Positions 1 to 64,000 of a DNA stretch of 64,000 nucleotides are shown piece by piece. The DNA lies in the NCBI RefSeq assembly GCF_900104945.1, contig NZ_LT629736.1:1674001-1738000 (forward strand), written 5' to 3'. The notes beneath the pieces are model-generated. The model was not told where the DNA came from, made no database searches, and was given only the letters and a program-made list of their open reading frames with translations. Made by a program: the position numbers and the translations under genes. Every line of letters begins with the position of its first letter. Position 1 is the stretch's first letter. Source of the stretch: Halopseudomonas xinjiangensis. GTDB taxonomy: Bacteria > Pseudomonadota > Gammaproteobacteria > Pseudomonadales > Pseudomonadaceae.

Positions 1-875
1 CCCTGTCTGGCAAATGATTCATATATCGATATCGACTGTGCGTCTTGAACCCACTGAAACAACGCGCAGCCGCCGGAGGGAGCAAGGCTGCGGGAAGCCA
101 GCAGCTCGGCAAGCCGCCAACCGTCCGCGGCGAGGCGATCACGCCAGTCCTGCTGGGTTTTCCAGTCAGCCAGAGCGAGCCGTCCGACATAGCGAGTCGG
201 CCCACTGACAGCCCAAGGTCCCAGTCGCTCCGCCAGTGCCTGACAAACCGGCTCGGCGGCCAACACGAAACCCAGCCGTGCACCACCCAGCCCGAAGAAC
301 TTGCCGAGCGAACGCAGCACGACCAGACCGGGAAGATGTGAATGCGCGGCGAGGCTATCCTCGGGGGTCGGGTCGACGAACGCCTCGTCGACAATCAGGC
401 AGCCACCGCGACTCGCCAGGTGCGAGTGCCAGCCGAGAAGCTGATCGACAGTGAACCGTCGTCCGGTCGGATTGTTGGGGTTGATCACAACAAGCACGTC
501 GATATGCGCGAGACCGGCTTCCACATCCTCTGAACCCAGCGACTCGGGCACGAAGCCGGCCGCTTCCCAGGCATGGCGATGCTCGGCATAACATGGCTCG
601 ACGATGCCCACGCGCTTACCGGCGAACAGAGAAGGCAATGCCTGTATCGCCGCCTGCGATCCCGCCACGGCAAGGATCGAGTCGGCGCCGTAATACGCTC
701 GCGCGGCCTCTTCGAGGCCGTCCTGCTCTTCCGGCAGACGCTGCCATACCTCAGCGGGAACGGGCTGCAGCGGCCAGGCATAGGGGGCCAGGCCGGTCGA
801 CAGATCCAGCCAGTCCGCAAGCGGGATCCCGTACTGCGCGGCCGCTTGGCGCAAACGCCCACCGTGTTCAAGCAA
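1..875 (-). CDS. cobC: Threonine-phosphate decarboxylase CobC (3' end cut by window)
   Basis: PLP enzyme of the aminotransferase class I/II fold. It decarboxylates L-threonine phosphate to (R)-1-amino-2-propanol phosphate, the linker of the cobalamin nucleotide loop. The frame is open from a TTG start at 875, giving [16 protein letters not shown], the typical Pseudomonas CobC N-terminus. It runs without a stop to base 1, about 291 codons against a usual ~330, so some 40 C-terminal residues lie outside. Visible motifs are NPNNPTG (about 132-138), VDEAF (162-166) and [15 protein letters not shown] with the probable PLP lysine at 192. The start lies inside the end of cobD (8 nt overlap), so translation is probably coupled. 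It is the last visible gene of the riboswitch-led B12 operon. Confidence 0.9.
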
Positions 876-1773
876 GGCTTAATCCCCAGATGAGGAAAAT
901 GACTATCACCCAGAGCGTGACGCTGCGGCGTACCAGCCGAAGGGCATGCAGGATGTCTACCGCGCCGGGCGCAGGTCCCGCGCCGAGCAAGGGTCGCTTA
1001 TGGATCTCACCTTCGTAGCTGGCTGGTCCGCCGAGGCTGACGCCGAGCGCACCTGCCCCGGCCGCCATGACCGGGCCGGCGTTGGGACTATCCCAGAGCG
1101 GAGCTTGCTGCGCCCAACAGGCAAGCGCCAGCCGCGTCTTGCCGCACAATGCATAGGTCAGCGCGACAAGGCGGGCCGGAATGAAGTTGAGGAAGTCGTC
1201 GATCTTCGCCGCAGCCCAGCCGAAGTGCAGGAAGCGCTCGTTCCGATAGCCCCACATTGCGTCCAGCGTATTGGCCAGCCGGTACAGAACCACACCAGGC
1301 CCGCCGAAGATGGCAAACCAGAACAGCGCAGCGAACACGGCATCGCTGCCATTTTCCAGAACCGACTCGGTGGTGGCGCGGGCGATACCGGTCTCATCCA
1401 GGGCGTTGGTGTTACGGCTGACTATGCGTCCGACCCGTTCCCTTGCGGCGTCCACGTTGCCCGCTCCCAGAGCCCGCACGATCGGCATCGCGTGTTCGGA
1501 GAGACTGCGCAGGCCGATGGCAAGATAGAGCAGTATCATTTCCGCGAGCCAGCCAATGCCGGGCAGATTCGAGATCAGCCAGGCCGCGAAGGTGAGCGGC
1601 AACACCGCCAGTGACCATGCCAGGAGTCCCTTGTTGCGCCGCGGCTGCCCCCGGTTGAACCGCAGCTCGATGGCCGAAGCCAGCCAGCCGAACCCCACCA
1701 GCGGATGCCAGCGACGCGGCTCGCCCAGTACCTGGTCGAGCAGGATGGCAGCCAGCATGAGCGGCGCCATCAT
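868..1773 (-). CDS. cobD: Adenosylcobinamide-phosphate synthase CobD/CbiB
   Basis: Integral inner-membrane protein of 301 aa that attaches the aminopropanol (phosphate) arm to adenosylcobyric acid, giving adenosylcobinamide (phosphate). It starts [19 protein letters not shown], and the DQVLGEP...WHPLVGFG pattern with several hydrophobic segments is characteristic of CbiB. It uses the aminopropanol phosphate made by CobC, whose gene follows with an 8 nt overlap. Its ATG overlaps the stop of the upstream btuF-like gene (ATGA), so it belongs to the same coupled operon. The length is normal for the family. No oddity seen. Confidence 0.93.
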
Positions 1774-2567
1774 CGCATGCGCTCCGCACAGTTACGGATG
1801 AGACGCTGCAATTCATCGAGCCCCAGCGTCAGCGCCGAGATACCCGGCTGAAGAATGTCCGGAGACTTGATTTCGTGTACGTCACCACTACGAATCGCCG
1901 GGATCGATCGCCAACCATCGCGCTCGGCCAGCTGCTCCGGGCGGAAACGCTTGCCGCACCAGGAGCCGATGATCAGATCCGGCGCGCGGCGAACCACCTC
2001 CATTGGTTCGGTGATATAGCGGTCACGCGCCCGGGGGTGATGGCTGAGATCGGCGAAGCAGTCCTCACCCCCGGCTATGTCGATCAGCTCGCTGACCCAG
2101 CGGATGCCCGAGATCAACGGATCATTCCACTCCTCGAAGTACACCCGTGGTCTGCAGGGCAAGGATGAAGACTGCTGACGAACCTGATCGAGGCGCTCCT
2201 GCAGCCCCTGAACCAGCTCAGCGGCCCGCTCACCCGCGCCGACGAGCGCACCCAGCGTTTCGATCATGCGCAGGATGCCGGCTATGTCGCGCTGGTTGAA
2301 CAGATGCACTTCCAGCCCTTCCCGGGCCAGGTCGGCAGCGATACCGGCTTGCAGGTCGCAATATCCCAGGACCAGATCAGGCTTGAGCTCGATAATCCGC
2401 TCGGTCTTGGCACTGGTGAAGGCGGAGACCTTGGGTTTTTCCCGGCGCGCCTGTGGCGGATGAACGGTAAAGCCGGAAATACCGGCAATGCGATCCTGCT
2501 CGCCAAGCCGGTATAGCACTTCGCAGGTTTCGGTAGACAGACAGACGATGCGCTGTGGCCCCTTCAC
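1770..2567 (-). CDS. BtuF-like cobalamin-binding protein without signal peptide
   Basis: 265 aa, BtuF/FepB-type (helical backbone metal receptor) fold. It has the opening [16 protein letters not shown], the central [11 protein letters not shown] and the later SWCGKRF segments seen in proteobacterial cobalamin-binding proteins. Classical BtuF is periplasmic and feeds BtuCD. Here the protein begins [13 protein letters not shown] directly from a GTG, and the stop of bluB lies 3 nt upstream, so there is no room for a signal peptide. No btuC or btuD lies in the window. A cytoplasmic corrinoid-binding or carrier role is therefore possible, but this is inference. Alternatively it is exported by an unrecognised route. 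It lies between bluB and cobD in the B12 operon and overlaps cobD by 4 nt. Confidence 0.8.
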
Positions 2568-2569
2568 GA

Positions 2570-3214
2570 CTAATGACCCCAGCCATCGGTAAAGACCAGT
2601 TCGGACAGCGGTTGCGCCTGGGCCCAGCCCTCTTCTTCCAGCATTGGTCGCGGATAGAATTCCCGCACCGGTCCCAGACAGAGTATTGCCACCGGACGCG
2701 CGCCCTCCGGCATGCTAAGCAACGCGGCGAGCGCATCGGGATCGAAAAGCGATACCCAGCCCATGCCGAGTCCTTCGGCGCGAGCTGCCAGCCACATGTT
2801 CTGGATGGCGCAGGCCAGCGATGCCAGATCCATCTCAGGCAAGGTGCGGCGGCCGAACAGATGCTTCTCGCGCCCATCCGGCAGCGCAGCGACCAGCAGT
2901 TCGGCGCAGTCGAGGATGCCTTCGACCTTGAGTTGCATGAACTCATCGCTGCGCTGACCCAGCGCTTCGGCGGTAAGACGGCGCTCGGCCTCGACCAGGC
3001 GATGAAGCTCGGCGCGGATATCCTGGCGAGTGATTCTCACGAAGCGCCACGGCTGCATCAGCCCGACGCTGGGCGCGTTATGGGCTGCCTGCAGCAGCCG
3101 CGCAAGCAGCTCCGGCTCGACGCTGCCGCCACTGAAGTGGCGCATGTCGCGGCGTTCGCGAATAGCCCGGTACACCCCTGCCCGCTCGGTGTCGGTGAAG
3201 GCCTGATCGTTCAT
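2570..3214 (-). CDS. bluB: 5,6-dimethylbenzimidazole synthase BluB
   Basis: 214 aa nitroreductase-fold enzyme that cannibalises reduced FMN with O2 to make 5,6-dimethylbenzimidazole, the lower ligand of B12. It carries ERRDMRHF near the N-terminus, APSVGLMQPWRF, and RTLPEMDLASLACAIQNMWL followed by GLGMGWVS, all typical of BluB rather than general nitroreductases. The reading frame is open further upstream, but I chose ATG 3214 because it overlaps the cobB stop as ATGA and gives the usual BluB N-terminus. It ends 2 nt before the GTG of the btuF-like gene. Its oxygen dependence fits an aerobic B12 pathway. Confidence 0.92.
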   Translation of the reverse strand: MNDQAFTDTERAGVYRAIRERRDMRHFSGGSVEPELLARLLQAAHNAPSVGLMQPWRFVRITRQDIRAELHRLVEAERRLTAEALGQRSDEFMQLKVEGILDCAELLVAALPDGREKHLFGRRTLPEMDLASLACAIQNMWLAARAEGLGMGWVSLFDPDALAALLSMPEGARPVAILCLGPVREFYPRPMLEEEGWAQAQPLSELVFTDGWGH

Positions 3215-4503
3215 GGCTGAAACAATGCTGCCACGGCGCGCGGATTGCCGGGAAAATACAGATGGATATACGACGCGGTCAGCCGACCCAACCGATAGAC
3301 CGCCTCGGCCGTGCGCTTGTAGTTCGGGCATTCGCCGCGCACCAGAACGGGATGCTCGCACTGCAGCGCAGAGTGATGGAAGGTGTGGCCGCGCAGAGAA
3401 CCTTCAGGCAGCGACACCTCCTGCAAGGCCAGCGCAGCCAGGCGCTTTTGCATGGTGACCTGCCCCGAAACCAGCCCGACCATTTCAGCCGTCGTGCCCT
3501 CGGCATCGGTCAACGTTTCGCATAGATAGAGCATGCCGCCGCATTCGGCGAGGATCGGCTTGCCGGACTGCTGGTGCTGGCGGATCGCCGATTGCATCGC
3601 GCGGTTGGACGCCAACTGTTCGAGGTGCAATTCGGGATATCCCCCCGGCAGATACAGACTCTCAACATCTGGCAGCGCCGAATCGCGCAGCGGCGAGAAA
3701 AACACCAACTCGGCACCGAGCGATTCGAGCACGTCGAGGTTGGCCTGGTAGATAAAAGCGAACGCAGGATCACGCGCGACACCTATGCGCACGCCGGCCA
3801 GCAGCCGATCCCGAGCGGCTTGCGGCGCGCCCTCAAAGTCGACCGGTGCGGGCAGCGCCGAACCGGCACTGGCCTCCAGCGCGTCGGCCGCGGCATCCAA
3901 CCGCGCGTCGAGGTCGAGCAGCTCGTCCGCCTGCACCAGACCCAGATGCCGGCTGGGCAGCGCTACGTCCGGACTGCGTGGTAGCGCGCCATACCAATGC
4001 ATGCCCGCCGGCAGGCTGTCACGAAGGATCTTGCCATGACGGGCGCTGCCAACCTTGTTACCGAGCACACCGGAGAATGGCAAGTGCAACTGGAAATGCG
4101 CCAGCCCGTGAGCCATGGCGCCGAAGGTCTGCGCCATCCCCGACCCGTCGATGACGCCCATCACCGGCACGCCGAAGTGCCGGGCGAGATCCGCCGCGGA
4201 AGGATTGCCGTCGAACAGTCCCATGACGCCTTCGATCAGGATGAGATCCGCCTCGCCTGCCGCTCCCCACAGCATGCGCCGGCTCTCCTGCTCTCCGATC
4301 ATCCACAAATCGAGCTGGTAGACCGGCTGGCCGCTGGCTCGCTGCAGGATCATCGGATCGAGAAAGTCCGGGCCGCACTTGAACACCCGGACGCGACGCC
4401 CTTGCCTGTGGTGCAAGCGCGCCAGTGCCGCGGTGACGGTGGTCTTGCCCTGCCCCGAAGCAGGCGCGGCGATCAGAAGCGCCGGGCACTGCCGTGTGGT
4501 CAA
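3211..4503 (-). CDS. cobB: Cobyrinate/hydrogenobyrinate a,c-diamide synthase CobB
   Basis: 430 aa ATP-dependent glutamine amidotransferase that amidates the a and c side chains of (hydrogeno)byrinic acid. The N-terminal P-loop APASGQGKTTVTAALARLH and the CGPDFLDP motif form the dethiobiotin-synthetase-like domain. The C-terminal class I glutaminase domain has the nucleophile in AECGGMLYLCE and a late histidine in SYIHLYFPGNP. The start is TTG at 4503, overlapping the cobO stop; it gives MTTRQCPALLIAAPASGQGK, which leaves the P-loop at the usual distance from the N-terminus. It is coupled to bluB downstream by an ATGA overlap. Confidence 0.93.
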   Translation of the reverse strand: MTTRQCPALLIAAPASGQGKTTVTAALARLHHRQGRRVRVFKCGPDFLDPMILQRASGQPVYQLDLWMIGEQESRRMLWGAAGEADLILIEGVMGLFDGNPSAADLARHFGVPVMGVIDGSGMAQTFGAMAHGLAHFQLHLPFSGVLGNKVGSARHGKILRDSLPAGMHWYGALPRSPDVALPSRHLGLVQADELLDLDARLDAAADALEASAGSALPAPVDFEGAPQAARDRLLAGVRIGVARDPAFAFIYQANLDVLESLGAELVFFSPLRDSALPDVESLYLPGGYPELHLEQLASNRAMQSAIRQHQQSGKPILAECGGMLYLCETLTDAEGTTAEMVGLVSGQVTMQKRLAALALQEVSLPEGSLRGHTFHHSALQCEHPVLVRGECPNYKRTAEAVYRLGRLTASYIHLYFPGNPRAVAALFQP

Positions 4504-5108
4504 AACTCGACCCCCTTCTGCGCCTTGATCCCGGACTTGAAGGCGTGCTTGACCACGCCCATCTCAGTCACCGTATCGGCGGCCTCGATCAGCTCGGGCG
4601 GCGCACCACGGCCAGTCACGACAACATGCTGATGCATGGGCCGCGAACCGATGTCGCGCAGTACCTGTTCGATTTCGAGATAACGATATTTCAAAGCGAT
4701 GTTCAGCTCGTCGAGCACTACCAGGGCGATCTCCGGATCGCTCATCAACTCGACCGCCACGTCCCAGGCTGCACGAGCCTTGGCCATGTCGTCCTGACGA
4801 TCCTGCGTTTCCCAGGTGAAGCCGGCGCCCATGACGTGATAGCGCACTTCGTCAGGGAAGCGACGGAAGAAGGTTTCCTCACCGGTACTGCGTGCGCCCT
4901 TGATGAACTGGACGATGCCCACCTTGTAACCGTGGCCGAGCGAGCGAGCCGCCATGCCGAACGCGGAGCTGCTCTTGCCCTTGCCGTTGCCGGTCAACAC
5001 CAGGAGCAGCCCGTGTTCATCCTGGGCCTGGGCGATCTTCTCGTCCATTACCGCCTTCTTGCGCTGCATGCGCAGGCGGTGACGTTCATCGCGTTCGGCG
5101 TCGCTCAC
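4500..5108 (-). CDS. cobO: Cob(I)yrinic acid a,c-diamide adenosyltransferase CobO/BtuR
   Basis: 202 aa CobA/CobO/BtuR-type corrinoid adenosyltransferase that transfers the adenosyl group of ATP to Co(I) corrinoids. The P-loop variant TGNGKGKSSSAFG (about 39-51), the VQFIKGA segment, ALVVLDELNIALKY and VVVTGRGAPPEL are all family signatures. The GTG start at 5108 overlaps the btuM stop (GTGA). The TTG of cobB lies inside its own stop region. It serves both de novo synthesis and adenosylation of cobalamin imported by the BtuB/BtuM pair encoded immediately upstream. Confidence 0.95.
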   Translation of the reverse strand: MSDAERDERHRLRMQRKKAVMDEKIAQAQDEHGLLLVLTGNGKGKSSSAFGMAARSLGHGYKVGIVQFIKGARSTGEETFFRRFPDEVRYHVMGAGFTWETQDRQDDMAKARAAWDVAVELMSDPEIALVVLDELNIALKYRYLEIEQVLRDIGSRPMHQHVVVTGRGAPPELIEAADTVTEMGVVKHAFKSGIKAQKGVEF

Positions 5109-5680
5109 GCGTGACGGTCCTGCCCGTTGCGCAGCGGCGCCGCGGCGTGAAGCGCTGCATACAACAGCGCAGCGACAGCCACGTAGAAGGCCATGGTCGC
5201 CAGATACTGCGGATAGTAGGTCGCGATCCGCTCAAGCATGCCAACGAACGTCGGCTCGGCGTAACGGCCAGAGAAGAAGTAGAACCCGCCGCTGGAGAAC
5301 AACTGGCATACCAGCGCGCTGACCGACATCACACCGGCAAGAACCGGCAGGCTACGCAGGCTGTCCTGGTGCCAGCGAGCGTACAGACGACCGCCAAACC
5401 ACAGCGCGGCGTAGGCGGGAACCAGCATCCAGTAGGCTACGGTCATGCAGTGATGACCGGCGTTTGTCCAGCCAACACTCATGACGTCCATGAAGGTCGC
5501 CTGCAGAAACAGCGCAGGGAAGATCCAGCGCGGACGCAGCAACACGCCAGCGAGGAAAAACACCGCCCACGAGGCGCTGCGCAGGTTCACCAGATCGAAA
5601 TGGCTCCCCCGTGTCATCGCCATCAACAGGACCAGGGCGACGCCCACGATCACCTGGCTACGTTTGGATAGTTCGAGCAT
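5105..5680 (-). CDS. btuM: BtuM-type cobalamin transporter (solitary ECF S-component family)
   Basis: 191 aa, about six membrane segments. The MTRGSHFDLVNLRSASWAVF opening and the WTNAGHHCMTVAYW segment match the BtuM family as I recall it from Thiobacillus denitrificans, where one cysteine (Cys80 there) coordinates the cobalt of B12. The corresponding Cys here is residue 78. BtuM proteins are S-components that can work without an ECF ATPase module, and no such module is visible here. The ATG at 5680 has an AAGGGGAA ribosome site. It sits between btuB (38 nt gap) and cobO (4 nt overlap), the position expected for the inner-membrane step after BtuB. An alternative is an uncharacterised cobalt or corrinoid permease. 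Confidence 0.78.
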   Translation of the reverse strand: MLELSKRSQVIVGVALVLLMAMTRGSHFDLVNLRSASWAVFFLAGVLLRPRWIFPALFLQATFMDVMSVGWTNAGHHCMTVAYWMLVPAYAALWFGGRLYARWHQDSLRSLPVLAGVMSVSALVCQLFSSGGFYFFSGRYAEPTFVGMLERIATYYPQYLATMAFYVAVAALLYAALHAAAPLRNGQDRHA

Positions 5681-5718
5681 GTATTTCCCCTTTTTTGCTG
5701 TCGTTATAAGTCAACTTC

Positions 5719-7539
5719 TCAAATCGGTTGGTAGCGCAAGGTCAGATAACCGGCCCGGCCCGGCTGCTGATAGGTACGGGCGGTTTCATAATCGGTATCG
5801 AACAGGTTGGTCACACTGACCTGTACCCGCCAAGCATGGCTGAACCAGTACTGGGCGCGTAGATCGACTGTATTGTAGCCAGACAACTCGTTGGTGTTCT
5901 GGGTATTGTCCCAACGGCGCCCTTCGGCATGCACGCTGGCGCCGACGCCAACCGAGCCGAAGCGGCGATCGACGTCAAGATTGAACAACTGTTCTGCCCG
6001 GCGTGGCAACAGCTCACCCTGGTTGGCGCGACTGGAACGGTTCGCCGGGTCCTGCAGAGTCAGATTGGTGCGCCAGTCCCAGCTCAGCCACTGGCTGCCC
6101 AGACCCATCTCGACACCCCGGATGACTGCCTTGTCGATGTTGTACGCGCGCAGCCCGTCTCCTTGGTTGAAGTAGGCAATCAGATCATCGATCTCGTTGT
6201 GGAATACGGCTACCGACCAGTCCCCCCAGCCATGCTCGCCGTTCAGGCCTGCCTCGATATTCTTCGATGTCTCGTCAGTGATATCGGGGTTGCCGTAAAA
6301 CGGATGGTACAGCTGGTTGAAGGTCGGAGCCTTGTAGGCAGTACCGTAGCTGAGGGTGGCCTGTATCGCCTGGCTGAGCGCGAAACCGTAGCCGACGCTA
6401 CCTGTGTTGTGCCGACCGTGTGCTTCGTTATCGTCACTGCGAAGGCCGAGCTGCCAGGAATGGCGACCGAAGTCGGCAAGATACTGAGCATAGATGCCAT
6501 GGTTGTCGCGGCTGTCTTCACGAAAATCCGTGGTGCCGTTGACCGAATCGTCGAGGTAGTCGTAGCCCAGCGTCAGTAGCTGATCCTTGGCGATCTCCAC
6601 GTCGTTCTGCCAACCGAAACTGTCCCGACGGGTATCGATCCGCGTATCGAATACGCTGCCGTTGAAGGTGTCGAGCTTGTCTTCGCTGCGCCCCGCCTGA
6701 ATGGTCATCCGCCATGGATCGATCGGCGAAAATGCTGCCCGGGCACCGTAGGTCTTGAGCACATTGTCCGCGTTGGCCTTACGTCCGGAGTCGAAATCGT
6801 TATGCGAGTGCACTTCGGTCACGTAGCCGTCCAGTTCCAGGCCGTTATCGAATCGATAACCGCCGTTGAGATTCGCTGCCAGCTCGCGGTAGCCGTCATG
6901 GTCCGGCTCGGGCGAAGGCGCACCGGGACGCGCGTCTATCCCACGCGTATCCAGGCTGCTGATACCCAGGTTGTACCAGGCATTGCCATGCCCGCCCGAT
7001 ACGCCGGCGCTGCCAGCGTGATGGTTGCGGCTGCCGACAGTGACCGACGCGTACGGATTGACGCCATCCTGCTCGCCGCGCCGGGTGAAGATCTGTATGA
7101 CGCCACCTATAGCCTCGGAGCCGTACAGACTGGAGCGAGGCCCGCGTACAACTTCAATGCGCTCGATCAGCTCCACCGGCAGGTTCTGCCAGGCCGCGTC
7201 GCCGGTCGTCGCCGACCCCGTGCGGACGCCGTCGATCAGCACCAGCACGTGATTGCTGTTGCTGCCACGAATGCTCACCGTGGTGTTCTTGCCGGGGCCT
7301 CCGGTGTTGGTCAGGCTGATGCCCGGTACCCGGCGCAGCAGATCAGGCACGCTTGTCGCCTGCAAACGCTCGATTTCATAACGACCTATGACACTGGTGG
7401 CGGCGATGCCGGGCGTACTGCTCTGAGTGGTCCGGGTGGCGGTGACCACCTGATCGTCGAGACGATAGGGGTTTGCCAGAGACAAGCTGGAAGTACTGAC
7501 GATGGCCACGGCCACCGAAGCGGAAAGAAAGGTTTTCAT
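5719..7539 (-). CDS. btuB: TonB-dependent vitamin B12 receptor BtuB
   Basis: 606 aa outer-membrane receptor. Signal peptide MKTFLSASVAVAIVSTSSLSLA, then a TonB-box-like LDDQVVTATR. A plug domain follows, with VPDLLRRVPGISL, VSIRGSNSNHVLVLIDGVR and EVVRGPRSSLYGSEAIGGVI. A 22-strand-type barrel ends in YLTLRYQPI with a terminal aromatic-type strand. The small size (~600 aa) and the riboswitch upstream favour BtuB over siderophore receptors. The frame is open 31 codons further upstream, but ATG 7539 starts a canonical signal peptide, so it was chosen. It is the first gene of the B12 operon and is expected to be off when cobalamin is abundant. Confidence 0.93.
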   Translation of the reverse strand: MKTFLSASVAVAIVSTSSLSLANPYRLDDQVVTATRTTQSSTPGIAATSVIGRYEIERLQATSVPDLLRRVPGISLTNTGGPGKNTTVSIRGSNSNHVLVLIDGVRTGSATTGDAAWQNLPVELIERIEVVRGPRSSLYGSEAIGGVIQIFTRRGEQDGVNPYASVTVGSRNHHAGSAGVSGGHGNAWYNLGISSLDTRGIDARPGAPSPEPDHDGYRELAANLNGGYRFDNGLELDGYVTEVHSHNDFDSGRKANADNVLKTYGARAAFSPIDPWRMTIQAGRSEDKLDTFNGSVFDTRIDTRRDSFGWQNDVEIAKDQLLTLGYDYLDDSVNGTTDFREDSRDNHGIYAQYLADFGRHSWQLGLRSDDNEAHGRHNTGSVGYGFALSQAIQATLSYGTAYKAPTFNQLYHPFYGNPDITDETSKNIEAGLNGEHGWGDWSVAVFHNEIDDLIAYFNQGDGLRAYNIDKAVIRGVEMGLGSQWLSWDWRTNLTLQDPANRSSRANQGELLPRRAEQLFNLDVDRRFGSVGVGASVHAEGRRWDNTQNTNELSGYNTVDLRAQYWFSHAWRVQVSVTNLFDTDYETARTYQQPGRAGYLTLRYQPI

Positions 7540-7662
7540 CTGAGTGCGCTGCTCCGTCGTGCCTACCCGCACGACCCTGCTGTTGGTATTGCAGGGCGAG
7601 CAACGCTGGCAGACGGCACGAGAGCCGAACACCCGCAGAAGCCCGCCGCTCTGCTGTGGAAA

Positions 7663-7880
7663 GCGTCAGGCCGGTCTCCGGGCTCACAAGTGAATGATCC
7701 ATCGCGATGGATGATCGATTCGGCGATCGCACCTTCCCATGCCGAGGCACAGTGGTCTGAGCGATCGCTGCCGGCCAAGAGGCTGGCGGCACTTGTATAC
7801 CGTTGCGGGGGCAGCGCCGGGATTGCTCGAAGAGCGCACCGGCTTCCCAGTTTCACCCACCGAATCATTGGCGGGCACCT
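7663..7880 (-). promoter_or_regulatory. Cobalamin riboswitch (B12 element)
   Basis: Read on the minus strand, the leader of btuB contains, in order, GGTGCC (from 7879), TGAAACTGGGAAGCCGGTG, a CCCCCGCAACGGT segment, CCACTGTG...GGGAAGGTGC, and the B12 box AGCCCGGAGACCGGCC at 7684-7669. The last matches the consensus AGYCMGGAGACCKGCC at every position. Order and spacing fit the adenosylcobalamin riboswitch class. The ATG of btuB lies about 125 nt downstream. I see no convincing intrinsic terminator between, so control is more likely at translation initiation. Confidence 0.95.
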
Positions 7881-7892
7881 GAAGCAGGCGCA

Positions 7893-7921
7893 AGGTTAGA
7901 AGTTTTGTAACAACGCGTCAA
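7893..7921 (-). promoter_or_regulatory. Sigma-70-type promoter of the B12 operon
   Basis: On the minus strand, TTGACG (7921-7916) and TAACCT (7898-7893) are separated by 17 bp. Initiation would fall near 7886, just upstream of the first conserved base of the riboswitch. The -10 box is only a moderate match. It is assigned by position and spacing, not by experiment. Confidence 0.6.
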
Positions 7922-7965
7922 CGACAGCGTCAGCGGCCATCCGCCCGCCAGGTCCGCTAACCTGG

Positions 7966-7999
7966 TTGCCAAGCCAGCACCCTCTAGCCACTATAGGAT
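7966..7999 (+). promoter_or_regulatory. CadR operator inside the cadR promoter
   Basis: TTGCCA (7966-7971) and TATAGG (7992-7997) are separated by 20 bp, the overlong spacer typical of MerR-controlled promoters. Across the spacer lies ACCCTCTAGCCACTATAGGAT (7979-7999, one base beyond 20, the core being CTCTAGCCACTATAG). It closely resembles the published CadR/PbrR-type dyad (ACCCTATAGTGGCTACAGGG-like). The start of transcription would be near 8003, which supports the later cadR start codon. The opposite-strand orientation lacks a good -10, so autoregulation is the main prediction. Confidence 0.7.
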
Positions 8000-8024
8000 G
8001 AACCGGTCATTCGTTGAGGTGGAC

Positions 8025-8477
8025 ATGAGAATTGGAGAACTGGGTGCCAGCACCGCCTGCCAGGTGGAAACCATACGTTATTACGAGCAGCAACAACTGC
8101 TCCCCCCGCCCGCGCGAATGGCCAACAATTATCGCGTGTACGGGCCGGAGCACGTCGAGCGCCTGACCTTCATCCGTAACTGCCGCACCCTGGACATGAC
8201 GCTCGACGAGATCAAGCGGCTGCTCGCCCTGCGCGACCAGCCCCAGGAAAGCTGCGAGACGGTGGACAGCCTGATCGACGAGCACATCACCCATGTGCAG
8301 GCTCGAATCAATGCCTTGCATGACCTGCAGAAGCAACTGGTCGAACTGCGCCACCGCTGCGGTGGCGCACGCGACATCGACAACTGCGCGATACTCGGCC
8401 AGCTCAATACGTCCGGGTCAATCAGCGCGCCGGATACGCAGGGCACGCACGTCGGCAACAGCCATCAGCACCGCTAG
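8025..8477 (+). CDS. cadR: Cd(II)/Pb(II)-responsive MerR-family regulator CadR
   Basis: 150 aa. N-terminal winged helix (MRIGELGAST...VETIRYYEQQQLLPPP), the RNCRTLDMTLDEIKRLL segment, a dimerisation helix, and metal-binding cysteines at 77, 112 and 121, close to the C77/C112/C119 set of P. putida CadR. The tail THVGNSHQHR is His-rich, as in CadR. The start at 8025 has a GAGGT ribosome site and follows the predicted transcription start; an upstream in-frame ATG at 7998 would lie in the promoter. cadR is normally divergent from the exporter gene cadA. Here the divergent neighbour is the B12 operon and no exporter is in the window, so its target is elsewhere or lost. Confidence 0.88.
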   Translation: MRIGELGASTACQVETIRYYEQQQLLPPPARMANNYRVYGPEHVERLTFIRNCRTLDMTLDEIKRLLALRDQPQESCETVDSLIDEHITHVQARINALHDLQKQLVELRHRCGGARDIDNCAILGQLNTSGSISAPDTQGTHVGNSHQHR

Positions 8478-8486
8478 GATCGCACT

Positions 8487-8738
8487 TTAGCGCGTGAAGA
8501 GATCAGCCAGCGTCAGGGTGAACATCAGAACTATCCAGAAGCCGGCACCGAGCGCGAAAAAGCGCACCAGCGCGGGATGATCCTGCAGACGCACGAAGCC
8601 GCCGAGAAGCAGGACCACTTGCCCCGCAGAACCGATCAGCGCGAGCCAGGCGTAAGCGGGGAAAAAGTGAGCCAGCCCGACCATGCCGGCCAGCAGCGCC
8701 AGCAGGCCGATCCAGACGATGAATAGTCGTTGGCTCAT
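8487..8738 (-). CDS. Cytochrome oxidase subunit IV-like small membrane protein
   Basis: 83 aa with three hydrophobic segments (MSQRLFIVWIGLLALLAGMV..., AYAWLALIGSAGQVVLLLGG, FFALGAGFWIVLMFTLTLAD). This fits the prokaryotic cytochrome c oxidase subunit IV family found at the end of caa3 operons. The ATG at 8738 overlaps the ctaE stop (ATGA). The frame is intact, unlike the three upstream remnants. It is probably without function unless an oxidase elsewhere in the genome can use it, and its promoter would be the decayed operon's. Confidence 0.65.
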   Translation of the reverse strand: MSQRLFIVWIGLLALLAGMVGLAHFFPAYAWLALIGSAGQVVLLLGGFVRLQDHPALVRFFALGAGFWIVLMFTLTLADLFTR

Positions 8739-9379
8739 GCGCCGCGCCCCACCAGGTACAGCGACGCGTAAAGCAATATCCAGATCGCGTCCACCAGGTG
8801 CCAATAAAAAGCGACTGCCTCGAGCGTGATCGCCCGTTCGGGCATCTTCATGTGGCCGGTATGGATGCGTAACAGCATGCCGATCGTCAGGGCGACGGCG
8901 ACCAGTACGTGAATGGCGTGCAGCCCGGTGGCGAACAGATAGACGTGCATGTAGAGCCTCGCCGGCTGTGAGCTCAGCGGGGACTCCGGCGAGGTCGGCG
9001 GCGACAGTCCTTCGCGCACTTCCCAGGCGTACTCGAAACCCTTCAGCGCCAGAATGCCAGGCCAAACAGCGCGGCACCGCCCAGCATCCACTTCACCCGG
9101 CCGTATACCTGCCGCCGGGCCGCCTCGACCACCAGCGTCATGCACAGGCTGCCGGTCAGCAGCAGTGCGCTGTTGAAACCGGCAAGCAGGTAGTGCAAGT
9201 GTCCCATGGCCTCGGCAACTGCCTGGGTGTGGGCAACCCGATAGTAGTAGATCACCAGGCACGCCGCCGAACATCATCAGCTCTGTCGCCAGGAACAGCC
9301 ATATGCCCAGGTAGGTCGCCTCGCGCTGCTGCGCAGGGGTCTGGAAATGCTCCGCCAAGTATTCCCTACGAGGTTCCAT
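8735..9379 (-). pseudogene. ctaE: Frameshifted caa3 oxidase subunit III (ctaE remnant)
   Basis: Three consecutive frames together make a subunit III. MEPRREYLAEHFQTPAQQRE...ELMMFGG starts at 9379. After a shift near 9262-9270 comes IYYYRVAHTQAVAEAMGHL...ALFGLAF. After a second shift near 9054-9058 comes LALKGFEYAWEVREGLSPP to LYASLYLVGRGA. The second break looks like loss of one C (TTCTGG where TTCCTGG is expected). Subunit III binds no metal and supports proton entry in haem-copper oxidases. The start overlaps the ctaD remnant and the end overlaps subunit IV, so operon order is preserved. As written it cannot make a full protein. Confidence 0.85.
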
Positions 9380-10152
9380 GAGTGGCCTCCGGCGGGTACT
9401 CGTAGGCTTCGAAATCGACAATGGGGATCTCCGCGAAGTTGTGCGTCGGCGGCGGCGAGGACGTGCGCCACTCGAGGCCGGCAGCGTCCCACGGATCATC
9501 GTCCGCCAGCGGACCATAGCGCAGCGACCAGAGCAGGTAGAAGAACGGCAGCACGTAACCGACCGCCAGGACCGCAGCGCCCGTCGACGACATGACATGC
9601 ACGGAACATGAACTCATCCGGATAGCTGTGGTAGCGCCGCGGCATGCCCAGACAACCGAGGATGAACTGCGGAAAAAGGTCAGGTTGAAGCCGAAGAAGA
9701 TGGTCGAAGCGGAGATCTTGCCCCACAGCTATGAATACATGCGCCCGGTCATCTTCGGCCACCAGAAGTGCAGCGCGCCGAAGAAGCCCGCTACCGCCGC
9801 GCCGATCATGATGTAGTGAAAATGCGCGACGACGAAGTGGTATCGTGCACGTGCACGTCCGCAGCCAGCAGCGCCAGGAACAATCCGGTCACGCCGCCGA
9901 TGACGAACAAACCAATGAAGGTGACCGCGAACAGAAAGGGCGCATTGATCGTCAGGTTGCTCTTGTACAGTGTGGCGGTCCAGTTGTAGACCTTGATCGC
10001 CGAGGGAATCGCGACGGGAAAGCTTAGCAGCGAAAAGACCATGCTGGCGTACATCGATTGTCCGGCAACGAACATGTGATGCCCCCAGACCATGAAGCCG
10101 ATTACCGCGATGGCCAGGCTGGAATAGGCAACGAAGCGATAGCCGAAGCGCC
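9366..10152 (-). pseudogene. ctaD: 3' fragment of caa3 oxidase subunit I (ctaD remnant)
   Basis: The C-terminal part of a haem-copper oxidase subunit I is spread over several frames. Pieces in order are [20 protein letters not shown]...[44 protein letters not shown] with the haem-ligand histidines, [16 protein letters not shown], a TAG stop at 9731-9729 where Glu is expected, FFGFNLTFF, FPQFILGCLGMPRRYHSYP, and HVMSSTGAAVLAVGYVLP. Breaks lie near 9840, 9673 and 9607; two look like single-base losses. The N-terminal half of subunit I, with the Cu(B) region, is missing, and the upstream end runs directly into ActA-like sequence near 10152. A relic, not a gene. Confidence 0.88.
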
Positions 10153-10580
10153 GTGGTGGAAATAGACGAAGTCCGGCAGTTCGGTGACGCGATTCCAGCG
10201 AATCGGTTTCCCCTCGACCAGGCTCTGCACCACCGGCTGGAGCATCTCTTCATCCGTCCATATCTGCGAATGGCAGTTCATGCAGGTGTGGGTTGCTGGC
10301 AATCCGGCAACCGAACTGGTTTCGCGGTGTCGTGGCAGTAGCGGCAATCAATCTGCAAGCCTCCCGCGTGACGCTCATGGGAAAACGGTACAGGCTGCCT
10401 GACGAACCAGCCCTTGCCGGTGCGGTAGTCGGAACGGTCGAACACGACGGCCGCGGCGAAGGCGCCGACAACTGTCAACAGGAGCAGGCCTAGTATCAGC
10501 CTCAGCCACATGTCAGCCGATCGCGGGAATAGTTGTGCCATGGCGTAGCGGTACCAATTTGTATCTGTCTGTTTCGTCAA
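10153..10580 (-). pseudogene. Truncated, frameshifted ActA-like multihaem cytochrome c
   Basis: [20 protein letters not shown] and a membrane anchor ([20 protein letters not shown]) precede [20 protein letters not shown], a haem motif with an upstream His. After a shift near 10310-10325 the next frame continues [18 protein letters not shown]...[16 protein letters not shown]. This order (membrane anchor, [22 protein letters not shown]) is that of the pentahaem subunit ActA of Alternative Complex III. Sequence then switches abruptly to ctaD, so the last haem motifs are lost together with whatever lay between. The start codon is uncertain (TTG at 10580 is one choice). Confidence 0.75.
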
Positions 10581-10852
10581 CCGAGCCGGGAGTGAGTTCC
10601 ATCGGATCGCCGTCCTAGCCGTGAACGAATCCGGACCCGGTCAGTCCCAATCCGAAAGCGAGACCACAAGCGTCGTCCTAGACCAGATGGCCGGGTTCGC
10701 TCGTTTGGCAGCGCTGATAGGTTCAGCGGGAGCAGTAGTCGGTTCGCGATGGTGTTTCGCCACCATCTGTTGCCAGAGCGTCTCGAAGAAGGCGCAGGAT
10801 GCCAGGATGGTCCAAGCCGGATGAGCCCCAGGCCCCATAACAAGGTGCCCTG
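10581..10852 (+). other. Intergenic stretch between the oxidase relic and the formate dehydrogenase gene
   Basis: 272 bp with no convincing gene. A minus-strand frame (10641-10838, 65 codons) is open but matches nothing I recognise and has no clear ribosome site. AAGGTG at about 10842 serves the downstream formate dehydrogenase start. I could not place a good -35/-10 pair for that operon. The stretch may be further decayed remnant of the respiratory locus. Confidence 0.4.
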
Positions 10853-13822
10853 ATGAGCAAAGCGACAGACTGCACGATTATCTACGACGGACAGAAACTG
10901 ACCGGCAAAGCCGATCAGCCTCTGGTCGAATTCCTCGGCGAGCACGGCATCGAGTTGCCGCATGTCTGCTATCACCCCTCTCTCGGTCCGTTGCAAACCT
11001 GCGATACCTGCTGGGTGCTGGTCGACGGCGAACTGCAGCGCGGCTGCACCTTGCGAACCGCTGAAGGTCTGGCGTTATCGAGCACCGGGCAGGCGCAGAC
11101 GGCACGCGGCGAAGGCATGGACCGGCTTCTCGCCAAACACGAGCTGTATTGCACCGTCTGCGAGAACAACAACGACTGCACGCTGCACGACACCGTGGTC
11201 AGCATGGACATCCCCATACAGCGCTACGAATTCGAGCGCACGCCCTACGAGAAAGACGAATCCAACCCGTTCTACACCTACGATCCCGACCAGTGCATCC
11301 TCTGCGGCCGCTGCGTCGAGGCGTGTCAGAACGTCGAGGTCAACGAAACGCTGAGCATCGACTTCACCATGGAGCGCCCGCGCGTGCTGTGGGACGGCGG
11401 CCAGCCAATCGATGAATCCAGCTGCGTCAGCTGCGGCCACTGCGTCACCGTGTGCCCGTGCAACGCCTTGATGGAAAAGACCATGCAGCCGGACGCCGGC
11501 CCCTTTACCTCGATTCCGCAGGACCTGAAACGGCCGATGATCGATATGGTCAAGACGGTCGAGCGCACCATCAGCGCCAAGCCGATCACGGCCATCTCGG
11601 TGATGGACAAGCACTGGCGTCAGCCCGAGGTGAAGCGCACCAAGACCGTGTGCACTTACTGCGGCGTGGGTTGTTCATTCGAGATGTGGACGCGCGACCG
11701 GCAGATTCTCAAGGTCCAGCCGGTGGAACATGCGCCCGCCAACGGCATTTCCACTTGCATCAAGGGCAAGTTCGCCTGGGACTTCGTCAACGATCCCAAA
11801 CGTTTGACCACCCCGCTCATCCGCGAAAACGGCCAGTTTCGCGAGGCCAGCTGGGACGAAGCGCTCGACCTGGTCGCGCGTCGCTTCATGCAGATTCGCG
11901 ATACGGAAGGTCCGGAAAAGATCGGCTTCATCGGCTCCAGCAAGGCGAGCAACGAAGAGGCCTACCTGACACAGAAGATCGCCAGGCTGATCATCGGCAC
12001 CAACAGCGTCGACAACTCCTCGCGCTACTGCCAGAACCCCGCTACCAAGGGCCTGTTCCGCACGGTCGGTTACGGCGGAGACGCCGGCACCATCGAAGAC
12101 ATGGAAAAGGCCGAGCTGATCGTCATCGTCGGCAGCAACCTCTCCGAGAACCACCCGGTTATCGCCTCCAAGCTGAAGGCAGCGCGCAAGCTGCGCGGGC
12201 AAAAGTTGATCGTTGCCGATGTGCGCGGGCATGAGATGGCCGAGCGCGCCGATATCTTCCTGCGTCCGAACGCCAGTACCGACATGATCTGGGCGTCTGC
12301 CATGGCCCGCTACATTCTCGACAACGACCTGGCCGACACCGAGTTCCTCGAAACCAAGGTCAATCAGGTCGAGGAATTCCGTGAATCGCTGGCTCCATTC
12401 ACCATGGAGTTCGCCGAGCAAAAGACCGGTATTCCGAAGCAGCAACTGATCGACGCGGCGGAGATGATCGCCCGCGCCGATTCGGTTTGCCTGCTGTGGG
12501 CAATGGGTATCACCCAGCATAGCCATGGTGCTGACATCAGCACCTCGCTATCCAACCTGTTGCTGGTTACCGGCAACTACGGCAAGCCTGGCACCGGCGG
12601 CTACCCGATGCGCGGCCATAACAACGTCCAGGGCGCCAGTGACTTCGGTTGCCTGAAGAACATGTACCCGGGCTACGAGAAAGTCAGCAACGACGAGGTC
12701 CGGGCGAAGTGGGCGAAGGCCTGGGGCGTTCCGCCCGAGAAGCTGTCCGGCGAAGTCGGCTCGGATAATTTTCTGATGGTTCAGGACGCCGGGACCGAGA
12801 AACTGCAGGCCATGTACATCATCGGCGAGGAAACCGCGTTCTCCGATGCGAACGCCAACAGTGTTCACGACTCCTTCAGTAATCTGGAATTCATGGTGGT
12901 GCAGGACATCTTTCTCAGCCGCACTGCACAGTTCGCTGACGTCGTTCTGCCCGCCTGCCCCAGTGTGGAGAAGGAAGGTACCTTCACCAATACCGAGCGC
13001 CGCATTCAGCGCTTCTATCAGGTCATGCCACCGTTGGGGAACAGCCGGCCGGACTGGGAAATCCTCACAGACCTGGCCAAGCGCATGGGCCATGACTGGG
13101 GCTATACGCACCCTTCGGAGATCATGGCCGAGTGCGCGGGGATCTCAGAGATGTTCAAGGGTGTAAGCTACGAGCGGCTCGAAGGCTGGAAGTCGCAGTG
13201 CTGGCCGGTTCGTGAAGACGGGACCGACACGCCGCTGCTGTACACCGATGGTTTTCACACCGATGACGGCAAGGCGGTGCTGTTCCCGCTGGAATGGAAA
13301 GAGCCCGCCGAAGGTCCGGATGCGGAATACGATCTCATGCTCGACAATGGCCGTATGCTCGAACACTTTCAGGGTCTGAACCAGACCGGTCGTGGCGAGC
13401 GGCTCATGTCCCGGTCGCCGAACTGGTTCGTCGAGGTCAGCCCAGAGCTGGCCAAGGAGAAGAACATCGAGGATGGCACGTGGGTCAAAGTCACCTCGCG
13501 TCGGGGCTCGGTAGAAGTTCAGGCGTTGGTCACCGAACGCGTCCGCGGCAAGACCCTGTTCATGCCGATTCACCAGGGCAAGCCCGGACTCAACTTGCTG
13601 ACCGGTGAGCATCACGACCCCGATGTGAACACGCCGGCCTACAAGGAGACTGCGGTCAAACTCGAGGTCCTGCCCCGCGAACGCGGCCCCTCCCCACTGC
13701 CCGCGCACAACTTCCGCAACGGCCACCGCACGCCCAACGAAGGCGTGCCAGTCGAGGTGAAGTGGATGCAGCCCGAGTACGTCGAACCGCCCGTCCATGC
13801 ACCGCAGCCGGAGAAATTCTGA
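10853..13822 (+). CDS. Formate dehydrogenase alpha subunit, molybdopterin/Fe-S, with ferredoxin-like N-terminus
   Basis: 989 aa. Cluster ligands read from the sequence are: 2Fe-2S C39/C50/C53/C65; the NuoG-type H96/C100/C103/C109; two 4Fe-4S sets C148/151/154/158 and C191/194/197/201; then the molybdopterin-domain 4Fe-4S set C267/270/274/302 (CTYCGVGC). The probable active-site residue is Cys393 in SSRYCQNPAT, so selenocysteine is not used. A C-terminal MopB dinucleotide-binding domain follows (LMLDNGRMLEHFQG, then GTWVKVTSRRGSV). This is the COG3383 (YjgC/FdhF) layout, oxidising formate to CO2. No FdsB/FdsG-like diaphorase or FdhD is in the window, so its electron acceptor is unknown. It overlaps the DUF1641 gene by one base. 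Confidence 0.88.
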   Translation: MSKATDCTIIYDGQKLTGKADQPLVEFLGEHGIELPHVCYHPSLGPLQTCDTCWVLVDGELQRGCTLRTAEGLALSSTGQAQTARGEGMDRLLAKHELYCTVCENNNDCTLHDTVVSMDIPIQRYEFERTPYEKDESNPFYTYDPDQCILCGRCVEACQNVEVNETLSIDFTMERPRVLWDGGQPIDESSCVSCGHCVTVCPCNALMEKTMQPDAGPFTSIPQDLKRPMIDMVKTVERTISAKPITAISVMDKHWRQPEVKRTKTVCTYCGVGCSFEMWTRDRQILKVQPVEHAPANGISTCIKGKFAWDFVNDPKRLTTPLIRENGQFREASWDEALDLVARRFMQIRDTEGPEKIGFIGSSKASNEEAYLTQKIARLIIGTNSVDNSSRYCQNPATKGLFRTVGYGGDAGTIEDMEKAELIVIVGSNLSENHPVIASKLKAARKLRGQKLIVADVRGHEMAERADIFLRPNASTDMIWASAMARYILDNDLADTEFLETKVNQVEEFRESLAPFTMEFAEQKTGIPKQQLIDAAEMIARADSVCLLWAMGITQHSHGADISTSLSNLLLVTGNYGKPGTGGYPMRGHNNVQGASDFGCLKNMYPGYEKVSNDEVRAKWAKAWGVPPEKLSGEVGSDNFLMVQDAGTEKLQAMYIIGEETAFSDANANSVHDSFSNLEFMVVQDIFLSRTAQFADVVLPACPSVEKEGTFTNTERRIQRFYQVMPPLGNSRPDWEILTDLAKRMGHDWGYTHPSEIMAECAGISEMFKGVSYERLEGWKSQCWPVREDGTDTPLLYTDGFHTDDGKAVLFPLEWKEPAEGPDAEYDLMLDNGRMLEHFQGLNQTGRGERLMSRSPNWFVEVSPELAKEKNIEDGTWVKVTSRRGSVEVQALVTERVRGKTLFMPIHQGKPGLNLLTGEHHDPDVNTPAYKETAVKLEVLPRERGPSPLPAHNFRNGHRTPNEGVPVEVKWMQPEYVEPPVHAPQPEKF

Positions 13823-14304
13823 TGGCCGAACGAATCGATTATGACGTCAAACCCACCCCCATCGGCCCAGACGCCCATGAAGAGCTTCAGCGGCTGCTGC
13901 AGAGTCTGCATGAAGGCGGTGTGTTGCGCTTCGCCAACGACCTGGTCTCGTCCAAGAGCGAGGTGACGAAAGTGCTGATCGACGGCATGAATCAGGAAGG
14001 ATCGCTGAACGCCGTGCAGAATCTGTCGATTCTGCTGATGGCGCTGTCGCGCATCGAGCCGGGCGAATTCTACAAGGTCGTATTCGGTCTCAAGGACGCC
14101 ATGACCGAGCTAGGCCGGCACGCGCCGGACACACAGCAGGAGGACGCGCCGGGCATTACTGGCGCCTACAAGATGCTGCATGACGACAAGTTATGGGCCG
14201 CGCTAACGCCGGTGATCAGCGCATTGAAGGTGTTTGCCGAGCGCCTGGGTGAAGACACCGAAAAACCGGTGACCAAGTTCACCGGCAAGCCAACCGAACT
14301 CTGA
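13822..14304 (+). CDS. DUF1641 protein, partner of the formate dehydrogenase
   Basis: 160 aa, all-helical by appearance, containing KVVFGLKDAMTEL and GITGAYKMLHDDKLWAAL, typical of DUF1641. Family members follow formate dehydrogenases of this type (for example YrhD next to YrhE in Bacillus), but the biochemical role is not established. The frame is open 20 codons earlier. ATG 13822 was chosen because it shares its A with the TGA of the dehydrogenase gene, giving coupled translation. It is followed closely by a strong terminator, so the operon has just these two genes. Confidence 0.88.
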   Translation: MAERIDYDVKPTPIGPDAHEELQRLLQSLHEGGVLRFANDLVSSKSEVTKVLIDGMNQEGSLNAVQNLSILLMALSRIEPGEFYKVVFGLKDAMTELGRHAPDTQQEDAPGITGAYKMLHDDKLWAALTPVISALKVFAERLGEDTEKPVTKFTGKPTEL

Positions 14305-14320
14305 CCGTCGGCCGGAAACA

Positions 14321-14348
14321 AAAAAAGCGACCCAAGGGTCGCTTTTTT
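14321..14348. terminator. Bidirectional intrinsic terminator
   Basis: A near-perfect inverted repeat, AAAAAAGCGACCC then AA then GGGTCGCTTTTTT, with A and T tracts on both sides. It can end the formate dehydrogenase operon on the plus strand and the tRNA-Asp transcript on the minus strand. Confidence 0.93.
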
Positions 14349-14359
14349 CGTTTGAATAG

Positions 14360-14436
14360 TGGCGCAGCGGACGGGACTCGAACCCGCGACCCCCGGCGTG
14401 ACAGGCCGGTATTCTAACCGACTGAACTACCGCTGC
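14360..14436 (-). tRNA. tRNA-Asp (anticodon GTC)
   Basis: Minus-strand 77 nt cloverleaf. The acceptor arm GCAGCGG pairs with CCGCTGC, with discriminator G and encoded CCA. The D arm is TAGTTCAGTCGGTTAGAA, the anticodon stem-loop CCGGCCTGTCACGCCGG reads GTC, and the T arm has GGTTCGAGTCCC. It matches the E. coli tRNA-Asp pattern closely outside the acceptor stem. Confidence 0.97.
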
Positions 14437-14502
14437 GCGTCGGCCCAGCGACACCGGCGAGCGGTACGGGTGGGGTGCACCCTGTCATCTGAACTGGCGC
14501 GC

Positions 14503-14530
14503 ATTTTAACCATTCCCCGAAGCGAGTCAA
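14503..14530 (-). promoter_or_regulatory. Promoter of tRNA-Asp
   Basis: On the minus strand, TTGACT (14530-14525), a 16 bp spacer and TAAAAT (14508-14503) precede a GC-rich discriminator (GCGCGCC), as in stringently controlled stable-RNA promoters. This would give a leader of roughly 60 nt before the tRNA 5' end. Confidence 0.7.
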
Positions 14531-14582
14531 GCAGTTAGCGCATATTTTTATCACGCACTGCCAACTCACCGGCTCGCCCGCT

Positions 14583-17500
14583 TCAGACCGGCTGCGCCGC
14601 CGTTGGTCGAGCGGCTTGGGCGTCGGATGCCAGTGTCAACCTGCATACCGCTGGCACCACCAGCAGCGTCAGCACGGTCGACGCCAGCAACCCGGAAATA
14701 ATCGCCCAGGCCATCGGTGGCCACAGCGTCGAAGCCGAAAAGGCCAGCGGCAGCAACCCCGCAATCGTCGTCGCGGTCGTGAGCAGGATCGGCCGGGTCC
14801 GACGCGTCACCGCCTCGGCTACCGCGTCGCCTATCGACAAGCCCTCGCCCAGCCGCTGATCGACCACATCGATCAGCACGATGGCGTTGTTTACCACGAT
14901 ACCCACCAGCGCGATGATACCCAGCACCGACTGGAATCCGAACGGCGACCCGGACAATACCAGCCCGGGGAAAACGCCGACGCTGGCCAGCGGCACGGTC
15001 AGCAGGATGATCCCGACCCGTCGGAACGAGTTGAATTGCAACAGCAGGAAAAACAGCAGCAGCAGGATGCCCACCGGCGCAGTGGTGAACAAGGCGCGGT
15101 TGGCGTCGCCTGAGCCTTCGCTATCACCGCCCAGTTCCAACCGGGTACCAGCCGGCAAGGGGTTGGTTTCCAGGCGGGTCTGCAACTGATCTAGCACCTG
15201 GCTGAAGCTGTAGCCGTCCTCAAGACCTGCTGTGACCGTATACATCCTGGCGCCATCACGCTGACGGATGCTCGCTGGCTGCCAATCGGCATCGATTCGG
15301 GCGACTGCGGTCAGCGGCACGCCCTGCCCGGCTTCATTGAACACCTGCGCGGACATCAACCGCTCAACGCTCTGCTGTGTCCCTTCGCGTGAGCGCAGGA
15401 CCAGCGGGATCGGGTCCAGCTCCTGGCGGTATTGTTCGGCGGTGAAACCGAGACTCTGGGTGAACAGCGTACGTGCTACATCGGCACGGGTGACCCCATG
15501 GCGCTGCGCCAGCGCATCATCCACCTCGACCTTCAGCACAGGCACGCCCAGATCGATATCGTGACGCACGTCCACCGCCCCCTCGCTCTGCTTGATCAAG
15601 GTGAACACGTGTTCGGCAGCGGCGATCCGCTGGCGATCGTCGTGATGGTAGAGACGAACCTCAACCGGCGCCGCACGCGGCGGACCCTGCCCCAGGGTAC
15701 TGGCTACCACATCCAGTTCCGGCATGGTTTCGGCCACGTGATGACGAACCCAATGGATGACGCCGGTGGTGTCGGCAAGTTGCGAGGTGGTAACCACCAG
15801 CCGCGCCCGATTGGGTGCCTCGGGTGCACGCATCAGGTTGTAGTAGAAACTCGGACCCGCCGAGCCGACGAAGCGGTGTACGGACAGTACATCTGGTCGC
15901 TGGCGAAGGCGCTGTTCCAGGTCGGCCGCAACGGTTTCTGTACGCTGCTGATCGGTTCCTTCCGGCATGTACAGCTCGACCACCACCAGCGGACGATCAG
16001 CGTTGGGGAAGAACTGCAGTTTCATCAATGGCGTCAGTGCCAGGCTGGCCAGCAGCACGACGGCCCCGAACGCGATGACCCGACGCGGCGCGCGGGTGGT
16101 GAGCCTGGCCAGACGTGAGCCGAGTGCCTCCATCCGATCCCCGCGACCGGGCCGCGCAGGTTTGAGAAAGCGGCCAGCCAGCAACGGCGCCACGCTGATC
16201 GCCAGCAGATAGCTGACGATCAGCGTGAGCATGATCATGACCGGAATCCCGCGGGTGAAGTCGGCAGTGCCCCCCTTGGACAGCAGCATGGGCGTGAACG
16301 CAGCAAGCGTGGTCGCCGTGGAGGCGCCGAGCGGGCCGGCCAGCTCATGTATTCCGTTACGCACCGCATCGCGGGACGTCTCGCCACGGTTCAGCCGATC
16401 CTGGATGTTTTCGACCATGACGATGGCGTTGTCGATGAGGATACCCAGCGAGATGACCATGCCGATCACCGCGATCTGGTGCAGTATCCCACCGCCCAGG
16501 TCGTAGATACCCAGGCTGATCAAAGCGACGAGGGGCAGCATGGCCGCCACCAGCACGCCCATACGCCAGCCCATGCCGAGCAGCACGACAGCCACGATAA
16601 TCGCGACGCTACCGATGAGATTGGCTTCCAGGCCATCGAGACGCTCCTTGACCTGGTCTGGCTGAAAGAACATTTCGTCGATATGCAGCGGCTCGAAATC
16701 CGCGCGAACCAGATTCAGCCGCTCGCGCACGGCGCTGCCGAAGCTGATCGCATCGACCTGCCCCCGCTGCGCGGTCAGCTCCACCAGCACTGCCTGTTCG
16801 CCATCGAACCACGCCCGCGGTTGCATGGGCTCCTGTGGGCCACGCCATATCTCGGCGATGGCCGCCAAGGGCACACTGGCACCGTCAGGCAGCGGTATCT
16901 GCGTCGCCCTCAATGCATCCAGGCTGGCGAATTCACTGTTGGGCAAAATGCCCAGGCGCTTGCCACCTGCCTCGACGAAGCCGCCGGGTATCACCTGGTT
17001 GCGCTGGGCCAGCAGCTGAGCGAGATAACCCGGGGAGATGCCCAGGCGCTGAAGCTCGGCATCCTGGATGGCAATAGTGATCTGCTCGTCGACATCACCC
17101 GACAACTCCACGCGCGACAGCCCGGGCAGGTCGGCGAGCTCCCGTTTGAGCCGCTCGGCCTCTTCGCTCAGCCGGACCAGTGAGGCATCACCACGCACCG
17201 CCAGGATGATGGCGGGAATATCGATAAGCCGATCATCCAGAGCCACCTGGCCGACACCGGCCGGGAATTCCAGACGGGCTCGCTCCATTGCCTGTCTGAC
17301 CCGATCCCAGGCCGAATCAGTGTCGTAGATTTCATCCTCGAGATGGATGGTAACCAGCGCGACACCCGAGCGGGCGGTCGCCATGAAATGCTCGATTTCC
17401 TCGACCTGGGAGAGTTCGTCGGACAGAGGCTCGAGCACCAGACGCTCGACCGACTCGGCTATCGCGCCCGGATAGATCACGGTGATCATGCCCGAGCGAT

Positions 17501-17618
17501 AGGGGAAGCTCGGATCCTCCTGTCGAGCCATGGTCAGATAAGAGGCGACACCCAGCAAACAGAGCATCACCACGACCATGCCGATCAGCCTAGGCCTGAC
17601 GAGAAACCCGGCGTTCAC
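14583..17618 (-). CDS. RND efflux permease
   Basis: 1011 aa inner-membrane pump subunit with the usual duplicated architecture: TM1 (LIGMVVVMLCLLGVASYLTM), a large periplasmic domain, TM2-7, a second periplasmic domain and TM8-12. The TM4 segment reads SLGILIDNAIVMVEN, so the usual Asp pair of AcrB is Asp-Asn here, as in many relatives outside the AcrB core group. GIVVNNAIVLIDV is the TM10 equivalent. The GTG start overlaps the stop of the fusion-protein gene (GTGA). The substrate cannot be read from sequence. No outer-membrane factor is encoded in the operon, so a TolC/OprM-type channel from elsewhere would be needed. Confidence 0.92.
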   Translation of the reverse strand: MNAGFLVRPRLIGMVVVMLCLLGVASYLTMARQEDPSFPYRSGMITVIYPGAIAESVERLVLEPLSDELSQVEEIEHFMATARSGVALVTIHLEDEIYDTDSAWDRVRQAMERARLEFPAGVGQVALDDRLIDIPAIILAVRGDASLVRLSEEAERLKRELADLPGLSRVELSGDVDEQITIAIQDAELQRLGISPGYLAQLLAQRNQVIPGGFVEAGGKRLGILPNSEFASLDALRATQIPLPDGASVPLAAIAEIWRGPQEPMQPRAWFDGEQAVLVELTAQRGQVDAISFGSAVRERLNLVRADFEPLHIDEMFFQPDQVKERLDGLEANLIGSVAIIVAVVLLGMGWRMGVLVAAMLPLVALISLGIYDLGGGILHQIAVIGMVISLGILIDNAIVMVENIQDRLNRGETSRDAVRNGIHELAGPLGASTATTLAAFTPMLLSKGGTADFTRGIPVMIMLTLIVSYLLAISVAPLLAGRFLKPARPGRGDRMEALGSRLARLTTRAPRRVIAFGAVVLLASLALTPLMKLQFFPNADRPLVVVELYMPEGTDQQRTETVAADLEQRLRQRPDVLSVHRFVGSAGPSFYYNLMRAPEAPNRARLVVTTSQLADTTGVIHWVRHHVAETMPELDVVASTLGQGPPRAAPVEVRLYHHDDRQRIAAAEHVFTLIKQSEGAVDVRHDIDLGVPVLKVEVDDALAQRHGVTRADVARTLFTQSLGFTAEQYRQELDPIPLVLRSREGTQQSVERLMSAQVFNEAGQGVPLTAVARIDADWQPASIRQRDGARMYTVTAGLEDGYSFSQVLDQLQTRLETNPLPAGTRLELGGDSEGSGDANRALFTTAPVGILLLLFFLLLQFNSFRRVGIILLTVPLASVGVFPGLVLSGSPFGFQSVLGIIALVGIVVNNAIVLIDVVDQRLGEGLSIGDAVAEAVTRRTRPILLTTATTIAGLLPLAFSASTLWPPMAWAIISGLLASTVLTLLVVPAVCRLTLASDAQAARPTAAQPV

Positions 17619-18709
17619 GGCAGAAGCTCCACTGCATCACCCTCTGCCAGCCGCGTCAGCCCGGCGTAAACCACCCTGTCGCCTACCTGCAGCGCCTCCC
17701 CGCGCAGCACTGCCCGCTCGCCTTGCAGCGAGCTGACTTCCACCGCTATCCGCCGGGCACGGTCCTGTTCAACGCGAAACACCGCCAGCCCAGTGGGCGA
17801 GCGCATGATGGCCGAGACCGGTACGCTGGTCTGGGCAAGCCGGGAAGCCTTTAGCCCGACCTCTACTCCGTCGCCGGAACGAGCCACGTCACCATCCAAT
17901 CCAACCACCAGGGGGTACAGGGACCCGCCCGCCGACGAGCCAAGACCTATATCGATGATGCGCCCAGCACTTTCTGCACCAGTCAGGCTGTTCCAGACGG
18001 GTAGCGTCTGCCCGGTTTCCAGGCCGGCTAGCAACCGTGCCGGTACACTCACTTCGACCTCGTGGCGATCAAACGCGGCCAGACGCATGACCATCTGACC
18101 AGGCGAAACGAATTCGCCTGGTTCCACCTCGAGCGCTTCGATGCTGCCAGCGAAAGGTGCACGCAGTTCGGTCTCACGCTGCAGCTGCTGAGTCTGGCGC
18201 AACGACGCCCGCGCGCTCGCCATTCCCGCCTGCAAGGCTTCCAGACGGGACCGTTGCTGCTCCCGCTGCTGAGTGGACACCACGCCACGCTCGAACAACT
18301 GCTCGGAGCGCTGCAGATCGCGTTCGGCCTGGGCTGTCTGCGCCTGTAGCTCGGCCAGTCTTGCTTTGGCCGCATCCCGGGCCGGAAGCAGTTCGGGGTT
18401 GTAAAGTGTGGCCAGCAGCTGACCCGCCTCGACTCGCTGCCCGAGCTGTACCGGCCGCTCCTTCAGCACCCCTCCAACCTGGAAGGTCAGGCCGGCGCGC
18501 TGGCGAGCGCGAACCACCCCGGCGAAACGCAAAGGCTCACCGATTTCTGCGCGGCTGACCTCGGCGACCCGTACCGGCACGGCACCAACTGGAGTCATCT
18601 CGGCAGCATCGGCGTTGCTGTCTCCGCCACAGCCAGCCAGGGTCGCGACACCGAAGGTGGCGAACGCGATAAGAAGGGTGAACCGGGGAACACACGAGGG
18701 GATCAACAT
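17615..18709 (-). CDS. RND periplasmic adaptor lipoprotein (membrane fusion protein)
   Basis: 364 aa. Lipobox TLAGC with Cys27, then a split biotinyl-lipoyl domain (AGLTFQVGGVLKERPVQLGQRVEAG and, after the hairpin, LRAPFAGSIEALEVEPGEFV). A long alpha-helical hairpin spans about 105-175 (AKARLAELQAQTAQAERDLQ...). A beta-barrel and membrane-proximal domain complete it. It links the RND permease encoded downstream to an outer-membrane channel. It is transcribed divergently from tetR across a palindromic operator, so induction by release of TetR is likely. Confidence 0.92.
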   Translation of the reverse strand: MLIPSCVPRFTLLIAFATFGVATLAGCGGDSNADAAEMTPVGAVPVRVAEVSRAEIGEPLRFAGVVRARQRAGLTFQVGGVLKERPVQLGQRVEAGQLLATLYNPELLPARDAAKARLAELQAQTAQAERDLQRSEQLFERGVVSTQQREQQRSRLEALQAGMASARASLRQTQQLQRETELRAPFAGSIEALEVEPGEFVSPGQMVMRLAAFDRHEVEVSVPARLLAGLETGQTLPVWNSLTGAESAGRIIDIGLGSSAGGSLYPLVVGLDGDVARSGDGVEVGLKASRLAQTSVPVSAIMRSPTGLAVFRVEQDRARRIAVEVSSLQGERAVLRGEALQVGDRVVYAGLTRLAEGDAVELLP

Positions 18710-18747
18710 GGCTTTGGCTCCGCAAGAGCTGGACGGTGATTAACATA

Positions 18748-18772
18748 TTGTCAGTTATTGACACTTTGTCAA
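18748..18772. promoter_or_regulatory. Probable TetR operator in the divergent efflux/tetR promoter region
   Basis: A perfect inverted repeat TTGACA-CTT-TGTCAA lies at 18758-18772, and a second pairing TGTCA (18749-18753) with TGACA (18759-18763) overlaps it. On the minus strand TTGACA followed 17 bp later by AATATG could be the efflux promoter, so a bound repressor would cover its -35 box. The site lies between the two divergent genes. Confidence 0.65.
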
Positions 18773-18824
18773 CATGCCGCGCACACTTGCCGCTGAGCAA
18801 CATAAAACCAGTTGTGAGGACTAC

Positions 18825-19457
18825 ATGAGCGCCGATGAACGCCGCGAGCGGGAAAAACAGGAACGTCGAGTCAGCATTCTCGATGCAGCCGAACAGGTGT
18901 TCTTCACCAAGGGCTACGACAAGTGCTCGATGGACGAAATCGCTCGCACCGCGCAACTGAGCCGAGCCCTGCTCTACGTCTATTTCAAGGATAAGTCGGC
19001 GATGATGCGCGGTATCATGCTGCGCGCTGTGGAGTGCCTTCGCGATCGCTTCGCCCGGGCAATCAGTGAGGCCGAACTGGGGCTCGACCAGGTCGGCAAA
19101 TTCGGCCAGGCCTACTACGATTTCAGCCGTGAAGAGTCGCACTATTTCGACGTGCTGACACAGATCAACACCTTTCCTCATCTGAGCGAAGACGACGAAC
19201 ACAGCGAGGCGCTGCGGTGCTGCGCCGAAGACGTGATGGGCCTTATGGTCGAAGCGCTTCAGCGTGGCGTGGCAGACGGCAGCCTCAGCCGCGACCGGGT
19301 GCGCGATCCGATGATGACGGCATTCTATCTGCGCGGCGCATTGCACGGCGTGATCATGGAAACCCGGCAGGCAGACCAGAAAGCAACGCAGCTACCCGAC
19401 GCCGCTGAACTTATCTGCTATACCATCGACGCACTGGGGCAATCGCTCCGCCCTTGA
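18825..19457 (+). CDS. TetR-family repressor of the adjacent RND pump
   Basis: 210 aa. N-terminal helix-turn-helix [37 protein letters not shown] (read in two parts around residues 20-55), then a ligand-binding domain with no assignable ligand. The frame is open 17 codons earlier, but ATG 18825 has a GAGGA site at 18816 and leaves the operator untranslated. It is divergent from the adaptor/permease operon and is predicted to repress that operon and probably itself. Confidence 0.88.
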
Positions 19458-19506
19458 TAGGCAATCTTTCCTACACTGGGGGCACGTCAATCAACCGGAG
19501 AGAAGC

Positions 19507-20109
19507 ATGGCTAAGATTCTTGTGTTGTATCACTCGATGTACGGGCACGTGGAGATTCTGGCGAACGCCGTCGTCGAGGGTGCCCGCCGGGTTTCGGGGA
19601 CCGAGGTCAGCGTGAAACGCGTACCGGAGACCATGCCTGAAGATGCGTTCAAGGCTGCCGGCGGCAAGACCGACCAGGCCGCGCCTATTGCCTCCCCCGC
19701 GGAGCTCGCCGACTATGACGCCATCATCGTCGGCACACCTACCCGGTTCGGCAACATGAGCGGACAGATGCGAACCTTCTTCGATCAGACCGGCGGACTC
19801 TGGGCCAAGGGTGCGCTGCGCGGCAAGGTGGCCAGTGCGTTCACCTCGACCGGCACCGGCGGCGGTGAGGAAATGACCATCACCTCGACCTGGACCACAC
19901 TTGCCCATCATGGGATGGTCATTGTGCCGATCGGGTACGGCGTACCGGAGATGTTCGACATATCGAAGGTGCGTGGCGGCACGCCTTACGGCGCGGGCAC
20001 CGTCGCTGGAGGAGACAACTCGCGACAGCCGAGCGAAGACGAACTGACCGTGGCGCGGCACCAGGGCGAATTTGTCGCCCAGATCACCAGCAAGCTCGCG
20101 TCCAACTGA
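19507..20109 (+). CDS. wrbA: NAD(P)H:quinone oxidoreductase WrbA
   Basis: 200 aa flavodoxin-like enzyme that reduces quinones by two electrons and is thought to protect against redox cycling. The FMN-phosphate loop is [59 protein letters not shown] and [11 protein letters not shown] are WrbA hallmarks. The length is normal. An AGAGAAGC ribosome site precedes the ATG. It lies after tetR but with its own short intergenic gap, so co-regulation is uncertain. Confidence 0.95.
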
Positions 20110-20121
20110 TCCGATGACAGC

Positions 20122-20144
20122 GGCCGGGCGAACACCCGGCCTTT
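20122..20144 (+). terminator. Intrinsic terminator after wrbA
   Basis: GGCCGGG, loop CGAACA, CCCGGCC, then TTTGC. The stem is strong and the T-tract short. It lies between the convergent wrbA and pirin genes. Confidence 0.6.
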
Positions 20145-20160
20145 GCTCGGCACTCGAGCT

Positions 20161-20853
20161 TCAGGGCAGGTCGAATACCAGCGCCCTGACGGACGCGTCC
20201 TGAGCCCGGAATACCATCGCCTCGACCTCCGATGCCTGCAGCCCATCTCCCGCTTTGAGGACCTCGTTGGCCGCCTCCAGCGGGCCATCCACCACGTGCA
20301 CGTATAGCTTGCGGCCCGCATCCAGGGACAACGGGGCGCTGTCGCCGGGGCCGAGCAACAACTGATACAGACGCGCATCCTGGCGAATGGTCAGGCTGGA
20401 ATCAGAGCCGTCCGGGCTCGCTACGAGGGTCAGACCCGGCTCCAGACCGAAGTCCTTTTGTTGATAGCCAGGCTGCTCATCTCGCACATTCGGCTCGATC
20501 CATACCTGCAAAAATCGCAGCGGGTCGGCGGACGAACCGTTGTATTCACTATGTGATATCCCGCTGCCGGCCGACATGAGCTGAAATTCGCCCGCTGGCA
20601 GCCTTTCCACGTTCCCCTCACTGTCTCGGTGTCGGATTTCCCCGGACAGCACGTAACTGATGATTTCCATGTTGCGGTGACGATGGGTGTCAAAACCGGC
20701 ACCTGCCGCGACTTCATCGTCGTTGATCACCCGCAGTGCCGAGAAACCCATACGCCGGGAATCGTGATAATCCCCGAAGGAAAAACTGTGCTGGCTGCGC
20801 AGCCAGCTGAACGCCGACCGGCCCCGTTGATGACTGCGAAATGTTTCGATCAT
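20161..20853 (-). CDS. Pirin family protein (YhhW-like, quercetin 2,3-dioxygenase type)
   Basis: 230 aa bicupin. The N-terminal cupin has the metal ligands in GAGFDTHRHRNMEIISYVLSG (His-x-His, Glu), followed by HRDSEGNVERLPAGEFQLMSAG and SGISHSEYN. The C-terminal cupin is degenerate. Relatives such as E. coli YhhW oxidise quercetin in vitro, but their physiological role is unknown. The start at ATG 20853 has a GGAG site; an upstream in-frame ATG would add 13 residues before the conserved MIETFRSHQRGRS. Convergent with wrbA. Confidence 0.9.
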   Translation of the reverse strand: MIETFRSHQRGRSAFSWLRSQHSFSFGDYHDSRRMGFSALRVINDDEVAAGAGFDTHRHRNMEIISYVLSGEIRHRDSEGNVERLPAGEFQLMSAGSGISHSEYNGSSADPLRFLQVWIEPNVRDEQPGYQQKDFGLEPGLTLVASPDGSDSSLTIRQDARLYQLLLGPGDSAPLSLDAGRKLYVHVVDGPLEAANEVLKAGDGLQASEVEAMVFRAQDASVRALVFDLP

Positions 20854-20940
20854 GACTCGCTCCCTTGGGCGGAGACAGGGGGAATGACGCACTTTTCGCG
20901 GAAGTCAACTGGCGAGCCAGGGCAGATAGGGCGTCGGCTT

Positions 20941-22197
20941 CTACCCCTGCAGCCACTCATCGAACACCTCCGCTGGCACCAGTCCGCCTCCGGTGCTCCA
21001 GAGCACGTGCGTCGCGCTATCCAGGTTCACTTCGTTTGCCTTGCACCACGACCGCCCCGCCTCGGTTTCGGCAAGCCATCGCGGGCCCGCAAAGCCCGCC
21101 GCGGCAGACGGTTCCAGTCGCTCACCCAGTTTGTCCCATGCCAATCGAAGATAGTCCGGCAATGATTCGTCGGCCACGGTGAACACTCCGGCCAATCGGC
21201 TGGCCATGCATGTTGCCGCCAGCATCGACGCCTGCGCCACCGCCAGACCGTCGGCGAGCGTCTGATTGTCCAGCCCTACGTCATACACGGAAACAGGCGT
21301 CTCGAGGCCTGAAGCCAGCTGAGCCAGCACGCTCGGCGAGGCGACAGGCTCGGCAAACCAGCAGTGCACCGAATCACCGAAAACCTGTTTCAATCCATAG
21401 GTAATTCCGCCTGGCGCCCCGCCCACTCCACAGGGCAGATAAACGACTAGCGGCCGTTCACGGGACACCTCGATCCGCTGATCAGTGAGCTGCTCAGCGA
21501 GGCGCCGGCCAGCTACTGCGTAACCGGCAAAGAGCAGCTCGGAGCGCTCATCATCGACAAAGTGCGCCGCCGGGTCGGACTCTGCCTCGCGGCGCCCGGC
21601 CTGCACGGCCTTCGCATAGTCACCTGAGTGCTCGACGACTTCGGCGCCCTTGTCGCGCAGCAGCTGCTTTTTCCACTCGCTCGCGTCACGAGACATATGC
21701 ACCTGCGCCTTGAAGCCCAGTGCCCTAGACAGCAGACCGATGCTGATCCCCAGATTGCCGGTGCTACCGACGATCAGACGGTGAGATTCGAAGCGGCTGC
21801 GCCACTGATCACCGGCCAGCTCGCCGAAGTCTTTCCCATCCCAACCCAATCTGTGCGCAACGCGTTCGGCGTAAACCAGCACTTCATGGAACCCGCCCCG
21901 GGCCTTGACCGATCCAGCCAGCGGCATCCGGTGGTCCGCTTTCAATAGCCAGCGCCCCTTGCCGTCCAGAGCTGCGCGTAGCGGCTCGGCATCAAGCAGA
22001 GGCGATTCCACCAGTCCGTCGCTTCCCTTCAGGACCTCGATCGTGCGCGACAGAAGCGCTCCCGCGCGGTCAAAACGGTCAGCAGCCTGGTCGACTGCTT
22101 CCGGAGGGAATGTCTCCTGGAGCATGTCATGGCGCGGATTGATCCAGAGAGTGGGTTCGCGCCGGGACAACGTATCCAATAAATGCGTTTTGAGCAT
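20941..22197 (-). CDS. dsdA: D-serine dehydratase
   Basis: 418 aa PLP enzyme that converts D-serine to pyruvate and ammonia. The PLP lysine is Lys98 in PLAGSVKARGG, preceded by LLKADHRMPL. SGSTGNLGIS-type phosphate binding is visible as VGSTGNLGISIGLL, and LPCGVGGAPGGITYGL is the glycine-rich cofactor loop. It is slightly shorter than the E. coli enzyme (442). No dsdC regulator or dsdX transporter adjoins it. It is divergent from the DUF2897 gene. Confidence 0.93.
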   Translation of the reverse strand: MLKTHLLDTLSRREPTLWINPRHDMLQETFPPEAVDQAADRFDRAGALLSRTIEVLKGSDGLVESPLLDAEPLRAALDGKGRWLLKADHRMPLAGSVKARGGFHEVLVYAERVAHRLGWDGKDFGELAGDQWRSRFESHRLIVGSTGNLGISIGLLSRALGFKAQVHMSRDASEWKKQLLRDKGAEVVEHSGDYAKAVQAGRREAESDPAAHFVDDERSELLFAGYAVAGRRLAEQLTDQRIEVSRERPLVVYLPCGVGGAPGGITYGLKQVFGDSVHCWFAEPVASPSVLAQLASGLETPVSVYDVGLDNQTLADGLAVAQASMLAATCMASRLAGVFTVADESLPDYLRLAWDKLGERLEPSAAAGFAGPRWLAETEAGRSWCKANEVNLDSATHVLWSTGGGLVPAEVFDEWLQG

Positions 22198-22262
22198 GGG
22201 CTTGCCTTGAGCGGTCGACTAGACTTTAGCTTAGACACCTTCACCGCAATACGGAGCCACGA

Positions 22263-22430
22263 ATGCCCTTGATTGGCTGGTTTTTCCTGCTTGGGGCTGT
22301 CGGCATGATTATCGGCAGCCTGCTCGTGCTTCGCGACACGGCGAACAAGCAGCCTATCGATCCGGAAAAGATGAAGCGCATCAAGGAGCGTCAGGCCGAG
22401 CTCGAAGCGCAGGAAAAGAACCGGGATTAG
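22263..22430 (+). CDS. Small membrane protein, DUF2897-like
   Basis: 55 aa: one hydrophobic segment (GWFFLLGAVGMIIGSLLVL) followed by a charged tail rich in Lys, Arg and Glu (MKRIKERQAELEAQEKN). The length and layout fit the DUF2897 family of small pseudomonad proteins of unknown function. A GGAGCC site precedes the ATG. The stop is 49 nt before the DUF2058 gene, so the two may share a transcript. Confidence 0.7.
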   Translation: MPLIGWFFLLGAVGMIIGSLLVLRDTANKQPIDPEKMKRIKERQAELEAQEKNRD

Positions 22431-22479
22431 CGCTAGAATCGCCCTCCTCAACCCAGCTCAAAGCAGGTAGCAGCACAGC

Positions 22480-23010
22480 ATGGTCAACTCCCTACAAGCC
22501 CAGTTGCTCAAGGCCGGACTGGTCGACGAGAAGAAGCTCAAGCAGGCCCAACGGGCCAAGAAGAAGCAGGCCAAGAACGAGCCCGAGAAAGTTCACAACC
22601 CCGCCGAGGCAGTAGAAAAGGCTCGCGCCGAAAAGGCAGAGCGGGACCGGCAGTTAAACCAGCAACGCCGGGAAGAAACCGCAAAGAAGGAACGCGAAGC
22701 GCAGGCAAAGCAGTTGATCGACCAGGGCAAGGTGGACCGCGCAGGCGGCGAGACGCCGTATCAGTTCGTGATGAAGAACAAGGTCAAGAAAATGCACGTG
22801 ACGGCGGAGCAGTTCGACAAGCTGAGCCGTGGCAAGCTGGCAATCGTTCGCCTGTCCGGCAACTTCGAACTGATTCCCTTGGACGTGGCGGAAAAGGTGA
22901 TGGAACGGGCACCGCACTGGCCGGTGGTGATCGCCAAGGTACAAGCTGATACACCTGCCGACGATGATCCGTACGCGGCATTCAAGGTTCCCGACGATCT
23001 GATGTGGTAA
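22480..23010 (+). CDS. DUF2058 family protein (YaiL-like)
   Basis: 176 aa. The N-terminal half is very rich in Lys, Glu, Gln and Arg and probably a long helix or coiled coil (about 10-85). The C-terminal half is a compact domain with YQFVMKNKVKKMHV, KLAIVRLSGNFELIPLDVAEK and DDPYAAFKVPDDLMW. The family is annotated as DUF2058 (nucleoprotein/polynucleotide-associated); its function is not established. The basic N-terminal half would fit binding to nucleic acid, as inference. Confidence 0.88.
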   Translation: MVNSLQAQLLKAGLVDEKKLKQAQRAKKKQAKNEPEKVHNPAEAVEKARAEKAERDRQLNQQRREETAKKEREAQAKQLIDQGKVDRAGGETPYQFVMKNKVKKMHVTAEQFDKLSRGKLAIVRLSGNFELIPLDVAEKVMERAPHWPVVIAKVQADTPADDDPYAAFKVPDDLMW

Positions 23011-23017
23011 CGCGCCT

Positions 23018-23042
23018 CGGGCGGCTCGAAACGAGCCGCCCG
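23018..23042. terminator. Hairpin between convergent genes
   Basis: CGGGCGGCTCG, loop AAA, CGAGCCGCCCG: a perfect 11 bp stem between the DUF2058 and protease-like genes. No T-tract on either side, so intrinsic termination is plausible but not certain. Confidence 0.55.
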
Positions 23043-23049
23043 AAAGCTA

Positions 23050-23730
23050 TCAGTCGTCGTTGTCGTCTTCGGATTCTTCCGGATCGTCCATATGGCTGTC
23101 GTCGACCAGCTTCTCGTCGTCCTTCATCCGCTTCTGCTTGGTGCGCTCGTCATCTTCTGCAGCCTTCGGGCAATTCAGCGGCAGCATGAACGTCTGCGAC
23201 ACATCGATCAGACCGATGTGTTCGATGGTGCGACGGCCGATCAGCACCGGATAGGTCATGTCGCCACGATCACGTAACGTAAATTGCTCTTCATACACCT
23301 TGTCGCCCAGGCAGATCGACATTTGCACCACCGGGCGGCGCTCCTTGCCACCGGCACCACGGATCAGCACACGGCGATAGACCGGACGCTCGAACTTCAT
23401 GGTCACCATCTCCTCGGTGTCGGCGTCACGCACCGGTACGTCATAGCGCACCCACTCTTTGCCCTTGCGCTTGAATTTCTCGATGTTCACCGCGTGCATG
23501 GATGAGGTCAGTGCGCCGGAATCCACCTTGATCTTCACCGCAGCACGCTCGGGCAGCACCCGGCCCTTTTCGATCCAGCCAACCACCACGCGACCGGCGA
23601 GCTCGTCTGAGGTGGTGATCGAGGAAGCCATCTCACCGCTGACTTCTCGCTCAGCGTAGGCGACGGAGCTCTGAAAACTGACAGCGGCACATAGCGCGGC
23701 GACAGAACACAGTTTGTAAAACGACAACAT
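23050..23730 (-). CDS. Secreted retropepsin-like (PF05618-type) protein with acidic tail
   Basis: 226 aa. Signal peptide MLSFYKLCSVAALCAAVSFQ...AYA, then a domain of the type annotated as putative ATP-dependent zinc protease (PF05618), which is structurally a retropepsin-like fold. KIKVDSGALTSSMHA carries the Asp-Ser-Gly motif, and TYPVLIGRRTIEHIGLIDV is the usual second signature. After about residue 190 the tail is highly charged and ends in DDPEESEDDNDD. ATG 23730 was chosen for the signal peptide and the AGGA site; the upstream open frame adds nothing recognisable. Likely periplasmic; substrate unknown. Confidence 0.83.
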   Translation of the reverse strand: MLSFYKLCSVAALCAAVSFQSSVAYAEREVSGEMASSITTSDELAGRVVVGWIEKGRVLPERAAVKIKVDSGALTSSMHAVNIEKFKRKGKEWVRYDVPVRDADTEEMVTMKFERPVYRRVLIRGAGGKERRPVVQMSICLGDKVYEEQFTLRDRGDMTYPVLIGRRTIEHIGLIDVSQTFMLPLNCPKAAEDDERTKQKRMKDDEKLVDDSHMDDPEESEDDNDD

Positions 23731-23845
23731 AGGAAATCCTTTGAGGGGAGACGTCGGGTAGACCCGGCTCGGGCTGTAAAGTGCCGGTGCGCGCATTCTA
23801 TCCAAACCAACGAAGGTGCCAAGGGGCCAGCCTGCGAATGGGGGT

Positions 23846-24613
23846 TCAGGGCTGTGTCTGATTGATTCCGTTGTGCTCGAGGATCAGACCCAGCGCCCCG
23901 GAATCCTGCAGTTGGTCGACGTATGCCTTCATTTGCGCCAGCCCCGGCTCTGCCCCACTGCGCATCAACAGAAAGTGCTGGTAGTACTGATCGGCCTCCT
24001 CGGCGATCAGCAGCCGGCTTCGGTAATGCGGGTGCCTGGAGAGATAGGCTTCGAGAAAGGATTCGGTGACTACCGCCATGTCCACCCGTCCGCGCAGGAC
24101 CATCTGGATGTTGCTTTCCTGCGAAAGCGTCAGTACCGCATTGTGTACATCGCGCAGATGATTGGGGTCCGCGATGAAGCCAGCGAAGGCGTAGTGGTAT
24201 CCGCTGAACAGCGCGATGCGCTTGCCTTGCCGATCGTCGAAATAGTCCTGGGTGCGGCTATCCTCGGCCAGCGCGATGAACAATGCCCGGCTCAGCACGA
24301 CGCCGTCGATGCTTTGAGTGTCCTGCCCTTGCCAACCCCACGCCGGGTTTTCGAAAAACAGCATGTCGAAGTGGCCCGTTTCCAATTCGCGGTAGCGTCG
24401 TGCAGCAGCCGTAGGCACGAACTCGAAGTGGTACTCGGACTGCATGGCATTGAGCCGATCGATGAGATCGAGCGTTACGCCGGTCCACTCGCCTTCGGAA
24501 CTCACCTCGACGAAAGGCGGAAAGACATAACCGCCTACCCGCACGGTAGCCGGGTTAGCCAAGGCAAGCGTCGCAAGGCTCCACAGCAATAGAATTCGTG
24601 CGCAAAAGGACAT
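23846..24613 (-). CDS. Periplasmic solute-binding protein, family 3
   Basis: 255 aa. Signal peptide MSFCARILLLWSLATLALA, then the SBP_bac_3 fold (VRVGGYVFPPFVEV, GVTLDLIDRLNAM, ELETGHFDMLFFENPAW). It resembles the many orphan amino-acid-type binding proteins of pseudomonads. No ABC permease or ATPase gene is adjacent, so it may serve a system elsewhere or act as a sensor partner; the divergent neighbour is a chemoreceptor, which is suggestive only. The ligand cannot be predicted. Confidence 0.85.
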   Translation of the reverse strand: MSFCARILLLWSLATLALANPATVRVGGYVFPPFVEVSSEGEWTGVTLDLIDRLNAMQSEYHFEFVPTAAARRYRELETGHFDMLFFENPAWGWQGQDTQSIDGVVLSRALFIALAEDSRTQDYFDDRQGKRIALFSGYHYAFAGFIADPNHLRDVHNAVLTLSQESNIQMVLRGRVDMAVVTESFLEAYLSRHPHYRSRLLIAEEADQYYQHFLLMRSGAEPGLAQMKAYVDQLQDSGALGLILEHNGINQTQP

Positions 24614-24931
24614 GGGAAGCTCTTGTTATCATCGATGGCACATCGCCATACGGAGAGTATAGGAGACTTCAGGCGTACGCACACTCGACTGGCATGATCA
24701 CCTTATGTTTTGACCACTCATCGGTTGAATTGATACCCGGCGAAATGAGGTTGCGAGGTCGCCAAGGATCGTCCAATAATCTGACGCCAGATTGCCATCG
24801 CACCCTCGAAAAAGCCGCTCAGGTTTTTCTCGTTCGTGTCGATATAACTATAAGCAGCTCGTCTCGCCTTGATATACATAGGATGGCGGCTCTAAAAAAA
24901 ATAATGCTCGAATGGAAGTGGGAGAGACTCA
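24614..24931 (+). other. Divergent intergenic region between solute-binding protein and chemoreceptor genes
   Basis: 318 bp without a gene, noticeably AT-richer than its surroundings towards the right end (a run of A near 24894-24901). It contains the chemoreceptor promoter described separately. I see no RNA gene. Confidence 0.5.
24819..24845 (+). promoter_or_regulatory. Probable sigma-28 (FliA) promoter of the chemoreceptor gene
   Basis: TCAGGTTT (24819-24826), an 11 bp spacer and GTCGATAT (24838-24845) match the flagellar class promoter TCAAGTTT-N11/12-GCCGATAA at most positions. It lies about 87 bp upstream of the start codon, and chemoreceptor genes are commonly under FliA. Confidence 0.65.
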
Positions 24932-26578
24932 ATGAAGCTGTTGCGCAGCATCAACATACGTCAGCGAATCTGGTTGATTCTGATCGTGGCGCTGGTCGGC
25001 ATGCTGGCCCTGGAAGCGGTGTCTCTGACACACCTGCGCTCGGAAATCCGTAATGCCGAAGTCACCAAAGCGACGCATCTGGTGGAGGTTGCGCATGATC
25101 TGCTTGCCCATTACCACGGCCTGCAGCAGCGCGGCGAGCTGAGCGAGGCCGAGGCCAAGACCCAGGCCCTGGCTGCGTTGCGCGTTTTACGATACGGCGG
25201 CAATGAGTATTTCTGGATCAATGACATGAACAACATCATGATCATGCATCCTTTCGCGCCCCAGACCGAGGGCACCGACCTGTCCACCATGAACAATCAG
25301 CATGGTGTCTCGGTCATCAAGGAAATGGTCGCCCTGGCGCGCAAGGAAGGCACGGCCAGCTTCGAATACAGCTGGGCCAAACCGGGCCAGACACCTGGCG
25401 AAGATCCCGGCTCACGCAAGCTTGCCGCGTTCAAGCATTTCACCCCGTGGGGCTACATGATCGGGACCGGTATCTTCCTCGACGACATGCGCGCTAAGGT
25501 GGTCCAGCAGGCCGTGCAATCGTCGGCCATCGTGCTAGGCCTGATCGCCATCATGGTCATCATCCTGTACATCATCGGCAGCAGCATTTCGCAACCGCTC
25601 AACCGGATTGTCGAGGCCATGCGCAACGTCGCCAGCGGCGAAGGCGATCTCACGCGCAAGCTGGACGACGACGCCCACGACGAATTGTCACTGATCGCCC
25701 GACACTTCAATCAGTTCACCGGCAACCTGCGCAGCCTGGTGCAACAACTGGGGGACAGCGCGCGGCAGCTGATCAGCGCCAGCCAGCAGCTCGATGGCAT
25801 CAGCAACAACAGCCTGCGTGACATGACTCGCCAATCCGAGCGCATGGAGCTGATGGCCACTGCGATCAACGAGATCACCTACGGCGTGCAGGATGTTGCG
25901 CAAAATGCCAACGCAGCTGCGCAGGAAGTCGAGAATGCCAACGAGGGCGCAAACAATGGCCGGGTGCAGGTTACACGCACCATCGAGCAGATCGGTCACC
26001 TGTCGACCAGCGTCAAGACTGCCGTTGCGCATATGGAGACGCTATCCACCGATGCGAACGAGATCACCACTGTCCTGGACGTGATTCGCAACATCGCCGA
26101 ACAGACCAACTTGCTCGCCCTCAACGCCGCTATCGAGGCCGCGCGAGCCGGCGAGATGGGCCGTGGCTTTGCCGTGGTCGCCGACGAAGTGCGCAACCTT
26201 GCCCAGCGCACCCAAAAGTCCACCGAAGAGATTCACAACATGATCACCAAGCTGCAGAACAACACGCAGACGGTGGTGACCGTGATCAACGAAAGCAGCC
26301 GTTATTCGGAGCTGAGCGTTCAACAAGCCAACGCAGCCGGGGAAGCGCTGGACCTCATCGCACAATCGATGCAGCAAATGGTGGAATTGAACGCATCGAT
26401 CGCCAGCGCCACCACCCAGCAGTCCACCGTGGTGGAAGACGTCAACCGCAACGTGACCGAAGCAGCCGAGCTGGCTCGCGAGACCACCGACGGCGCGCAG
26501 CAAACTGCCCAGGCTAGCCAGCACCTGGCGCAGCTAGGCCAGCAGATCGACAATCTGGTCAGCCGTTTCCGTACCTGA
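24932..26578 (+). CDS. Methyl-accepting chemotaxis protein with single Cache sensor
   Basis: 548 aa. TM1 ([18 protein letters not shown], about 13-30), a periplasmic sCache-type domain (about 35-190) with [20 protein letters not shown] and [22 protein letters not shown]2 ([20 protein letters not shown]), HAMP, and a cytoplasmic signalling domain with the hairpin tip [37 protein letters not shown] (about 388-424). The sCache class often binds small carboxylates, but the ligand here is unknown. The last residues [11 protein letters not shown] carry no CheR-binding pentapeptide. Regulated by the putative FliA promoter. Confidence 0.94.
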
Positions 26579-26588
26579 CGGTGCAAAA

Positions 26589-26616
26589 GCAGCGGCATTC
26601 GCAAGGGTGCCGCTGC
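26589..26616 (+). terminator. Hairpin after the chemoreceptor gene
   Basis: GCAGCGGCA and TGCCGCTGC form a 9 bp perfect stem with a 10-base loop just after the stop codon. A pyrimidine-rich run follows, without a clean T-tract. Confidence 0.5.
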
Positions 26617-26754
26617 CCTGCCCTTCTATTCCATCTTTCCCTTCTTCCTTCTGTTACTCGGGCAAGCGAGCCCGGTGAACTCTGACAAATCGTCTCTGTC
26701 GACCGCACTGAGAGCCAAGTCGGCTCATGTATCCACCAAATCAGCGGAGGAAAC

Positions 26755-27450
26755 ATGATGAAGAAACAGACATTCGCCCTTGGGTTGCTCACCTCGGCTT
26801 TGGTTGCCGCTCCCGCAATGGCGCAATCGCCCAAGCAGCAGCCGGACGACTCCTGGGTTTCAATCAGCGGTACGGTTGTTGACTCGGAAAACGATGAGTT
26901 CACGCTTGACTATGGCCACGGGCAAATCAGCGTCGAGACCGATGACTGGGAATGGTATGGCAACGAGCTGCCACTCCTGCCAGGCGATGTGGTAACCGTG
27001 TATGGCCAGGTCGAGAAACACTTGTTCGTGGACGCGTCCATCGAGGCTGACAGCATCTATGTGGAAAGCCTCGGCACCTACTTCCATCCTTCACCAGCTG
27101 CTGACGTGACAACCTTCACTGTCATGGATGTGACGCCGGTAACGCCTGTTGTCGTCGGGAACCTGGTATTCACCGGCACCGTGGAAAACGTCAAGGATCG
27201 GGAGTTCACCATCAACACCGGCGACCTCCAGCTCACCGTAGACACCAGCGACATGGAGAACAATCCTCTCGACGACCAGGGCCGCCTGAAAGTAGAGAAG
27301 GGAGACACCGTCTCCGTGCTGGGCGACCTGGGCACCGGTGTGATCGGCGATCGTAAGCTGCAGGCCGATAGCATCGTCATCCTCGAAGAACGCAACCAGC
27401 AGAATCAGCAAAACCAGAATAATCAGCAGCAACAGAAACAGAGCGGCTGA
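26755..27450 (+). CDS. Secreted tandem OB-fold-like protein with Gln/Asn-rich tail
   Basis: 231 aa. Signal peptide MMKKQTFALGLLTSALVAAP...AMA. Two homologous ~75-residue repeats follow: WVSISGTVVDSENDEFTLDY...GDVVTVYGQV and LVFTGTVENVKDREFTINTG...GDTVSVLGDL. Each has the GTV-x-D/N...F-T-L/I...GDxV-x-V pattern of small periplasmic OB-fold (BOF/DUF5666-like) proteins. The C-terminal ~20 residues are nearly all Gln and Asn (NQQNQQNQNNQQQQKQ). A strong GGAGGAAAC site precedes the first ATG. The function is unknown; OB folds of this type bind ligands or contribute to envelope stress responses. Monocistronic by spacing. Confidence 0.78.
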   Translation: MMKKQTFALGLLTSALVAAPAMAQSPKQQPDDSWVSISGTVVDSENDEFTLDYGHGQISVETDDWEWYGNELPLLPGDVVTVYGQVEKHLFVDASIEADSIYVESLGTYFHPSPAADVTTFTVMDVTPVTPVVVGNLVFTGTVENVKDREFTINTGDLQLTVDTSDMENNPLDDQGRLKVEKGDTVSVLGDLGTGVIGDRKLQADSIVILEERNQQNQQNQNNQQQQKQSG

Positions 27451-27692
27451 TGTCCCCTCAGGCCGGCTAGTCCGAGCGGGCTGACTGGCCTCGCTCTATA
27501 TACGTGGAGTACCAACACCGAGCGTCAGGGCAGAATAGCCATTAGTTATCCCTGCCTTGAACCGGTCACGAGACCGACGTACCATTTCGGCCCGCCTATC
27601 GGACGGCCTGACCCCACCAGACCGCTGCCCGCGGCATCGGCTTCACCGGGCACGGCCCACTACGTCCCTCACCGGCAGGATGACCATCAAGC

Positions 27693-28727
27693 ATGCAAGC
27701 GAAACGTTCGGCAGATCCCATCATCACGCGCCCCGGCCCGTCCCGGCGGTTCTGCGTGGCGCCAATGATGGACTGGACGGACCGGCACTATCGCTATTTC
27801 GCGCGTCTTGTCAGTCGTCACGCCCTGCTCTATACCGAGATGGTCACCAGCGGGGCAGTACTGAAAGGTGATCGCGAACGACTTCTCGGTTTCGACGTTG
27901 CTGAACACCCCCTGGCGCTTCAGCTCGGCGGCAGCAATGCCAGCGAGTTGGCGCAGTGCGCAACCATTGCCGAGGAGTACGGATACGCTGAGGTGAATCT
28001 GAACGTCGGCTGCCCAAGCGATCGCGTCCAGAACAACCTGATCGGTGCCTGCCTGATGGCACATCCGCACCTCGTCGCAGAGGCCGTCGCCGCCATGAGA
28101 GATGCGTGTTCGCTGCCCGTCACCGTCAAGCACCGCATCGGCATCAACGGTCGGGACAGCTATGAGCAGTTGGGTGATTTCGTCGAAACCGTCCACAAGG
28201 CAGGCTGTGAAACCTTCATCGTGCACGCACGCATCGCCATTCTCGAAGGGCTCTCGCCCAAGGAAAACCGCGAGATTCCGCCGCTGCGCTACGAGGTGGT
28301 CCACCAGCTCAAGCGTGATTTCCCCCAGCTGGAGATCATTATCAATGGTGGCCTGGTCGACATCGAAACCATCCGGACCGAGCTTGAGCTGGTCGACGGC
28401 ACGATGGTTGGAAGGGAGGCCTATCACAATCCCTATCTGCTGGCCGATGTCGATCGATTACTGTTTGGCGACGACGCGCCGGTCCTCAGCCGTCTCGATG
28501 TGCTTCGCGCGATGCGCCCCTACATAGCCAGGCATCTGGCAAGCGGCGGTCAGATGCACCATGTCACCCGGCATATGCTTGGCCTGTTCCAAGGGCTGCC
28601 CGGTGCGCGGCATTTCCGCCGCCAACTCAGTAGCGAAATCCACCGCCGCCAGGACCCTCTCGGGCTGTTCGACGAACTGATCAGCGAGATGAGCGCCCGT
28701 CTGGAGCAGCGGGATTGCCCCGCCTGA
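27693..28727 (+). CDS. dusA: tRNA-dihydrouridine(20/20a) synthase DusA
   Basis: 344 aa FMN enzyme that reduces U20/U20a in tRNA D-loops with NADPH. The TIM barrel opens with FCVAPMMDWTDRHYRYFARL. The catalytic Cys107 is in NLNVGCPSDRVQNN, and VTVKHRIGI and INGGLVDI are FMN-contact segments. The DusA-type C-terminus has HHVTRHMLGLFQGLPGARHFRR. The length is normal. It is upstream of the transaldolase gene in the same orientation with 47 nt between, the order I recall from P. aeruginosa. Confidence 0.96.
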   Translation: MQAKRSADPIITRPGPSRRFCVAPMMDWTDRHYRYFARLVSRHALLYTEMVTSGAVLKGDRERLLGFDVAEHPLALQLGGSNASELAQCATIAEEYGYAEVNLNVGCPSDRVQNNLIGACLMAHPHLVAEAVAAMRDACSLPVTVKHRIGINGRDSYEQLGDFVETVHKAGCETFIVHARIAILEGLSPKENREIPPLRYEVVHQLKRDFPQLEIIINGGLVDIETIRTELELVDGTMVGREAYHNPYLLADVDRLLFGDDAPVLSRLDVLRAMRPYIARHLASGGQMHHVTRHMLGLFQGLPGARHFRRQLSSEIHRRQDPLGLFDELISEMSARLEQRDCPA

Positions 28728-28774
28728 CAGCGCTGAGGTAAGGTCGGAGCATACCCACTGATATGATCCGACCA

Positions 28775-29725
28775 ATGACAAGCAAACTAGACAGCCTCAA
28801 GCAACACACACTCATCGTCGCCGACACCGGTGACATCCAGGCCATTCGGACGTTGCGCCCCCAGGATGCAACCACCAACCCTTCCCTGCTCCTGAAAGCT
28901 TCCGGCCAGGCGGAGTATCACCACCTACTCGACGATGCCATAGCGCGTGCTAAAAACAGCGCCAGTCCGGTGGTCGAGGCGTGCGACCATTTCTCCGTCG
29001 CCCTGGGCAGTGAAATCGTCAAGCTGGTTCCTGGCAGAGTTTCCACTGAAGTCGACGCCCGGTTGTCCTTCGACCGCGAAGCCACGCTGGACAAAGCGCG
29101 TGACCTGATCGCGCGCTACGAAAAATTCGGCGTCACTCGCGACCGGGTACTCATCAAGATCGCCTCCACCTGGGAAGGGATTCAGGCTGCCCGCGAGCTG
29201 GAGAAGGAGGGCATTCAGTGCAACCTGACGCTGCTCTTCTCATTCGCCCAGGCGCAAGCCTGTGCCGACGCCGGCGCATTTCTCATATCGCCTTTCGTTG
29301 GCCGTATCTACGACTGGTACAAGCAGCGCGACGGCCGTGACTTTACCGGCATCGAAGATCCCGGCGTGCAATCGGTCGCTCGTATTTACCGGTATTTCAA
29401 GCAGCATATGTACGACACGGTGGTGATGGGCGCGAGCTTCCGCAATATCGGGCAGATCGAAGCGCTGACAGGCTGCGACCGCCTGACGATAAGTCCCGCC
29501 CTGCTCACGCAGCTCGCCGGAGAACAAGGCGAGCTGTCCCAGTCTCCGTTGCTGACCAGCGGCTGTGAAGACCAGCTTGAGCGGCTCGACGAGAAACGCT
29601 TCCGCTGGGAACACAACGAGGATGCGATGGCCACCGAAAAACTGGCCGAAGGCATACGCACGTTCGCTGCGGATCAGATCAAGCTGGAAAAAGTGATGGC
29701 GAAACGCGCTGGATCAGCGGCTTGA
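28775..29725 (+). CDS. tal: Transaldolase
   Basis: 316 aa. Transfers a dihydroxyacetone unit from sedoheptulose-7-phosphate to glyceraldehyde-3-phosphate in the pentose phosphate pathway. It has [17 protein letters not shown], the Schiff-base Lys128 in [31 protein letters not shown], and [11 protein letters not shown] prefer ATG 28775 ([11 protein letters not shown], the family N-terminus), though ATG 28763 is in frame and adds four residues. Its last 12 bases overlap the 3' end of rssC on the other strand. Confidence 0.96.
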
Positions 29726-30202
29726 TTCCAACGAACTGACGAGGTCGCGGAAAGCTTCGCGGTTGTTGTCGTTGAGGTTCATCAGGATGCGATGGGCCTC
29801 GATGACCTTGTCACGGACCAGGTCCTCGGAGAGGATTTGCCCCGGCAGATCGGCAAGCTCGGCATCGGTGGGTGTACTTTGCGACACGATGTGGAACACC
29901 TGATCGAATCCCATGCTGTAAAGCAGGCGATTCATGTCCTCGTTGTGGGATACCAGCGTGGGCAGCAAGCCGACCTTCTGCTTGGACAGGATGGACAACT
30001 TCGCCAGCAGGCCTAACGAGGTGCTGTCTATTCCTTGAGTCTCGGTCAGGTCGATGATGATCGACTCGAAGCTCAAGGCGCTGAAAATCTTCTCGATATA
30101 GGCGTCCAGCGCCGCGCACAGAGTTAAGCGAACGTCGCCGATGAATTTCAGGACGAAGGTTCCCTCCGATTCTGCGAACTGGATCTTGCCGGTACTCATC
30201 AT
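29714..30202 (-). CDS. rssC: STAS-domain anti-sigma-factor antagonist RssC-like
   Basis: 162 aa. The STAS domain covers about 1-105, with [19 protein letters not shown] holding the probable phosphorylation site Ser60. A C-terminal helical extension ([19 protein letters not shown]) follows. The upstream gene encodes a response regulator with a PP2C domain, the usual enzyme for dephosphorylating such antagonists, and the two start/stop codons overlap (ATGA). This pair beside tal corresponds to PA2797/PA2798 of P. aeruginosa as I recall it. A cognate switch kinase or anti-sigma factor is not in the window. Confidence 0.82.
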
Positions 30203-31386
30203 GCCGGATTCCTGCTAAGCACCAAGACTGAAATGTCATCGGGCATGGGTCTGGACGGATCCAGTCCCAGCCGCTCCATGAAGCGACGCATCTCGCCACC
30301 CGCCTCGGCAACCCGAGTGGGCAGGCGCTGCTCCTTTTCTCTAAGCGTAGTCCCTTCCAGGCAATCGAGCACACCATCGGAGCAAAGCGTCAGACTGAAG
30401 CGGGGCGGCAGATCAATGGTGTGATCTTCATAGCTCGCATCGTCGAACAGCCCGACCGGGCGCCCCTTGCCCTGCAGGTAACGCGCCTCACCCTCGGCAA
30501 ACAACACCGGCAGCGGTAGATGGCCGCCGATACTGTAGGTGAGCGTCTGCGCGGCCTCGTCGATGACGCCGCCAAGCATGGTCACATGCTTGCCGAGCTT
30601 GCAGGCGATAAGGCTACGGTTGATATGCCCCAGCACGTCCGACGGCTTGAACGCTACCGGACCAGCAACGTCCTGCTTTCGCTGCTCGTACATCAACCGG
30701 GTAGTCATGAATTTCAGCAGCACCGTGACGAAGGCCGAGGACGCTCCATGGCCGGAAACATCGGCCAGATAAAACCCCAGTTGGGTATCCGAAACGCGGA
30801 AGTAGTCGACGAAGTCGCCTGAGAGATACAACGAGGGGATGATTCTATGTTCCAGCCGGTACTCACCGCTATTCCAGGGCGAAGCAGGAAGCATGTTCAG
30901 CTGAACCTGCCGGCCCGCCGCCTGATCATCCTTGAGCTCCTTCAGGTGAAGCTCGAGCTCGCGGTTGACGCGTTCGAGTCGCTCGCGGATGCGCTGATTC
31001 TCCAGGCGCAGGCTGGCACGGTCCAGGGAGCGTCGTACGGCATGTTCGATGACCGGGGCATCGGCAGGTTTGATCAGATAGTCACTGGCGCCCAGACGCA
31101 GCGCCTCGACTACATCGCCCATGCTGCCCGCGGCGGAGGAAACGATGACCGGCATGTCCGGATCGAGCTCGGTAATCTGGCGCAGCAGTTCGAAGCCGCT
31201 CATGTCGGCGATCTGCAGGTCGCACAGCACCAGATCCGGACGTTGCCTGCCGAGCAGAGCCAACCCGTCTGCTGCAAGCCCCGCCTGCAATACATTGAAA
31301 CCACTTTCTTCCAGAGAGTTGGCGACGCGCTCACGGATCGCTGCGTCGTCATCTATTACCAGCAATGTCGTGCCAGGAAGCTGCAT
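30199..31386 (-). CDS. rssB: Response regulator with PP2C-type phosphatase output (RssB-like)
   Basis: 395 aa. Receiver domain 1-120 with acidic pocket DDD (12-14), phospho-acceptor Asp56 in LVLCDLQIADMSG and Lys in DYLIKPADAP. Then a coiled-coil linker (about 128-160, RLENQRIRERLERVNRELEL) and a SpoIIE/PP2C phosphatase domain with LSGDFVDYFR, FYLADVSGHGASSAF and LTLCSDGVLDCLEG holding metal-binding Asp residues. Pseudomonad RssB carries this phosphatase output, unlike E. coli RssB, which lacks phosphatase activity and delivers RpoS to ClpXP. The likely role is controlling RssC phosphorylation and, through it, a stress sigma factor; the last step is inference. Confidence 0.85.
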   Translation of the reverse strand: MQLPGTTLLVIDDDAAIRERVANSLEESGFNVLQAGLAADGLALLGRQRPDLVLCDLQIADMSGFELLRQITELDPDMPVIVSSAAGSMGDVVEALRLGASDYLIKPADAPVIEHAVRRSLDRASLRLENQRIRERLERVNRELELHLKELKDDQAAGRQVQLNMLPASPWNSGEYRLEHRIIPSLYLSGDFVDYFRVSDTQLGFYLADVSGHGASSAFVTVLLKFMTTRLMYEQRKQDVAGPVAFKPSDVLGHINRSLIACKLGKHVTMLGGVIDEAAQTLTYSIGGHLPLPVLFAEGEARYLQGKGRPVGLFDDASYEDHTIDLPPRFSLTLCSDGVLDCLEGTTLREKEQRLPTRVAEAGGEMRRFMERLGLDPSRPMPDDISVLVLSRNPA

Positions 31387-31616
31387 AGAGTCCCTACGTC
31401 ATTACCGTGGAATCAGGCATTCCGCGGTCACAGGGGTGTGTTTGTATGGCGCCGGTCGAGCCGACCTTATATTGGGGGCAAACAGTACTCCCATACTTTG
31501 CCGCAGGCAACCGTTCCTGGCTTCCCGGCTCTTGTAACCCAGGGGGCCTGCAACTAGCATGAGGAGGGCCAAGAAGTGTCGTCAGCCAGACCTGCCAGGC
31601 GCCCACGGAGAACGTC

Positions 31617-31922
31617 ATGTCATTCCACGACCAGCAGTACAGTGAAAAGCGCGACTACATGCGGATGCAGGTACAAGCCACGGCAGTCATGAAACTGCCC
31701 GAACTGGGTGAAACCCTGGCCGTGCAATGTCACGATCTGTCGAGCCAGGGCATGCAGGCCACATCCGAGCTTGCCGTAGCGCCAGGCACGGCAGTGGAAG
31801 TCTCGATTCCGTCACCCAATCCGCACTTGCCGGGCCTCGAAGCGAAGGGCAGCGTCGTTCGCTGCTCCGAGGACGAGGCCGGCCGGCACATCCTCGGCGT
31901 CCAGTTCGACAGCCTGGGATAA
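31617..31922 (+). CDS. Stand-alone PilZ-domain protein
   Basis: 101 aa. The c-di-GMP signature is present: R12-x-x-x-R16 in EKRDYMRMQV and D40-x-S42-x-x-G45 in CHDLSSQGM. The beta-barrel continues to VRCSEDEAGRHILGVQFDSL. With all ligand residues intact it should bind c-di-GMP. No effector domain, so it would act by contacting a partner. GGAG lies about 10 nt before the ATG. Divergent from rssB; an EAL protein that could lower c-di-GMP is encoded 14 kb away. Confidence 0.88.
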   Translation: MSFHDQQYSEKRDYMRMQVQATAVMKLPELGETLAVQCHDLSSQGMQATSELAVAPGTAVEVSIPSPNPHLPGLEAKGSVVRCSEDEAGRHILGVQFDSLG

Positions 31923-31940
31923 ACCCGGGCTGCCGAATCA

Positions 31941-32666
31941 TCAGAAGTCGTCGACGACCGCACCATCCTTTACCTTGAATTCGCGGTTCTGCAGATAGGC
32001 GTTGCGTATGAACAGGTAGCGATCTCCGCGGATCAGCCGCTCCTGTGACAGCAGAGCTGCCCGCGTGTCGACCATGTCGAACCCAAATGCCGTGTTGCGG
32101 GTCGGTACGTGATCGACCTGGTCCGGGTAGGTGTAGCCGGCGAAGCCTTCGGGGACGCGCACCAGGCCATCACGCAAGGTCGAGGGTCCGAGCAGCGGAA
32201 GAACGACGTAGGGTCCGCTCGGCACGCCCCAGCTGCCAATGGTCTGGCCCAGGTCTTCATCGTTTCGCTGCAGCCCCATACGCGTTGCCACGTCGAAAAA
32301 GCCGCCCAGACCCAGGGTCGTGTTGAACAGGAAGCGCGCCGTGTCGATGCCCGCGTCGTGGAATTTGCCCTGCAAGGTATCGTTGACCAGATTCTTCGGT
32401 TCGCCGAGGTTGGCGAAGAAGTTGGTCACACCGTCGTCAACCAGCTGCGGTACGACCGAATCGTAGGCACGCGCAATCGGTTTCAGCGTGAAACGGTCGA
32501 CGGTGTCGTTGAAGCGGAATATCGCGCGGTTTACCGGTTCCCACGGATCCGGGTTGGCATAGCTTTCATATTCATCGTATTCGTCCTGGGCATGGACCGG
32601 GACGACGACGAATACGCCAGCAGCTCCTAGCAGGCAGACCGAGAAGACGCGCTTGCAGAGGTTCAT
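31941..32666 (-). CDS. mlaA: Phospholipid-transport protein MlaA/VacJ
   Basis: 241 aa. MlaA family: DPWEPVNRAIFRFNDTVDRF, NLGEPKNLVNDTLQGKF, GVPSGPYVVLPLLGPSTLRDG. In the Mla system it removes mislocalised phospholipid from the outer leaflet of the outer membrane, together with a porin. The N-terminus MNLCKRVFSVCLLGAAGVFV...VHA looks like a signal-peptidase I substrate ending at VHA-QDEYDE, without a lipobox Cys at the junction, whereas E. coli MlaA is a lipoprotein. ATG 32666 chosen for the signal peptide; the frame is open 26 codons further upstream. Confidence 0.92.
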   Translation of the reverse strand: MNLCKRVFSVCLLGAAGVFVVVPVHAQDEYDEYESYANPDPWEPVNRAIFRFNDTVDRFTLKPIARAYDSVVPQLVDDGVTNFFANLGEPKNLVNDTLQGKFHDAGIDTARFLFNTTLGLGGFFDVATRMGLQRNDEDLGQTIGSWGVPSGPYVVLPLLGPSTLRDGLVRVPEGFAGYTYPDQVDHVPTRNTAFGFDMVDTRAALLSQERLIRGDRYLFIRNAYLQNREFKVKDGAVVDDF

Positions 32667-32827
32667 CAGGCTCTCCGTTTCAGGTTGTGGCGCTCGTGCC
32701 GTGCGCCTGCCCGCCATTCTCTTATGAGCGCGGTCAATACACAACCGACGCGGCGTGCACCGCTGGTGTCACCAAACAGTCACGCAGCTGACGCATACTG
32801 GAGCAAAACCGGCAGAAGGAGCCTGCA

Positions 32828-33460
32828 ATGCCAGTCACATCCATTCAGGCTGTGGTATTCGATCTGGTCGGTACCCTGCTCAGCCCCGTGGTAACAGACT
32901 CCCCGCCGCGGGTGCGCCTTCTTGCAAAGACTCAGGCGACCCTCGATCACTTGCTCAGCATCGACGTGCCTGTCGCCATCATCGACAGCAGCGAGGATCG
33001 CTGCGCTTCTAACGCGGCACTCAAGCACGGTCTCGACAGCTGGCGTCCGTTGTTGCTGGCTCCGCCTGCACGGGTGGAACGCCCCCTACCCTGCCCCGAT
33101 ATGCCGGTCAACGCCGCGTTACGCATCGGCGCGACGCAATTTCGCCGCTGTCTATTCGTCACGGCATCCCTGGATGGCGTCGCGGCCGGTCTCAATGCGG
33201 GGTTCTGGACTGTGGGCATCGCGCTGGGCGGACTCCTGCCGGGTATAGACCTGACCGGGTGGGAGAAGCGGTCCTCTGCTGAACAGGATCGGCTGCGTAT
33301 GGACGCGACGGTACGGCTCATGAATGCCGGTGCGCATTACGTGATCGACGGCATCTCCGAGCTGGCCGGCTGCCTTGACGACATCGAAGGCCGTCACGGC
33401 CGCCGGGACACACCTCAGCCACTGCTGCGAGAGGACGCGAGGCAACTGGAACGGCTATAG
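32828..33460 (+). CDS. HAD-superfamily phosphonatase-like protein (short)
   Basis: 210 aa. HAD motif I is AVVFDLVGTLL: the nucleophile Asp is present, the second acidic residue is replaced by Val, as phosphonatase uses DWAGT. The segment AGAHYVIDGISELAGCL near the end resembles the C-terminus of phosphonoacetaldehyde hydrolase. At 210 residues it is clearly shorter than that enzyme (~270), and I do not see the cap-domain Schiff-base lysine. The activity is therefore uncertain; it could be a divergent phosphatase. AGAAGGAG precedes the ATG. It lies at the same place as PA2803 in the conserved block. Confidence 0.7.
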   Translation: MPVTSIQAVVFDLVGTLLSPVVTDSPPRVRLLAKTQATLDHLLSIDVPVAIIDSSEDRCASNAALKHGLDSWRPLLLAPPARVERPLPCPDMPVNAALRIGATQFRRCLFVTASLDGVAAGLNAGFWTVGIALGGLLPGIDLTGWEKRSSAEQDRLRMDATVRLMNAGAHYVIDGISELAGCLDDIEGRHGRRDTPQPLLREDARQLERL

Positions 33461-33491
33461 TGAGAGGAGATTTTTACCAAAGGAGCCGTTC

Positions 33492-33770
33492 ATGCCCGCG
33501 AATCGTCTGAAAGTGCAGCTCGAACATCTGCAGGAAACCCTCAACGACGGCGAAGCCCCCCTGACCCCTGAAGAGCGCGAGTCGCTTCAGGAACTGGCGA
33601 CCAACCTCGAGGCCCGGGTCATCGCCATGGAAGCGCAGGAAGAGGCCGAGTCAGACCCGACCCTGGTGGATGGCGTCAATCTCATGGTCGAGCGCTTCGA
33701 AGTGAGCCATCCGCGCGTGGCCGGTACTCTGCGCAGCGTCATGCAGACACTGGTCGACATTGGCGTTTAG
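33492..33770 (+). CDS. DUF4404 family protein
   Basis: 92 aa, helical and acidic (LKVQLEHLQETLNDGEAPLT, REEL-type repeats, then HPRVAGTLRSVMQTLVDIGV). A conserved pseudomonad protein of unknown function. The frame is open much further upstream, but AGGAG at 33481 sets the start at ATG 33492. Preceded by the HAD gene (31 nt) and convergent with queF with 2 nt between stop codons. Confidence 0.85.
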   Translation: MPANRLKVQLEHLQETLNDGEAPLTPEERESLQELATNLEARVIAMEAQEEAESDPTLVDGVNLMVERFEVSHPRVAGTLRSVMQTLVDIGV

Positions 33771-33772
33771 CC

Positions 33773-34612
33773 TTACTGCCTCGCCAGCCTGAAGTTTTCC
33801 GGCATGCCTGGCTCGGTGGAGCGGTATGGATTGATATCCAATCCGCCCCGCCGCACGTAGCGGGCATACACCGTCAGTTCGGCACTGTCGCCCAGCAACG
33901 CACGCATATCACAGAAAATTCGTTCCACGCACTGCTCGTGGAAATCCGAATGCTGCCGGAAGGACACCAGATACCGCAGCAGGCTGGCACGGTCGATACG
34001 CGGCCCGGCATAACGGATGGACACCGAAGCCCAGTCCGGCTGGCCTGTAACGGGGCAGTTGGATTTGAGCAGATGGCTGTACAGGCTCTCTCTGGTAGCC
34101 TCGCTGTTGCTGTCAAGCTGCAGTAGGCCGGCGTCGTATTCGTAGCAATCCACTCGCACGTCCAGGTCATCCAGGCAGAAACCCGGCATCTGACTCATTC
34201 CGCCCTGGTAGAGCTGCCCCATGTTCAGCAGGCGCACCATGACTGGCCCCTGTGCGGCAACCGAGAGATCCGACTCCAGCGTACGCAGCACTTCGCGGCG
34301 ATCACTGAAGACGGTCTGATTGAACGAGTTCAGGTATAGCTTGAAGGACTTGGATTCGACGATGCGCGCGCCTCGCAGTGGAAACACGAACTCTGCCGCG
34401 GCGATCTCCGGTTTGCCGGAGGGATTCAGCCAGGACAGCTCATAGCAATTCCAGATATCCGCACCGTGAAACGGCAGATTTTCCGCATCCAGGCCGAGTT
34501 CCTGCCACTTGGGCTCACGCGCGATAGGAAACAGCAACGACGGCGTATACACGCTTACATAGGCGCTGGACTTTCCCAGAGGTGACTGTTCAGCCGGGTG
34601 CTGTTGCGACAT
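33773..34612 (-). CDS. queF: NADPH-dependent 7-cyano-7-deazaguanine reductase QueF (long type)
   Basis: 279 aa. Reduces preQ0 to preQ1 in queuosine synthesis. The nucleophile Cys186 and Asp193 lie in SNCPVTGQPDWASV, and the tunnel-fold QueF motif is ESKSFKLYLNSFNQT (86-100). The two-domain length identifies the YqcD-like type II enzyme of Gammaproteobacteria. A single gene here; other que genes are outside the window. No preQ1 riboswitch was seen upstream. Confidence 0.96.
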   Translation of the reverse strand: MSQQHPAEQSPLGKSSAYVSVYTPSLLFPIAREPKWQELGLDAENLPFHGADIWNCYELSWLNPSGKPEIAAAEFVFPLRGARIVESKSFKLYLNSFNQTVFSDRREVLRTLESDLSVAAQGPVMVRLLNMGQLYQGGMSQMPGFCLDDLDVRVDCYEYDAGLLQLDSNSEATRESLYSHLLKSNCPVTGQPDWASVSIRYAGPRIDRASLLRYLVSFRQHSDFHEQCVERIFCDMRALLGDSAELTVYARYVRRGGLDINPYRSTEPGMPENFRLARQ

Positions 34613-34687
34613 GAAGGGATCTCCGTTCGATCAGAGCGGCAGGATACCGTTAGCATCTCGTGCAGGCCAGCCCCTGTCGGCGCTGGC

Positions 34688-35464
34688 CTATTGACGCATA
34701 CCGGTTCCGCGCACCAGCAAGCGATAGCTGTAGCCATACAGCAGCGCAGTGAACACCGCCATCAATATCAGGGCCGTGGCGATGGGGATGTCGGATACGC
34801 CGAGGATGCCGTAGCGAAAGGCATTGACCATGTGCAGGATCGGATTGATCAGCGACACGTTCTGCCAGAACTCCGGCAGCATGTTGATCGAATAGAACAC
34901 CCCGCCCAGATAGGTCAGTGGCGTCAGCACGAAGGTCGGAACGATGGAGATGTCATCGAAAGTCCGCGCATACACCGCATTGATGAACCCGCCGAGCGCG
35001 AACACCAGCGAGGTGAAGAACACCACCACGATGGTCAGCCCGATGTGCTGCACGCCCAGCCGGGTGAAGAACAGTGACATGATGGTCACGATCAACCCTA
35101 CCGCCAATCCACGCGCAACGCCGCCGAAGGTGTACCCCAGCAGAATCACATGCGGTGATACAGGTGCGACCATCAGCTCTTCGATCGACCGCTGGAACTT
35201 GGTACTGAAAAAGCTCGAGACCACATTCGAATAGCTATTGGTAATCACCGACATCATGATCAGGCCCGGCACGATGTAATCGATGTACTCGTAGCCGTCC
35301 ATGGTCCCGATCCGACTGCCGATGAGATTGCCGAAAATAACGAAGTACAGGGCCATGGTGATGCCCGGCGGCAGCAGGGTCTGCGGCCAGATACGGGTGA
35401 ACCGGCGGATTTCCTTGTTGAGGATGGTGGTGAAGGCAACCCAGCTGTTGCGCCAATACGTCAT
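34688..35464 (-). CDS. ABC-2 type exporter permease
   Basis: 258 aa with six hydrophobic segments. It has the ABC-2 features IMMSVITNSYSNVVSSFFSTKFQRSIEEL (coupling region), PVSPHVILLGY and VLTPLTYLGGVFYSINMLP. It pairs with the ATPase encoded immediately upstream (4 nt overlap). This YadG/YadH-like pair is conserved in pseudomonads; the substrate is unknown. Followed by a short gap to the divergent queF upstream region. Confidence 0.92.
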   Translation of the reverse strand: MTYWRNSWVAFTTILNKEIRRFTRIWPQTLLPPGITMALYFVIFGNLIGSRIGTMDGYEYIDYIVPGLIMMSVITNSYSNVVSSFFSTKFQRSIEELMVAPVSPHVILLGYTFGGVARGLAVGLIVTIMSLFFTRLGVQHIGLTIVVVFFTSLVFALGGFINAVYARTFDDISIVPTFVLTPLTYLGGVFYSINMLPEFWQNVSLINPILHMVNAFRYGILGVSDIPIATALILMAVFTALLYGYSYRLLVRGTGMRQ

Positions 35465-36396
35465 GCTTGAGCTCCTTTTTCCGCATTTTCGTCAACCAGC
35501 GAGAGGAAAAGCTCTTCCAGCCGGTTGCTCTTGTTTCTCAGACTGAGTACTTCGATACCCTGGCGTCCAAGCTCGATGAACAATCTGTTGAGCCCCTGCT
35601 CCTTGTCCACCTGCACCTCGAGCGTGTGCTCGTCGGCCAGCACGCACGGATAACCGTCCAGGGCAGGAGCAGCGCTCAGGCCATCACGGGTGTCGAGCAG
35701 GAATGTTTCGACGTGCAGCTCTTTGAGCAACTTGCGCATGCTGGTGTTATGAATGATGCGGCCCTGATCGATGATTGCGATATGCCGGCACAGCTGCTCC
35801 GCCTCTTCGAGGTAGTGCGTCGTCAGGACGATGGTGACGCCCTGCGCGTTGATCTCCTGCAGAAACTGCCACATCGAACGACGGATTTCGATATCGACAC
35901 CGGCAGTGGGCTCATCGAGAATCAGCAGCTTCGGCTCGTGAATCAGTGCCCGGGCGATCATCAGACGCCGTTTCATGCCGCCTGAAAGCATGCGCGAAGC
36001 TACGTCACGCTTGTCCCACAGACCCAGTCGCTTCAGGTAATGCTCGGCACGCTCGCGTGCCTGGCGTAGCGGAATGCCGTAGTAACCCGCCTGGTTGACC
36101 AGAATGTCGAACGTCTTTTCGAACTGACTGAAATTGAATTCCTGCGGCACCACGCCGATGCAGCGCTTGGCTGCCATCAGGTCAGTATCGATGTCGTGGC
36201 CGAACACCCGTACCTTGCCGGCGGTCTTGTTCACCAGCGAAGAGAGAATGCCGATGGTCGTGGACTTGCCTGCGCCATTCGGGCCGAGCAGAGCGAAAAA
36301 GTCGCCTTCCTTCACTTCCAGATCGATTCCGCGCAGGGCGGTGAACCCGTTACCGTAGGTTTTGGTCAGCCCTTTGATACTGATCGCTGCTGTCAT
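35461..36396 (-). CDS. ABC-2 type exporter ATP-binding protein
   Basis: 311 aa. Walker A LLGPNGAGKSTTIG (about 36-49), Q-loop GVVPQEFNFSQFE, signature LSGGMKRRLMIARAL (about 145), Walker B LLILDEPTAGVD, H-loop LTTHYLEEAEQL, and a C-terminal extension of about 90 residues typical of YadG/CcmA-type drug or polymer exporters. Forms an exporter with the downstream permease. No outer partner or periplasmic gene in the operon. Confidence 0.93.
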   Translation of the reverse strand: MTAAISIKGLTKTYGNGFTALRGIDLEVKEGDFFALLGPNGAGKSTTIGILSSLVNKTAGKVRVFGHDIDTDLMAAKRCIGVVPQEFNFSQFEKTFDILVNQAGYYGIPLRQARERAEHYLKRLGLWDKRDVASRMLSGGMKRRLMIARALIHEPKLLILDEPTAGVDIEIRRSMWQFLQEINAQGVTIVLTTHYLEEAEQLCRHIAIIDQGRIIHNTSMRKLLKELHVETFLLDTRDGLSAAPALDGYPCVLADEHTLEVQVDKEQGLNRLFIELGRQGIEVLSLRNKSNRLEELFLSLVDENAEKGAQA

Positions 36397-36598
36397 GCGT
36401 CACTCACTAGCCCAATGGGGACCCAAATCAATGGGGTCGGCTCGCGTTTTTTCAACCCTGTAGCCGGCGACGGCGTCCCGTCATCCGGCGCGCTGCACTT
36501 ACAAAAGTGCTACAAATGTGACCTGCCGGTCCGTTGTTCAGCGCGATCCGACATCCTATCCTCGGGTTCACAAAAACAACACGACACCGGAGAAAGTC

Positions 36599-37915
36599 AT
36601 GGCCCAAACGCCAGATTCACCCCCCGGCGCGTTCGATGACGATGTCGCTCGTCGCATAACGCCCGCTTACCGCCGCTACGCTCTTATCGTTCTGGTTGCC
36701 GCGTATACGTCGAGTCACGTAGACCGCAACATCGTCGGCATTTTGATCGAACCGCTTAAAGCGGATCTGGGTCTGTCCGACACCCAGCTGGGCTTTTTGT
36801 CTGGCATCGCCTTCGCTCTTTTCTACGCAACGCTTGGCATTCCGATCGCCATCTGGGCTGACCGATCCAACCGCCGCAACATCATCGCCTGGTCCGTAGC
36901 GATCTGGAGCGCCATGACAGCCGTCTGCGGTCTGGCTCAAAATTTCTGGCAGCTCGCCCTGGCCCGGATCGGTGTCGGTATTGGTGAGGCTGGCTCTAGT
37001 CCACCGTCGCACTCCATGCTCTCGGATCTATATCCGAAGGAGCAGCGTTCCAGCGCCATGTCCATCTACGCGCTCGGCGTTTACTTCGGCATCATGATCG
37101 GCTTTCTGGTTGGCGGCTTCGTTGCCGATCAGTGGGGCTGGCGAGCGGCTTTCTTCGTCGTAGGTCTGCCGGGATTACTCATAGCCCTGCTGGTGCGTTT
37201 CACCATGATCGAACCGCCTCGCGGCTTCGCCGACGGCGTACCGCCTCCGCCGCGTGGCAAGGTCGATATCAAGAAGGGCTTCGCCGTCTTGTGGCGCGTG
37301 CGTACTTCGCGGCACGTAGTGGTCGGCGTCACCCTGACTGCGCTGGTCGGCTACGGCACAATCGTCTGGAACCCGGCATTTCTAATCCGGAACCATGGCC
37401 TCACGGCTACTCAGGTCGGCCTGTTCCTGGGTCCGGTGATGGGTATTATCGGCGGTCTTGGCGCCTTCGTAGGCGGCATGCTGGCTGACAAACTGGCAGC
37501 CCGTGACATGGCCTGGAACGCCTGGATCGTTGGCCTGGCGAAGTTTATTGCCGTGCCCTTCGTCATCGCTTTCTACATGATTGACAATACCTTCTGGGCG
37601 CTCGTGGCCTATTGTCCGGCAGTGTTCCTCGGCGCGTTCTATCTTGGGCCGAGCTTCGCCATGATCCAGAGCCTGACGCCGCTGCGCAATCGCGCCTTGG
37701 CCTCGGCAATCATGTTGCTGGTGCTGAACCTGTTTGGTCTGGGTTTCGGTCCGCAGCTGATCGGCATCGTCAGCGACCTGATGCGTGACTTCGCCGGGAT
37801 CGAAAGTCTGAGGTATGCACTCATTGGCGCAGCCTTCGCCAATCTCTGGGCATGCTGGCATTACTTCCTGGCCGGAAAGACGATTCGTTACGATCTCGAC
37901 CATATCGAGCACTAA
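36599..37915 (+). CDS. MFS transporter, Spinster-like
   Basis: 438 aa, 12 membrane segments. The N-terminal half has SSHVDRNIVGILIEPLKADL, the motif A-like GIPIAIWADRSNRRNIIA and GIGEAGSSPPSHSMLSDLYP, which are characteristic of the spinster/MFS_1 group found in many pseudomonads near catabolic genes. The substrate is unknown. ATG 36599 has GGAGAAAG; the frame is open 27 codons further upstream. It ends with a strong terminator. Confidence 0.88.
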   Translation: MAQTPDSPPGAFDDDVARRITPAYRRYALIVLVAAYTSSHVDRNIVGILIEPLKADLGLSDTQLGFLSGIAFALFYATLGIPIAIWADRSNRRNIIAWSVAIWSAMTAVCGLAQNFWQLALARIGVGIGEAGSSPPSHSMLSDLYPKEQRSSAMSIYALGVYFGIMIGFLVGGFVADQWGWRAAFFVVGLPGLLIALLVRFTMIEPPRGFADGVPPPPRGKVDIKKGFAVLWRVRTSRHVVVGVTLTALVGYGTIVWNPAFLIRNHGLTATQVGLFLGPVMGIIGGLGAFVGGMLADKLAARDMAWNAWIVGLAKFIAVPFVIAFYMIDNTFWALVAYCPAVFLGAFYLGPSFAMIQSLTPLRNRALASAIMLLVLNLFGLGFGPQLIGIVSDLMRDFAGIESLRYALIGAAFANLWACWHYFLAGKTIRYDLDHIEH

Positions 37916-37924
37916 TCTTTTTGC

Positions 37925-37960
37925 GAAACAGCCGGGCGCCCCTTGGCGCCCGGCTGTTTC
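37925..37960. terminator. Intrinsic terminator after the MFS gene
   Basis: GAAACAGCCGGGCGCC, loop CCTT, GGCGCCCGGCTGTTTC: a perfect 16 bp stem with A/T ends, ten bases after the stop codon. Confidence 0.85.
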
Positions 37961-38055
37961 GTTCCCTTATCACCCCTTCCTCACGGCCTCCTTCGATGCC
38001 TACGACCAAAGCGACTATGCTGGGGTCAGCACAGACATGACGAAAGGAGCGCGCA

Positions 38056-40497
38056 ATGTTCACCCTGCTTTGGCTGATTGGTCTATTTTTCTGCATCACC
38101 GGTCTGGCCTACGCCCGCAGCGGCTTGCTCAATGCCTGCCTGGTTGTGGGTCTGTATCTGCTCGCGATGTCCCTGTTCAGTCCGGCGCACTGGTCGCTCA
38201 TGCTTGTTCTCTGGGCGGTGTTCCTTGGGCTGGCGATCCCGCTGAATCTCTCCGGCTGGCGTCGTGACAAGGTCAGCGCACCGCTGTTCGGCTGGTTCCA
38301 GAAAGTATTGCCGCCTTTATCAGACACGGAAAAGGAAGCCATCGAGGCCGGTACAGTCTGGTGGGACGGTGAACTGTTCAGCGGTCGGCCGGACTGGAAT
38401 CAGTTGCATGATTACCCCATGCCTCAACTCACCGAGGAGGAGCAGGCCTTCATAGACGGCCCGGTCGAAGAGCTATGCCGCATGACCAGCGAGTGGGAGC
38501 TCACCACCACCTTGCAGGATCTGCCGCCGGACGTGTGGGAGTTTGTCCGTAACAATGGCTTTTTCGGGCTGATCATCCCAACCGAGTTCGGCGGCAAGGG
38601 GTTCTCCGCGTTCGCTCATTCGCAAATCGTCATGAAACTCGCCAGCCGTAGCGGCGATCTTGGCTCGACGGTAATGGTGCCCAACTCGCTGGGGCCGGCG
38701 GAACTCCTGCTGCAATACGGTACCGAGGAGCAGAAAAAGCACTACCTGCCCCGGCTGGCTGCCGGCGAAGAGGTTCCCTGCTTCGCGCTTACCTCGCCCG
38801 AGGCCGGCTCCGATGCGGGTGCAATGCCCGATCGCGGGATCGTATGCCACGGCCAATGGCAGGGCGAAGAGGTGCTTGGCCTTCGGGTTAGCTGGGAAAA
38901 GCGCTACATCACCCTGGGCCCGGTGGCGACGCTGCTGGGTCTGGCCTTCAAGGTATTCGATCCCGACCGTCTGCTGGGCGATGACGAGGAGCTGGGCATT
39001 TCATTGGCGCTGATTCCCACCGAGACACCCGGCGTCGAAATCGGGCGGCGGCATTTCCCGCTCAACGCCGCTTTCATGAACGGTCCCAACTCCGGCAAGG
39101 ATGTGTTCATTCCAATGGACTACCTGATCGGTGGGCAGCCGATGATCGGCCAGGGCTGGGTGATGCTGATGAATTGCCTCTCGGTCGGCCGGTCCATCTC
39201 CCTGCCCGCCGGCAGTACCGGTGGAGCAAAAATGGCGAGCATGACGACCGGTGCGTACGCGCGTATCCGCCAGCAGTTCGGCCTGCCCATCGGCGAGTTC
39301 GAAGGGGTACAGGAAGCTTTGGCGCGCATCGGCGGCAACACCTACATCATGGACGCGGCACGCACCATGACCGCCGGTGCCGTGGATCTCGGTGAAAAGC
39401 CTTCCGTGCTGTCAGCGGTGGTGAAATACCATCTGACCGAGCGTATGCGGCAGTGCATCAACGACGCGATGGACATTCACGGCGGCAAGGGCATTTGCAT
39501 GGGCCCGAAGAATTACCTGGGCCGCTCGTATCAGTCGGTACCGATCTCGATCACCGTGGAAGGCGCCAACATCCTCACTCGCAACATGATGATCTTTGGT
39601 CAGGGGGCGATTCGCTGCCACCCGTACGTGCTGAAGGAAATGCTCGCCACGCAGGACGAGGATCGCGACCGCGGGCTGCGCCACTTCGACAAGTTGTTAT
39701 TCGATCACGTCGGCTTTGCCACCAGCAACGCCGCAGCCAGCCTGTTGCTCGGATTGACCGGAGGGGCGCTGGTCAGCGTACCGGAGTATGCCGAAACGCG
39801 GCGCTTCTATAGGCAGTTATCCAGACTATCGGCCTGCTTCGCCACGCTGGCCGATACCACCATGCTGGTGCTCGGCGGAGAGCTGAAACGCCGCGAACGA
39901 TTGTCCGCGCGCCTGGGCGACATGCTCAGCAACCTGTACCTGGCGAGCGCTGCGCTAAAACGGTTCGAAGACCAGGGGCGGCCGGACGAAGATCTTCCGT
40001 TTCTGGAGTGGAGCGTACAGGACGCCCTCACCCGGACCGAACAGGCGATGGACGAAACACTCAAGAACTTCCCGGTACGCTGGGCGGCGGTGCTGCTGCG
40101 CATACTGGTCATGCCGCTGGGGCGTCGCAACGCGCCACCTTCCGACCGGATCGGCGCCGAGGTTGCGCGCCGCATGATGACCCCAGGCGCTGCGCGAGAC
40201 CGGTTGATCGCCGGCTGTTTCCGTAGCAACGACCCTGACGACGTCACCGGACTGCTTAATCATGCGCTGGAAAAGGTCATCCAGGCCGAGGCGATCGAGA
40301 AGCGCATGGCCCGCTCTGTGCGCGAAGGCAATCTGGCCTACGACGACGATGCGGACATGCTCGCGGTAGCGATCGCCGCCGATATCATCACCGCAGAGGA
40401 CGCCGAAATCATTCGCCAGGCCCACACCGCACGGCGCGCAGTAATAGAGGTAGACGACTTTTCCAAGGAGGAAATGACGCCGTCGACCGAGAAGTAA
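38056..40497 (+). CDS. fadE: Acyl-CoA dehydrogenase FadE (large, membrane-anchored type)
   Basis: 813 aa. First oxidation step of fatty-acid beta-oxidation. Two or three N-terminal hydrophobic segments (about 1-75) precede the dehydrogenase core with FGLIIPTEFGGKGFSAFAHS, CFALTSPEAGSDAGAMPDRG and AMDIHGGKGICMGPKNYLG. A DUF1974-type C-terminal domain follows. Size and domain order match E. coli FadE (814) and pseudomonad FadE homologues. AAAGGAGCGC precedes the ATG. A hairpin follows the stop. No fadR-type operator was searched for successfully. Confidence 0.95.
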   Translation: MFTLLWLIGLFFCITGLAYARSGLLNACLVVGLYLLAMSLFSPAHWSLMLVLWAVFLGLAIPLNLSGWRRDKVSAPLFGWFQKVLPPLSDTEKEAIEAGTVWWDGELFSGRPDWNQLHDYPMPQLTEEEQAFIDGPVEELCRMTSEWELTTTLQDLPPDVWEFVRNNGFFGLIIPTEFGGKGFSAFAHSQIVMKLASRSGDLGSTVMVPNSLGPAELLLQYGTEEQKKHYLPRLAAGEEVPCFALTSPEAGSDAGAMPDRGIVCHGQWQGEEVLGLRVSWEKRYITLGPVATLLGLAFKVFDPDRLLGDDEELGISLALIPTETPGVEIGRRHFPLNAAFMNGPNSGKDVFIPMDYLIGGQPMIGQGWVMLMNCLSVGRSISLPAGSTGGAKMASMTTGAYARIRQQFGLPIGEFEGVQEALARIGGNTYIMDAARTMTAGAVDLGEKPSVLSAVVKYHLTERMRQCINDAMDIHGGKGICMGPKNYLGRSYQSVPISITVEGANILTRNMMIFGQGAIRCHPYVLKEMLATQDEDRDRGLRHFDKLLFDHVGFATSNAAASLLLGLTGGALVSVPEYAETRRFYRQLSRLSACFATLADTTMLVLGGELKRRERLSARLGDMLSNLYLASAALKRFEDQGRPDEDLPFLEWSVQDALTRTEQAMDETLKNFPVRWAAVLLRILVMPLGRRNAPPSDRIGAEVARRMMTPGAARDRLIAGCFRSNDPDDVTGLLNHALEKVIQAEAIEKRMARSVREGNLAYDDDADMLAVAIAADIITAEDAEIIRQAHTARRAVIEVDDFSKEEMTPSTEK

Positions 40498-40503
40498 TTA
40501 CAT

Positions 40504-40531
40504 ATCTGGCGTGCCAGACGGCACGCCAGAT
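40504..40531. terminator. Hairpin between convergent fadE and antiporter genes
   Basis: ATCTGGCGTGCC, loop AGAC, GGCACGCCAGAT: a perfect 12 bp stem filling the gap between the two stop codons. It probably serves both directions; no long T-tract. Confidence 0.7.
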
Positions 40532-41851
40532 TCAGAGCACCATCACCGCGAGCCAGCCGAAGACCAGCAATGGCAGGTTGTAGTGCAGGAAGGTCGGCAC
40601 GACCGTGTCCCAGATGTGGTTGTGCTGCCCGTCTGCGTTCAAGCCTGCAGTTGGACCGAGCGTCGAATCGGATGCAGGCGAGCCGGCGTCACCGAGCGCC
40701 GCCGCAGTACCAACCAGTGCAACGATTGCCAGCGGGCTGAAACCCAGCTGCATGGCGAGCGGCACGTAGATCGCGGCAATAATCGGGATGGTCGAAAACG
40801 ACGAGCCGATACCCATGGTGATGAGCAGGCCGACTAGCAACATCAGCAACGCAGCCAGAGCCTTGTTGCCGCCGATCAGCTCGGCCGAGCCGTCTACCAG
40901 CGTCTGTATGGAACCCGTGGCGCGCATCACCTCGGCGAATCCGGCTGCGGTGATCATGATGAAACCGATCATCGCCATCATTTTCATCCCTTCGGTGAAC
41001 ACGTCGTCCGCTTCGCGCCAGCGCACCACACCGGACACCGAGAAGATGACGAAACCAGCCAGCGCGCCGATGATCATCGAATCCAGCCATAACTGCATGA
41101 CGAACGCCACCACAATGGCGATCAGCGCCACCAGAAGCGCCAGTGGCCGGCCGACCCGGTGGATATGCTCAACCTGCCCCACATTTGCCGTGTCGTAGCT
41201 GCGGGGCCGGCGATAGCTGAAGAAAATCGCCACCAGTAGCCCTAATAGCATGCCCAGCGCGGGTAGCCCCATGGCTGTCATCACGTTCACCCCGGACACG
41301 TCCCCGCCGCTCTCGGTCACGTTCGCCAGCAGGATGTCATTCAGAAAAATGCCGCCGAAACCCACCGGCAGAAACATGTAGGGTGTGATCAGCCCGAAAG
41401 TGAGCACACAGGCGACGAGGCGGCGATCGAGATTGAGCCGGCCCATGACGTACAACAGCGGAGGAACCAGCAACGGGATGAACGCGATGTGAATGGGCAG
41501 GATGTTCTGCGACGAAATCGCGACAGCGAGCAAGACCAAAATCATAAAGGCCTTGAGCATCCCCTGGCCTTCCTGCGCTCGACTGTTGACCAGGCCCAGA
41601 GCCTTGTCCGCCAGTACATGAGCCAACCCGGACTTCGCGATGGCGACAGCGAAGGCACCTAGCAGAGCGTAGCTGAGCGCGACATTGGCGCCCTTGCCCA
41701 GGCCGCCCTGAAAGGCTTCTAGCGTGGCTTCCAGTCCCAGCCCGCCAAGCAGACCTCCGGTGACTGCGCCAATGATCAGCGCGACCACAACGTGTACGCG
41801 GCATAAACTGAGAACAAGCATCACCGCAACGGCGGCTACCACGGCATTCAT
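40532..41851 (-). CDS. Na+/H+ antiporter family protein (YuiF/COG2056-like)
   Basis: 439 aa, about 11-12 membrane segments. [63 protein letters not shown] and [18 protein letters not shown] resemble the COG2056 family, annotated as Na+/H+ antiporters; some members transport amino acids such as histidine instead. ATG 41851 was chosen over the 20-residue upstream extension because of a GAGGAT site. Single gene, divergent from the flavin reductase gene. Confidence 0.8.
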
Positions 41852-42032
41852 CGATCCATCCTCGGGTTGGGCCAGTCGGCCGAAGGCCGCGTACTCTGCA
41901 GCAACCGGCACCCGCTGTCAAAAATGCCGCGACTGGTCGGCGCAGACGTTTCGATGAATCCGATCGGGAATTTCCGCTGGTTTCCTGCCAACCTGACTCG
42001 TAGCATTCCTCGAAACCGTAAGGAGGAACGCC

Positions 42033-42629
42033 ATGCTCAACATCGCCATCGTCGCCGGCAGTAACCGCAGCAACAGCCAGACTGCCAAGGTCGCGCGGTT
42101 CATTCGCCAAACCCTTCTCCAGCGGTTCGACCTTCCGGGCGAGAATGTCTCGGTAATCGATCTCGGGAGCTACCCGCTGCCGCTCTGGCCTGCGGACGAC
42201 GTCGGTCCCTGGGGCATGTTCGAGAAGCAGCTGATCAAGGCCGACGCCATTATCATCCTGTCACCGGAATACAACGGCATGGCCAGCCCCGCGATCAAGA
42301 ACTTCTTCCTGTTTGCCAGCAAGGCCCAACTCGCCCACAAGCCAGCCATGCTTACCGGCGTCTCGGCTGGCATCGGCGGAGCCAATCCGATAAGCGAACT
42401 GCGTACTTCGAGCTACAAGAACTGCCGCCTGTGCTATATCCCCGAGCATCTGATCGTGCGTGGAGTGGAACAGGTGATGAACATGCCGGAGCCGGTTTCA
42501 GAAGATGACCGCCGGATCCGCGCCCGTCTCGAATACACCCTGGATGTGCTACTGCGCTATGCCGAGGCGCTGAAGCCGGTGCGTGAGCAGATCGATATGA
42601 CCAATCCCGCGTTCACCAACGGCATGTGA
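42033..42629 (+). CDS. NADPH-dependent FMN reductase-like protein
   Basis: 198 aa flavodoxin-like fold (FMN_red). The phosphate loop is AGSNRSNSQTAKVARFI, and ILSPEYNGMASPAIKNFFLF is the family signature. Members reduce FMN, quinones, azo dyes or chromate with NAD(P)H; which applies here cannot be told. AAGGAGG precedes the ATG. Unlike WrbA, it lacks the long insertion typical of tetrameric quinone reductases. Confidence 0.87.
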   Translation: MLNIAIVAGSNRSNSQTAKVARFIRQTLLQRFDLPGENVSVIDLGSYPLPLWPADDVGPWGMFEKQLIKADAIIILSPEYNGMASPAIKNFFLFASKAQLAHKPAMLTGVSAGIGGANPISELRTSSYKNCRLCYIPEHLIVRGVEQVMNMPEPVSEDDRRIRARLEYTLDVLLRYAEALKPVREQIDMTNPAFTNGM

Positions 42630-42867
42630 GATGCGACTAATGTCTAGTGGCTCGGGTCGCGTCGCGCCCGGGTTGCCCTCGAACCGGCGCGACAGCTCAA
42701 GATCAGCGCTTTCCCCGCTCTGGACGGCGCACCGGGAATGACCGCAAAGTGACTGGACGATGACAGTTCGACCAATGTATTAGGGTCGGCGTCTCCCGCC
42801 CATGCTTTATTGGACTCCGCGATCCGGCTCGGCTCCGGCCCGCACATGATCACACAGGAGAACAATA

Positions 42868-44100
42868 ATGAAGCATGTGAAACCCCACGCCCTGGCCGCC
42901 GCTGTGGCCCTGAGCCTTGCCATCCCCAGCACACCAGTCATCGCCATGAGTCTCACCGATGACGCCACGGCCACCTTGCAACTGCGCAACCTCTACTTCA
43001 ACCGTGATTTCCGAGGACCCGGAGCGCAATCAAAGGCCGAGGAGTGGGCACAGGGATTCATCTTCCGCGGCAAGACCGGCTACACGCATGGAGATCAGGG
43101 CCTGGGTATCGACGTACATGCCGCTCTCGGGGTCAAGCTGGATTCCTCCGATGATCGAGCCGGCACGTTGCTGTTGCCCAACAGCTTCGGCGACGAAGGT
43201 CCGGATCATTACAGCCACATACTCTTCACCGGTAAGGCCCGAGTCTCCAACAGCGAACTCAAGGTCGGCGGCATCATCCCGACCATTCCCGTCGCTCAGG
43301 CTAGCGATATCCGCCTGCTGCCTCAGACGTACACCGGTGCTGCACTCGGCGTCGGCGAAGTGCCAGGGCTGGACATTCAGGCCGGCCAGCTGCGTCAGGT
43401 GAACTACCTGAACAGCAGCGACCTGCAGGATATCGGCGCCACGGTCGGCGGAATGTCGGACCGCTTCAACTACCTCGGCGGCACCTACAAGGTGGATGCG
43501 ATCAGTTCGACCCTCGGCCTGTGGCGCGCCGAATTGGACAACGTCTACGCGCAAAATCTGCTGAACCTGATTCTCACCAAACCGGTTGGCAGCGTCACGC
43601 TCGGCGCCAACCTCGCCTACTTCGATACCAGCGATCACGGCAACCAGACGCTCGCCATCGACCATAAAATGAAATCGTTGATGCTGTCTGCCGGCGCCGG
43701 GTCACATACTTTCCGTCTCGGCTATCAGCACAGCGATGGCGACACGTCGTTCCCCTATCTGAGCCAGAACAATCCGTACCTGGCCAACTATGTACAAATC
43801 CTCGATTTTGCCAGAGCGGATGAGCGTTCCTGGCAGGCCCGCTACGACGTCGATTTCGCCGGCCTTGGTTTGCCGGGCCTGAAAGGTCTGGTGCGTTACG
43901 TGAAAGGTACCGATATCGACCTGGCAGCCACGGACGATGGCAGCGAATGGGAGCGTGACATCGATTTCACCTACACCATCCAGTCGGGCCCCTTGAAGAA
44001 TGTCGCGCTGCAGTGGCGCAACGCGATGGTGCGCTCTGATGCCATCCGCGATATCAACGAAAACCGGTTGATCCTCAACTACACCATTACGCTTCGCTGA
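42868..44100 (+). CDS. OprD-family outer-membrane porin
   Basis: 410 aa. Signal peptide MKHVKPHALAAAVALSLAIP...VIA, then an OprD-type barrel: LQLRNLYFNRDF, WAQGFIFRGKTGYTHGDQGLGIDVHA, LPQTYTGAAL, and a C-terminal strand ENRLILNYTITLR. OprD porins take up basic amino acids or small organic acids. It is somewhat shorter than the best known members. AGGAGAACA precedes the ATG. It is alone, between spacers, so its substrate gives no contextual hint. Confidence 0.92.
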   Translation: MKHVKPHALAAAVALSLAIPSTPVIAMSLTDDATATLQLRNLYFNRDFRGPGAQSKAEEWAQGFIFRGKTGYTHGDQGLGIDVHAALGVKLDSSDDRAGTLLLPNSFGDEGPDHYSHILFTGKARVSNSELKVGGIIPTIPVAQASDIRLLPQTYTGAALGVGEVPGLDIQAGQLRQVNYLNSSDLQDIGATVGGMSDRFNYLGGTYKVDAISSTLGLWRAELDNVYAQNLLNLILTKPVGSVTLGANLAYFDTSDHGNQTLAIDHKMKSLMLSAGAGSHTFRLGYQHSDGDTSFPYLSQNNPYLANYVQILDFARADERSWQARYDVDFAGLGLPGLKGLVRYVKGTDIDLAATDDGSEWERDIDFTYTIQSGPLKNVALQWRNAMVRSDAIRDINENRLILNYTITLR

Positions 44101-44120
44101 CCTTCGCGCCACTCGCGCGC

Positions 44121-44150
44121 AAAAAAGCCCGGGCATGCCCGGGCTTTTTT
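44121..44150. terminator. Perfectly palindromic bidirectional terminator
   Basis: AAAAAAGCCCGGGCA followed immediately by its exact reverse complement TGCCCGGGCTTTTTT: 30 bases, no asymmetry. It lies between convergent porin and amtB genes and gives a T-tract in both directions. Confidence 0.95.
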
Positions 44151-44161
44151 GTTCTTGTTGC

Positions 44162-45370
44162 TCAGTCGTCCGATACGGCCGGAATGCGGTGGATCGACAG
44201 ATCAGCCCCGCGAAACTCCTGCTCCTCGGTCAGACGAATGCCCGCAATTGCGCGGATCAGTCCATAAACGACCAGTCCGCCGATAAAGGCAACGGCGATA
44301 CCGAGCAACGTACCGATGAGCTGAGAAACAATGTTCACCCCACCCAGGCCGCCGAACATCTCGGCGCCAAAGACGCCTGCAGCGATTCCACCCCAGGCGC
44401 CGCAGAGTCCGTGCAGCGGCCAAACACCCAGCACGTCGTCGATCTTCCAGCGATTCTGCGTCAGGATGAACGTCCAGACGAACAGCGCACCCGCCACGAC
44501 ACCGGTGAACAGGGCTCCGAGCGGATGCATGACATCCGAGCCAGCGCACACCGCCACCAGTCCGGCCAGCGGGCCGTTGTGCAGAAAGCCGGGATCGCAG
44601 CGACCCAGAACCAGCGCCGCAATGATTCCGCCGACCATGGCCATCAGCGAATTCACGGCTACCAGGCCGCTGATGCCGTCGATGGTCTGCGCGGACATCA
44701 CATTGAAACCGAACCAGCCGATAGTAAGTATCCAGGCGCCCAGGGCGAGAAACGGAATGTTGGACGGCGGAAAGGCAACAACATGACCTTCGCGATACCG
44801 GCCGCGACGTGCGCCGAGCAACAAGACTGCACCAAGCGCCAGCCATCCGCCCATCGCGTGCACCACTACCGAGCCGGCGAAGTCATGGAAGCCCGCGCCG
44901 AAGCGGTCTTGCAGCCAGTCCTGCAGACCGTAGTTGCCATTCCAGACGATGCCTTCGAAAAACGGATATATCAGACCGACGATGAACAACGAGGCGCAAA
45001 GCTGGGGTGCGAACCTGGCTCGCTCGGCGATGCCGCCGGAGATGATGGCCGGGATCGCCGCTGCGAAGGTCATCAGGAAGAAGAACTTGACCAGGGCATA
45101 GCCGTTGTTTTCCGACAACTCTGCCGCCCCGGTAAAAAAATGCGCGCCGTAAGCAATCCAGTAACCAATAAAGAAGTACGCCAGACACGATACAGCGAAG
45201 TCGCTGATGATTTTCGACAGTGCATTGACCTGGTTCTTCTGGCGTACCGTGCCGACTTCAAGGAAGGCAAACCCGGCGTGCATCGCCAGCACCATGATTG
45301 CGCCCATGAGAATGAACAAGGTGTTTGCACCGTGAATGAGCGTATCCACCGCGCTTTGCAAATTTTCCAT
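44162..45370 (-). CDS. amtB: Ammonium transporter
   Basis: 402 aa, 11 membrane segments. AmtB signatures: HAGFAFLEVGTVRQKNQVNA, DFAGSVVVHAMGGWLALGAV with the first pore histidine, and VWPLHGLCGAWGGIAAGVFG with the second. ATG 45370 has CGGAG at the right distance; an upstream GTG/ATG would add nine residues. No glnK accompanies it, unlike the usual glnK-amtB pair, so its regulation is not apparent. I found no convincing -24/-12 promoter upstream. Confidence 0.92.
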   Translation of the reverse strand: MENLQSAVDTLIHGANTLFILMGAIMVLAMHAGFAFLEVGTVRQKNQVNALSKIISDFAVSCLAYFFIGYWIAYGAHFFTGAAELSENNGYALVKFFFLMTFAAAIPAIISGGIAERARFAPQLCASLFIVGLIYPFFEGIVWNGNYGLQDWLQDRFGAGFHDFAGSVVVHAMGGWLALGAVLLLGARRGRYREGHVVAFPPSNIPFLALGAWILTIGWFGFNVMSAQTIDGISGLVAVNSLMAMVGGIIAALVLGRCDPGFLHNGPLAGLVAVCAGSDVMHPLGALFTGVVAGALFVWTFILTQNRWKIDDVLGVWPLHGLCGAWGGIAAGVFGAEMFGGLGGVNIVSQLIGTLLGIAVAFIGGLVVYGLIRAIAGIRLTEEQEFRGADLSIHRIPAVSDD

Positions 45371-45763
45371 CTCCGACCACCCCATTACGTGCACCACATC
45401 GGGGCCGTCGTTCTATCGGCGCACCATCTGCGGGCAATATTCGAAAAGAAGCCGGCACCGAGGTTTGCCACGAGCGCCGGCCATTAACGTTTTTGCTTAT
45501 ATATTTCAGACACTTGCGCGCCCACTCGGCGAGCCGATACGTCGCGCCTGCACCAGCGCAGCGCGACTACACGCAAGCCGTCACCAATACAGTGCAATCA
45601 GCGTACCAATCGAAACGAAACGGTGCCCCATGCTGGTTCATGGTTCAGGATGTGCCCATCCACACAGCGCCCGACCGACAGGACGACGCACCGGAGCGCA
45701 CTCGCGATCGCTTGGCTACAATCTTGCATCTGCGTGTCGGCAATTGCTCAAAAGGAGAAACTT
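45371..45763 (+). other. Divergent intergenic region between amtB and the EAL gene
   Basis: 393 bp. A hairpin-capable GCCGGC...GCCGGC pair (45451-45481), an AT-rich TATATA near 45495 that could be an amtB -10 on the minus strand, and TACAAT (45717-45722), a good -10 for the EAL gene. A frame on the plus strand is open through the right part, but lacks protein-like features. No RNA gene recognised. Confidence 0.45.
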
Positions 45764-46927
45764 GTGATCGACGGCCATGCGCTGCCCTATTTTCAGCCAT
45801 TGATCGATACAGCTACCGGCCGGATTGCCGGGTACGAGGCACTCGCCCGCTTGCGCGACGATAACGGCGACGTGCGCAGTGCCGGTCCCCTGTTCACGGA
45901 TCCGCAGGTGGATCCTGACGACCTGCTGGAGCTTGATCGCACTATCCGCCGTATGGCACTGGAGAGCTTTCGGGACAACCCGGCAGGCTTTCTCAGCCTG
46001 AACATCTCACCGCTTTGGGTCAGCCGTCTGGAGCCAGGCACGCCGCTTCCGAGTCTCGCGCTGATGGCGGAAATAGGTTTGCCACCGGAACAGGTGGTAT
46101 TCGAGATTACCGAACTGCAGGGCGACATCCATCAATTGAAAGATGTCGTGCAGCGGTATCGTCAGGCCGGCATTCGCATTGCCATTGACGATTTCGGCGC
46201 AGGCTATTCGATGCTCGATAGGGTGCTTGCGCTCGAGCCGGATATTCTCAAACTGGATATCCAGCTATTCCGCAAGGCGGCCAGCGGAACAGGCAATAGC
46301 GGGGACTTCGTCCGAGCCTTGGCGTTGATGGCTGAAAAGAGCGGTTGCTGGATCATCGCCGAGGGAGTGGAAACCGAAGCTGAACTGCATTTCGCGTTGG
46401 AGTGCGGTGCCCGCTACGTACAGGGATACCTGTTCGCCAGGCCCGAGGAGAACTTTCTTCCGGACGACGCCGTGCAAGCGAAGTTCTCGACCATGCGTGA
46501 TCATTACGTCAGTGAGAAACTCGCTGAACGCGCCAAGCTTGCGACCCTGCGCCGCTCGCTGGCGCAGCTTTTCGCCGAGCTGCGGGAGTGGCTGGCTACC
46601 GGAGCGCAGCCGACCAGACTGCCCTCCCCCAAGCGCTACCCTTGGCTCATTCGCTGTTTTCTCTGCGACGCTCATGGCACGCAGATATCGCCCAACTACG
46701 AATGGATTGACCGGCACTGGCGAGCCGATCCGAGATACCTGGACCACAACTGGTCCTGGCGCCCTTACTTCTATCAGATCCTGGCTGAAGCTGGCGAAGA
46801 CAGCCGAGTCATACTGTCCAATCGTTACCGCGACGCTACCACCAACCAGTACTGCATGACGTCAGGGTTGTTCATTGATGACAGCCGCCATTTGTTGCTG
46901 GTGGATATCGATATCGCCCATATCTAG
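45764..46927 (+). CDS. EAL-domain c-di-GMP phosphodiesterase with YkuI_C-like sensor
   Basis: 387 aa. EAL domain about 1-245: YEALARLR (the EAL motif), SLNISPLWVSRLE, FEITELQG, IAIDDFGAGYSMLDRVLA, ILKLDIQLF, IIAEGVETEAEL and QGYLFARPEE. All catalytic metal-site segments are present, so it should hydrolyse c-di-GMP. The C-terminal ~140 residues (WLIRCFLCDAHGTQISPNYE...[11 protein letters not shown]) look like the Cache-like YkuI_C domain. The start is GTG 45764 with AAAGGAG; the frame is open 47 codons upstream but that part is not protein-like. Its stop overlaps the 3' end of the histidine-kinase gene on the other strand. Confidence 0.88.
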   Translation: MIDGHALPYFQPLIDTATGRIAGYEALARLRDDNGDVRSAGPLFTDPQVDPDDLLELDRTIRRMALESFRDNPAGFLSLNISPLWVSRLEPGTPLPSLALMAEIGLPPEQVVFEITELQGDIHQLKDVVQRYRQAGIRIAIDDFGAGYSMLDRVLALEPDILKLDIQLFRKAASGTGNSGDFVRALALMAEKSGCWIIAEGVETEAELHFALECGARYVQGYLFARPEENFLPDDAVQAKFSTMRDHYVSEKLAERAKLATLRRSLAQLFAELREWLATGAQPTRLPSPKRYPWLIRCFLCDAHGTQISPNYEWIDRHWRADPRYLDHNWSWRPYFYQILAEAGEDSRVILSNRYRDATTNQYCMTSGLFIDDSRHLLLVDIDIAHI

Positions 46928-48240
46928 TCCGACGGGTGACAGGGGAGCCGAACGATCACTAGCAGCCCGCCGGTTTCAGCCTGCTCCAGGCTCAGGCTGC
47001 CGTGGTATGCCTCGACCAGGTCCTTGACGATGGCCAGCCCGAGTCCCTGCCCTTCGACGCTTTCGTCGAGTCGGCTGCCCCGCCCCAGTGCCGCGCTACG
47101 TTCATCAGAGCTCAGGCCTGGTCCGTCGTCTTCGACACTCAACTCGAACACCTGCGCTCCAGCGCGCCAGCGCAACGTGGCCGCCCCGCCTGCCCACTTA
47201 CAGGCATTGTCGAGCAGGTTGCCGAGCAGCTCGAGCATGTCATCGCGATCGAACGGCCATGGCTGGTCACTGTCCCCCGCCAGCGAAATCGCGACTCGAT
47301 CGTCGTGCGCCATGGAAAGCGAGGCAATCAGCCAAGGCAGGTCACGGGCGGGGTCGAGCCAGTCCCCAGCCTTGCGCTCCGGTGCCAGGTGCGCCCGCTG
47401 CAGCGCCCGTTGCAACTGGCCACGCATGGCCGTGACCTGTTCGCGCATCAGTTCGATAGCCATGGGGTTCTGGCCTTCGGCCTGCCGCGCGAGCGTTGAC
47501 TCGATCACCGCGAGCGGTGTTTTCAGGCCATGTCCCAGGTCGCTCACCGCGCTCCGTGAACGCTTGAGCAGCACCTCGATCTGATGCCCCAAATGATTGA
47601 TCTCCGAAACCAGCGCACGCAGTTCGATCGGTACGTTCTCGTCGAGGGCGACACGCTGACCGCTACGCCATTCAGCAAGCTGTTGCCGTGCGCTGCGCAA
47701 AGGACTCAGCGCACGCTGCAGCAGGCCCTGCTGGAGCGCCACGCTCAGCGTAATGGCCAGCATGCCCAAGCCCCAGACCCACCACCGTGCCCGGGCCAGC
47801 GACTGCAGCATCGGCCGGTAGTCCAGGGCCACCGTTACCGTAAGCGGCTCACCGTGCGCTACGTAGCGTCCAGAGAGACTCAACAACTGCTGATTCTGTG
47901 GGCCATCGACCAGCTCAGGGCGCAAACCCTCGCCATCCAGCGGCAGCCGCTGGTCCCAGAGAGACCTCGAGCGCCAGCGCTCGGATGCATCAATTACGAA
48001 ATAGCGGCCGGAAAACGGCCGGCGGTAGTCCGGATCGATACGCAGCTGGTCCAGATACAAGCCGTCAGGTCCCATTTCCAGTGCCGCGAGCAGACTGTCG
48101 ATTTCCCGCTGTAAAACGTCTTCGAGGTAACCGCGTAGTGCCCGGTCGAACAGCCATGCGCTGCCTTGCCCGACCGAGATGACGGTAATCAGCAGGATCG
48201 CGACCAATCCTGTACCCAGCTGTCGCCCGATGCTGTTCAC
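46924..48240 (-). CDS. Sensor histidine kinase
   Basis: 438 aa. TM1 ([20 protein letters not shown]), a periplasmic loop of about 125 residues, TM2 (about 153-172), then a dimerisation domain with the phospho-acceptor His237 in [16 protein letters not shown]-box [14 protein letters not shown]1 VEDDGPGLS and G2 [16 protein letters not shown]. PhoQ/BasS-like layout. GTG 48240 overlaps the response-regulator stop (GTGA). The signal is unknown; periplasmic acidic residues such as REIDS (45-49) could bind a cation, as inference. Two PepSY genes precede the regulator gene. Confidence 0.92.
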
Positions 48241-48905
48241 CTGGACGAACCTGCCAACACGTAACCCTGACCCCGACGCGTCTCGATGCAATCGCGCCCC
48301 AACTTGCGACGTAGGTGGTTTACCAGCACCTCGATCACATTGGAGTCGCGCTCATTGTCGTAGTCGTAGAGATGGTCAGCGAGCCGCGTCTTGGAGAGTA
48401 TCTGCCCGGCATTGAGCATGAAATAGCGCAGCAGACGAAACTCCGAAGCGGATAGCGTAATGGTCGCGTCGCCGCGCCTGACCTGCTGAGTCTGCTCATC
48501 GAGCTCGAGCCCGGCAGCCATCAAACGTGGGCTGGGCAGCGTGCCGTGGGCGCGCCGCACGAGGTTCTGCATGCGCAACAGCAGCTCTTCGTTATGAAAG
48601 GGCTTGGGCAAATAATCATCGGCCCCCGCACGCAGACCCTCTACCCTCTCGCTCCAACTGCCTCGCGCCGTCAGCACGAGTACCGGCAGGGCGAGCCCTG
48701 CTGCGCGCCAGGCACGCAACACATCGAGCCCGCTACGGCCCGGCAAGCCGAGATCGAGGATACATAGATCGTAAGGCTCGATCCCGCCGAGCATCTGCAC
48801 ATCGCGGCCATCGGCGCGCCAGTCCACGACGTACCCGGCTTCGCGCAGTACCGAGCTAAGCGCATCGGCCATTGCGACGTTATCCTCAGCCAGTAACAGA
48901 CGCAT
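48237..48905 (-). CDS. OmpR-family response regulator
   Basis: 222 aa. Receiver 1-115 with acidic pair E7/D8, phospho-acceptor Asp51 in [14 protein letters not shown] and Lys in [11 protein letters not shown]; winged-helix DNA-binding domain with [18 protein letters not shown] and [17 protein letters not shown]...RGQGYVL. QseB/PmrA-like. Cognate kinase encoded downstream with GTGA overlap. The PepSY gene upstream ends at the A of its start codon, so the four genes probably form one operon and the PepSY proteins may be targets or sensors of the system. Confidence 0.93.
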
Positions 48906-49225
48906 CAGTCGTCCTCGTCCTCGTCCACGTCCAGAAGCCGGCCCGTCCGGCCGTCGAACTCCAGCTCGGTCACACGGCCATCCTTTGTCACGATTTCGAT
49001 CTCGTACCGATAGTCACCATCCTCGTGCTCCAGTTCGGCTTCGAGCAGCCGGCCCGGATAGCGGGCCAGAGCCGCATCGACGATCGATTGCAAAGGCCGC
49101 AACTCGCCCTGTTCGGCGAGTCGCAGCGCTTCATCATGACTCACGTCGCGCCCGGCGTGCACCGCCCAGGGCAGCGACACCAGCGCTGCCAGGGCGAACA
49201 CAACTGGACTGATGCGTTCAGTCAT
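48905..49225 (-). CDS. Secreted PepSY-domain protein, second copy
   Basis: 106 aa. Signal peptide [20 protein letters not shown]...VHA, then a PepSY domain: [65 protein letters not shown], with a very acidic end DVDEDEDD. PepSY proteins of this size are common beside two-component genes responding to cations or antimicrobial peptides. Overlaps the first PepSY gene by 8 nt and touches the response-regulator start. The upstream open frame was rejected because it adds no signal peptide. Confidence 0.85.
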
Positions 49226-49526
49226 CCTGCCGATTCTGGAGGATCTCGCCATTGCTTGCGTCGAGTTCGAGGTCCCAATCCGCTCCCTGCGCATAGCGCA
49301 CCTCCACTTTGTAGACATAGCGGCCATGCTCCTGCTCTAGCTCGGAGTCGGTAATTTCGCCAGCGCGCGCCTTGAGCGCCTTTTCGTTAAGACTGTCAAA
49401 GGACTGGATCTTCCCTTCCTGCATCAATCGATTCGCCTCATCGAGGCGAACATCGTCGTCAGCCTGAACGGTGGTGGCGGATACGGCAAGCAGGAGGGGG
49501 AACAGCAACGGCAATAATTTTTTCAT
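49218..49526 (-). CDS. Secreted PepSY-domain protein, first copy
   Basis: 102 aa. Signal peptide MKKLLPLLFPLLLAVSATTVQA, then PepSY: LDEANRLMQEGKIQSFDSLN, ARAGEITDSELEQEHGRYVY, KVEVRYAQGADWDLELDASN. GGAGAG precedes ATG 49526. It is the first gene of the predicted PepSY-PepSY-regulator-kinase operon; the two PepSY proteins align along their length and look like an old tandem duplication. Periplasmic; the role is probably sensing or inhibiting, not proteolysis. Confidence 0.85.
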   Translation of the reverse strand: MKKLLPLLFPLLLAVSATTVQADDDVRLDEANRLMQEGKIQSFDSLNEKALKARAGEITDSELEQEHGRYVYKVEVRYAQGADWDLELDASNGEILQNRQDD

Positions 49527-49625
49527 GGTATAACTCTCCGGTTTTTTGGACACGTTCGAAGCCTATACCGCGAAGCTGAAGCCAAGCTTAAAAGCGGCCG
49601 CTCGACACGATCGAGGAGCACCCTG

Positions 49626-50705
49626 ATGACCGCCATCCATGTCCCCTACCCAGCGCTCACGCTACGCGCAGGCCGGCAGGCTCTGGAGCACATCCTCGAC
49701 AAAGGGCTGAGCCCGGCGGACGTTCACTTGATCCCCGGCGCTGCTGGCGGGCCCAAGGCGCTTGGGATTCAGGGTCTCGATCTGGCGTTGTTCGGAGAGT
49801 GGCTGCCTCGGGTACCGCAGCCGCGCAGCCTGATTGGCGCATCGATTGGCAGCTGGCGCTTCGCAGCCGCCTGCCTACCGGACCCGGTCGAGGGCATCAG
49901 GCAACTCGGCGAACTCTACACCACTCAGCGTTTTCCCAAGGGCATCAGCGTTGCCGAGATCAGCCGTCGCTGCGCCGACATGCTCGACCAGCTGCTCGAC
50001 GGCCGCTTCGTCGAGTTACTGAACAATCCGCTCTATCATCTGAACGTGGTCGTCGTGGGCTGCCTGGGCCTGCTTCAGCATGACACGCGTTCTCGTCTCG
50101 GCCTGGGCCTGGGCGGCGTCATCGGCGCCAATCTGCTCGGTCGGCGTTATCTGAAGCGCTATTTCGAGCGGATCATCCTGCATGACCCGCGCGATCTGCC
50201 CCCCCTGGCTGAACTCAAGGATTTTCCCAGCCGTCACGTCGCCTTGCGCGCGGATAATCTGCGCCCGGCTCTACTGGCGTCCGGCTCGATTCCCATGGTG
50301 ATGGAAGCCGTACGCGACATTCCCGGTTGCGAGCCAGGGGTATACCGCGACGGCGGGCTGCTCGACTACCATCTCGACCTGCCCTACCAGGCACCCGGTG
50401 TGGTGTTGTATCCGCATTTCGTCGATCGTGTCGTTCCGGGCTGGTTCGACAAGACCCTGCCCTGGCGACGCGGGAACCGCGAGCAATTGAAAGATGTACT
50501 GCTACTGGCTCCGTCGAAGGACTATCTGAGCGCGCTGCCGTACGGCAAGCTGCCGGACCGAAAGGACTTCACCCGTTTCGTAGGCGACGACGCCACCCGG
50601 GAGAACTACTGGCGCAAGGCGATGGACGCCAGCCGCAGGCTCGGTGACGAGTTCCTCGAGCTGACCGAGAGTGGCCGGATTGCCGACCGCCTCCGTCCTC
50701 TCTGA
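49626..50705 (+). CDS. Patatin-like phospholipase
   Basis: 359 aa. Patatin layout: oxyanion loop PGAAGGPKALGIQG (37-50), nucleophile Ser73 in LIGASIGSWRFA (G-x-S-x-G) and catalytic Asp242 in VYRDGGLLDYH. No signal peptide, so likely cytoplasmic or secreted by another route. A lipid acyl hydrolase of unknown physiological substrate. It is followed after 5 nt by the CPBP gene and then a methyltransferase gene, all co-directional, so they are probably an operon. The frame uses ATG 49626 with GAGGAGCAC. Confidence 0.87.
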   Translation: MTAIHVPYPALTLRAGRQALEHILDKGLSPADVHLIPGAAGGPKALGIQGLDLALFGEWLPRVPQPRSLIGASIGSWRFAAACLPDPVEGIRQLGELYTTQRFPKGISVAEISRRCADMLDQLLDGRFVELLNNPLYHLNVVVVGCLGLLQHDTRSRLGLGLGGVIGANLLGRRYLKRYFERIILHDPRDLPPLAELKDFPSRHVALRADNLRPALLASGSIPMVMEAVRDIPGCEPGVYRDGGLLDYHLDLPYQAPGVVLYPHFVDRVVPGWFDKTLPWRRGNREQLKDVLLLAPSKDYLSALPYGKLPDRKDFTRFVGDDATRENYWRKAMDASRRLGDEFLELTESGRIADRLRPL

Positions 50706-50710
50706 CGCGC

Positions 50711-51454
50711 ATGCGCCGTTTCGTTGCACTACCGGACCCCAGCCGATCAGCCTTCGATGACGCGCTGATTCTGCTGCGTCTGGCCATCGGTTATGCCGCG
50801 CTGGGTATGCTCGCCCATCAGATCGCCGGCTGGCTGATGCGCCACGTCGGTCACCACTTCCACATCGATACACAATTCCTCTTGCTCGATGCGCTATTCG
50901 CCGGCGTGATTCTGCTCGGGAGCCTGGCGTTGGCACGGCTGTATCAGCCTAGCGCAACGCTAAGATGGATGTTCGGTACGGGCTGGCGATTGCGGGGCGC
51001 ACTGATCGCCATAGCCGGCGCGATCGCCATGGTCTGGCTGGCCGATCCACTGGCCGACTGGCTCGATATTCGCCTGCCGCAGCGCGGCATCATGCCCGAG
51101 AGCGAAGCGGCTCCGCAGGCGATAACCCCTTTGCTGGATCTCGCTGGCGGACGTTTCGTCACGGCACTGTTGATCGCCGTAATCTGGGTGCCCATGGCGG
51201 AGGAATGGGTGTTTCGCGGCTGGCTGTTCCGGGCATTACAGCGTACACGCCCCGGCCTGTTGGTTGCGCTGCCCGCGACCACGCTGATTTTCTCGCTGCT
51301 ACACAGCTTCTACAGTCCAGGCGGCGTACTCGTCATCGGTCTGCTCGGCCTGTTCCTCGGCTGGCTGCGCTGGCGCTACGATCAGCTCTGGTTCTGCGTG
51401 CTGGCCCACGCCACCTACAACTGGATCACCCTGCTGCGCGTAGCCGGGCAATGA
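50711..51454 (+). CDS. CPBP-family intramembrane metalloprotease
   Basis: 247 aa, about six membrane segments. The three Abi/CPBP motifs are intact: E164-E165-x-x-x-R169 in PMAEEWVFRGWLF, IFSLLHSFY (F-x-x-x-H) and VLAHATYNWIT (H-x-x-x-N). Such proteins are related to CAAX prenyl endopeptidase Rce1 and in bacteria act on unknown membrane substrates. The stop overlaps the methyltransferase start by 4 nt (ATGA), so the two products are probably made together. Confidence 0.9.
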   Translation: MRRFVALPDPSRSAFDDALILLRLAIGYAALGMLAHQIAGWLMRHVGHHFHIDTQFLLLDALFAGVILLGSLALARLYQPSATLRWMFGTGWRLRGALIAIAGAIAMVWLADPLADWLDIRLPQRGIMPESEAAPQAITPLLDLAGGRFVTALLIAVIWVPMAEEWVFRGWLFRALQRTRPGLLVALPATTLIFSLLHSFYSPGGVLVIGLLGLFLGWLRWRYDQLWFCVLAHATYNWITLLRVAGQ

Positions 51455-52122
51455 ATCAAACGGCTCCCGCTTCGCCTTGCCCGCTATGCGGCGCTCACTC
51501 AGCCGAGTACTTCCGCGACCGTCGCAGCTACCTTCAATGCCAAACCTGCGCATTGGTGCACGTGCCGCCACCCTGGCATCTCGATCCAGGGCAGGAGCAT
51601 GCCGAGTATGAGCTGCATCAGAACGACCCAGAGGACCCAGGATACCGCCAGTTCCTTTCACGGCTAGCCACTCCGCTTCTGGACCGCCTGCCGCCACACA
51701 GCCATGGGCTGGACTTTGGCTGCGGCCCAGGCCCTGCCCTCGCCGCAATGCTGGAAGAGCGCGGCCACTCGGTAGCGCTCTACGACCTCTTCTATCATCC
51801 CGACGCGAGTACCCTCGAAAGTCGCTACGATTTCATCACGGCAACCGAGGTGATCGAGCATCTCGCCCACCCGCGGAAGGAATTGGAGAGATTGTGGCGA
51901 CTGGTAAAGCCCGGCGGCTGGCTCGGCATCATGACCAAACGCGTCCGTGACCGTGACGCCTTTGCGCACTGGCATTACAAGAACGACCCGACACACATCG
52001 CGTTTTTCAGCGAAGCTACCTTCAAATGGTTGGCTGAGGCATTGGACGCCGAGCTGACCATTCTTCAGCCTGACGTGGTGCTACTGCGAAAGCCGGCCAG
52101 CGCCGATCGTCGATTCCATTAG
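51451..52122 (+). CDS. Class I SAM-dependent methyltransferase with N-terminal zinc ribbon
   Basis: 223 aa. CPLCGAHSAEYF and CQTCALVH place two Cys pairs at the N-terminus, a zinc-ribbon-like knuckle. HGLDFGCGPGPALAAML is the SAM-binding motif I, and ITATEVIEHLAHPRKELERL and LVKPGGWLGIMTKR complete a Methyltransf_23-type fold. Substrate unknown. ATG 51451 overlaps the CPBP stop; the frame is open far upstream only as antisense shadow of that gene. Its last 42 bases overlap ptxE on the other strand. Confidence 0.87.
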   Translation: MNQTAPASPCPLCGAHSAEYFRDRRSYLQCQTCALVHVPPPWHLDPGQEHAEYELHQNDPEDPGYRQFLSRLATPLLDRLPPHSHGLDFGCGPGPALAAMLEERGHSVALYDLFYHPDASTLESRYDFITATEVIEHLAHPRKELERLWRLVKPGGWLGIMTKRVRDRDAFAHWHYKNDPTHIAFFSEATFKWLAEALDAELTILQPDVVLLRKPASADRRFH

Positions 52123-52962
52123 ATGGTGCACGAACTTCGGCATCGCGGGACGGCGAAAGCCACGGTCTCTCCAGGCGACCATCAGTTGCTTGCCCAAGCC
52201 CTGCAACGGCACTGCACACAACGAGCCATCCTGCACCTCTCTGGCCACGGCAGACGCAAGCACGATGGAGATACCCAGCCCGGCCTTGACGGCCTCCTTC
52301 ACCGCCTCGGTGTTTCCCAAATGCATCGAGACGCGTGGCACACCGTGTTTCCCGAAGTAGGCAGTAAGCAAACGCCCCGTACCACTACCAGGCTCGCCAC
52401 CGAGCATGTCGAACCCGCTGATATGTTCCAGGGAAATGGCGCCAGCGTGTGCAAGTTCGTGTTCCGCCGGAACAATCAGCACCAAAGGCTCATACCGCCA
52501 AGGGCGACTGATAAAACCGGGGACCGGCTCCCACCATTCGGTCACGGCAATATCTATCTCCCCGGTTAACAGCTTGCTGACGGTGTCGGGATTGGACGCG
52601 ACATTCAGCTCCAACTGCCCTACCCGGCCGTCATCGAGAAAGGTCCGGATCAGCGGCGGCAACAGGTAGGTGCCGACGTTGGAGCTCGCGCCGACGCGCT
52701 CCACCTCCGCGCGCAACGCCTGCAAGGCTCGTTCGTTCAACATGACCAACTGCTCCGCATAGGGCAGCAGTAGCTCGGCCCGCGCGGTTGGCCGACAGCC
52801 TGCCCGGCCGCGCTCCACCAGCTGCGCGCCGACCTGCTCTTCAAGCTTCTTCAAGTGCAACGAAACCGTCGGTTGCGCAATGCCGAGCCGTTTGGCGGCC
52901 CTCTGAAAACTGCCTTCACGTAGCAGCGTCACCAGCGTTTTGAGCCAGGTAGGATTCAGCAT
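52081..52962 (-). CDS. ptxE: LysR-family regulator PtxE-like
   Basis: 293 aa. N-terminal winged helix-turn-helix [39 protein letters not shown] (read over two segments), then a periplasmic-binding-like effector domain ([36 protein letters not shown]). It follows ptxD with a 7-base overlap, the ptxABCDE order of Stutzerimonas stutzeri. The frame is open far upstream as shadow of ptxD; ATG 52962 gives [11 protein letters not shown], a standard LysR start. It probably acts on the ptx promoter; the inducer is unknown. Its 3' end overlaps the convergent methyltransferase gene. Confidence 0.88.
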
Positions 52963-53966
52963 GTAATACGGCTTGCAGAACCAGGCGAATTGGCAGGGTC
53001 CAGCGGCACGCGGCCCTGCAGCACAGCGAGGATGTTCTGTGCCGCGCGCATCTCGATCGCTTCGCGAACCTCGCTGACGGCGGAGCCGATATGAGCGCTG
53101 AACAAGGTAGCCGGATGCGCCAGCAACGAAGGCGATATCTGACGCGGCCGATCGGTTCGTGCCCAGTCTTCCATCTCGAATACGTCCGCTGCGTACCCGC
53201 CTAGCGATCCGCTTTCCAGCGCTGCGAGCACCGCGTCTTCGTCGACGATCGATCCACGGCACGGATTGATCAACAGAGCTCCGGGTTTGACCCCTTTCAG
53301 GCTGCCGTCGTTGATGACGTGCAGTGTTTCCGAACTCAAAGCCAGCGCCAGAATGACAATGTCGGAGCGCGCAAGCAGTTGCTCGATCGACACGCGCGAT
53401 ACATCCAGGCGACTCTCGCGCTCGCGATCCAGCCCCTGGTGATCGGCGTAATGCAGCTGCGCGCCCCAACCCCCGAGCCGCTCGGCGACCGCTTTGCCAA
53501 TGGCTCCCATACCCAGGATACCTACGATCGAACCGGCGATACCCTTGCCGTAGAACTGCGGCTGCCAGCCCCTGAAACTGCCCGAACGCACGTGGGCGTC
53601 GGCTGCCCGTACATGCCGTGCCAGGCCGATGGTCAGACCGATCGCCAGTTCCGCAGTGGGAATGGTCAGCAAATCCGGAACGAAGCTCAGCCACACTCCT
53701 GCTTCATCGAAAGCCCGTAGGTCAAAGTTGTCGTAGCCTTTCAGTGCAGCGCCTACGACTTTCAGCCGAGGTGCGGCTTGCAAGAACTGGGCATCGACGA
53801 AATCCGGCATGAACGCCATCAGCGCGTCTGCATCGCGGCAGCGTGCGATCACCTCAGCACGATCGAGCGTGTCTGGCGACTGGTTGGCCACGACCCGGCA
53901 GTGTTGGGACAGCATCGCGAGGACCGAGTCATGGACGCGATGAGTCAGTACAACGGTCGGTTTCAT
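52956..53966 (-). CDS. ptxD: Phosphite dehydrogenase (NAD-dependent) PtxD
   Basis: 336 aa, the same length as S. stutzeri PtxD. It oxidises phosphite to phosphate with reduction of NAD+. Residues known to matter are at the standard numbers: Lys76 in ALKGYDNFD, the Rossmann loop GILGMGAIG (149-157), Arg237 in [10 protein letters not shown], Glu266 in VFEMEDWAR and His292 in SAHIGSAV. The NAD-specificity position 175 is Asp (Glu in S. stutzeri) and 176 is His (Ala there). The general D-2-hydroxyacid dehydrogenase alternative is unlikely given the EMEDWAR segment and the neighbouring phosphite transporter genes. AGGAG precedes ATG 53966. Confidence 0.96.
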
Positions 53967-53978
53967 GTGTGCTCCTGT

Positions 53979-54806
53979 TTACTTAAAGCGCTTGCGCAGG
54001 TGGCCACTGATACCGTCGACGATGGTGACCATCAGCAGGATGACCAGTAGGATCGCGCTGACCTCCTGGTACTGCATGATCCGCAGCGATCCCATCAGCT
54101 CGAAGCCGATACCACCCGCGCCGACCATCCCCATGACGGTTGACGCGCGGAAGTTGTATTCCCAGCGATAGATAGCGACGTCGGCGAACTGCGGTGTGAC
54201 CTGCGGCAGCACTGCGTGCCATAGAACCTGCAGTGGCGTTGCCCCGGCCGCTCGGGCAGCTTCAACCGGAGCTTCATCGACATGCTCGATGGCTTCAGCG
54301 AAGAATTTGCCGACCATACCGATCGAATGCAGCCCTAGCGCCAGCACACCCGGCAACGCGCCAAAACCCACCGCGGCGACGAAGATGATGCCCATGATCA
54401 GTTCCGGTACCGAGCGCAGCGCATTGAGCAAGGTCCGCGTGACGTGAAACACTACCGGGTGTGGCGACGTGTTGCGTGCAGCCAGAAAAGCCAGCCCAAG
54501 CGAAAAGATCACTGCGATCGCCGTGCCGGCGATGCTCATGGCCAGCGTATCCAGCAACGGTCCCCACCAGCTCAGCGCATTGCTGAAATCCGGTGGGAAG
54601 GACTCCGCCATCAGCGTACCGATCGACGGCAGACCATCGAGCAATACGCTGCCGTCCAGCAGTCCAACGTACCAGGCGGCGATCAGGACGATCAGCACCA
54701 GCCCGGCGACCTGCAGCGCGCCCTGGGTCCAACCACTGGCGTAACGCTTCAATACGTCCTCGCGACTGGCTGCGCTGATGGCAGCAGGATGAGTATCGGT
54801 GTTCAT
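53979..54806 (-). CDS. ptxC: Phosphite ABC transporter permease PtxC
   Basis: 275 aa PhnE/PtxC-type permease with about six membrane segments. The coupling loop is EAPVEAARAAGATPLQVLWHAVLPQV, and YRWEYNFRASTVMGMVGAGG is typical of phosphonate/phosphite permeases. AGGAG precedes ATG 54806. It lies between ptxB (10 nt) and ptxD (12 nt). It should assemble as a homodimer with PtxA and receive phosphite from PtxB. Confidence 0.93.
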   Translation of the reverse strand: MNTDTHPAAISAASREDVLKRYASGWTQGALQVAGLVLIVLIAAWYVGLLDGSVLLDGLPSIGTLMAESFPPDFSNALSWWGPLLDTLAMSIAGTAIAVIFSLGLAFLAARNTSPHPVVFHVTRTLLNALRSVPELIMGIIFVAAVGFGALPGVLALGLHSIGMVGKFFAEAIEHVDEAPVEAARAAGATPLQVLWHAVLPQVTPQFADVAIYRWEYNFRASTVMGMVGAGGIGFELMGSLRIMQYQEVSAILLVILLMVTIVDGISGHLRKRFK

Positions 54807-54816
54807 GAGCTACTCC

Positions 54817-56516
<1,700 letters not shown>

Positions 56517-56531
56517 TGGATCACCTTCTGC

Positions 56532-56552
56532 AATATAAGCGGCCGCTTTATT
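56532..56552. promoter_or_regulatory. Palindrome upstream of ptxA, candidate operator
   Basis: An inverted repeat centred on AAGCGGCCGCTT (56537-56548, perfect) extends imperfectly to AATAT on one side and TTATT on the other. It lies 20-40 bp upstream of the ptxA start. It could bind PtxE (LysR proteins bind such dyads) or another regulator. I found no convincing tandem Pho box here. Confidence 0.4.
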
Positions 56553-56637
56553 ACGGTTCGCTATGCAAAAGGTAGGCGCTGTTCGTTAAGCTCCGATGGC
56601 GGGGCGATGACAATCTCGTGATGTGTGGATTGGAGAC

Positions 56638-57141
56638 TCAATCCAGAACGCGGCGCGAGCCCAGATAACTGCGCTGCCAGTAGCCGGCATGCAGGCTGTC
56701 GACCCGGACTCGTCCACCGGAGCTGGGAGCGTGCAGAAAACGGCCCTCCCCCACGTAGATACCGGCGTGGTTAACCTTGCGTCCGCTGGTAGCGAACAAC
56801 AGCAGGTCGCCAGGCTGCAGCGGTGCCTTGGGATTGGCCGATTGCAAGGAATACAGACCCGATGTCGTGCGCGGAAGCGTAATGCCGGCGGCCCTGTTGT
56901 AGACGTAGTGGATCAGGCCGCTGCAATCGAACCCGGTACTGGGCGAAGAGCCGCCGTAACGATAAGGCGTGCCAACGTGGCTGAAGGCCTCGAACAGAAC
57001 GTCGTCGCGGGAGGTCGAGGCTGGGGACCGTGTCACCGGAGCCTCTGCGGCGACGTCGATGACCGGCCTGGGTGAGCTCGCGCAGCCGACAAGGATTGCC
57101 ATCATGCCAATGCCCGCATATAGCCGAAACCCGGAAATCAT
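56638..57141 (-). CDS. NlpC/P60-family peptidoglycan endopeptidase lipoprotein
   Basis: 167 aa. Lipobox ILVGC with Cys20, then an NlpC/P60 domain with catalytic Cys73 in TGFDCSGLIHYVYN, His125 in KVNHAGIYVG and third residue His137 in FLHAPSSGG. Spr/NlpC-like: outer-membrane-anchored cysteine hydrolase that cuts peptide stems or cross-links. Its neighbours (the ptx operon on one side, the glycosylase gene on the other) are unrelated. The 3' end is 122 bp from the ptxA start. Confidence 0.93.
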   Translation of the reverse strand: MISGFRLYAGIGMMAILVGCASSPRPVIDVAAEAPVTRSPASTSRDDVLFEAFSHVGTPYRYGGSSPSTGFDCSGLIHYVYNRAAGITLPRTTSGLYSLQSANPKAPLQPGDLLLFATSGRKVNHAGIYVGEGRFLHAPSSGGRVRVDSLHAGYWQRSYLGSRRVLD

Positions 57142-57227
57142 TCCCTCACCCCAGCCAGAAAGTCGTTGGCAAAACAGTGCCTTACGAACCTGCCCGGGTC
57201 AAGCTCTGGCCATCCATTAGTGCTGGC

Positions 57228-57899
57228 TCAATGATTGACGGTATGCGCCAGCATCAAGGACAGCTGACACATAGGGCGGCCGCTCTGCTCGTGCCAGTGA
57301 TTGAAAGCGTCCTGTACCGCCGCGAGATCGCGTTGACTGGTGGGTACGCGATCGACGATCTTCTGCGCAGCCAGTGCCGCTACCACATCATTGGTCGGCA
57401 CGAAGGTATCCTTGCCGACCATGCGCAGATAACGAGGAGCGGAGAGCCCGCCCAGCTGGCTGCCGCGGCGAGTCAGTACTTGCCATAGGCCGACTATCTC
57501 GATAATCGGCCAGCTGGCGATCATCTCTCCCGCCCCGCCGTATTCCTTGCGCAGGTCGAGAATCAGCTGCGCATTACGCGGCACGCTTCGCAGCTTGCCA
57601 AGATGACGGATCAATCGCTTGTCCTGCATCAGCCGCTCGATATGCTCTCCGCTCATCAGCACCACCTTGTCGGGGTCGAAGCGGAAAAAGGCCTCCTCGA
57701 AGGCGGGCCACTTGGCATCGACAAGACTGTGCTTGAGCCCTGCGCGGAAGATGCGCAGCGCCATCAATGACAGATAACGATCATCCGTCATCGACCGAAG
57801 CGCGTCGGCTTGAGCCGGTACCGGCAGCCGCTCTTCCAGCGCCTGCTGTGAACCGAACCGGTTCAGGCAGAACTCATACATCCAGCTGTAATCGCGCAT
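57228..57899 (-). CDS. DNA-3-methyladenine glycosylase I-like protein
   Basis: 223 aa. Adenine-glycosylase (Tag) family core: WPAFEEAFFRFDPDKVVLMS, HIERLMQDKRLIRHLGKLRS, VPRNAQLILDL, and later DTFVPTNDVVAALAAQKIVD. The N-terminal part (DYSWMYEFCLNRFGSQQALE) differs from E. coli Tag and the zinc-snap Cys/His ligands are not obvious, so it may be a divergent member with another substrate. It overlaps no neighbour and is 14 nt downstream of ttcA, probably in one operon. Confidence 0.78.
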   Translation of the reverse strand: MRDYSWMYEFCLNRFGSQQALEERLPVPAQADALRSMTDDRYLSLMALRIFRAGLKHSLVDAKWPAFEEAFFRFDPDKVVLMSGEHIERLMQDKRLIRHLGKLRSVPRNAQLILDLRKEYGGAGEMIASWPIIEIVGLWQVLTRRGSQLGGLSAPRYLRMVGKDTFVPTNDVVAALAAQKIVDRVPTSQRDLAAVQDAFNHWHEQSGRPMCQLSLMLAHTVNH

Positions 57900-57913
57900 C
57901 AGGGCGGCTTCGA

Positions 57914-58750
57914 TCAGAGATTCATGACGTTGAGGAAACGTGACGCGGCCTGTTCGTCCACCCTCAGACTGGCGAAATCGAACAGGCTGCTATCGGCCAG
58001 TTGTGATGGCTGTACGTGTCGCAGGGCACGGAAAATGTTTTCCACACGGCCGGGGGTCTCCCGCTCCCAGCCTTGCAGCATCTGCTTGACCACCTTGCGC
58101 TGCAGATTCTCCTGCGAGCCACACAGGTTGCACGGAATGATGGGGAATTCGCGCATTGCCGCGTAGGCGGTAATGTCCTTCTCGTTGCAGTAGGCGAGCG
58201 GTCGGATCACCACGTTGCGCCCGTCGTCGGACAACAGCTTGGGCGGCATGGCTTTGAGGTTGCCACCGTAGAACATGTTGAGGAAGAAGGTCTCGACGAT
58301 ATCGTCGCGGTGATGTCCCAGCGCCATCTTGTTCGCGCCGATTTCGTCGGCAAAGGTGTAAAGGTTGCCACGACGCAGGCGCGAGCACAGTGAGCAGGTC
58401 GTCTTACCTTCGGGGATCTTTTCCTTGACGATCGAATACGTGTCGCGCTCGAGGATGTGGTACGGCACTCCGACCTGGTCCAGATAGGCGGGCAGGACAT
58501 CTTCGGGGAAGCCAGGTTGCTTCTGGTCCATGTTGACCGCGACCAGCTCGAAACGAACCGGAGCTACCTTCTGCAGGTGCATGAGCATGTCCAGCATCGT
58601 GTAGCTGTCCTTGCCACCAGACAGGCACACCATGATCTTGTCGCCTTCCTCGATCATGTTGTAATCGGTCACCGCCTCCGCGGTGAGGCGCCGCAGGCGT
58701 TTCTGCAGTTTGTTCTGGTTGACACTCAGGGTGGTCATGGCAGCGGACAT
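57914..58750 (-). CDS. ttcA: tRNA 2-thiocytidine synthetase TtcA
   Basis: 278 aa. Thiolates C32 of several tRNAs. ATP-pyrophosphatase PP-loop SGGKDS (44-49) in [16 protein letters not shown]; Cys119 and Cys122 in [12 protein letters not shown] and Cys207/Cys210 in [10 protein letters not shown] include the ligands of its 4Fe-4S cluster. [19 protein letters not shown] is the family signature. Starts at ATG 58750; ATG 58738 ([10 protein letters not shown]) is a possible shorter start. Followed closely by the glycosylase gene. Confidence 0.96.
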
Positions 58751-58794
58751 CCGGGTAGATCGAAAGGCGCTATGTTACCCGTAAAGCCCGGCCA

Positions 58795-58842
58795 TAAAAA
58801 CAACACCCCCCGCCGGCCATCATCGGGCCGACAAGGGGCGTT
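58795..58842 (-). terminator. Intrinsic terminator of the Yip1 gene
   Basis: On the minus strand a two-part stem (AACGCCCC with GGGGTGTT, and an inner GTCGGCC with GGCCGGC) closes a small loop and is followed by GTTTTTA. It lies between the Yip1 gene and ttcA. Confidence 0.7.
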
Positions 58843-58870
58843 GCGTTACCGCGGAAAAGTAGCGAGAGGC

Positions 58871-59470
58871 TTAGCGCAGATACACCGGACCAATGCCAAA
58901 GCCCCAGAAGATAACCGCTGTGGCCATCATGCCGACCAGCACGACGAGACCGACCGCGAGAATGGAGCTGGAAAACAGGAAGCCTTCTTCACTGGGGATA
59001 TCCATGAAGATCGGGATGCCCTGATAGAGCAGGTACACGGTGTACGAGATCGCTGCGGTGCCAACCACCATGGCCAACCACAGGTTCGGATACAAGGCCG
59101 ACAGGCCGGCGATGAACAAGGGCGTGGCAGTGTAGGCAGCAAACACCAGGCAGTCGTTGAAGCTTGGCGTAGAATCATAGGTGCGCGCCATCCAGTGGAT
59201 GAATGCGCCCATCACGACGACACCTGCAAGCATGGCGATATAGGACAGCACGGTCATGTACATCGCGCTGGCCTGGGTCAGGCGCACCGGCTCGATGGTG
59301 CCAATCGCCCACCCGACCTGGGTGGTACCGATGTAGGCAGAGACGACCGGGATAGCGGCAAGTACCAGTACGTGCATGAGATACATGGGACCGATAGAAC
59401 GTTCTTCGCCCTTGATATCCCGCCATTCCTGCCCGGGATGGGTGAAAAGTCCCACAACGTGATGGATCAT
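58871..59470 (-). CDS. Yip1-domain membrane protein
   Basis: 199 aa, five membrane segments. Yip1/DUF1282 features: MIHHVVGLFTHPGQEWRDIK, FNDCLVFAAYTATPLFIAGL and IPSEEGFLFSSSILAVGL. The function of bacterial Yip1 proteins is not known. GGAGGTCAGACC precedes ATG 59470. Monocistronic with its own terminator. Confidence 0.88.
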   Translation of the reverse strand: MIHHVVGLFTHPGQEWRDIKGEERSIGPMYLMHVLVLAAIPVVSAYIGTTQVGWAIGTIEPVRLTQASAMYMTVLSYIAMLAGVVVMGAFIHWMARTYDSTPSFNDCLVFAAYTATPLFIAGLSALYPNLWLAMVVGTAAISYTVYLLYQGIPIFMDIPSEEGFLFSSSILAVGLVVLVGMMATAVIFWGFGIGPVYLR

Positions 59471-59620
59471 GGTCTGACCTCCTGATTATTATTCTCGCCC
59501 TGCAGCGGAAGCCGCTGCCCCGCGCGGGCCAAGGCTGTGACGGAATGTCGCATGCCCATGCCATGACTATAGTCAAAAATGTTCGCGAGAAAACCAGGCC
59601 GGTTAGGCTGATTGGCGACT

Positions 59621-60229
59621 TCAGCGTGGTCGGTAATAGCGTTCCAGAATTAGCATCGCTGCGTTGATCGCTTGCAGCTGCTCTGTGTCGCCGCCTCTGT
59701 CAGGGTGATGCTGACTGACCAGTTGGCGGTAGCGTCGCTTGATCTCTCCGCTATCGGTCGGGTTCTTCAGTCCGAAACAGTCGAGAGCAGCGGTCACTTC
59801 GTGGTCATCGATACCACCGCCCCGCCAGAAGCTATCAAGCAGCGCCTGAACATCGTCCGCGTGGGTGGTCGCCCACTGGGTCCAGTCCAGATAATAGCTG
59901 CGCAGTGGATCGTTAAGCGCAAGCCCGGGTGCGCCCGGCTCACGAGGCTCGATTACGATCCGCAGTGCATGAATATGCAATTGCCGGCCGGAGGCAGCCA
60001 GCCGATCTGATAGCCGGTACAAGCTGTGAAACAGAAGAAAATGGAGCTGGAACAGCCGCAACGGGTCACGCAGCGCTCCGGGCGAGGCGAATACCGAATC
60101 GGGATGCTCCGCGGCAAGCTGCTTGATCAGGGTGAATTCATCCATGCCATGGGGCGTCGATTCCAGCACGTCGAGCAATAGCTGATCAAAGCCCGGCGGC
60201 AGGAGGTGATCGGGTAAGGATGTGGTCAT
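59621..60229 (-). CDS. DnaJ-domain protein (DnaJ-related, C-terminal J domain)
   Basis: 202 aa. The N-terminal ~150 residues have no named function (LDVLESTPHGMDEFTLIKQL, LFQLHFLLFHSLYRLSDRLA), a DNA-J-related domain. A C-terminal J domain begins at GLKNPTDSGEIKRRYRQLVS, with the HPD motif in SQHHPDRGGD that activates DnaK ATPase, and ends in INAAMLILERYYRP. A J domain at the C-terminus is unusual for DnaJ but typical of this family. ATG 60229 preferred; the frame is open 20 codons upstream. Confidence 0.85.
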   Translation of the reverse strand: MTTSLPDHLLPPGFDQLLLDVLESTPHGMDEFTLIKQLAAEHPDSVFASPGALRDPLRLFQLHFLLFHSLYRLSDRLAASGRQLHIHALRIVIEPREPGAPGLALNDPLRSYYLDWTQWATTHADDVQALLDSFWRGGGIDDHEVTAALDCFGLKNPTDSGEIKRRYRQLVSQHHPDRGGDTEQLQAINAAMLILERYYRPR

Positions 60230-60372
60230 TGCCGGATTGTACCCGAGTGAGCCGGGCACGACGTGTTGCGCGACTGAGGCGACCTTCACCGATTCGTCAT
60301 GATTCGGAAACCGCTCTGTAAGAGCCCTTGCGTATGAATGTCATCGAACTTCACCTCGACAAGGACAGAACT

Positions 60373-62253
60373 ATGCACAAGTGGATCGTCACCACCGCCG
60401 CCGCGGCGGTACTCGCAGCACTGGCTGGTTGCAAGAGCGACAGTTCCGACGACCCGGCTCCGGCCGCACCGGCGCCCACACCAACGCCGGCTCCCGAGGT
60501 GGTTACCCCCGACCGCATAAACCTCAGCCTGATCGGACGGTACAGCTCCGGCGTATTCGGCGAGAGCGCCGCAGAGATTCCCGCCTTTGACGCGGCCAAC
60601 CGTCAGATTTTCATCGTCAACGCGCAAAAAGGCGCGATCGACATACTCGACGCCAGCAACCCCGCGGCTCCCGTGCTGATCAAGACATTGACAGTGGAGG
60701 ACATCGCGCCGGGCGCGGTGATCAATAGCGTGGCCTATCGGGACGGACTGATCGCCGTCGCCATCGAAGCCGATGAGAGGACTCAGCCGGGCTACGTCGG
60801 CCTGTACGACGCTACGAGCCATACTTTGCTCGATAGCGCCGTGGTCGGCTCGCTGCCCGACATGCTGACCTTCACCCCGGACGGTCAGTACATCCTCGTG
60901 GCCAACGAAGGCGAGCCAAGCGACGACTACAGCGTGGACCCGGAAGGATCGATCAGCGTGATCGCCGTGTCGGATCGTACATTGGGGACGGTATCGAGCG
61001 CTTCCTTCAGCTCGTTCAACGCACGTGAGGCACAGCTGCGCGAGAGCGGCGTGCGCCTGTACGGTCCGAACGCCAGCGGGGCCCAGGATCTCGAACCGGA
61101 ATACATCGCCGTATCAGCGGATAGCACCACCGCGTGGGTCACCTTGCAGGAAAACAACGCTCTGGCTCGCGTGGATGTCGCCACCGCGACGGTGACCGAC
61201 GTGTTACCACTCGGTTTGAAGGACCACAGCCAAGCCGGCAATGGCATTGATGCAAGCGACGAGGATGGCGTGATCAACATCCGCACCTGGCCGGGTGTCG
61301 TCGGGACGTATCACCCAGACAGCATTGCCAGCTACACAGCGGGCGATCAGACCTACCTGGTAACCGCCAACGAAGGCGACGCGCGAGCCTGGGGTGAGGA
61401 CAATGATCTGTACTGGGCTGGCGACGCCAGCAAGGGGTTCGTCGAAGAATTTCGCGTCAAGCATCTGGTACACACCGGCGGCTTCGATCGACGCGCCGGC
61501 GAGGATCTGCCGCCGCAACTGCGGGCCCTGGCCGCCGGCGCACTGCTTGATCCGAGCGTGTTCGGCTACTGTGGCGCCACGGCGGCTGACCCGGGCGATT
61601 GCCGCGCTGACGACCAGTTGGGCAGGCTCAACATCACCTGGGTTGATGGTTACCTGAAGGATAGTTCGGGTGCCCCGGTGCTGTTCGACGCCAGCGGAAA
61701 CCAGAATGCTGCCGGCGATCGCCTGATGTACAGCCAGCTTCACGCATACGGCAGCCGTTCCTTCTCGATCTGGGATGCCGACGGCACGCTGATCTGGGAT
61801 TCCGGCGACGCCATCGAGCAGTATCTCGCCAGCGACGATTGCCGCCTGGGTAGCGATCGCAGCATTCCCTGCGCTACCTACTTCAACTCCGGCCACGACG
61901 AGGGCGACGCCTTCGACAGCCGCAGCGATGCCAAGGGTCCGGAACCGGAAGGACTGGCTTTGGGCAAGCTGGGTGACAAGACGTTTGTGTTCATCGGACT
62001 GGAACGCATGGGCGGGATCATGGTGTATGACATCACCGACCCGCGGGCACCGGCATTCGTCGACTACTTCAATAGTCGCGAAGACTGGATTCTGGATCCG
62101 GAAACAAACCTGGCAGCCGCCGGCGATCTGGGACCGGAAGGCCTGCTGTTCGTGCCGGCAGACGCTTCACCCACGGGTGAAGCATTACTGGTGGTCGGTA
62201 ACGAAGTCAGCGGAACGACGGCCATTTACGAGATCGAGCAGATCACCGAGTGA
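60373..62253 (+). CDS. Choice-of-anchor-I family lipoprotein (beta-propeller, phytase/alkaline-phosphatase-like)
   Basis: 626 aa. Lipobox LAGC with Cys20, then an Ala/Pro/Thr-rich linker (about 27-43). After it comes a large domain with YILVANEGEPSDDYSVDPEG, LEPEYIAVSADSTTAWVTLQ, YLVTANEGDARAWGEDND, GPEPEGLALGKLGDKTFVF and DLGPEGLLFVPADASPTGEA. These repeats fit the choice-of-anchor-I group, beta-propellers often annotated as alkaline-phosphatase- or phytase-like. Activity is unproven; anchored to the outer membrane by lipid. ATG 60373 has AAGGACA; the 15 upstream codons lack a signal. Followed by a terminator. Confidence 0.82.
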   Translation: MHKWIVTTAAAAVLAALAGCKSDSSDDPAPAAPAPTPTPAPEVVTPDRINLSLIGRYSSGVFGESAAEIPAFDAANRQIFIVNAQKGAIDILDASNPAAPVLIKTLTVEDIAPGAVINSVAYRDGLIAVAIEADERTQPGYVGLYDATSHTLLDSAVVGSLPDMLTFTPDGQYILVANEGEPSDDYSVDPEGSISVIAVSDRTLGTVSSASFSSFNAREAQLRESGVRLYGPNASGAQDLEPEYIAVSADSTTAWVTLQENNALARVDVATATVTDVLPLGLKDHSQAGNGIDASDEDGVINIRTWPGVVGTYHPDSIASYTAGDQTYLVTANEGDARAWGEDNDLYWAGDASKGFVEEFRVKHLVHTGGFDRRAGEDLPPQLRALAAGALLDPSVFGYCGATAADPGDCRADDQLGRLNITWVDGYLKDSSGAPVLFDASGNQNAAGDRLMYSQLHAYGSRSFSIWDADGTLIWDSGDAIEQYLASDDCRLGSDRSIPCATYFNSGHDEGDAFDSRSDAKGPEPEGLALGKLGDKTFVFIGLERMGGIMVYDITDPRAPAFVDYFNSREDWILDPETNLAAAGDLGPEGLLFVPADASPTGEALLVVGNEVSGTTAIYEIEQITE

Positions 62254-62261
62254 ACGACCCG

Positions 62262-62285
62262 GCCCGGCCTCTCGGCCGGGCTTTC
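62262..62285 (+). terminator. Intrinsic terminator after the lipoprotein gene
   Basis: GCCCGGCC, loop TCTC, GGCCGGGC, then TTTCC: an 8 bp perfect stem, between convergent genes. Confidence 0.75.
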
Positions 62286-62303
62286 CGTGCATCGCTTCGT
62301 TGT

Positions 62304-64000
62304 TCAGGCAACCTGACCAGCAGGAACGTCCACAGCGACCCGCCAGCTGTCCTCCACTGCTTGCAGGAATTCATCTCCCCAGCGCTGGATATCGTTATGA
62401 CGGACCGTCGCGTACAGCTCGCGCAGGCGAGCCTGTCTTTCTGCCTTGCCTAGCGTCAAGCCGATATACAAGGTGTCGCGTAGATCATGAGGATCATGCG
62501 GATTGGTCAGCAAGGCCCCGTGCAACTCCGCGGCGCTCCCGGCGAATTCCGATAGCACCAGCGCACCCGTGCCATTGCATAGCCCCTGGGTCGCGACGTA
62601 TTCCTTGGCCACCAGATTCAGGCCATCCCGTAGCGGAGTGATCCACATGACGTCAGCCATCAGGTAGTACGGCACCAACTCGCGGAACGGGAAGGCCCGG
62701 TAAAAGAACTGAACTGGCGACCAGCCAACCCGCGAGAAGCGGCCATTGATACGCCCTACCGCTCGCTCGATATCTGCCAGTAGGGTTTCGTATACAGTCA
62801 TTTCCTTCGCAGCGGGGACGCAGATGGTCAGTAGCGATACCTTACCGACCAGTTCGGGATGCGCATCGAGCAACGCCTCGAACGCCAACAGCTTGGCCAG
62901 GATGCCCTTGGTATAGTCCAGCCTTTCCACCGACAGAACGACCCGGACGCCGCGCAGCTGCTTTCGCAGCTCATCCATCAGATTCTGACACTCAGGCTCC
63001 TTCACGACCTGCTCTACCCGTCCCAGATCGAGACCGACCGGGTGCGCACCCAGGCCGATGCGTCGCCCGTGTACCGAGATGGCCGTGGTCATCGCTTCTA
63101 TCCCGACCGCGCAGCCGTACGTCTGGTAACGCGGCGCACACGCTCGGGTCTCAAGCACTTCCAGCGGCGCGACACCGCGCACCACATCGACAAAGTTTTC
63201 CGATTGCCGTGGAATGTGAAAACCGATGTAGTCGCACTGCAGCAGGCTGCCGATGATTTCCCGGCGCCAGGGCAGCACGTTGAACACGTCAGCGGAGGGG
63301 AAGTAGGTGTGATGAAAAAAGGCGATATTCAGGTCTGGCCGCAGGCGGCGCAGGAATGACGGAACCATCCACAGGTTGTAGTCGTGCAACCACACCAGCG
63401 CTCCTTCAGCCGCCTCCGCCGCCGTGCGCTCGGCGAACAGGCGGTTCACCTTGAGAAACACCTGCCAGTCTTCCTCTCGGAATACGGCGCGCTCCCAGAA
63501 GGTGTGCAGTGTTGGCCAGAACGCTTCCTTGGAGAAGCGCTTGTAGAAAATGTCCACGTCCTGCTTGGTCAGCGCGACGCGGGCCGCGACGAGATTCGGG
63601 TAACGCTCGGCATCGACTTGCGTGTGCACTTCGAACGCCCGTCCCTCGCGCGGGTCATGTACGGACCAGGCGACCCATGATCCTTTCTGGCCATTCGCGA
63701 AAAAACTCAGCAGCGTCGGAATGATTCCATTGGGTGAAGATGGCGGCCGGCGCACCACGTGGTCGCCTTCGATGACCTCTTCATACGGAAGACGATGGTA
63801 GACCATCACCAGCTGTGCTTTGCCTTGGGCGCTGATGTCGGGGAGCTCGAAGTCCACGCCCAGCGGGCCTAGAAAGCCGAAGTGGGCAATCGCCTCGAGG
63901 ATGCCGCCGCAGCCGCTCAGTCGTGCATGAAGCACGCGGGCGCGATCGTGCGTGGCGTCGAGCAATGCCGGCTCGGACTCTCCGACGCAGACGCCCTTGA
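62304..64000 (-). CDS. ggpPS: Glucosylglycerol-phosphate synthase, C-terminal part of a probable phosphatase-synthase fusion (5' end cut by window)
   Basis: The frame is open from 62304 to the window edge (over 560 codons), so the start is outside. GT20 domain: SPNGIIPTLLSFFANGQKGS, GALVWLHDYNLWMVPSFLRR, FFHHTYFPSADVFNVLPWRR, VLSVERLDYTKGILAKLLAF and PLRDGLNLVAKEYVATQ, closer to cyanobacterial GgpS than to OtsA. Upstream residues (GVCVGESEPALLDATHDRAR) have the look of the end of a HAD-type phosphatase, as in fused GgpPS proteins of Azotobacter and other pseudomonads. The product would be glucosylglycerol, an osmoprotectant. A TTG at 63965 could serve as start only if the upstream part were not coding, which I consider less likely. 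Confidence 0.8.
   Translation of the reverse strand, partial: KGVCVGESEPALLDATHDRARVLHARLSGCGGILEAIAHFGFLGPLGVDFELPDISAQGKAQLVMVYHRLPYEEVIEGDHVVRRPPSSPNGIIPTLLSFFANGQKGSWVAWSVHDPREGRAFEVHTQVDAERYPNLVAARVALTKQDVDIFYKRFSKEAFWPTLHTFWERAVFREEDWQVFLKVNRLFAERTAAEAAEGALVWLHDYNLWMVPSFLRRLRPDLNIAFFHHTYFPSADVFNVLPWRREIIGSLLQCDYIGFHIPRQSENFVDVVRGVAPLEVLETRACAPRYQTYGCAVGIEAMTTAISVHGRRIGLGAHPVGLDLGRVEQVVKEPECQNLMDELRKQLRGVRVVLSVERLDYTKGILAKLLAFEALLDAHPELVGKVSLLTICVPAAKEMTVYETLLADIERAVGRINGRFSRVGWSPVQFFYRAFPFRELVPYYLMADVMWITPLRDGLNLVAKEYVATQGLCNGTGALVLSEFAGSAAELHGALLTNPHDPHDLRDTLYIGLTLGKAERQARLRELYATVRHNDIQRWGDEFLQAVEDSWRVAVDVPAGQVA

Follow-up and report, generated by a model that had tools for sequence, protein, structure and literature searches.

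A BtuF-like protein lacking an export signal in a cobalamin operon of Halopseudomonas xinjiangensis: a candidate cytosolic corrinoid carrier

The stretch of DNA analysed here (the window; 64,000 nucleotides of the Halopseudomonas xinjiangensis genome) carries on its minus strand an RF00174 riboswitch followed by genes in the order btuB-btuM-cobO-cobB-bluB-[BtuF-like gene]-cobD-cobC. The features are as follows.

7652 to 7897, minus strand: cobalamin riboswitch (RF00174, 89.6 bits) in front of the operon genes
5719 to 7632, minus strand: btuB, TonB-dependent B12 receptor (TIGR01779, 675.5 bits, cut-off 599.7)
5105 to 5680, minus strand: btuM-type B12 importer (relative of 8c7p, 4.6e-47)
4500 to 5108, minus strand: cobO, corrinoid adenosyltransferase (PF02572)
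3211 to 4503, minus strand: cobB, a,c-diamide synthase (PF07685/PF01656)
2570 to 3214, minus strand: bluB, DMB synthase (TIGR02476, 247.5 bits)
1770 to 2567, minus strand: BtuF-fold protein, almost certainly cytosolic (265 aa, GTG start)
868 to 1773, minus strand: cobD/cbiB (PF03186), its start overlapping the stop of the BtuF-like gene
3 to 875, minus strand: cobC-like aminotransferase, continuing past the window edge and named by its place beside cobD and its own sequence

The original prediction described an operon without BtuCD but with BtuM and CobO, and this is what the sequence shows: the importer matches 8c7p, with its Cys78 in register with a Cys of the 8c7p chain, CobO is recognised by PF02572, and the operon contains no BtuCD. 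The longest open reading frame of bluB, 2570-3361(-), begins with a GTG at 3361 inside cobB; translation more likely starts at the ATG at 3214, whose ATGA overlaps the stop of cobB. Two bases separate the bluB stop (TAG, 2572-2570) from the GTG of the BtuF-like gene, and the distance of 3 nt given originally is reached by counting as far as the G of this GTG. At its other end, the BtuF-like gene overlaps with its stop the ATG of cobD (1770-1773). An in-frame stop lies 150 nt upstream of the GTG, and the stretch between them contains no ATG, GTG or TTG, but only three CTG and one ATT. A signal peptide therefore could not be recovered by shifting the start, in line with the earlier statement that the protein has none.

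The window protein belongs to PF01497 with 143.1 bits (Pfam cut-off 27.5), and among solved structures it comes closest to chains of E. coli BtuF (9.5e-13). Its score against the NCBIfam BtuF equivalog is 53.6 bits, below the cut-off of 234. An AlphaFold2 model, calculated from an alignment of 77 orthologues (A2, described below), reached a pLDDT of 96.0 and a pTM of 0.93, and its first strand (residues 7-9) is where the protein begins. The BtuF fold that had been predicted is found in the model as well, with VIA-align Z scores of 25.8, 25.5 and 25.3 for BtuF matches; the model shares the type III substrate-binding protein (SBP) fold of BtuF, as shown by its matches to 5ysc (Z 25.8, rmsd 3.0, 250 residues aligned) and 1n4a (Z 25.5, rmsd 2.6, 241 aligned). 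The periplasmic heme-binding proteins RhuT, BhuT, HmuT and IsdE share this fold with equally high scores, and heme SBPs, at Z of about 24 to 26.2 (RhuT 26.2), are tied with BtuF for the best match. As judged from the model, the fold confirms the superfamily of the window protein but cannot choose between heme and B12 as the ligand. The equal fold scores favour the possibility that the protein binds something else, such as heme, a siderophore or an unknown metabolite, its place in a cob operon being secondary; many loci without B12 genes and C-lobe contacts unlike those of BtuF, both described below, point in the same direction. This appears rather unlikely given the repeated occurrence of the gene in cob/btu operons of several proteobacterial lineages, the riboswitch control and the N-lobe aromatic triad that is kept. 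The heme-binding proteins are exported, unlike the window protein, and the genomic context of its family is B12, not heme.

Relatives were collected by a scan of genome contigs, from which the best 80 of 264 were taken together with three plasmid copies; the latter are 59-60% identical to the window protein, and the next plasmid match is at 36%. Nearly all these loci have a start codon a few residues ahead of a conserved 'RIVCLT' core. A non-redundant set of 77 orthologues (A2) formed the basis of the signal, residue and tree counts. By a crude rule of hydropathy and charge, applied to N-termini taken from the nearest start, a signal-like N-terminus is present in 0/77 orthologues compared to 19/22 exported BtuFs, and the same crude rule finds one in 77 when starts up to 60 codons away are admitted as well. 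In the maximum-likelihood tree, a single branch with a support of 100/100 and a length of 2.93 changes per column separates all 77 orthologues from 22 exported BtuFs and three other SBPs of the window's own genome, with long branches among the latter. The orthologues lack a signal peptide, form one clade and have the EEW and SWCG motifs invariant. The comparison of N-termini had been proposed as the check on whether a signal peptide was lost in the window only through an annotation error. The signal-bearing orthologues feared were not found by the crude rule, and together with the lack of upstream starts this excludes an annotation error or a mis-called start. The absence of the export signal is, on the sequence evidence, a clade-wide trait, and the window protein is almost certainly located in the cytosol. 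In the Methylobacterium aquaticum plasmid copy (L016), an in-frame stop stands just ahead of the conserved core, so that the gene may be defective there or begin at a different position. One genome (G255) holds two copies of the cytosolic gene, L142 and L156, on separate contigs.

The binding residues could be compared with those of BtuF. According to Mireku et al. (PMC5269720), the N-lobe of BtuF contacts B12 through Y50, W66 and W85, the C-lobe is turned towards the β side of the corrin, and the W66F variant binds cobinamide as well as the wild type does (30 vs 40 nM). The aligned pairs of the window protein and BtuF are F33/Y50, F50/W66, Y69/W85, E146/F162 and L151/F168. Position 33 is F or Y in all 77 orthologues, position 50 is F in all 77, and position 69 is F or Y in 75. 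Among the six aromatic B12 contacts, the three of the N-lobe are kept as F/Y, F162 and F168 of the C-lobe are replaced by E146 and L151, and the position of W196 is not reliably aligned. Residues E145-E146-W147, R183 and S202-W203-C204-G205 are invariant in the alignment, as is E232 (77/77), and K234 is found in 75/77. Since the N-lobe triad is kept and the C-lobe is changed, the α side looks ready for a corrin and the lobe on the β side looks rebuilt; since F162 and F168 are not kept, the ligand or the binding mode must differ from those of BtuF.

Cys9 and Cys204 are present in all 77 orthologues, whereas 18 exported BtuFs have S/T or varying residues at these positions. This could indicate a corrinoid-processing protein, in which Cys204 and the acidic/Arg patch of the β lobe would take off or replace the upper axial ligand, by decyanation or dealkylation, or would keep the cobalt in place while it is reduced. 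The orientation of the corrin in BtuF, with its β side towards the C-lobe (PMC5269720), would suit such a function, and a precedent is given by BtuM, which decyanates through a Cys ligand (PMC6072759). Processing, though the leading alternative to a plain carrier, is nevertheless doubtful, because no cofactor or electron donor was recognised and because the BtuM of the same operon may already decyanate.

Two glutamates, which we take to be the docking sites of BtuF on BtuC, are E at both positions in 18/18 exported BtuFs, but in the cytosolic clade E occurs in only 19/77 at the first and 10/77 at the second. Passages of PMC5662663 did not confirm the docking role. The window protein has E56 at the first site and M189 at the second, and position 190, next to the second site, is E in 49/77 orthologues. 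Compared to BtuF, the window protein is alike in its Pfam family, two-lobed fold and N-lobe aromatic triad, and unlike it in the missing export signal, the unconserved docking glutamates, the replaced C-lobe contacts and the equivalog score below the cut-off.

In 21 loci in all, including those of Noviherbaspirillum and Zoogloea, the cytosolic gene is accompanied by one for an exported BtuF. Of these, 17 were identified by homology to the exported BtuF of the window's own genome (46 loci examined), and four (L078, L154, L159 and L162) were read from open reading frames between btuB and the ATPase gene; three of the 21 exported proteins fail the crude signal rule. BtuC- and BtuD-type genes are also present in 17 of the 21 loci (L065, L067, L069, L070, L076, L096, L144, L145, L147, L148, L149, L158, L161, L078, L154, L159 and L162), the permease of L078 being identified by eye from its open reading frame. 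It could be deduced from this coexistence that the cytosolic protein does not replace BtuF but comes in addition to it, whether import is of the BtuM type or of the BtuCDF type. A substitute for a missing BtuCDF is thus ruled out, and the lack of BtuCD, correct for the window, does not hold as a defining trait of the family. Membership in the Pfam family and the fold would also be expected of an ordinary transport BtuF that is exported by an unrecognised route; this is highly improbable, as the N-termini of the orthologues begin at the first fold strand, both docking glutamates are relaxed, and a signal-bearing BtuF stands at the same locus in the 21 loci, allowing for the three that fail the crude rule.

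The exported BtuF of the own genome has 279 aa and is nearest to V. cholerae BtuF (1e-35). It is encoded in region L163 (C1:2772000-2782000) beside a second BtuB-like receptor and a second cobalamin riboswitch, at 3426-3621(+), and no BtuCD was seen next to it. Region L164 (C1:2638000-2648000) contains at 3095-4943(-) a FecCD permease and an ATPase, heme-type by homology, with a PrrF sRNA nearby and no PF01497 gene near the permease and ATPase. The FecCD gene L006 of the same genome was rejected as BtuC because the heme permease 5b57 is closer (1.8e-77) than BtuC (6e-51) and PrrF lies nearby.

In 54 of the 80 named loci, a set biased towards the query, one or more late-assembly or BtuM genes lie within flanks of up to 8 kb, and BluB is found in 41 of the 80. 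In an even sample of the phylum, the gene is present in 33 of 397 genomes, including the window's own. From this sample, 33 neighbourhoods extending some 5 kb to either side of the gene were examined; they come from 32 genomes, of which one has two copies, and do not include the window. Late-assembly or BtuM genes, or BtuB with BtuC, occur in 10 of them, and the other 23 show no B12 gene over the 5 kb at the chosen cut-off; L148 and L159 were added to the B12-linked set under a looser cut-off. A pdxH-like gene adjoins the BtuF-like gene in the lone loci L015, L132, L134 and L141, the last three recognised by eye. The window has a cobalamin riboswitch, as do 8 of the 9 B12-linked loci that were tested, whereas 20 loci selected as lone yielded none. 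L096 has no riboswitch within the locus, and that of L065 is situated downstream, in front of a different unit. In the lone locus L074, a gene for IcmF (a fused B12-dependent mutase/GTPase, identified by eye from its sequence) lies directly upstream with a one-base overlap, and in L014, also a lone locus, IcmF is encoded in the same gene run; with these two loci alone, IcmF is unsupported as a universal partner. A small protein assigned to Cys_rich_CWC and DUF5522, by a Pfam scan of the L083 copy only, is encoded directly downstream of the BtuF-like gene in L049, L057, L066 and L083.

The repressible operon and a soluble binding fold that has no transporter to work with would also fit a cytosolic sensor, buffer or storage protein for B12 that does not serve delivery. 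This seems improbable: the window protein is a single domain of 265 aa in which a DNA-binding or effector domain is absent, and no conserved regulator-like gene was recognised in the neighbour clusters, most of which were read by eye.

All 33 genomes with the gene encode PF02310 (B12-binding) proteins as well as a PduO-type adenosyltransferase; in G000 and G410, MetH-like frames are the sole PF02310 match above the cut-off, a further point against IcmF as a universal partner. CobO is present in 19 of the 33 genomes, BluB above the cut-off in 14, and a BtuB-type receptor at E<=1e-60 in 22. As 14 genomes are without CobO and 19 without BluB above the cut-off, neither is a strict partner, and the place between import, CobO and the CobD/CobC steps that was originally assigned to the protein does not stand as a general role. 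In the background, MetH is found in 88 of 100 genomes and PduO in 94 of 199 genomes of the phylum sample. Within these 199, PduO occurs in 15/15 genomes with the gene vs 79/184 without it (Fisher 6.9e-6), the 15 having been picked by hand from result lists. The association is suggestive only and is confounded by ancestry, since same-family relatives without the gene often have PduO. A physical link was rejected, since only in L079 does PduO lie near the gene, at a distance of 6.3 kb within a shared cob region.

Collectively, the window protein may be a cytosolic corrinoid-binding carrier, to which we give a probability of about 0.5; binding and hand-over are what we infer from the observations above. 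That the family binds a corrinoid is probable in itself, with the N-lobe contacts kept, a B12 context in 54/80 and 10/33 loci and IcmF in two more. The original idea of an intracellular corrinoid carrier is thus retained in its cytosolic location and likely ligand, but not in its fixed position among CobO and CobD/CobC. Such a carrier would descend from periplasmic binding proteins of the BtuF/heme branch. It would have retained the two-lobed clam-shell and the aromatic packing of one face against the α side of the corrin, lost export and the conserved BtuC-docking glutamates, and gained the invariant patch in the β-side lobe (residues 145-147, 183, 202-205, 232 and 234). Cobalamin or cobinamide arriving via BtuM or BtuCDF would be taken up by the carrier and passed in the cytosol to an adenosyltransferase (PduO-type, or CobO where present) and to B12 enzymes.

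The carrier reading is supported by the absence of signal-like N-termini (0/77) in a single clade (100/100), the coexistence with BtuCDF in 17 loci, the riboswitch at the operon head in the window and those in 8/9 B12-linked loci, the N-lobe contacts, the relaxed docking glutamates, the presence of PF02310 and PduO in 33/33 genomes, and IcmF, which adjoins the gene or stands in its gene run in L074 and L014. However, it is weakened by the 23/33 phylum-sample loci without a B12 gene and the 20 lone loci without a riboswitch. With the gene in 33/397 genomes and MetH in 88/100, most B12 users do without it. Furthermore, heme SBPs fit the fold equally well, the C-lobe contacts are lost, and the PduO link is confounded by ancestry.

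A more specific version, unlikely on present sequence evidence, would be a bacterial cytosolic cobalamin escort, a re-used copy of BtuF that receives its corrinoid from either importer type; Cys204 would strip or coordinate the upper ligand, and cob(II)alamin would be delivered to the PduO-type adenosyltransferase or directly to mutases such as IcmF. If this is true, the escort would be a functional counterpart of human MMACHC/MMADHC, which act in cobalamin trafficking and are unrelated in fold to the window protein; the possible common role would be cytosolic hand-over to a PduO-type adenosyltransferase.

BtuF normally works outside the inner membrane, and we know of no well-known bacterial protein that handles B12 inside the cell. 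In a search of the open-access literature, neither a cytosolic BtuF-like family of this kind nor a bacterial carrier was described. For the route by which imported or newly made corrinoids arrive at adenosyltransferases and B12-dependent enzymes inside bacteria, the family could offer a concrete, conserved and easily deleted candidate, which occurs in Halopseudomonas and Stutzerimonas among others and for which binding residues are predicted. An orthologue of about 60% identity, WP_017915046.1 of Xanthomonas sacchari, is named 'cobalamin-binding protein' at NCBI, a name without an attached function, and an Ideonella orthologue is annotated 'ABC transporter substrate-binding protein'. For this clade, the latter label and any transport reconstruction in which its genes would be counted as BtuF are probably wrong.
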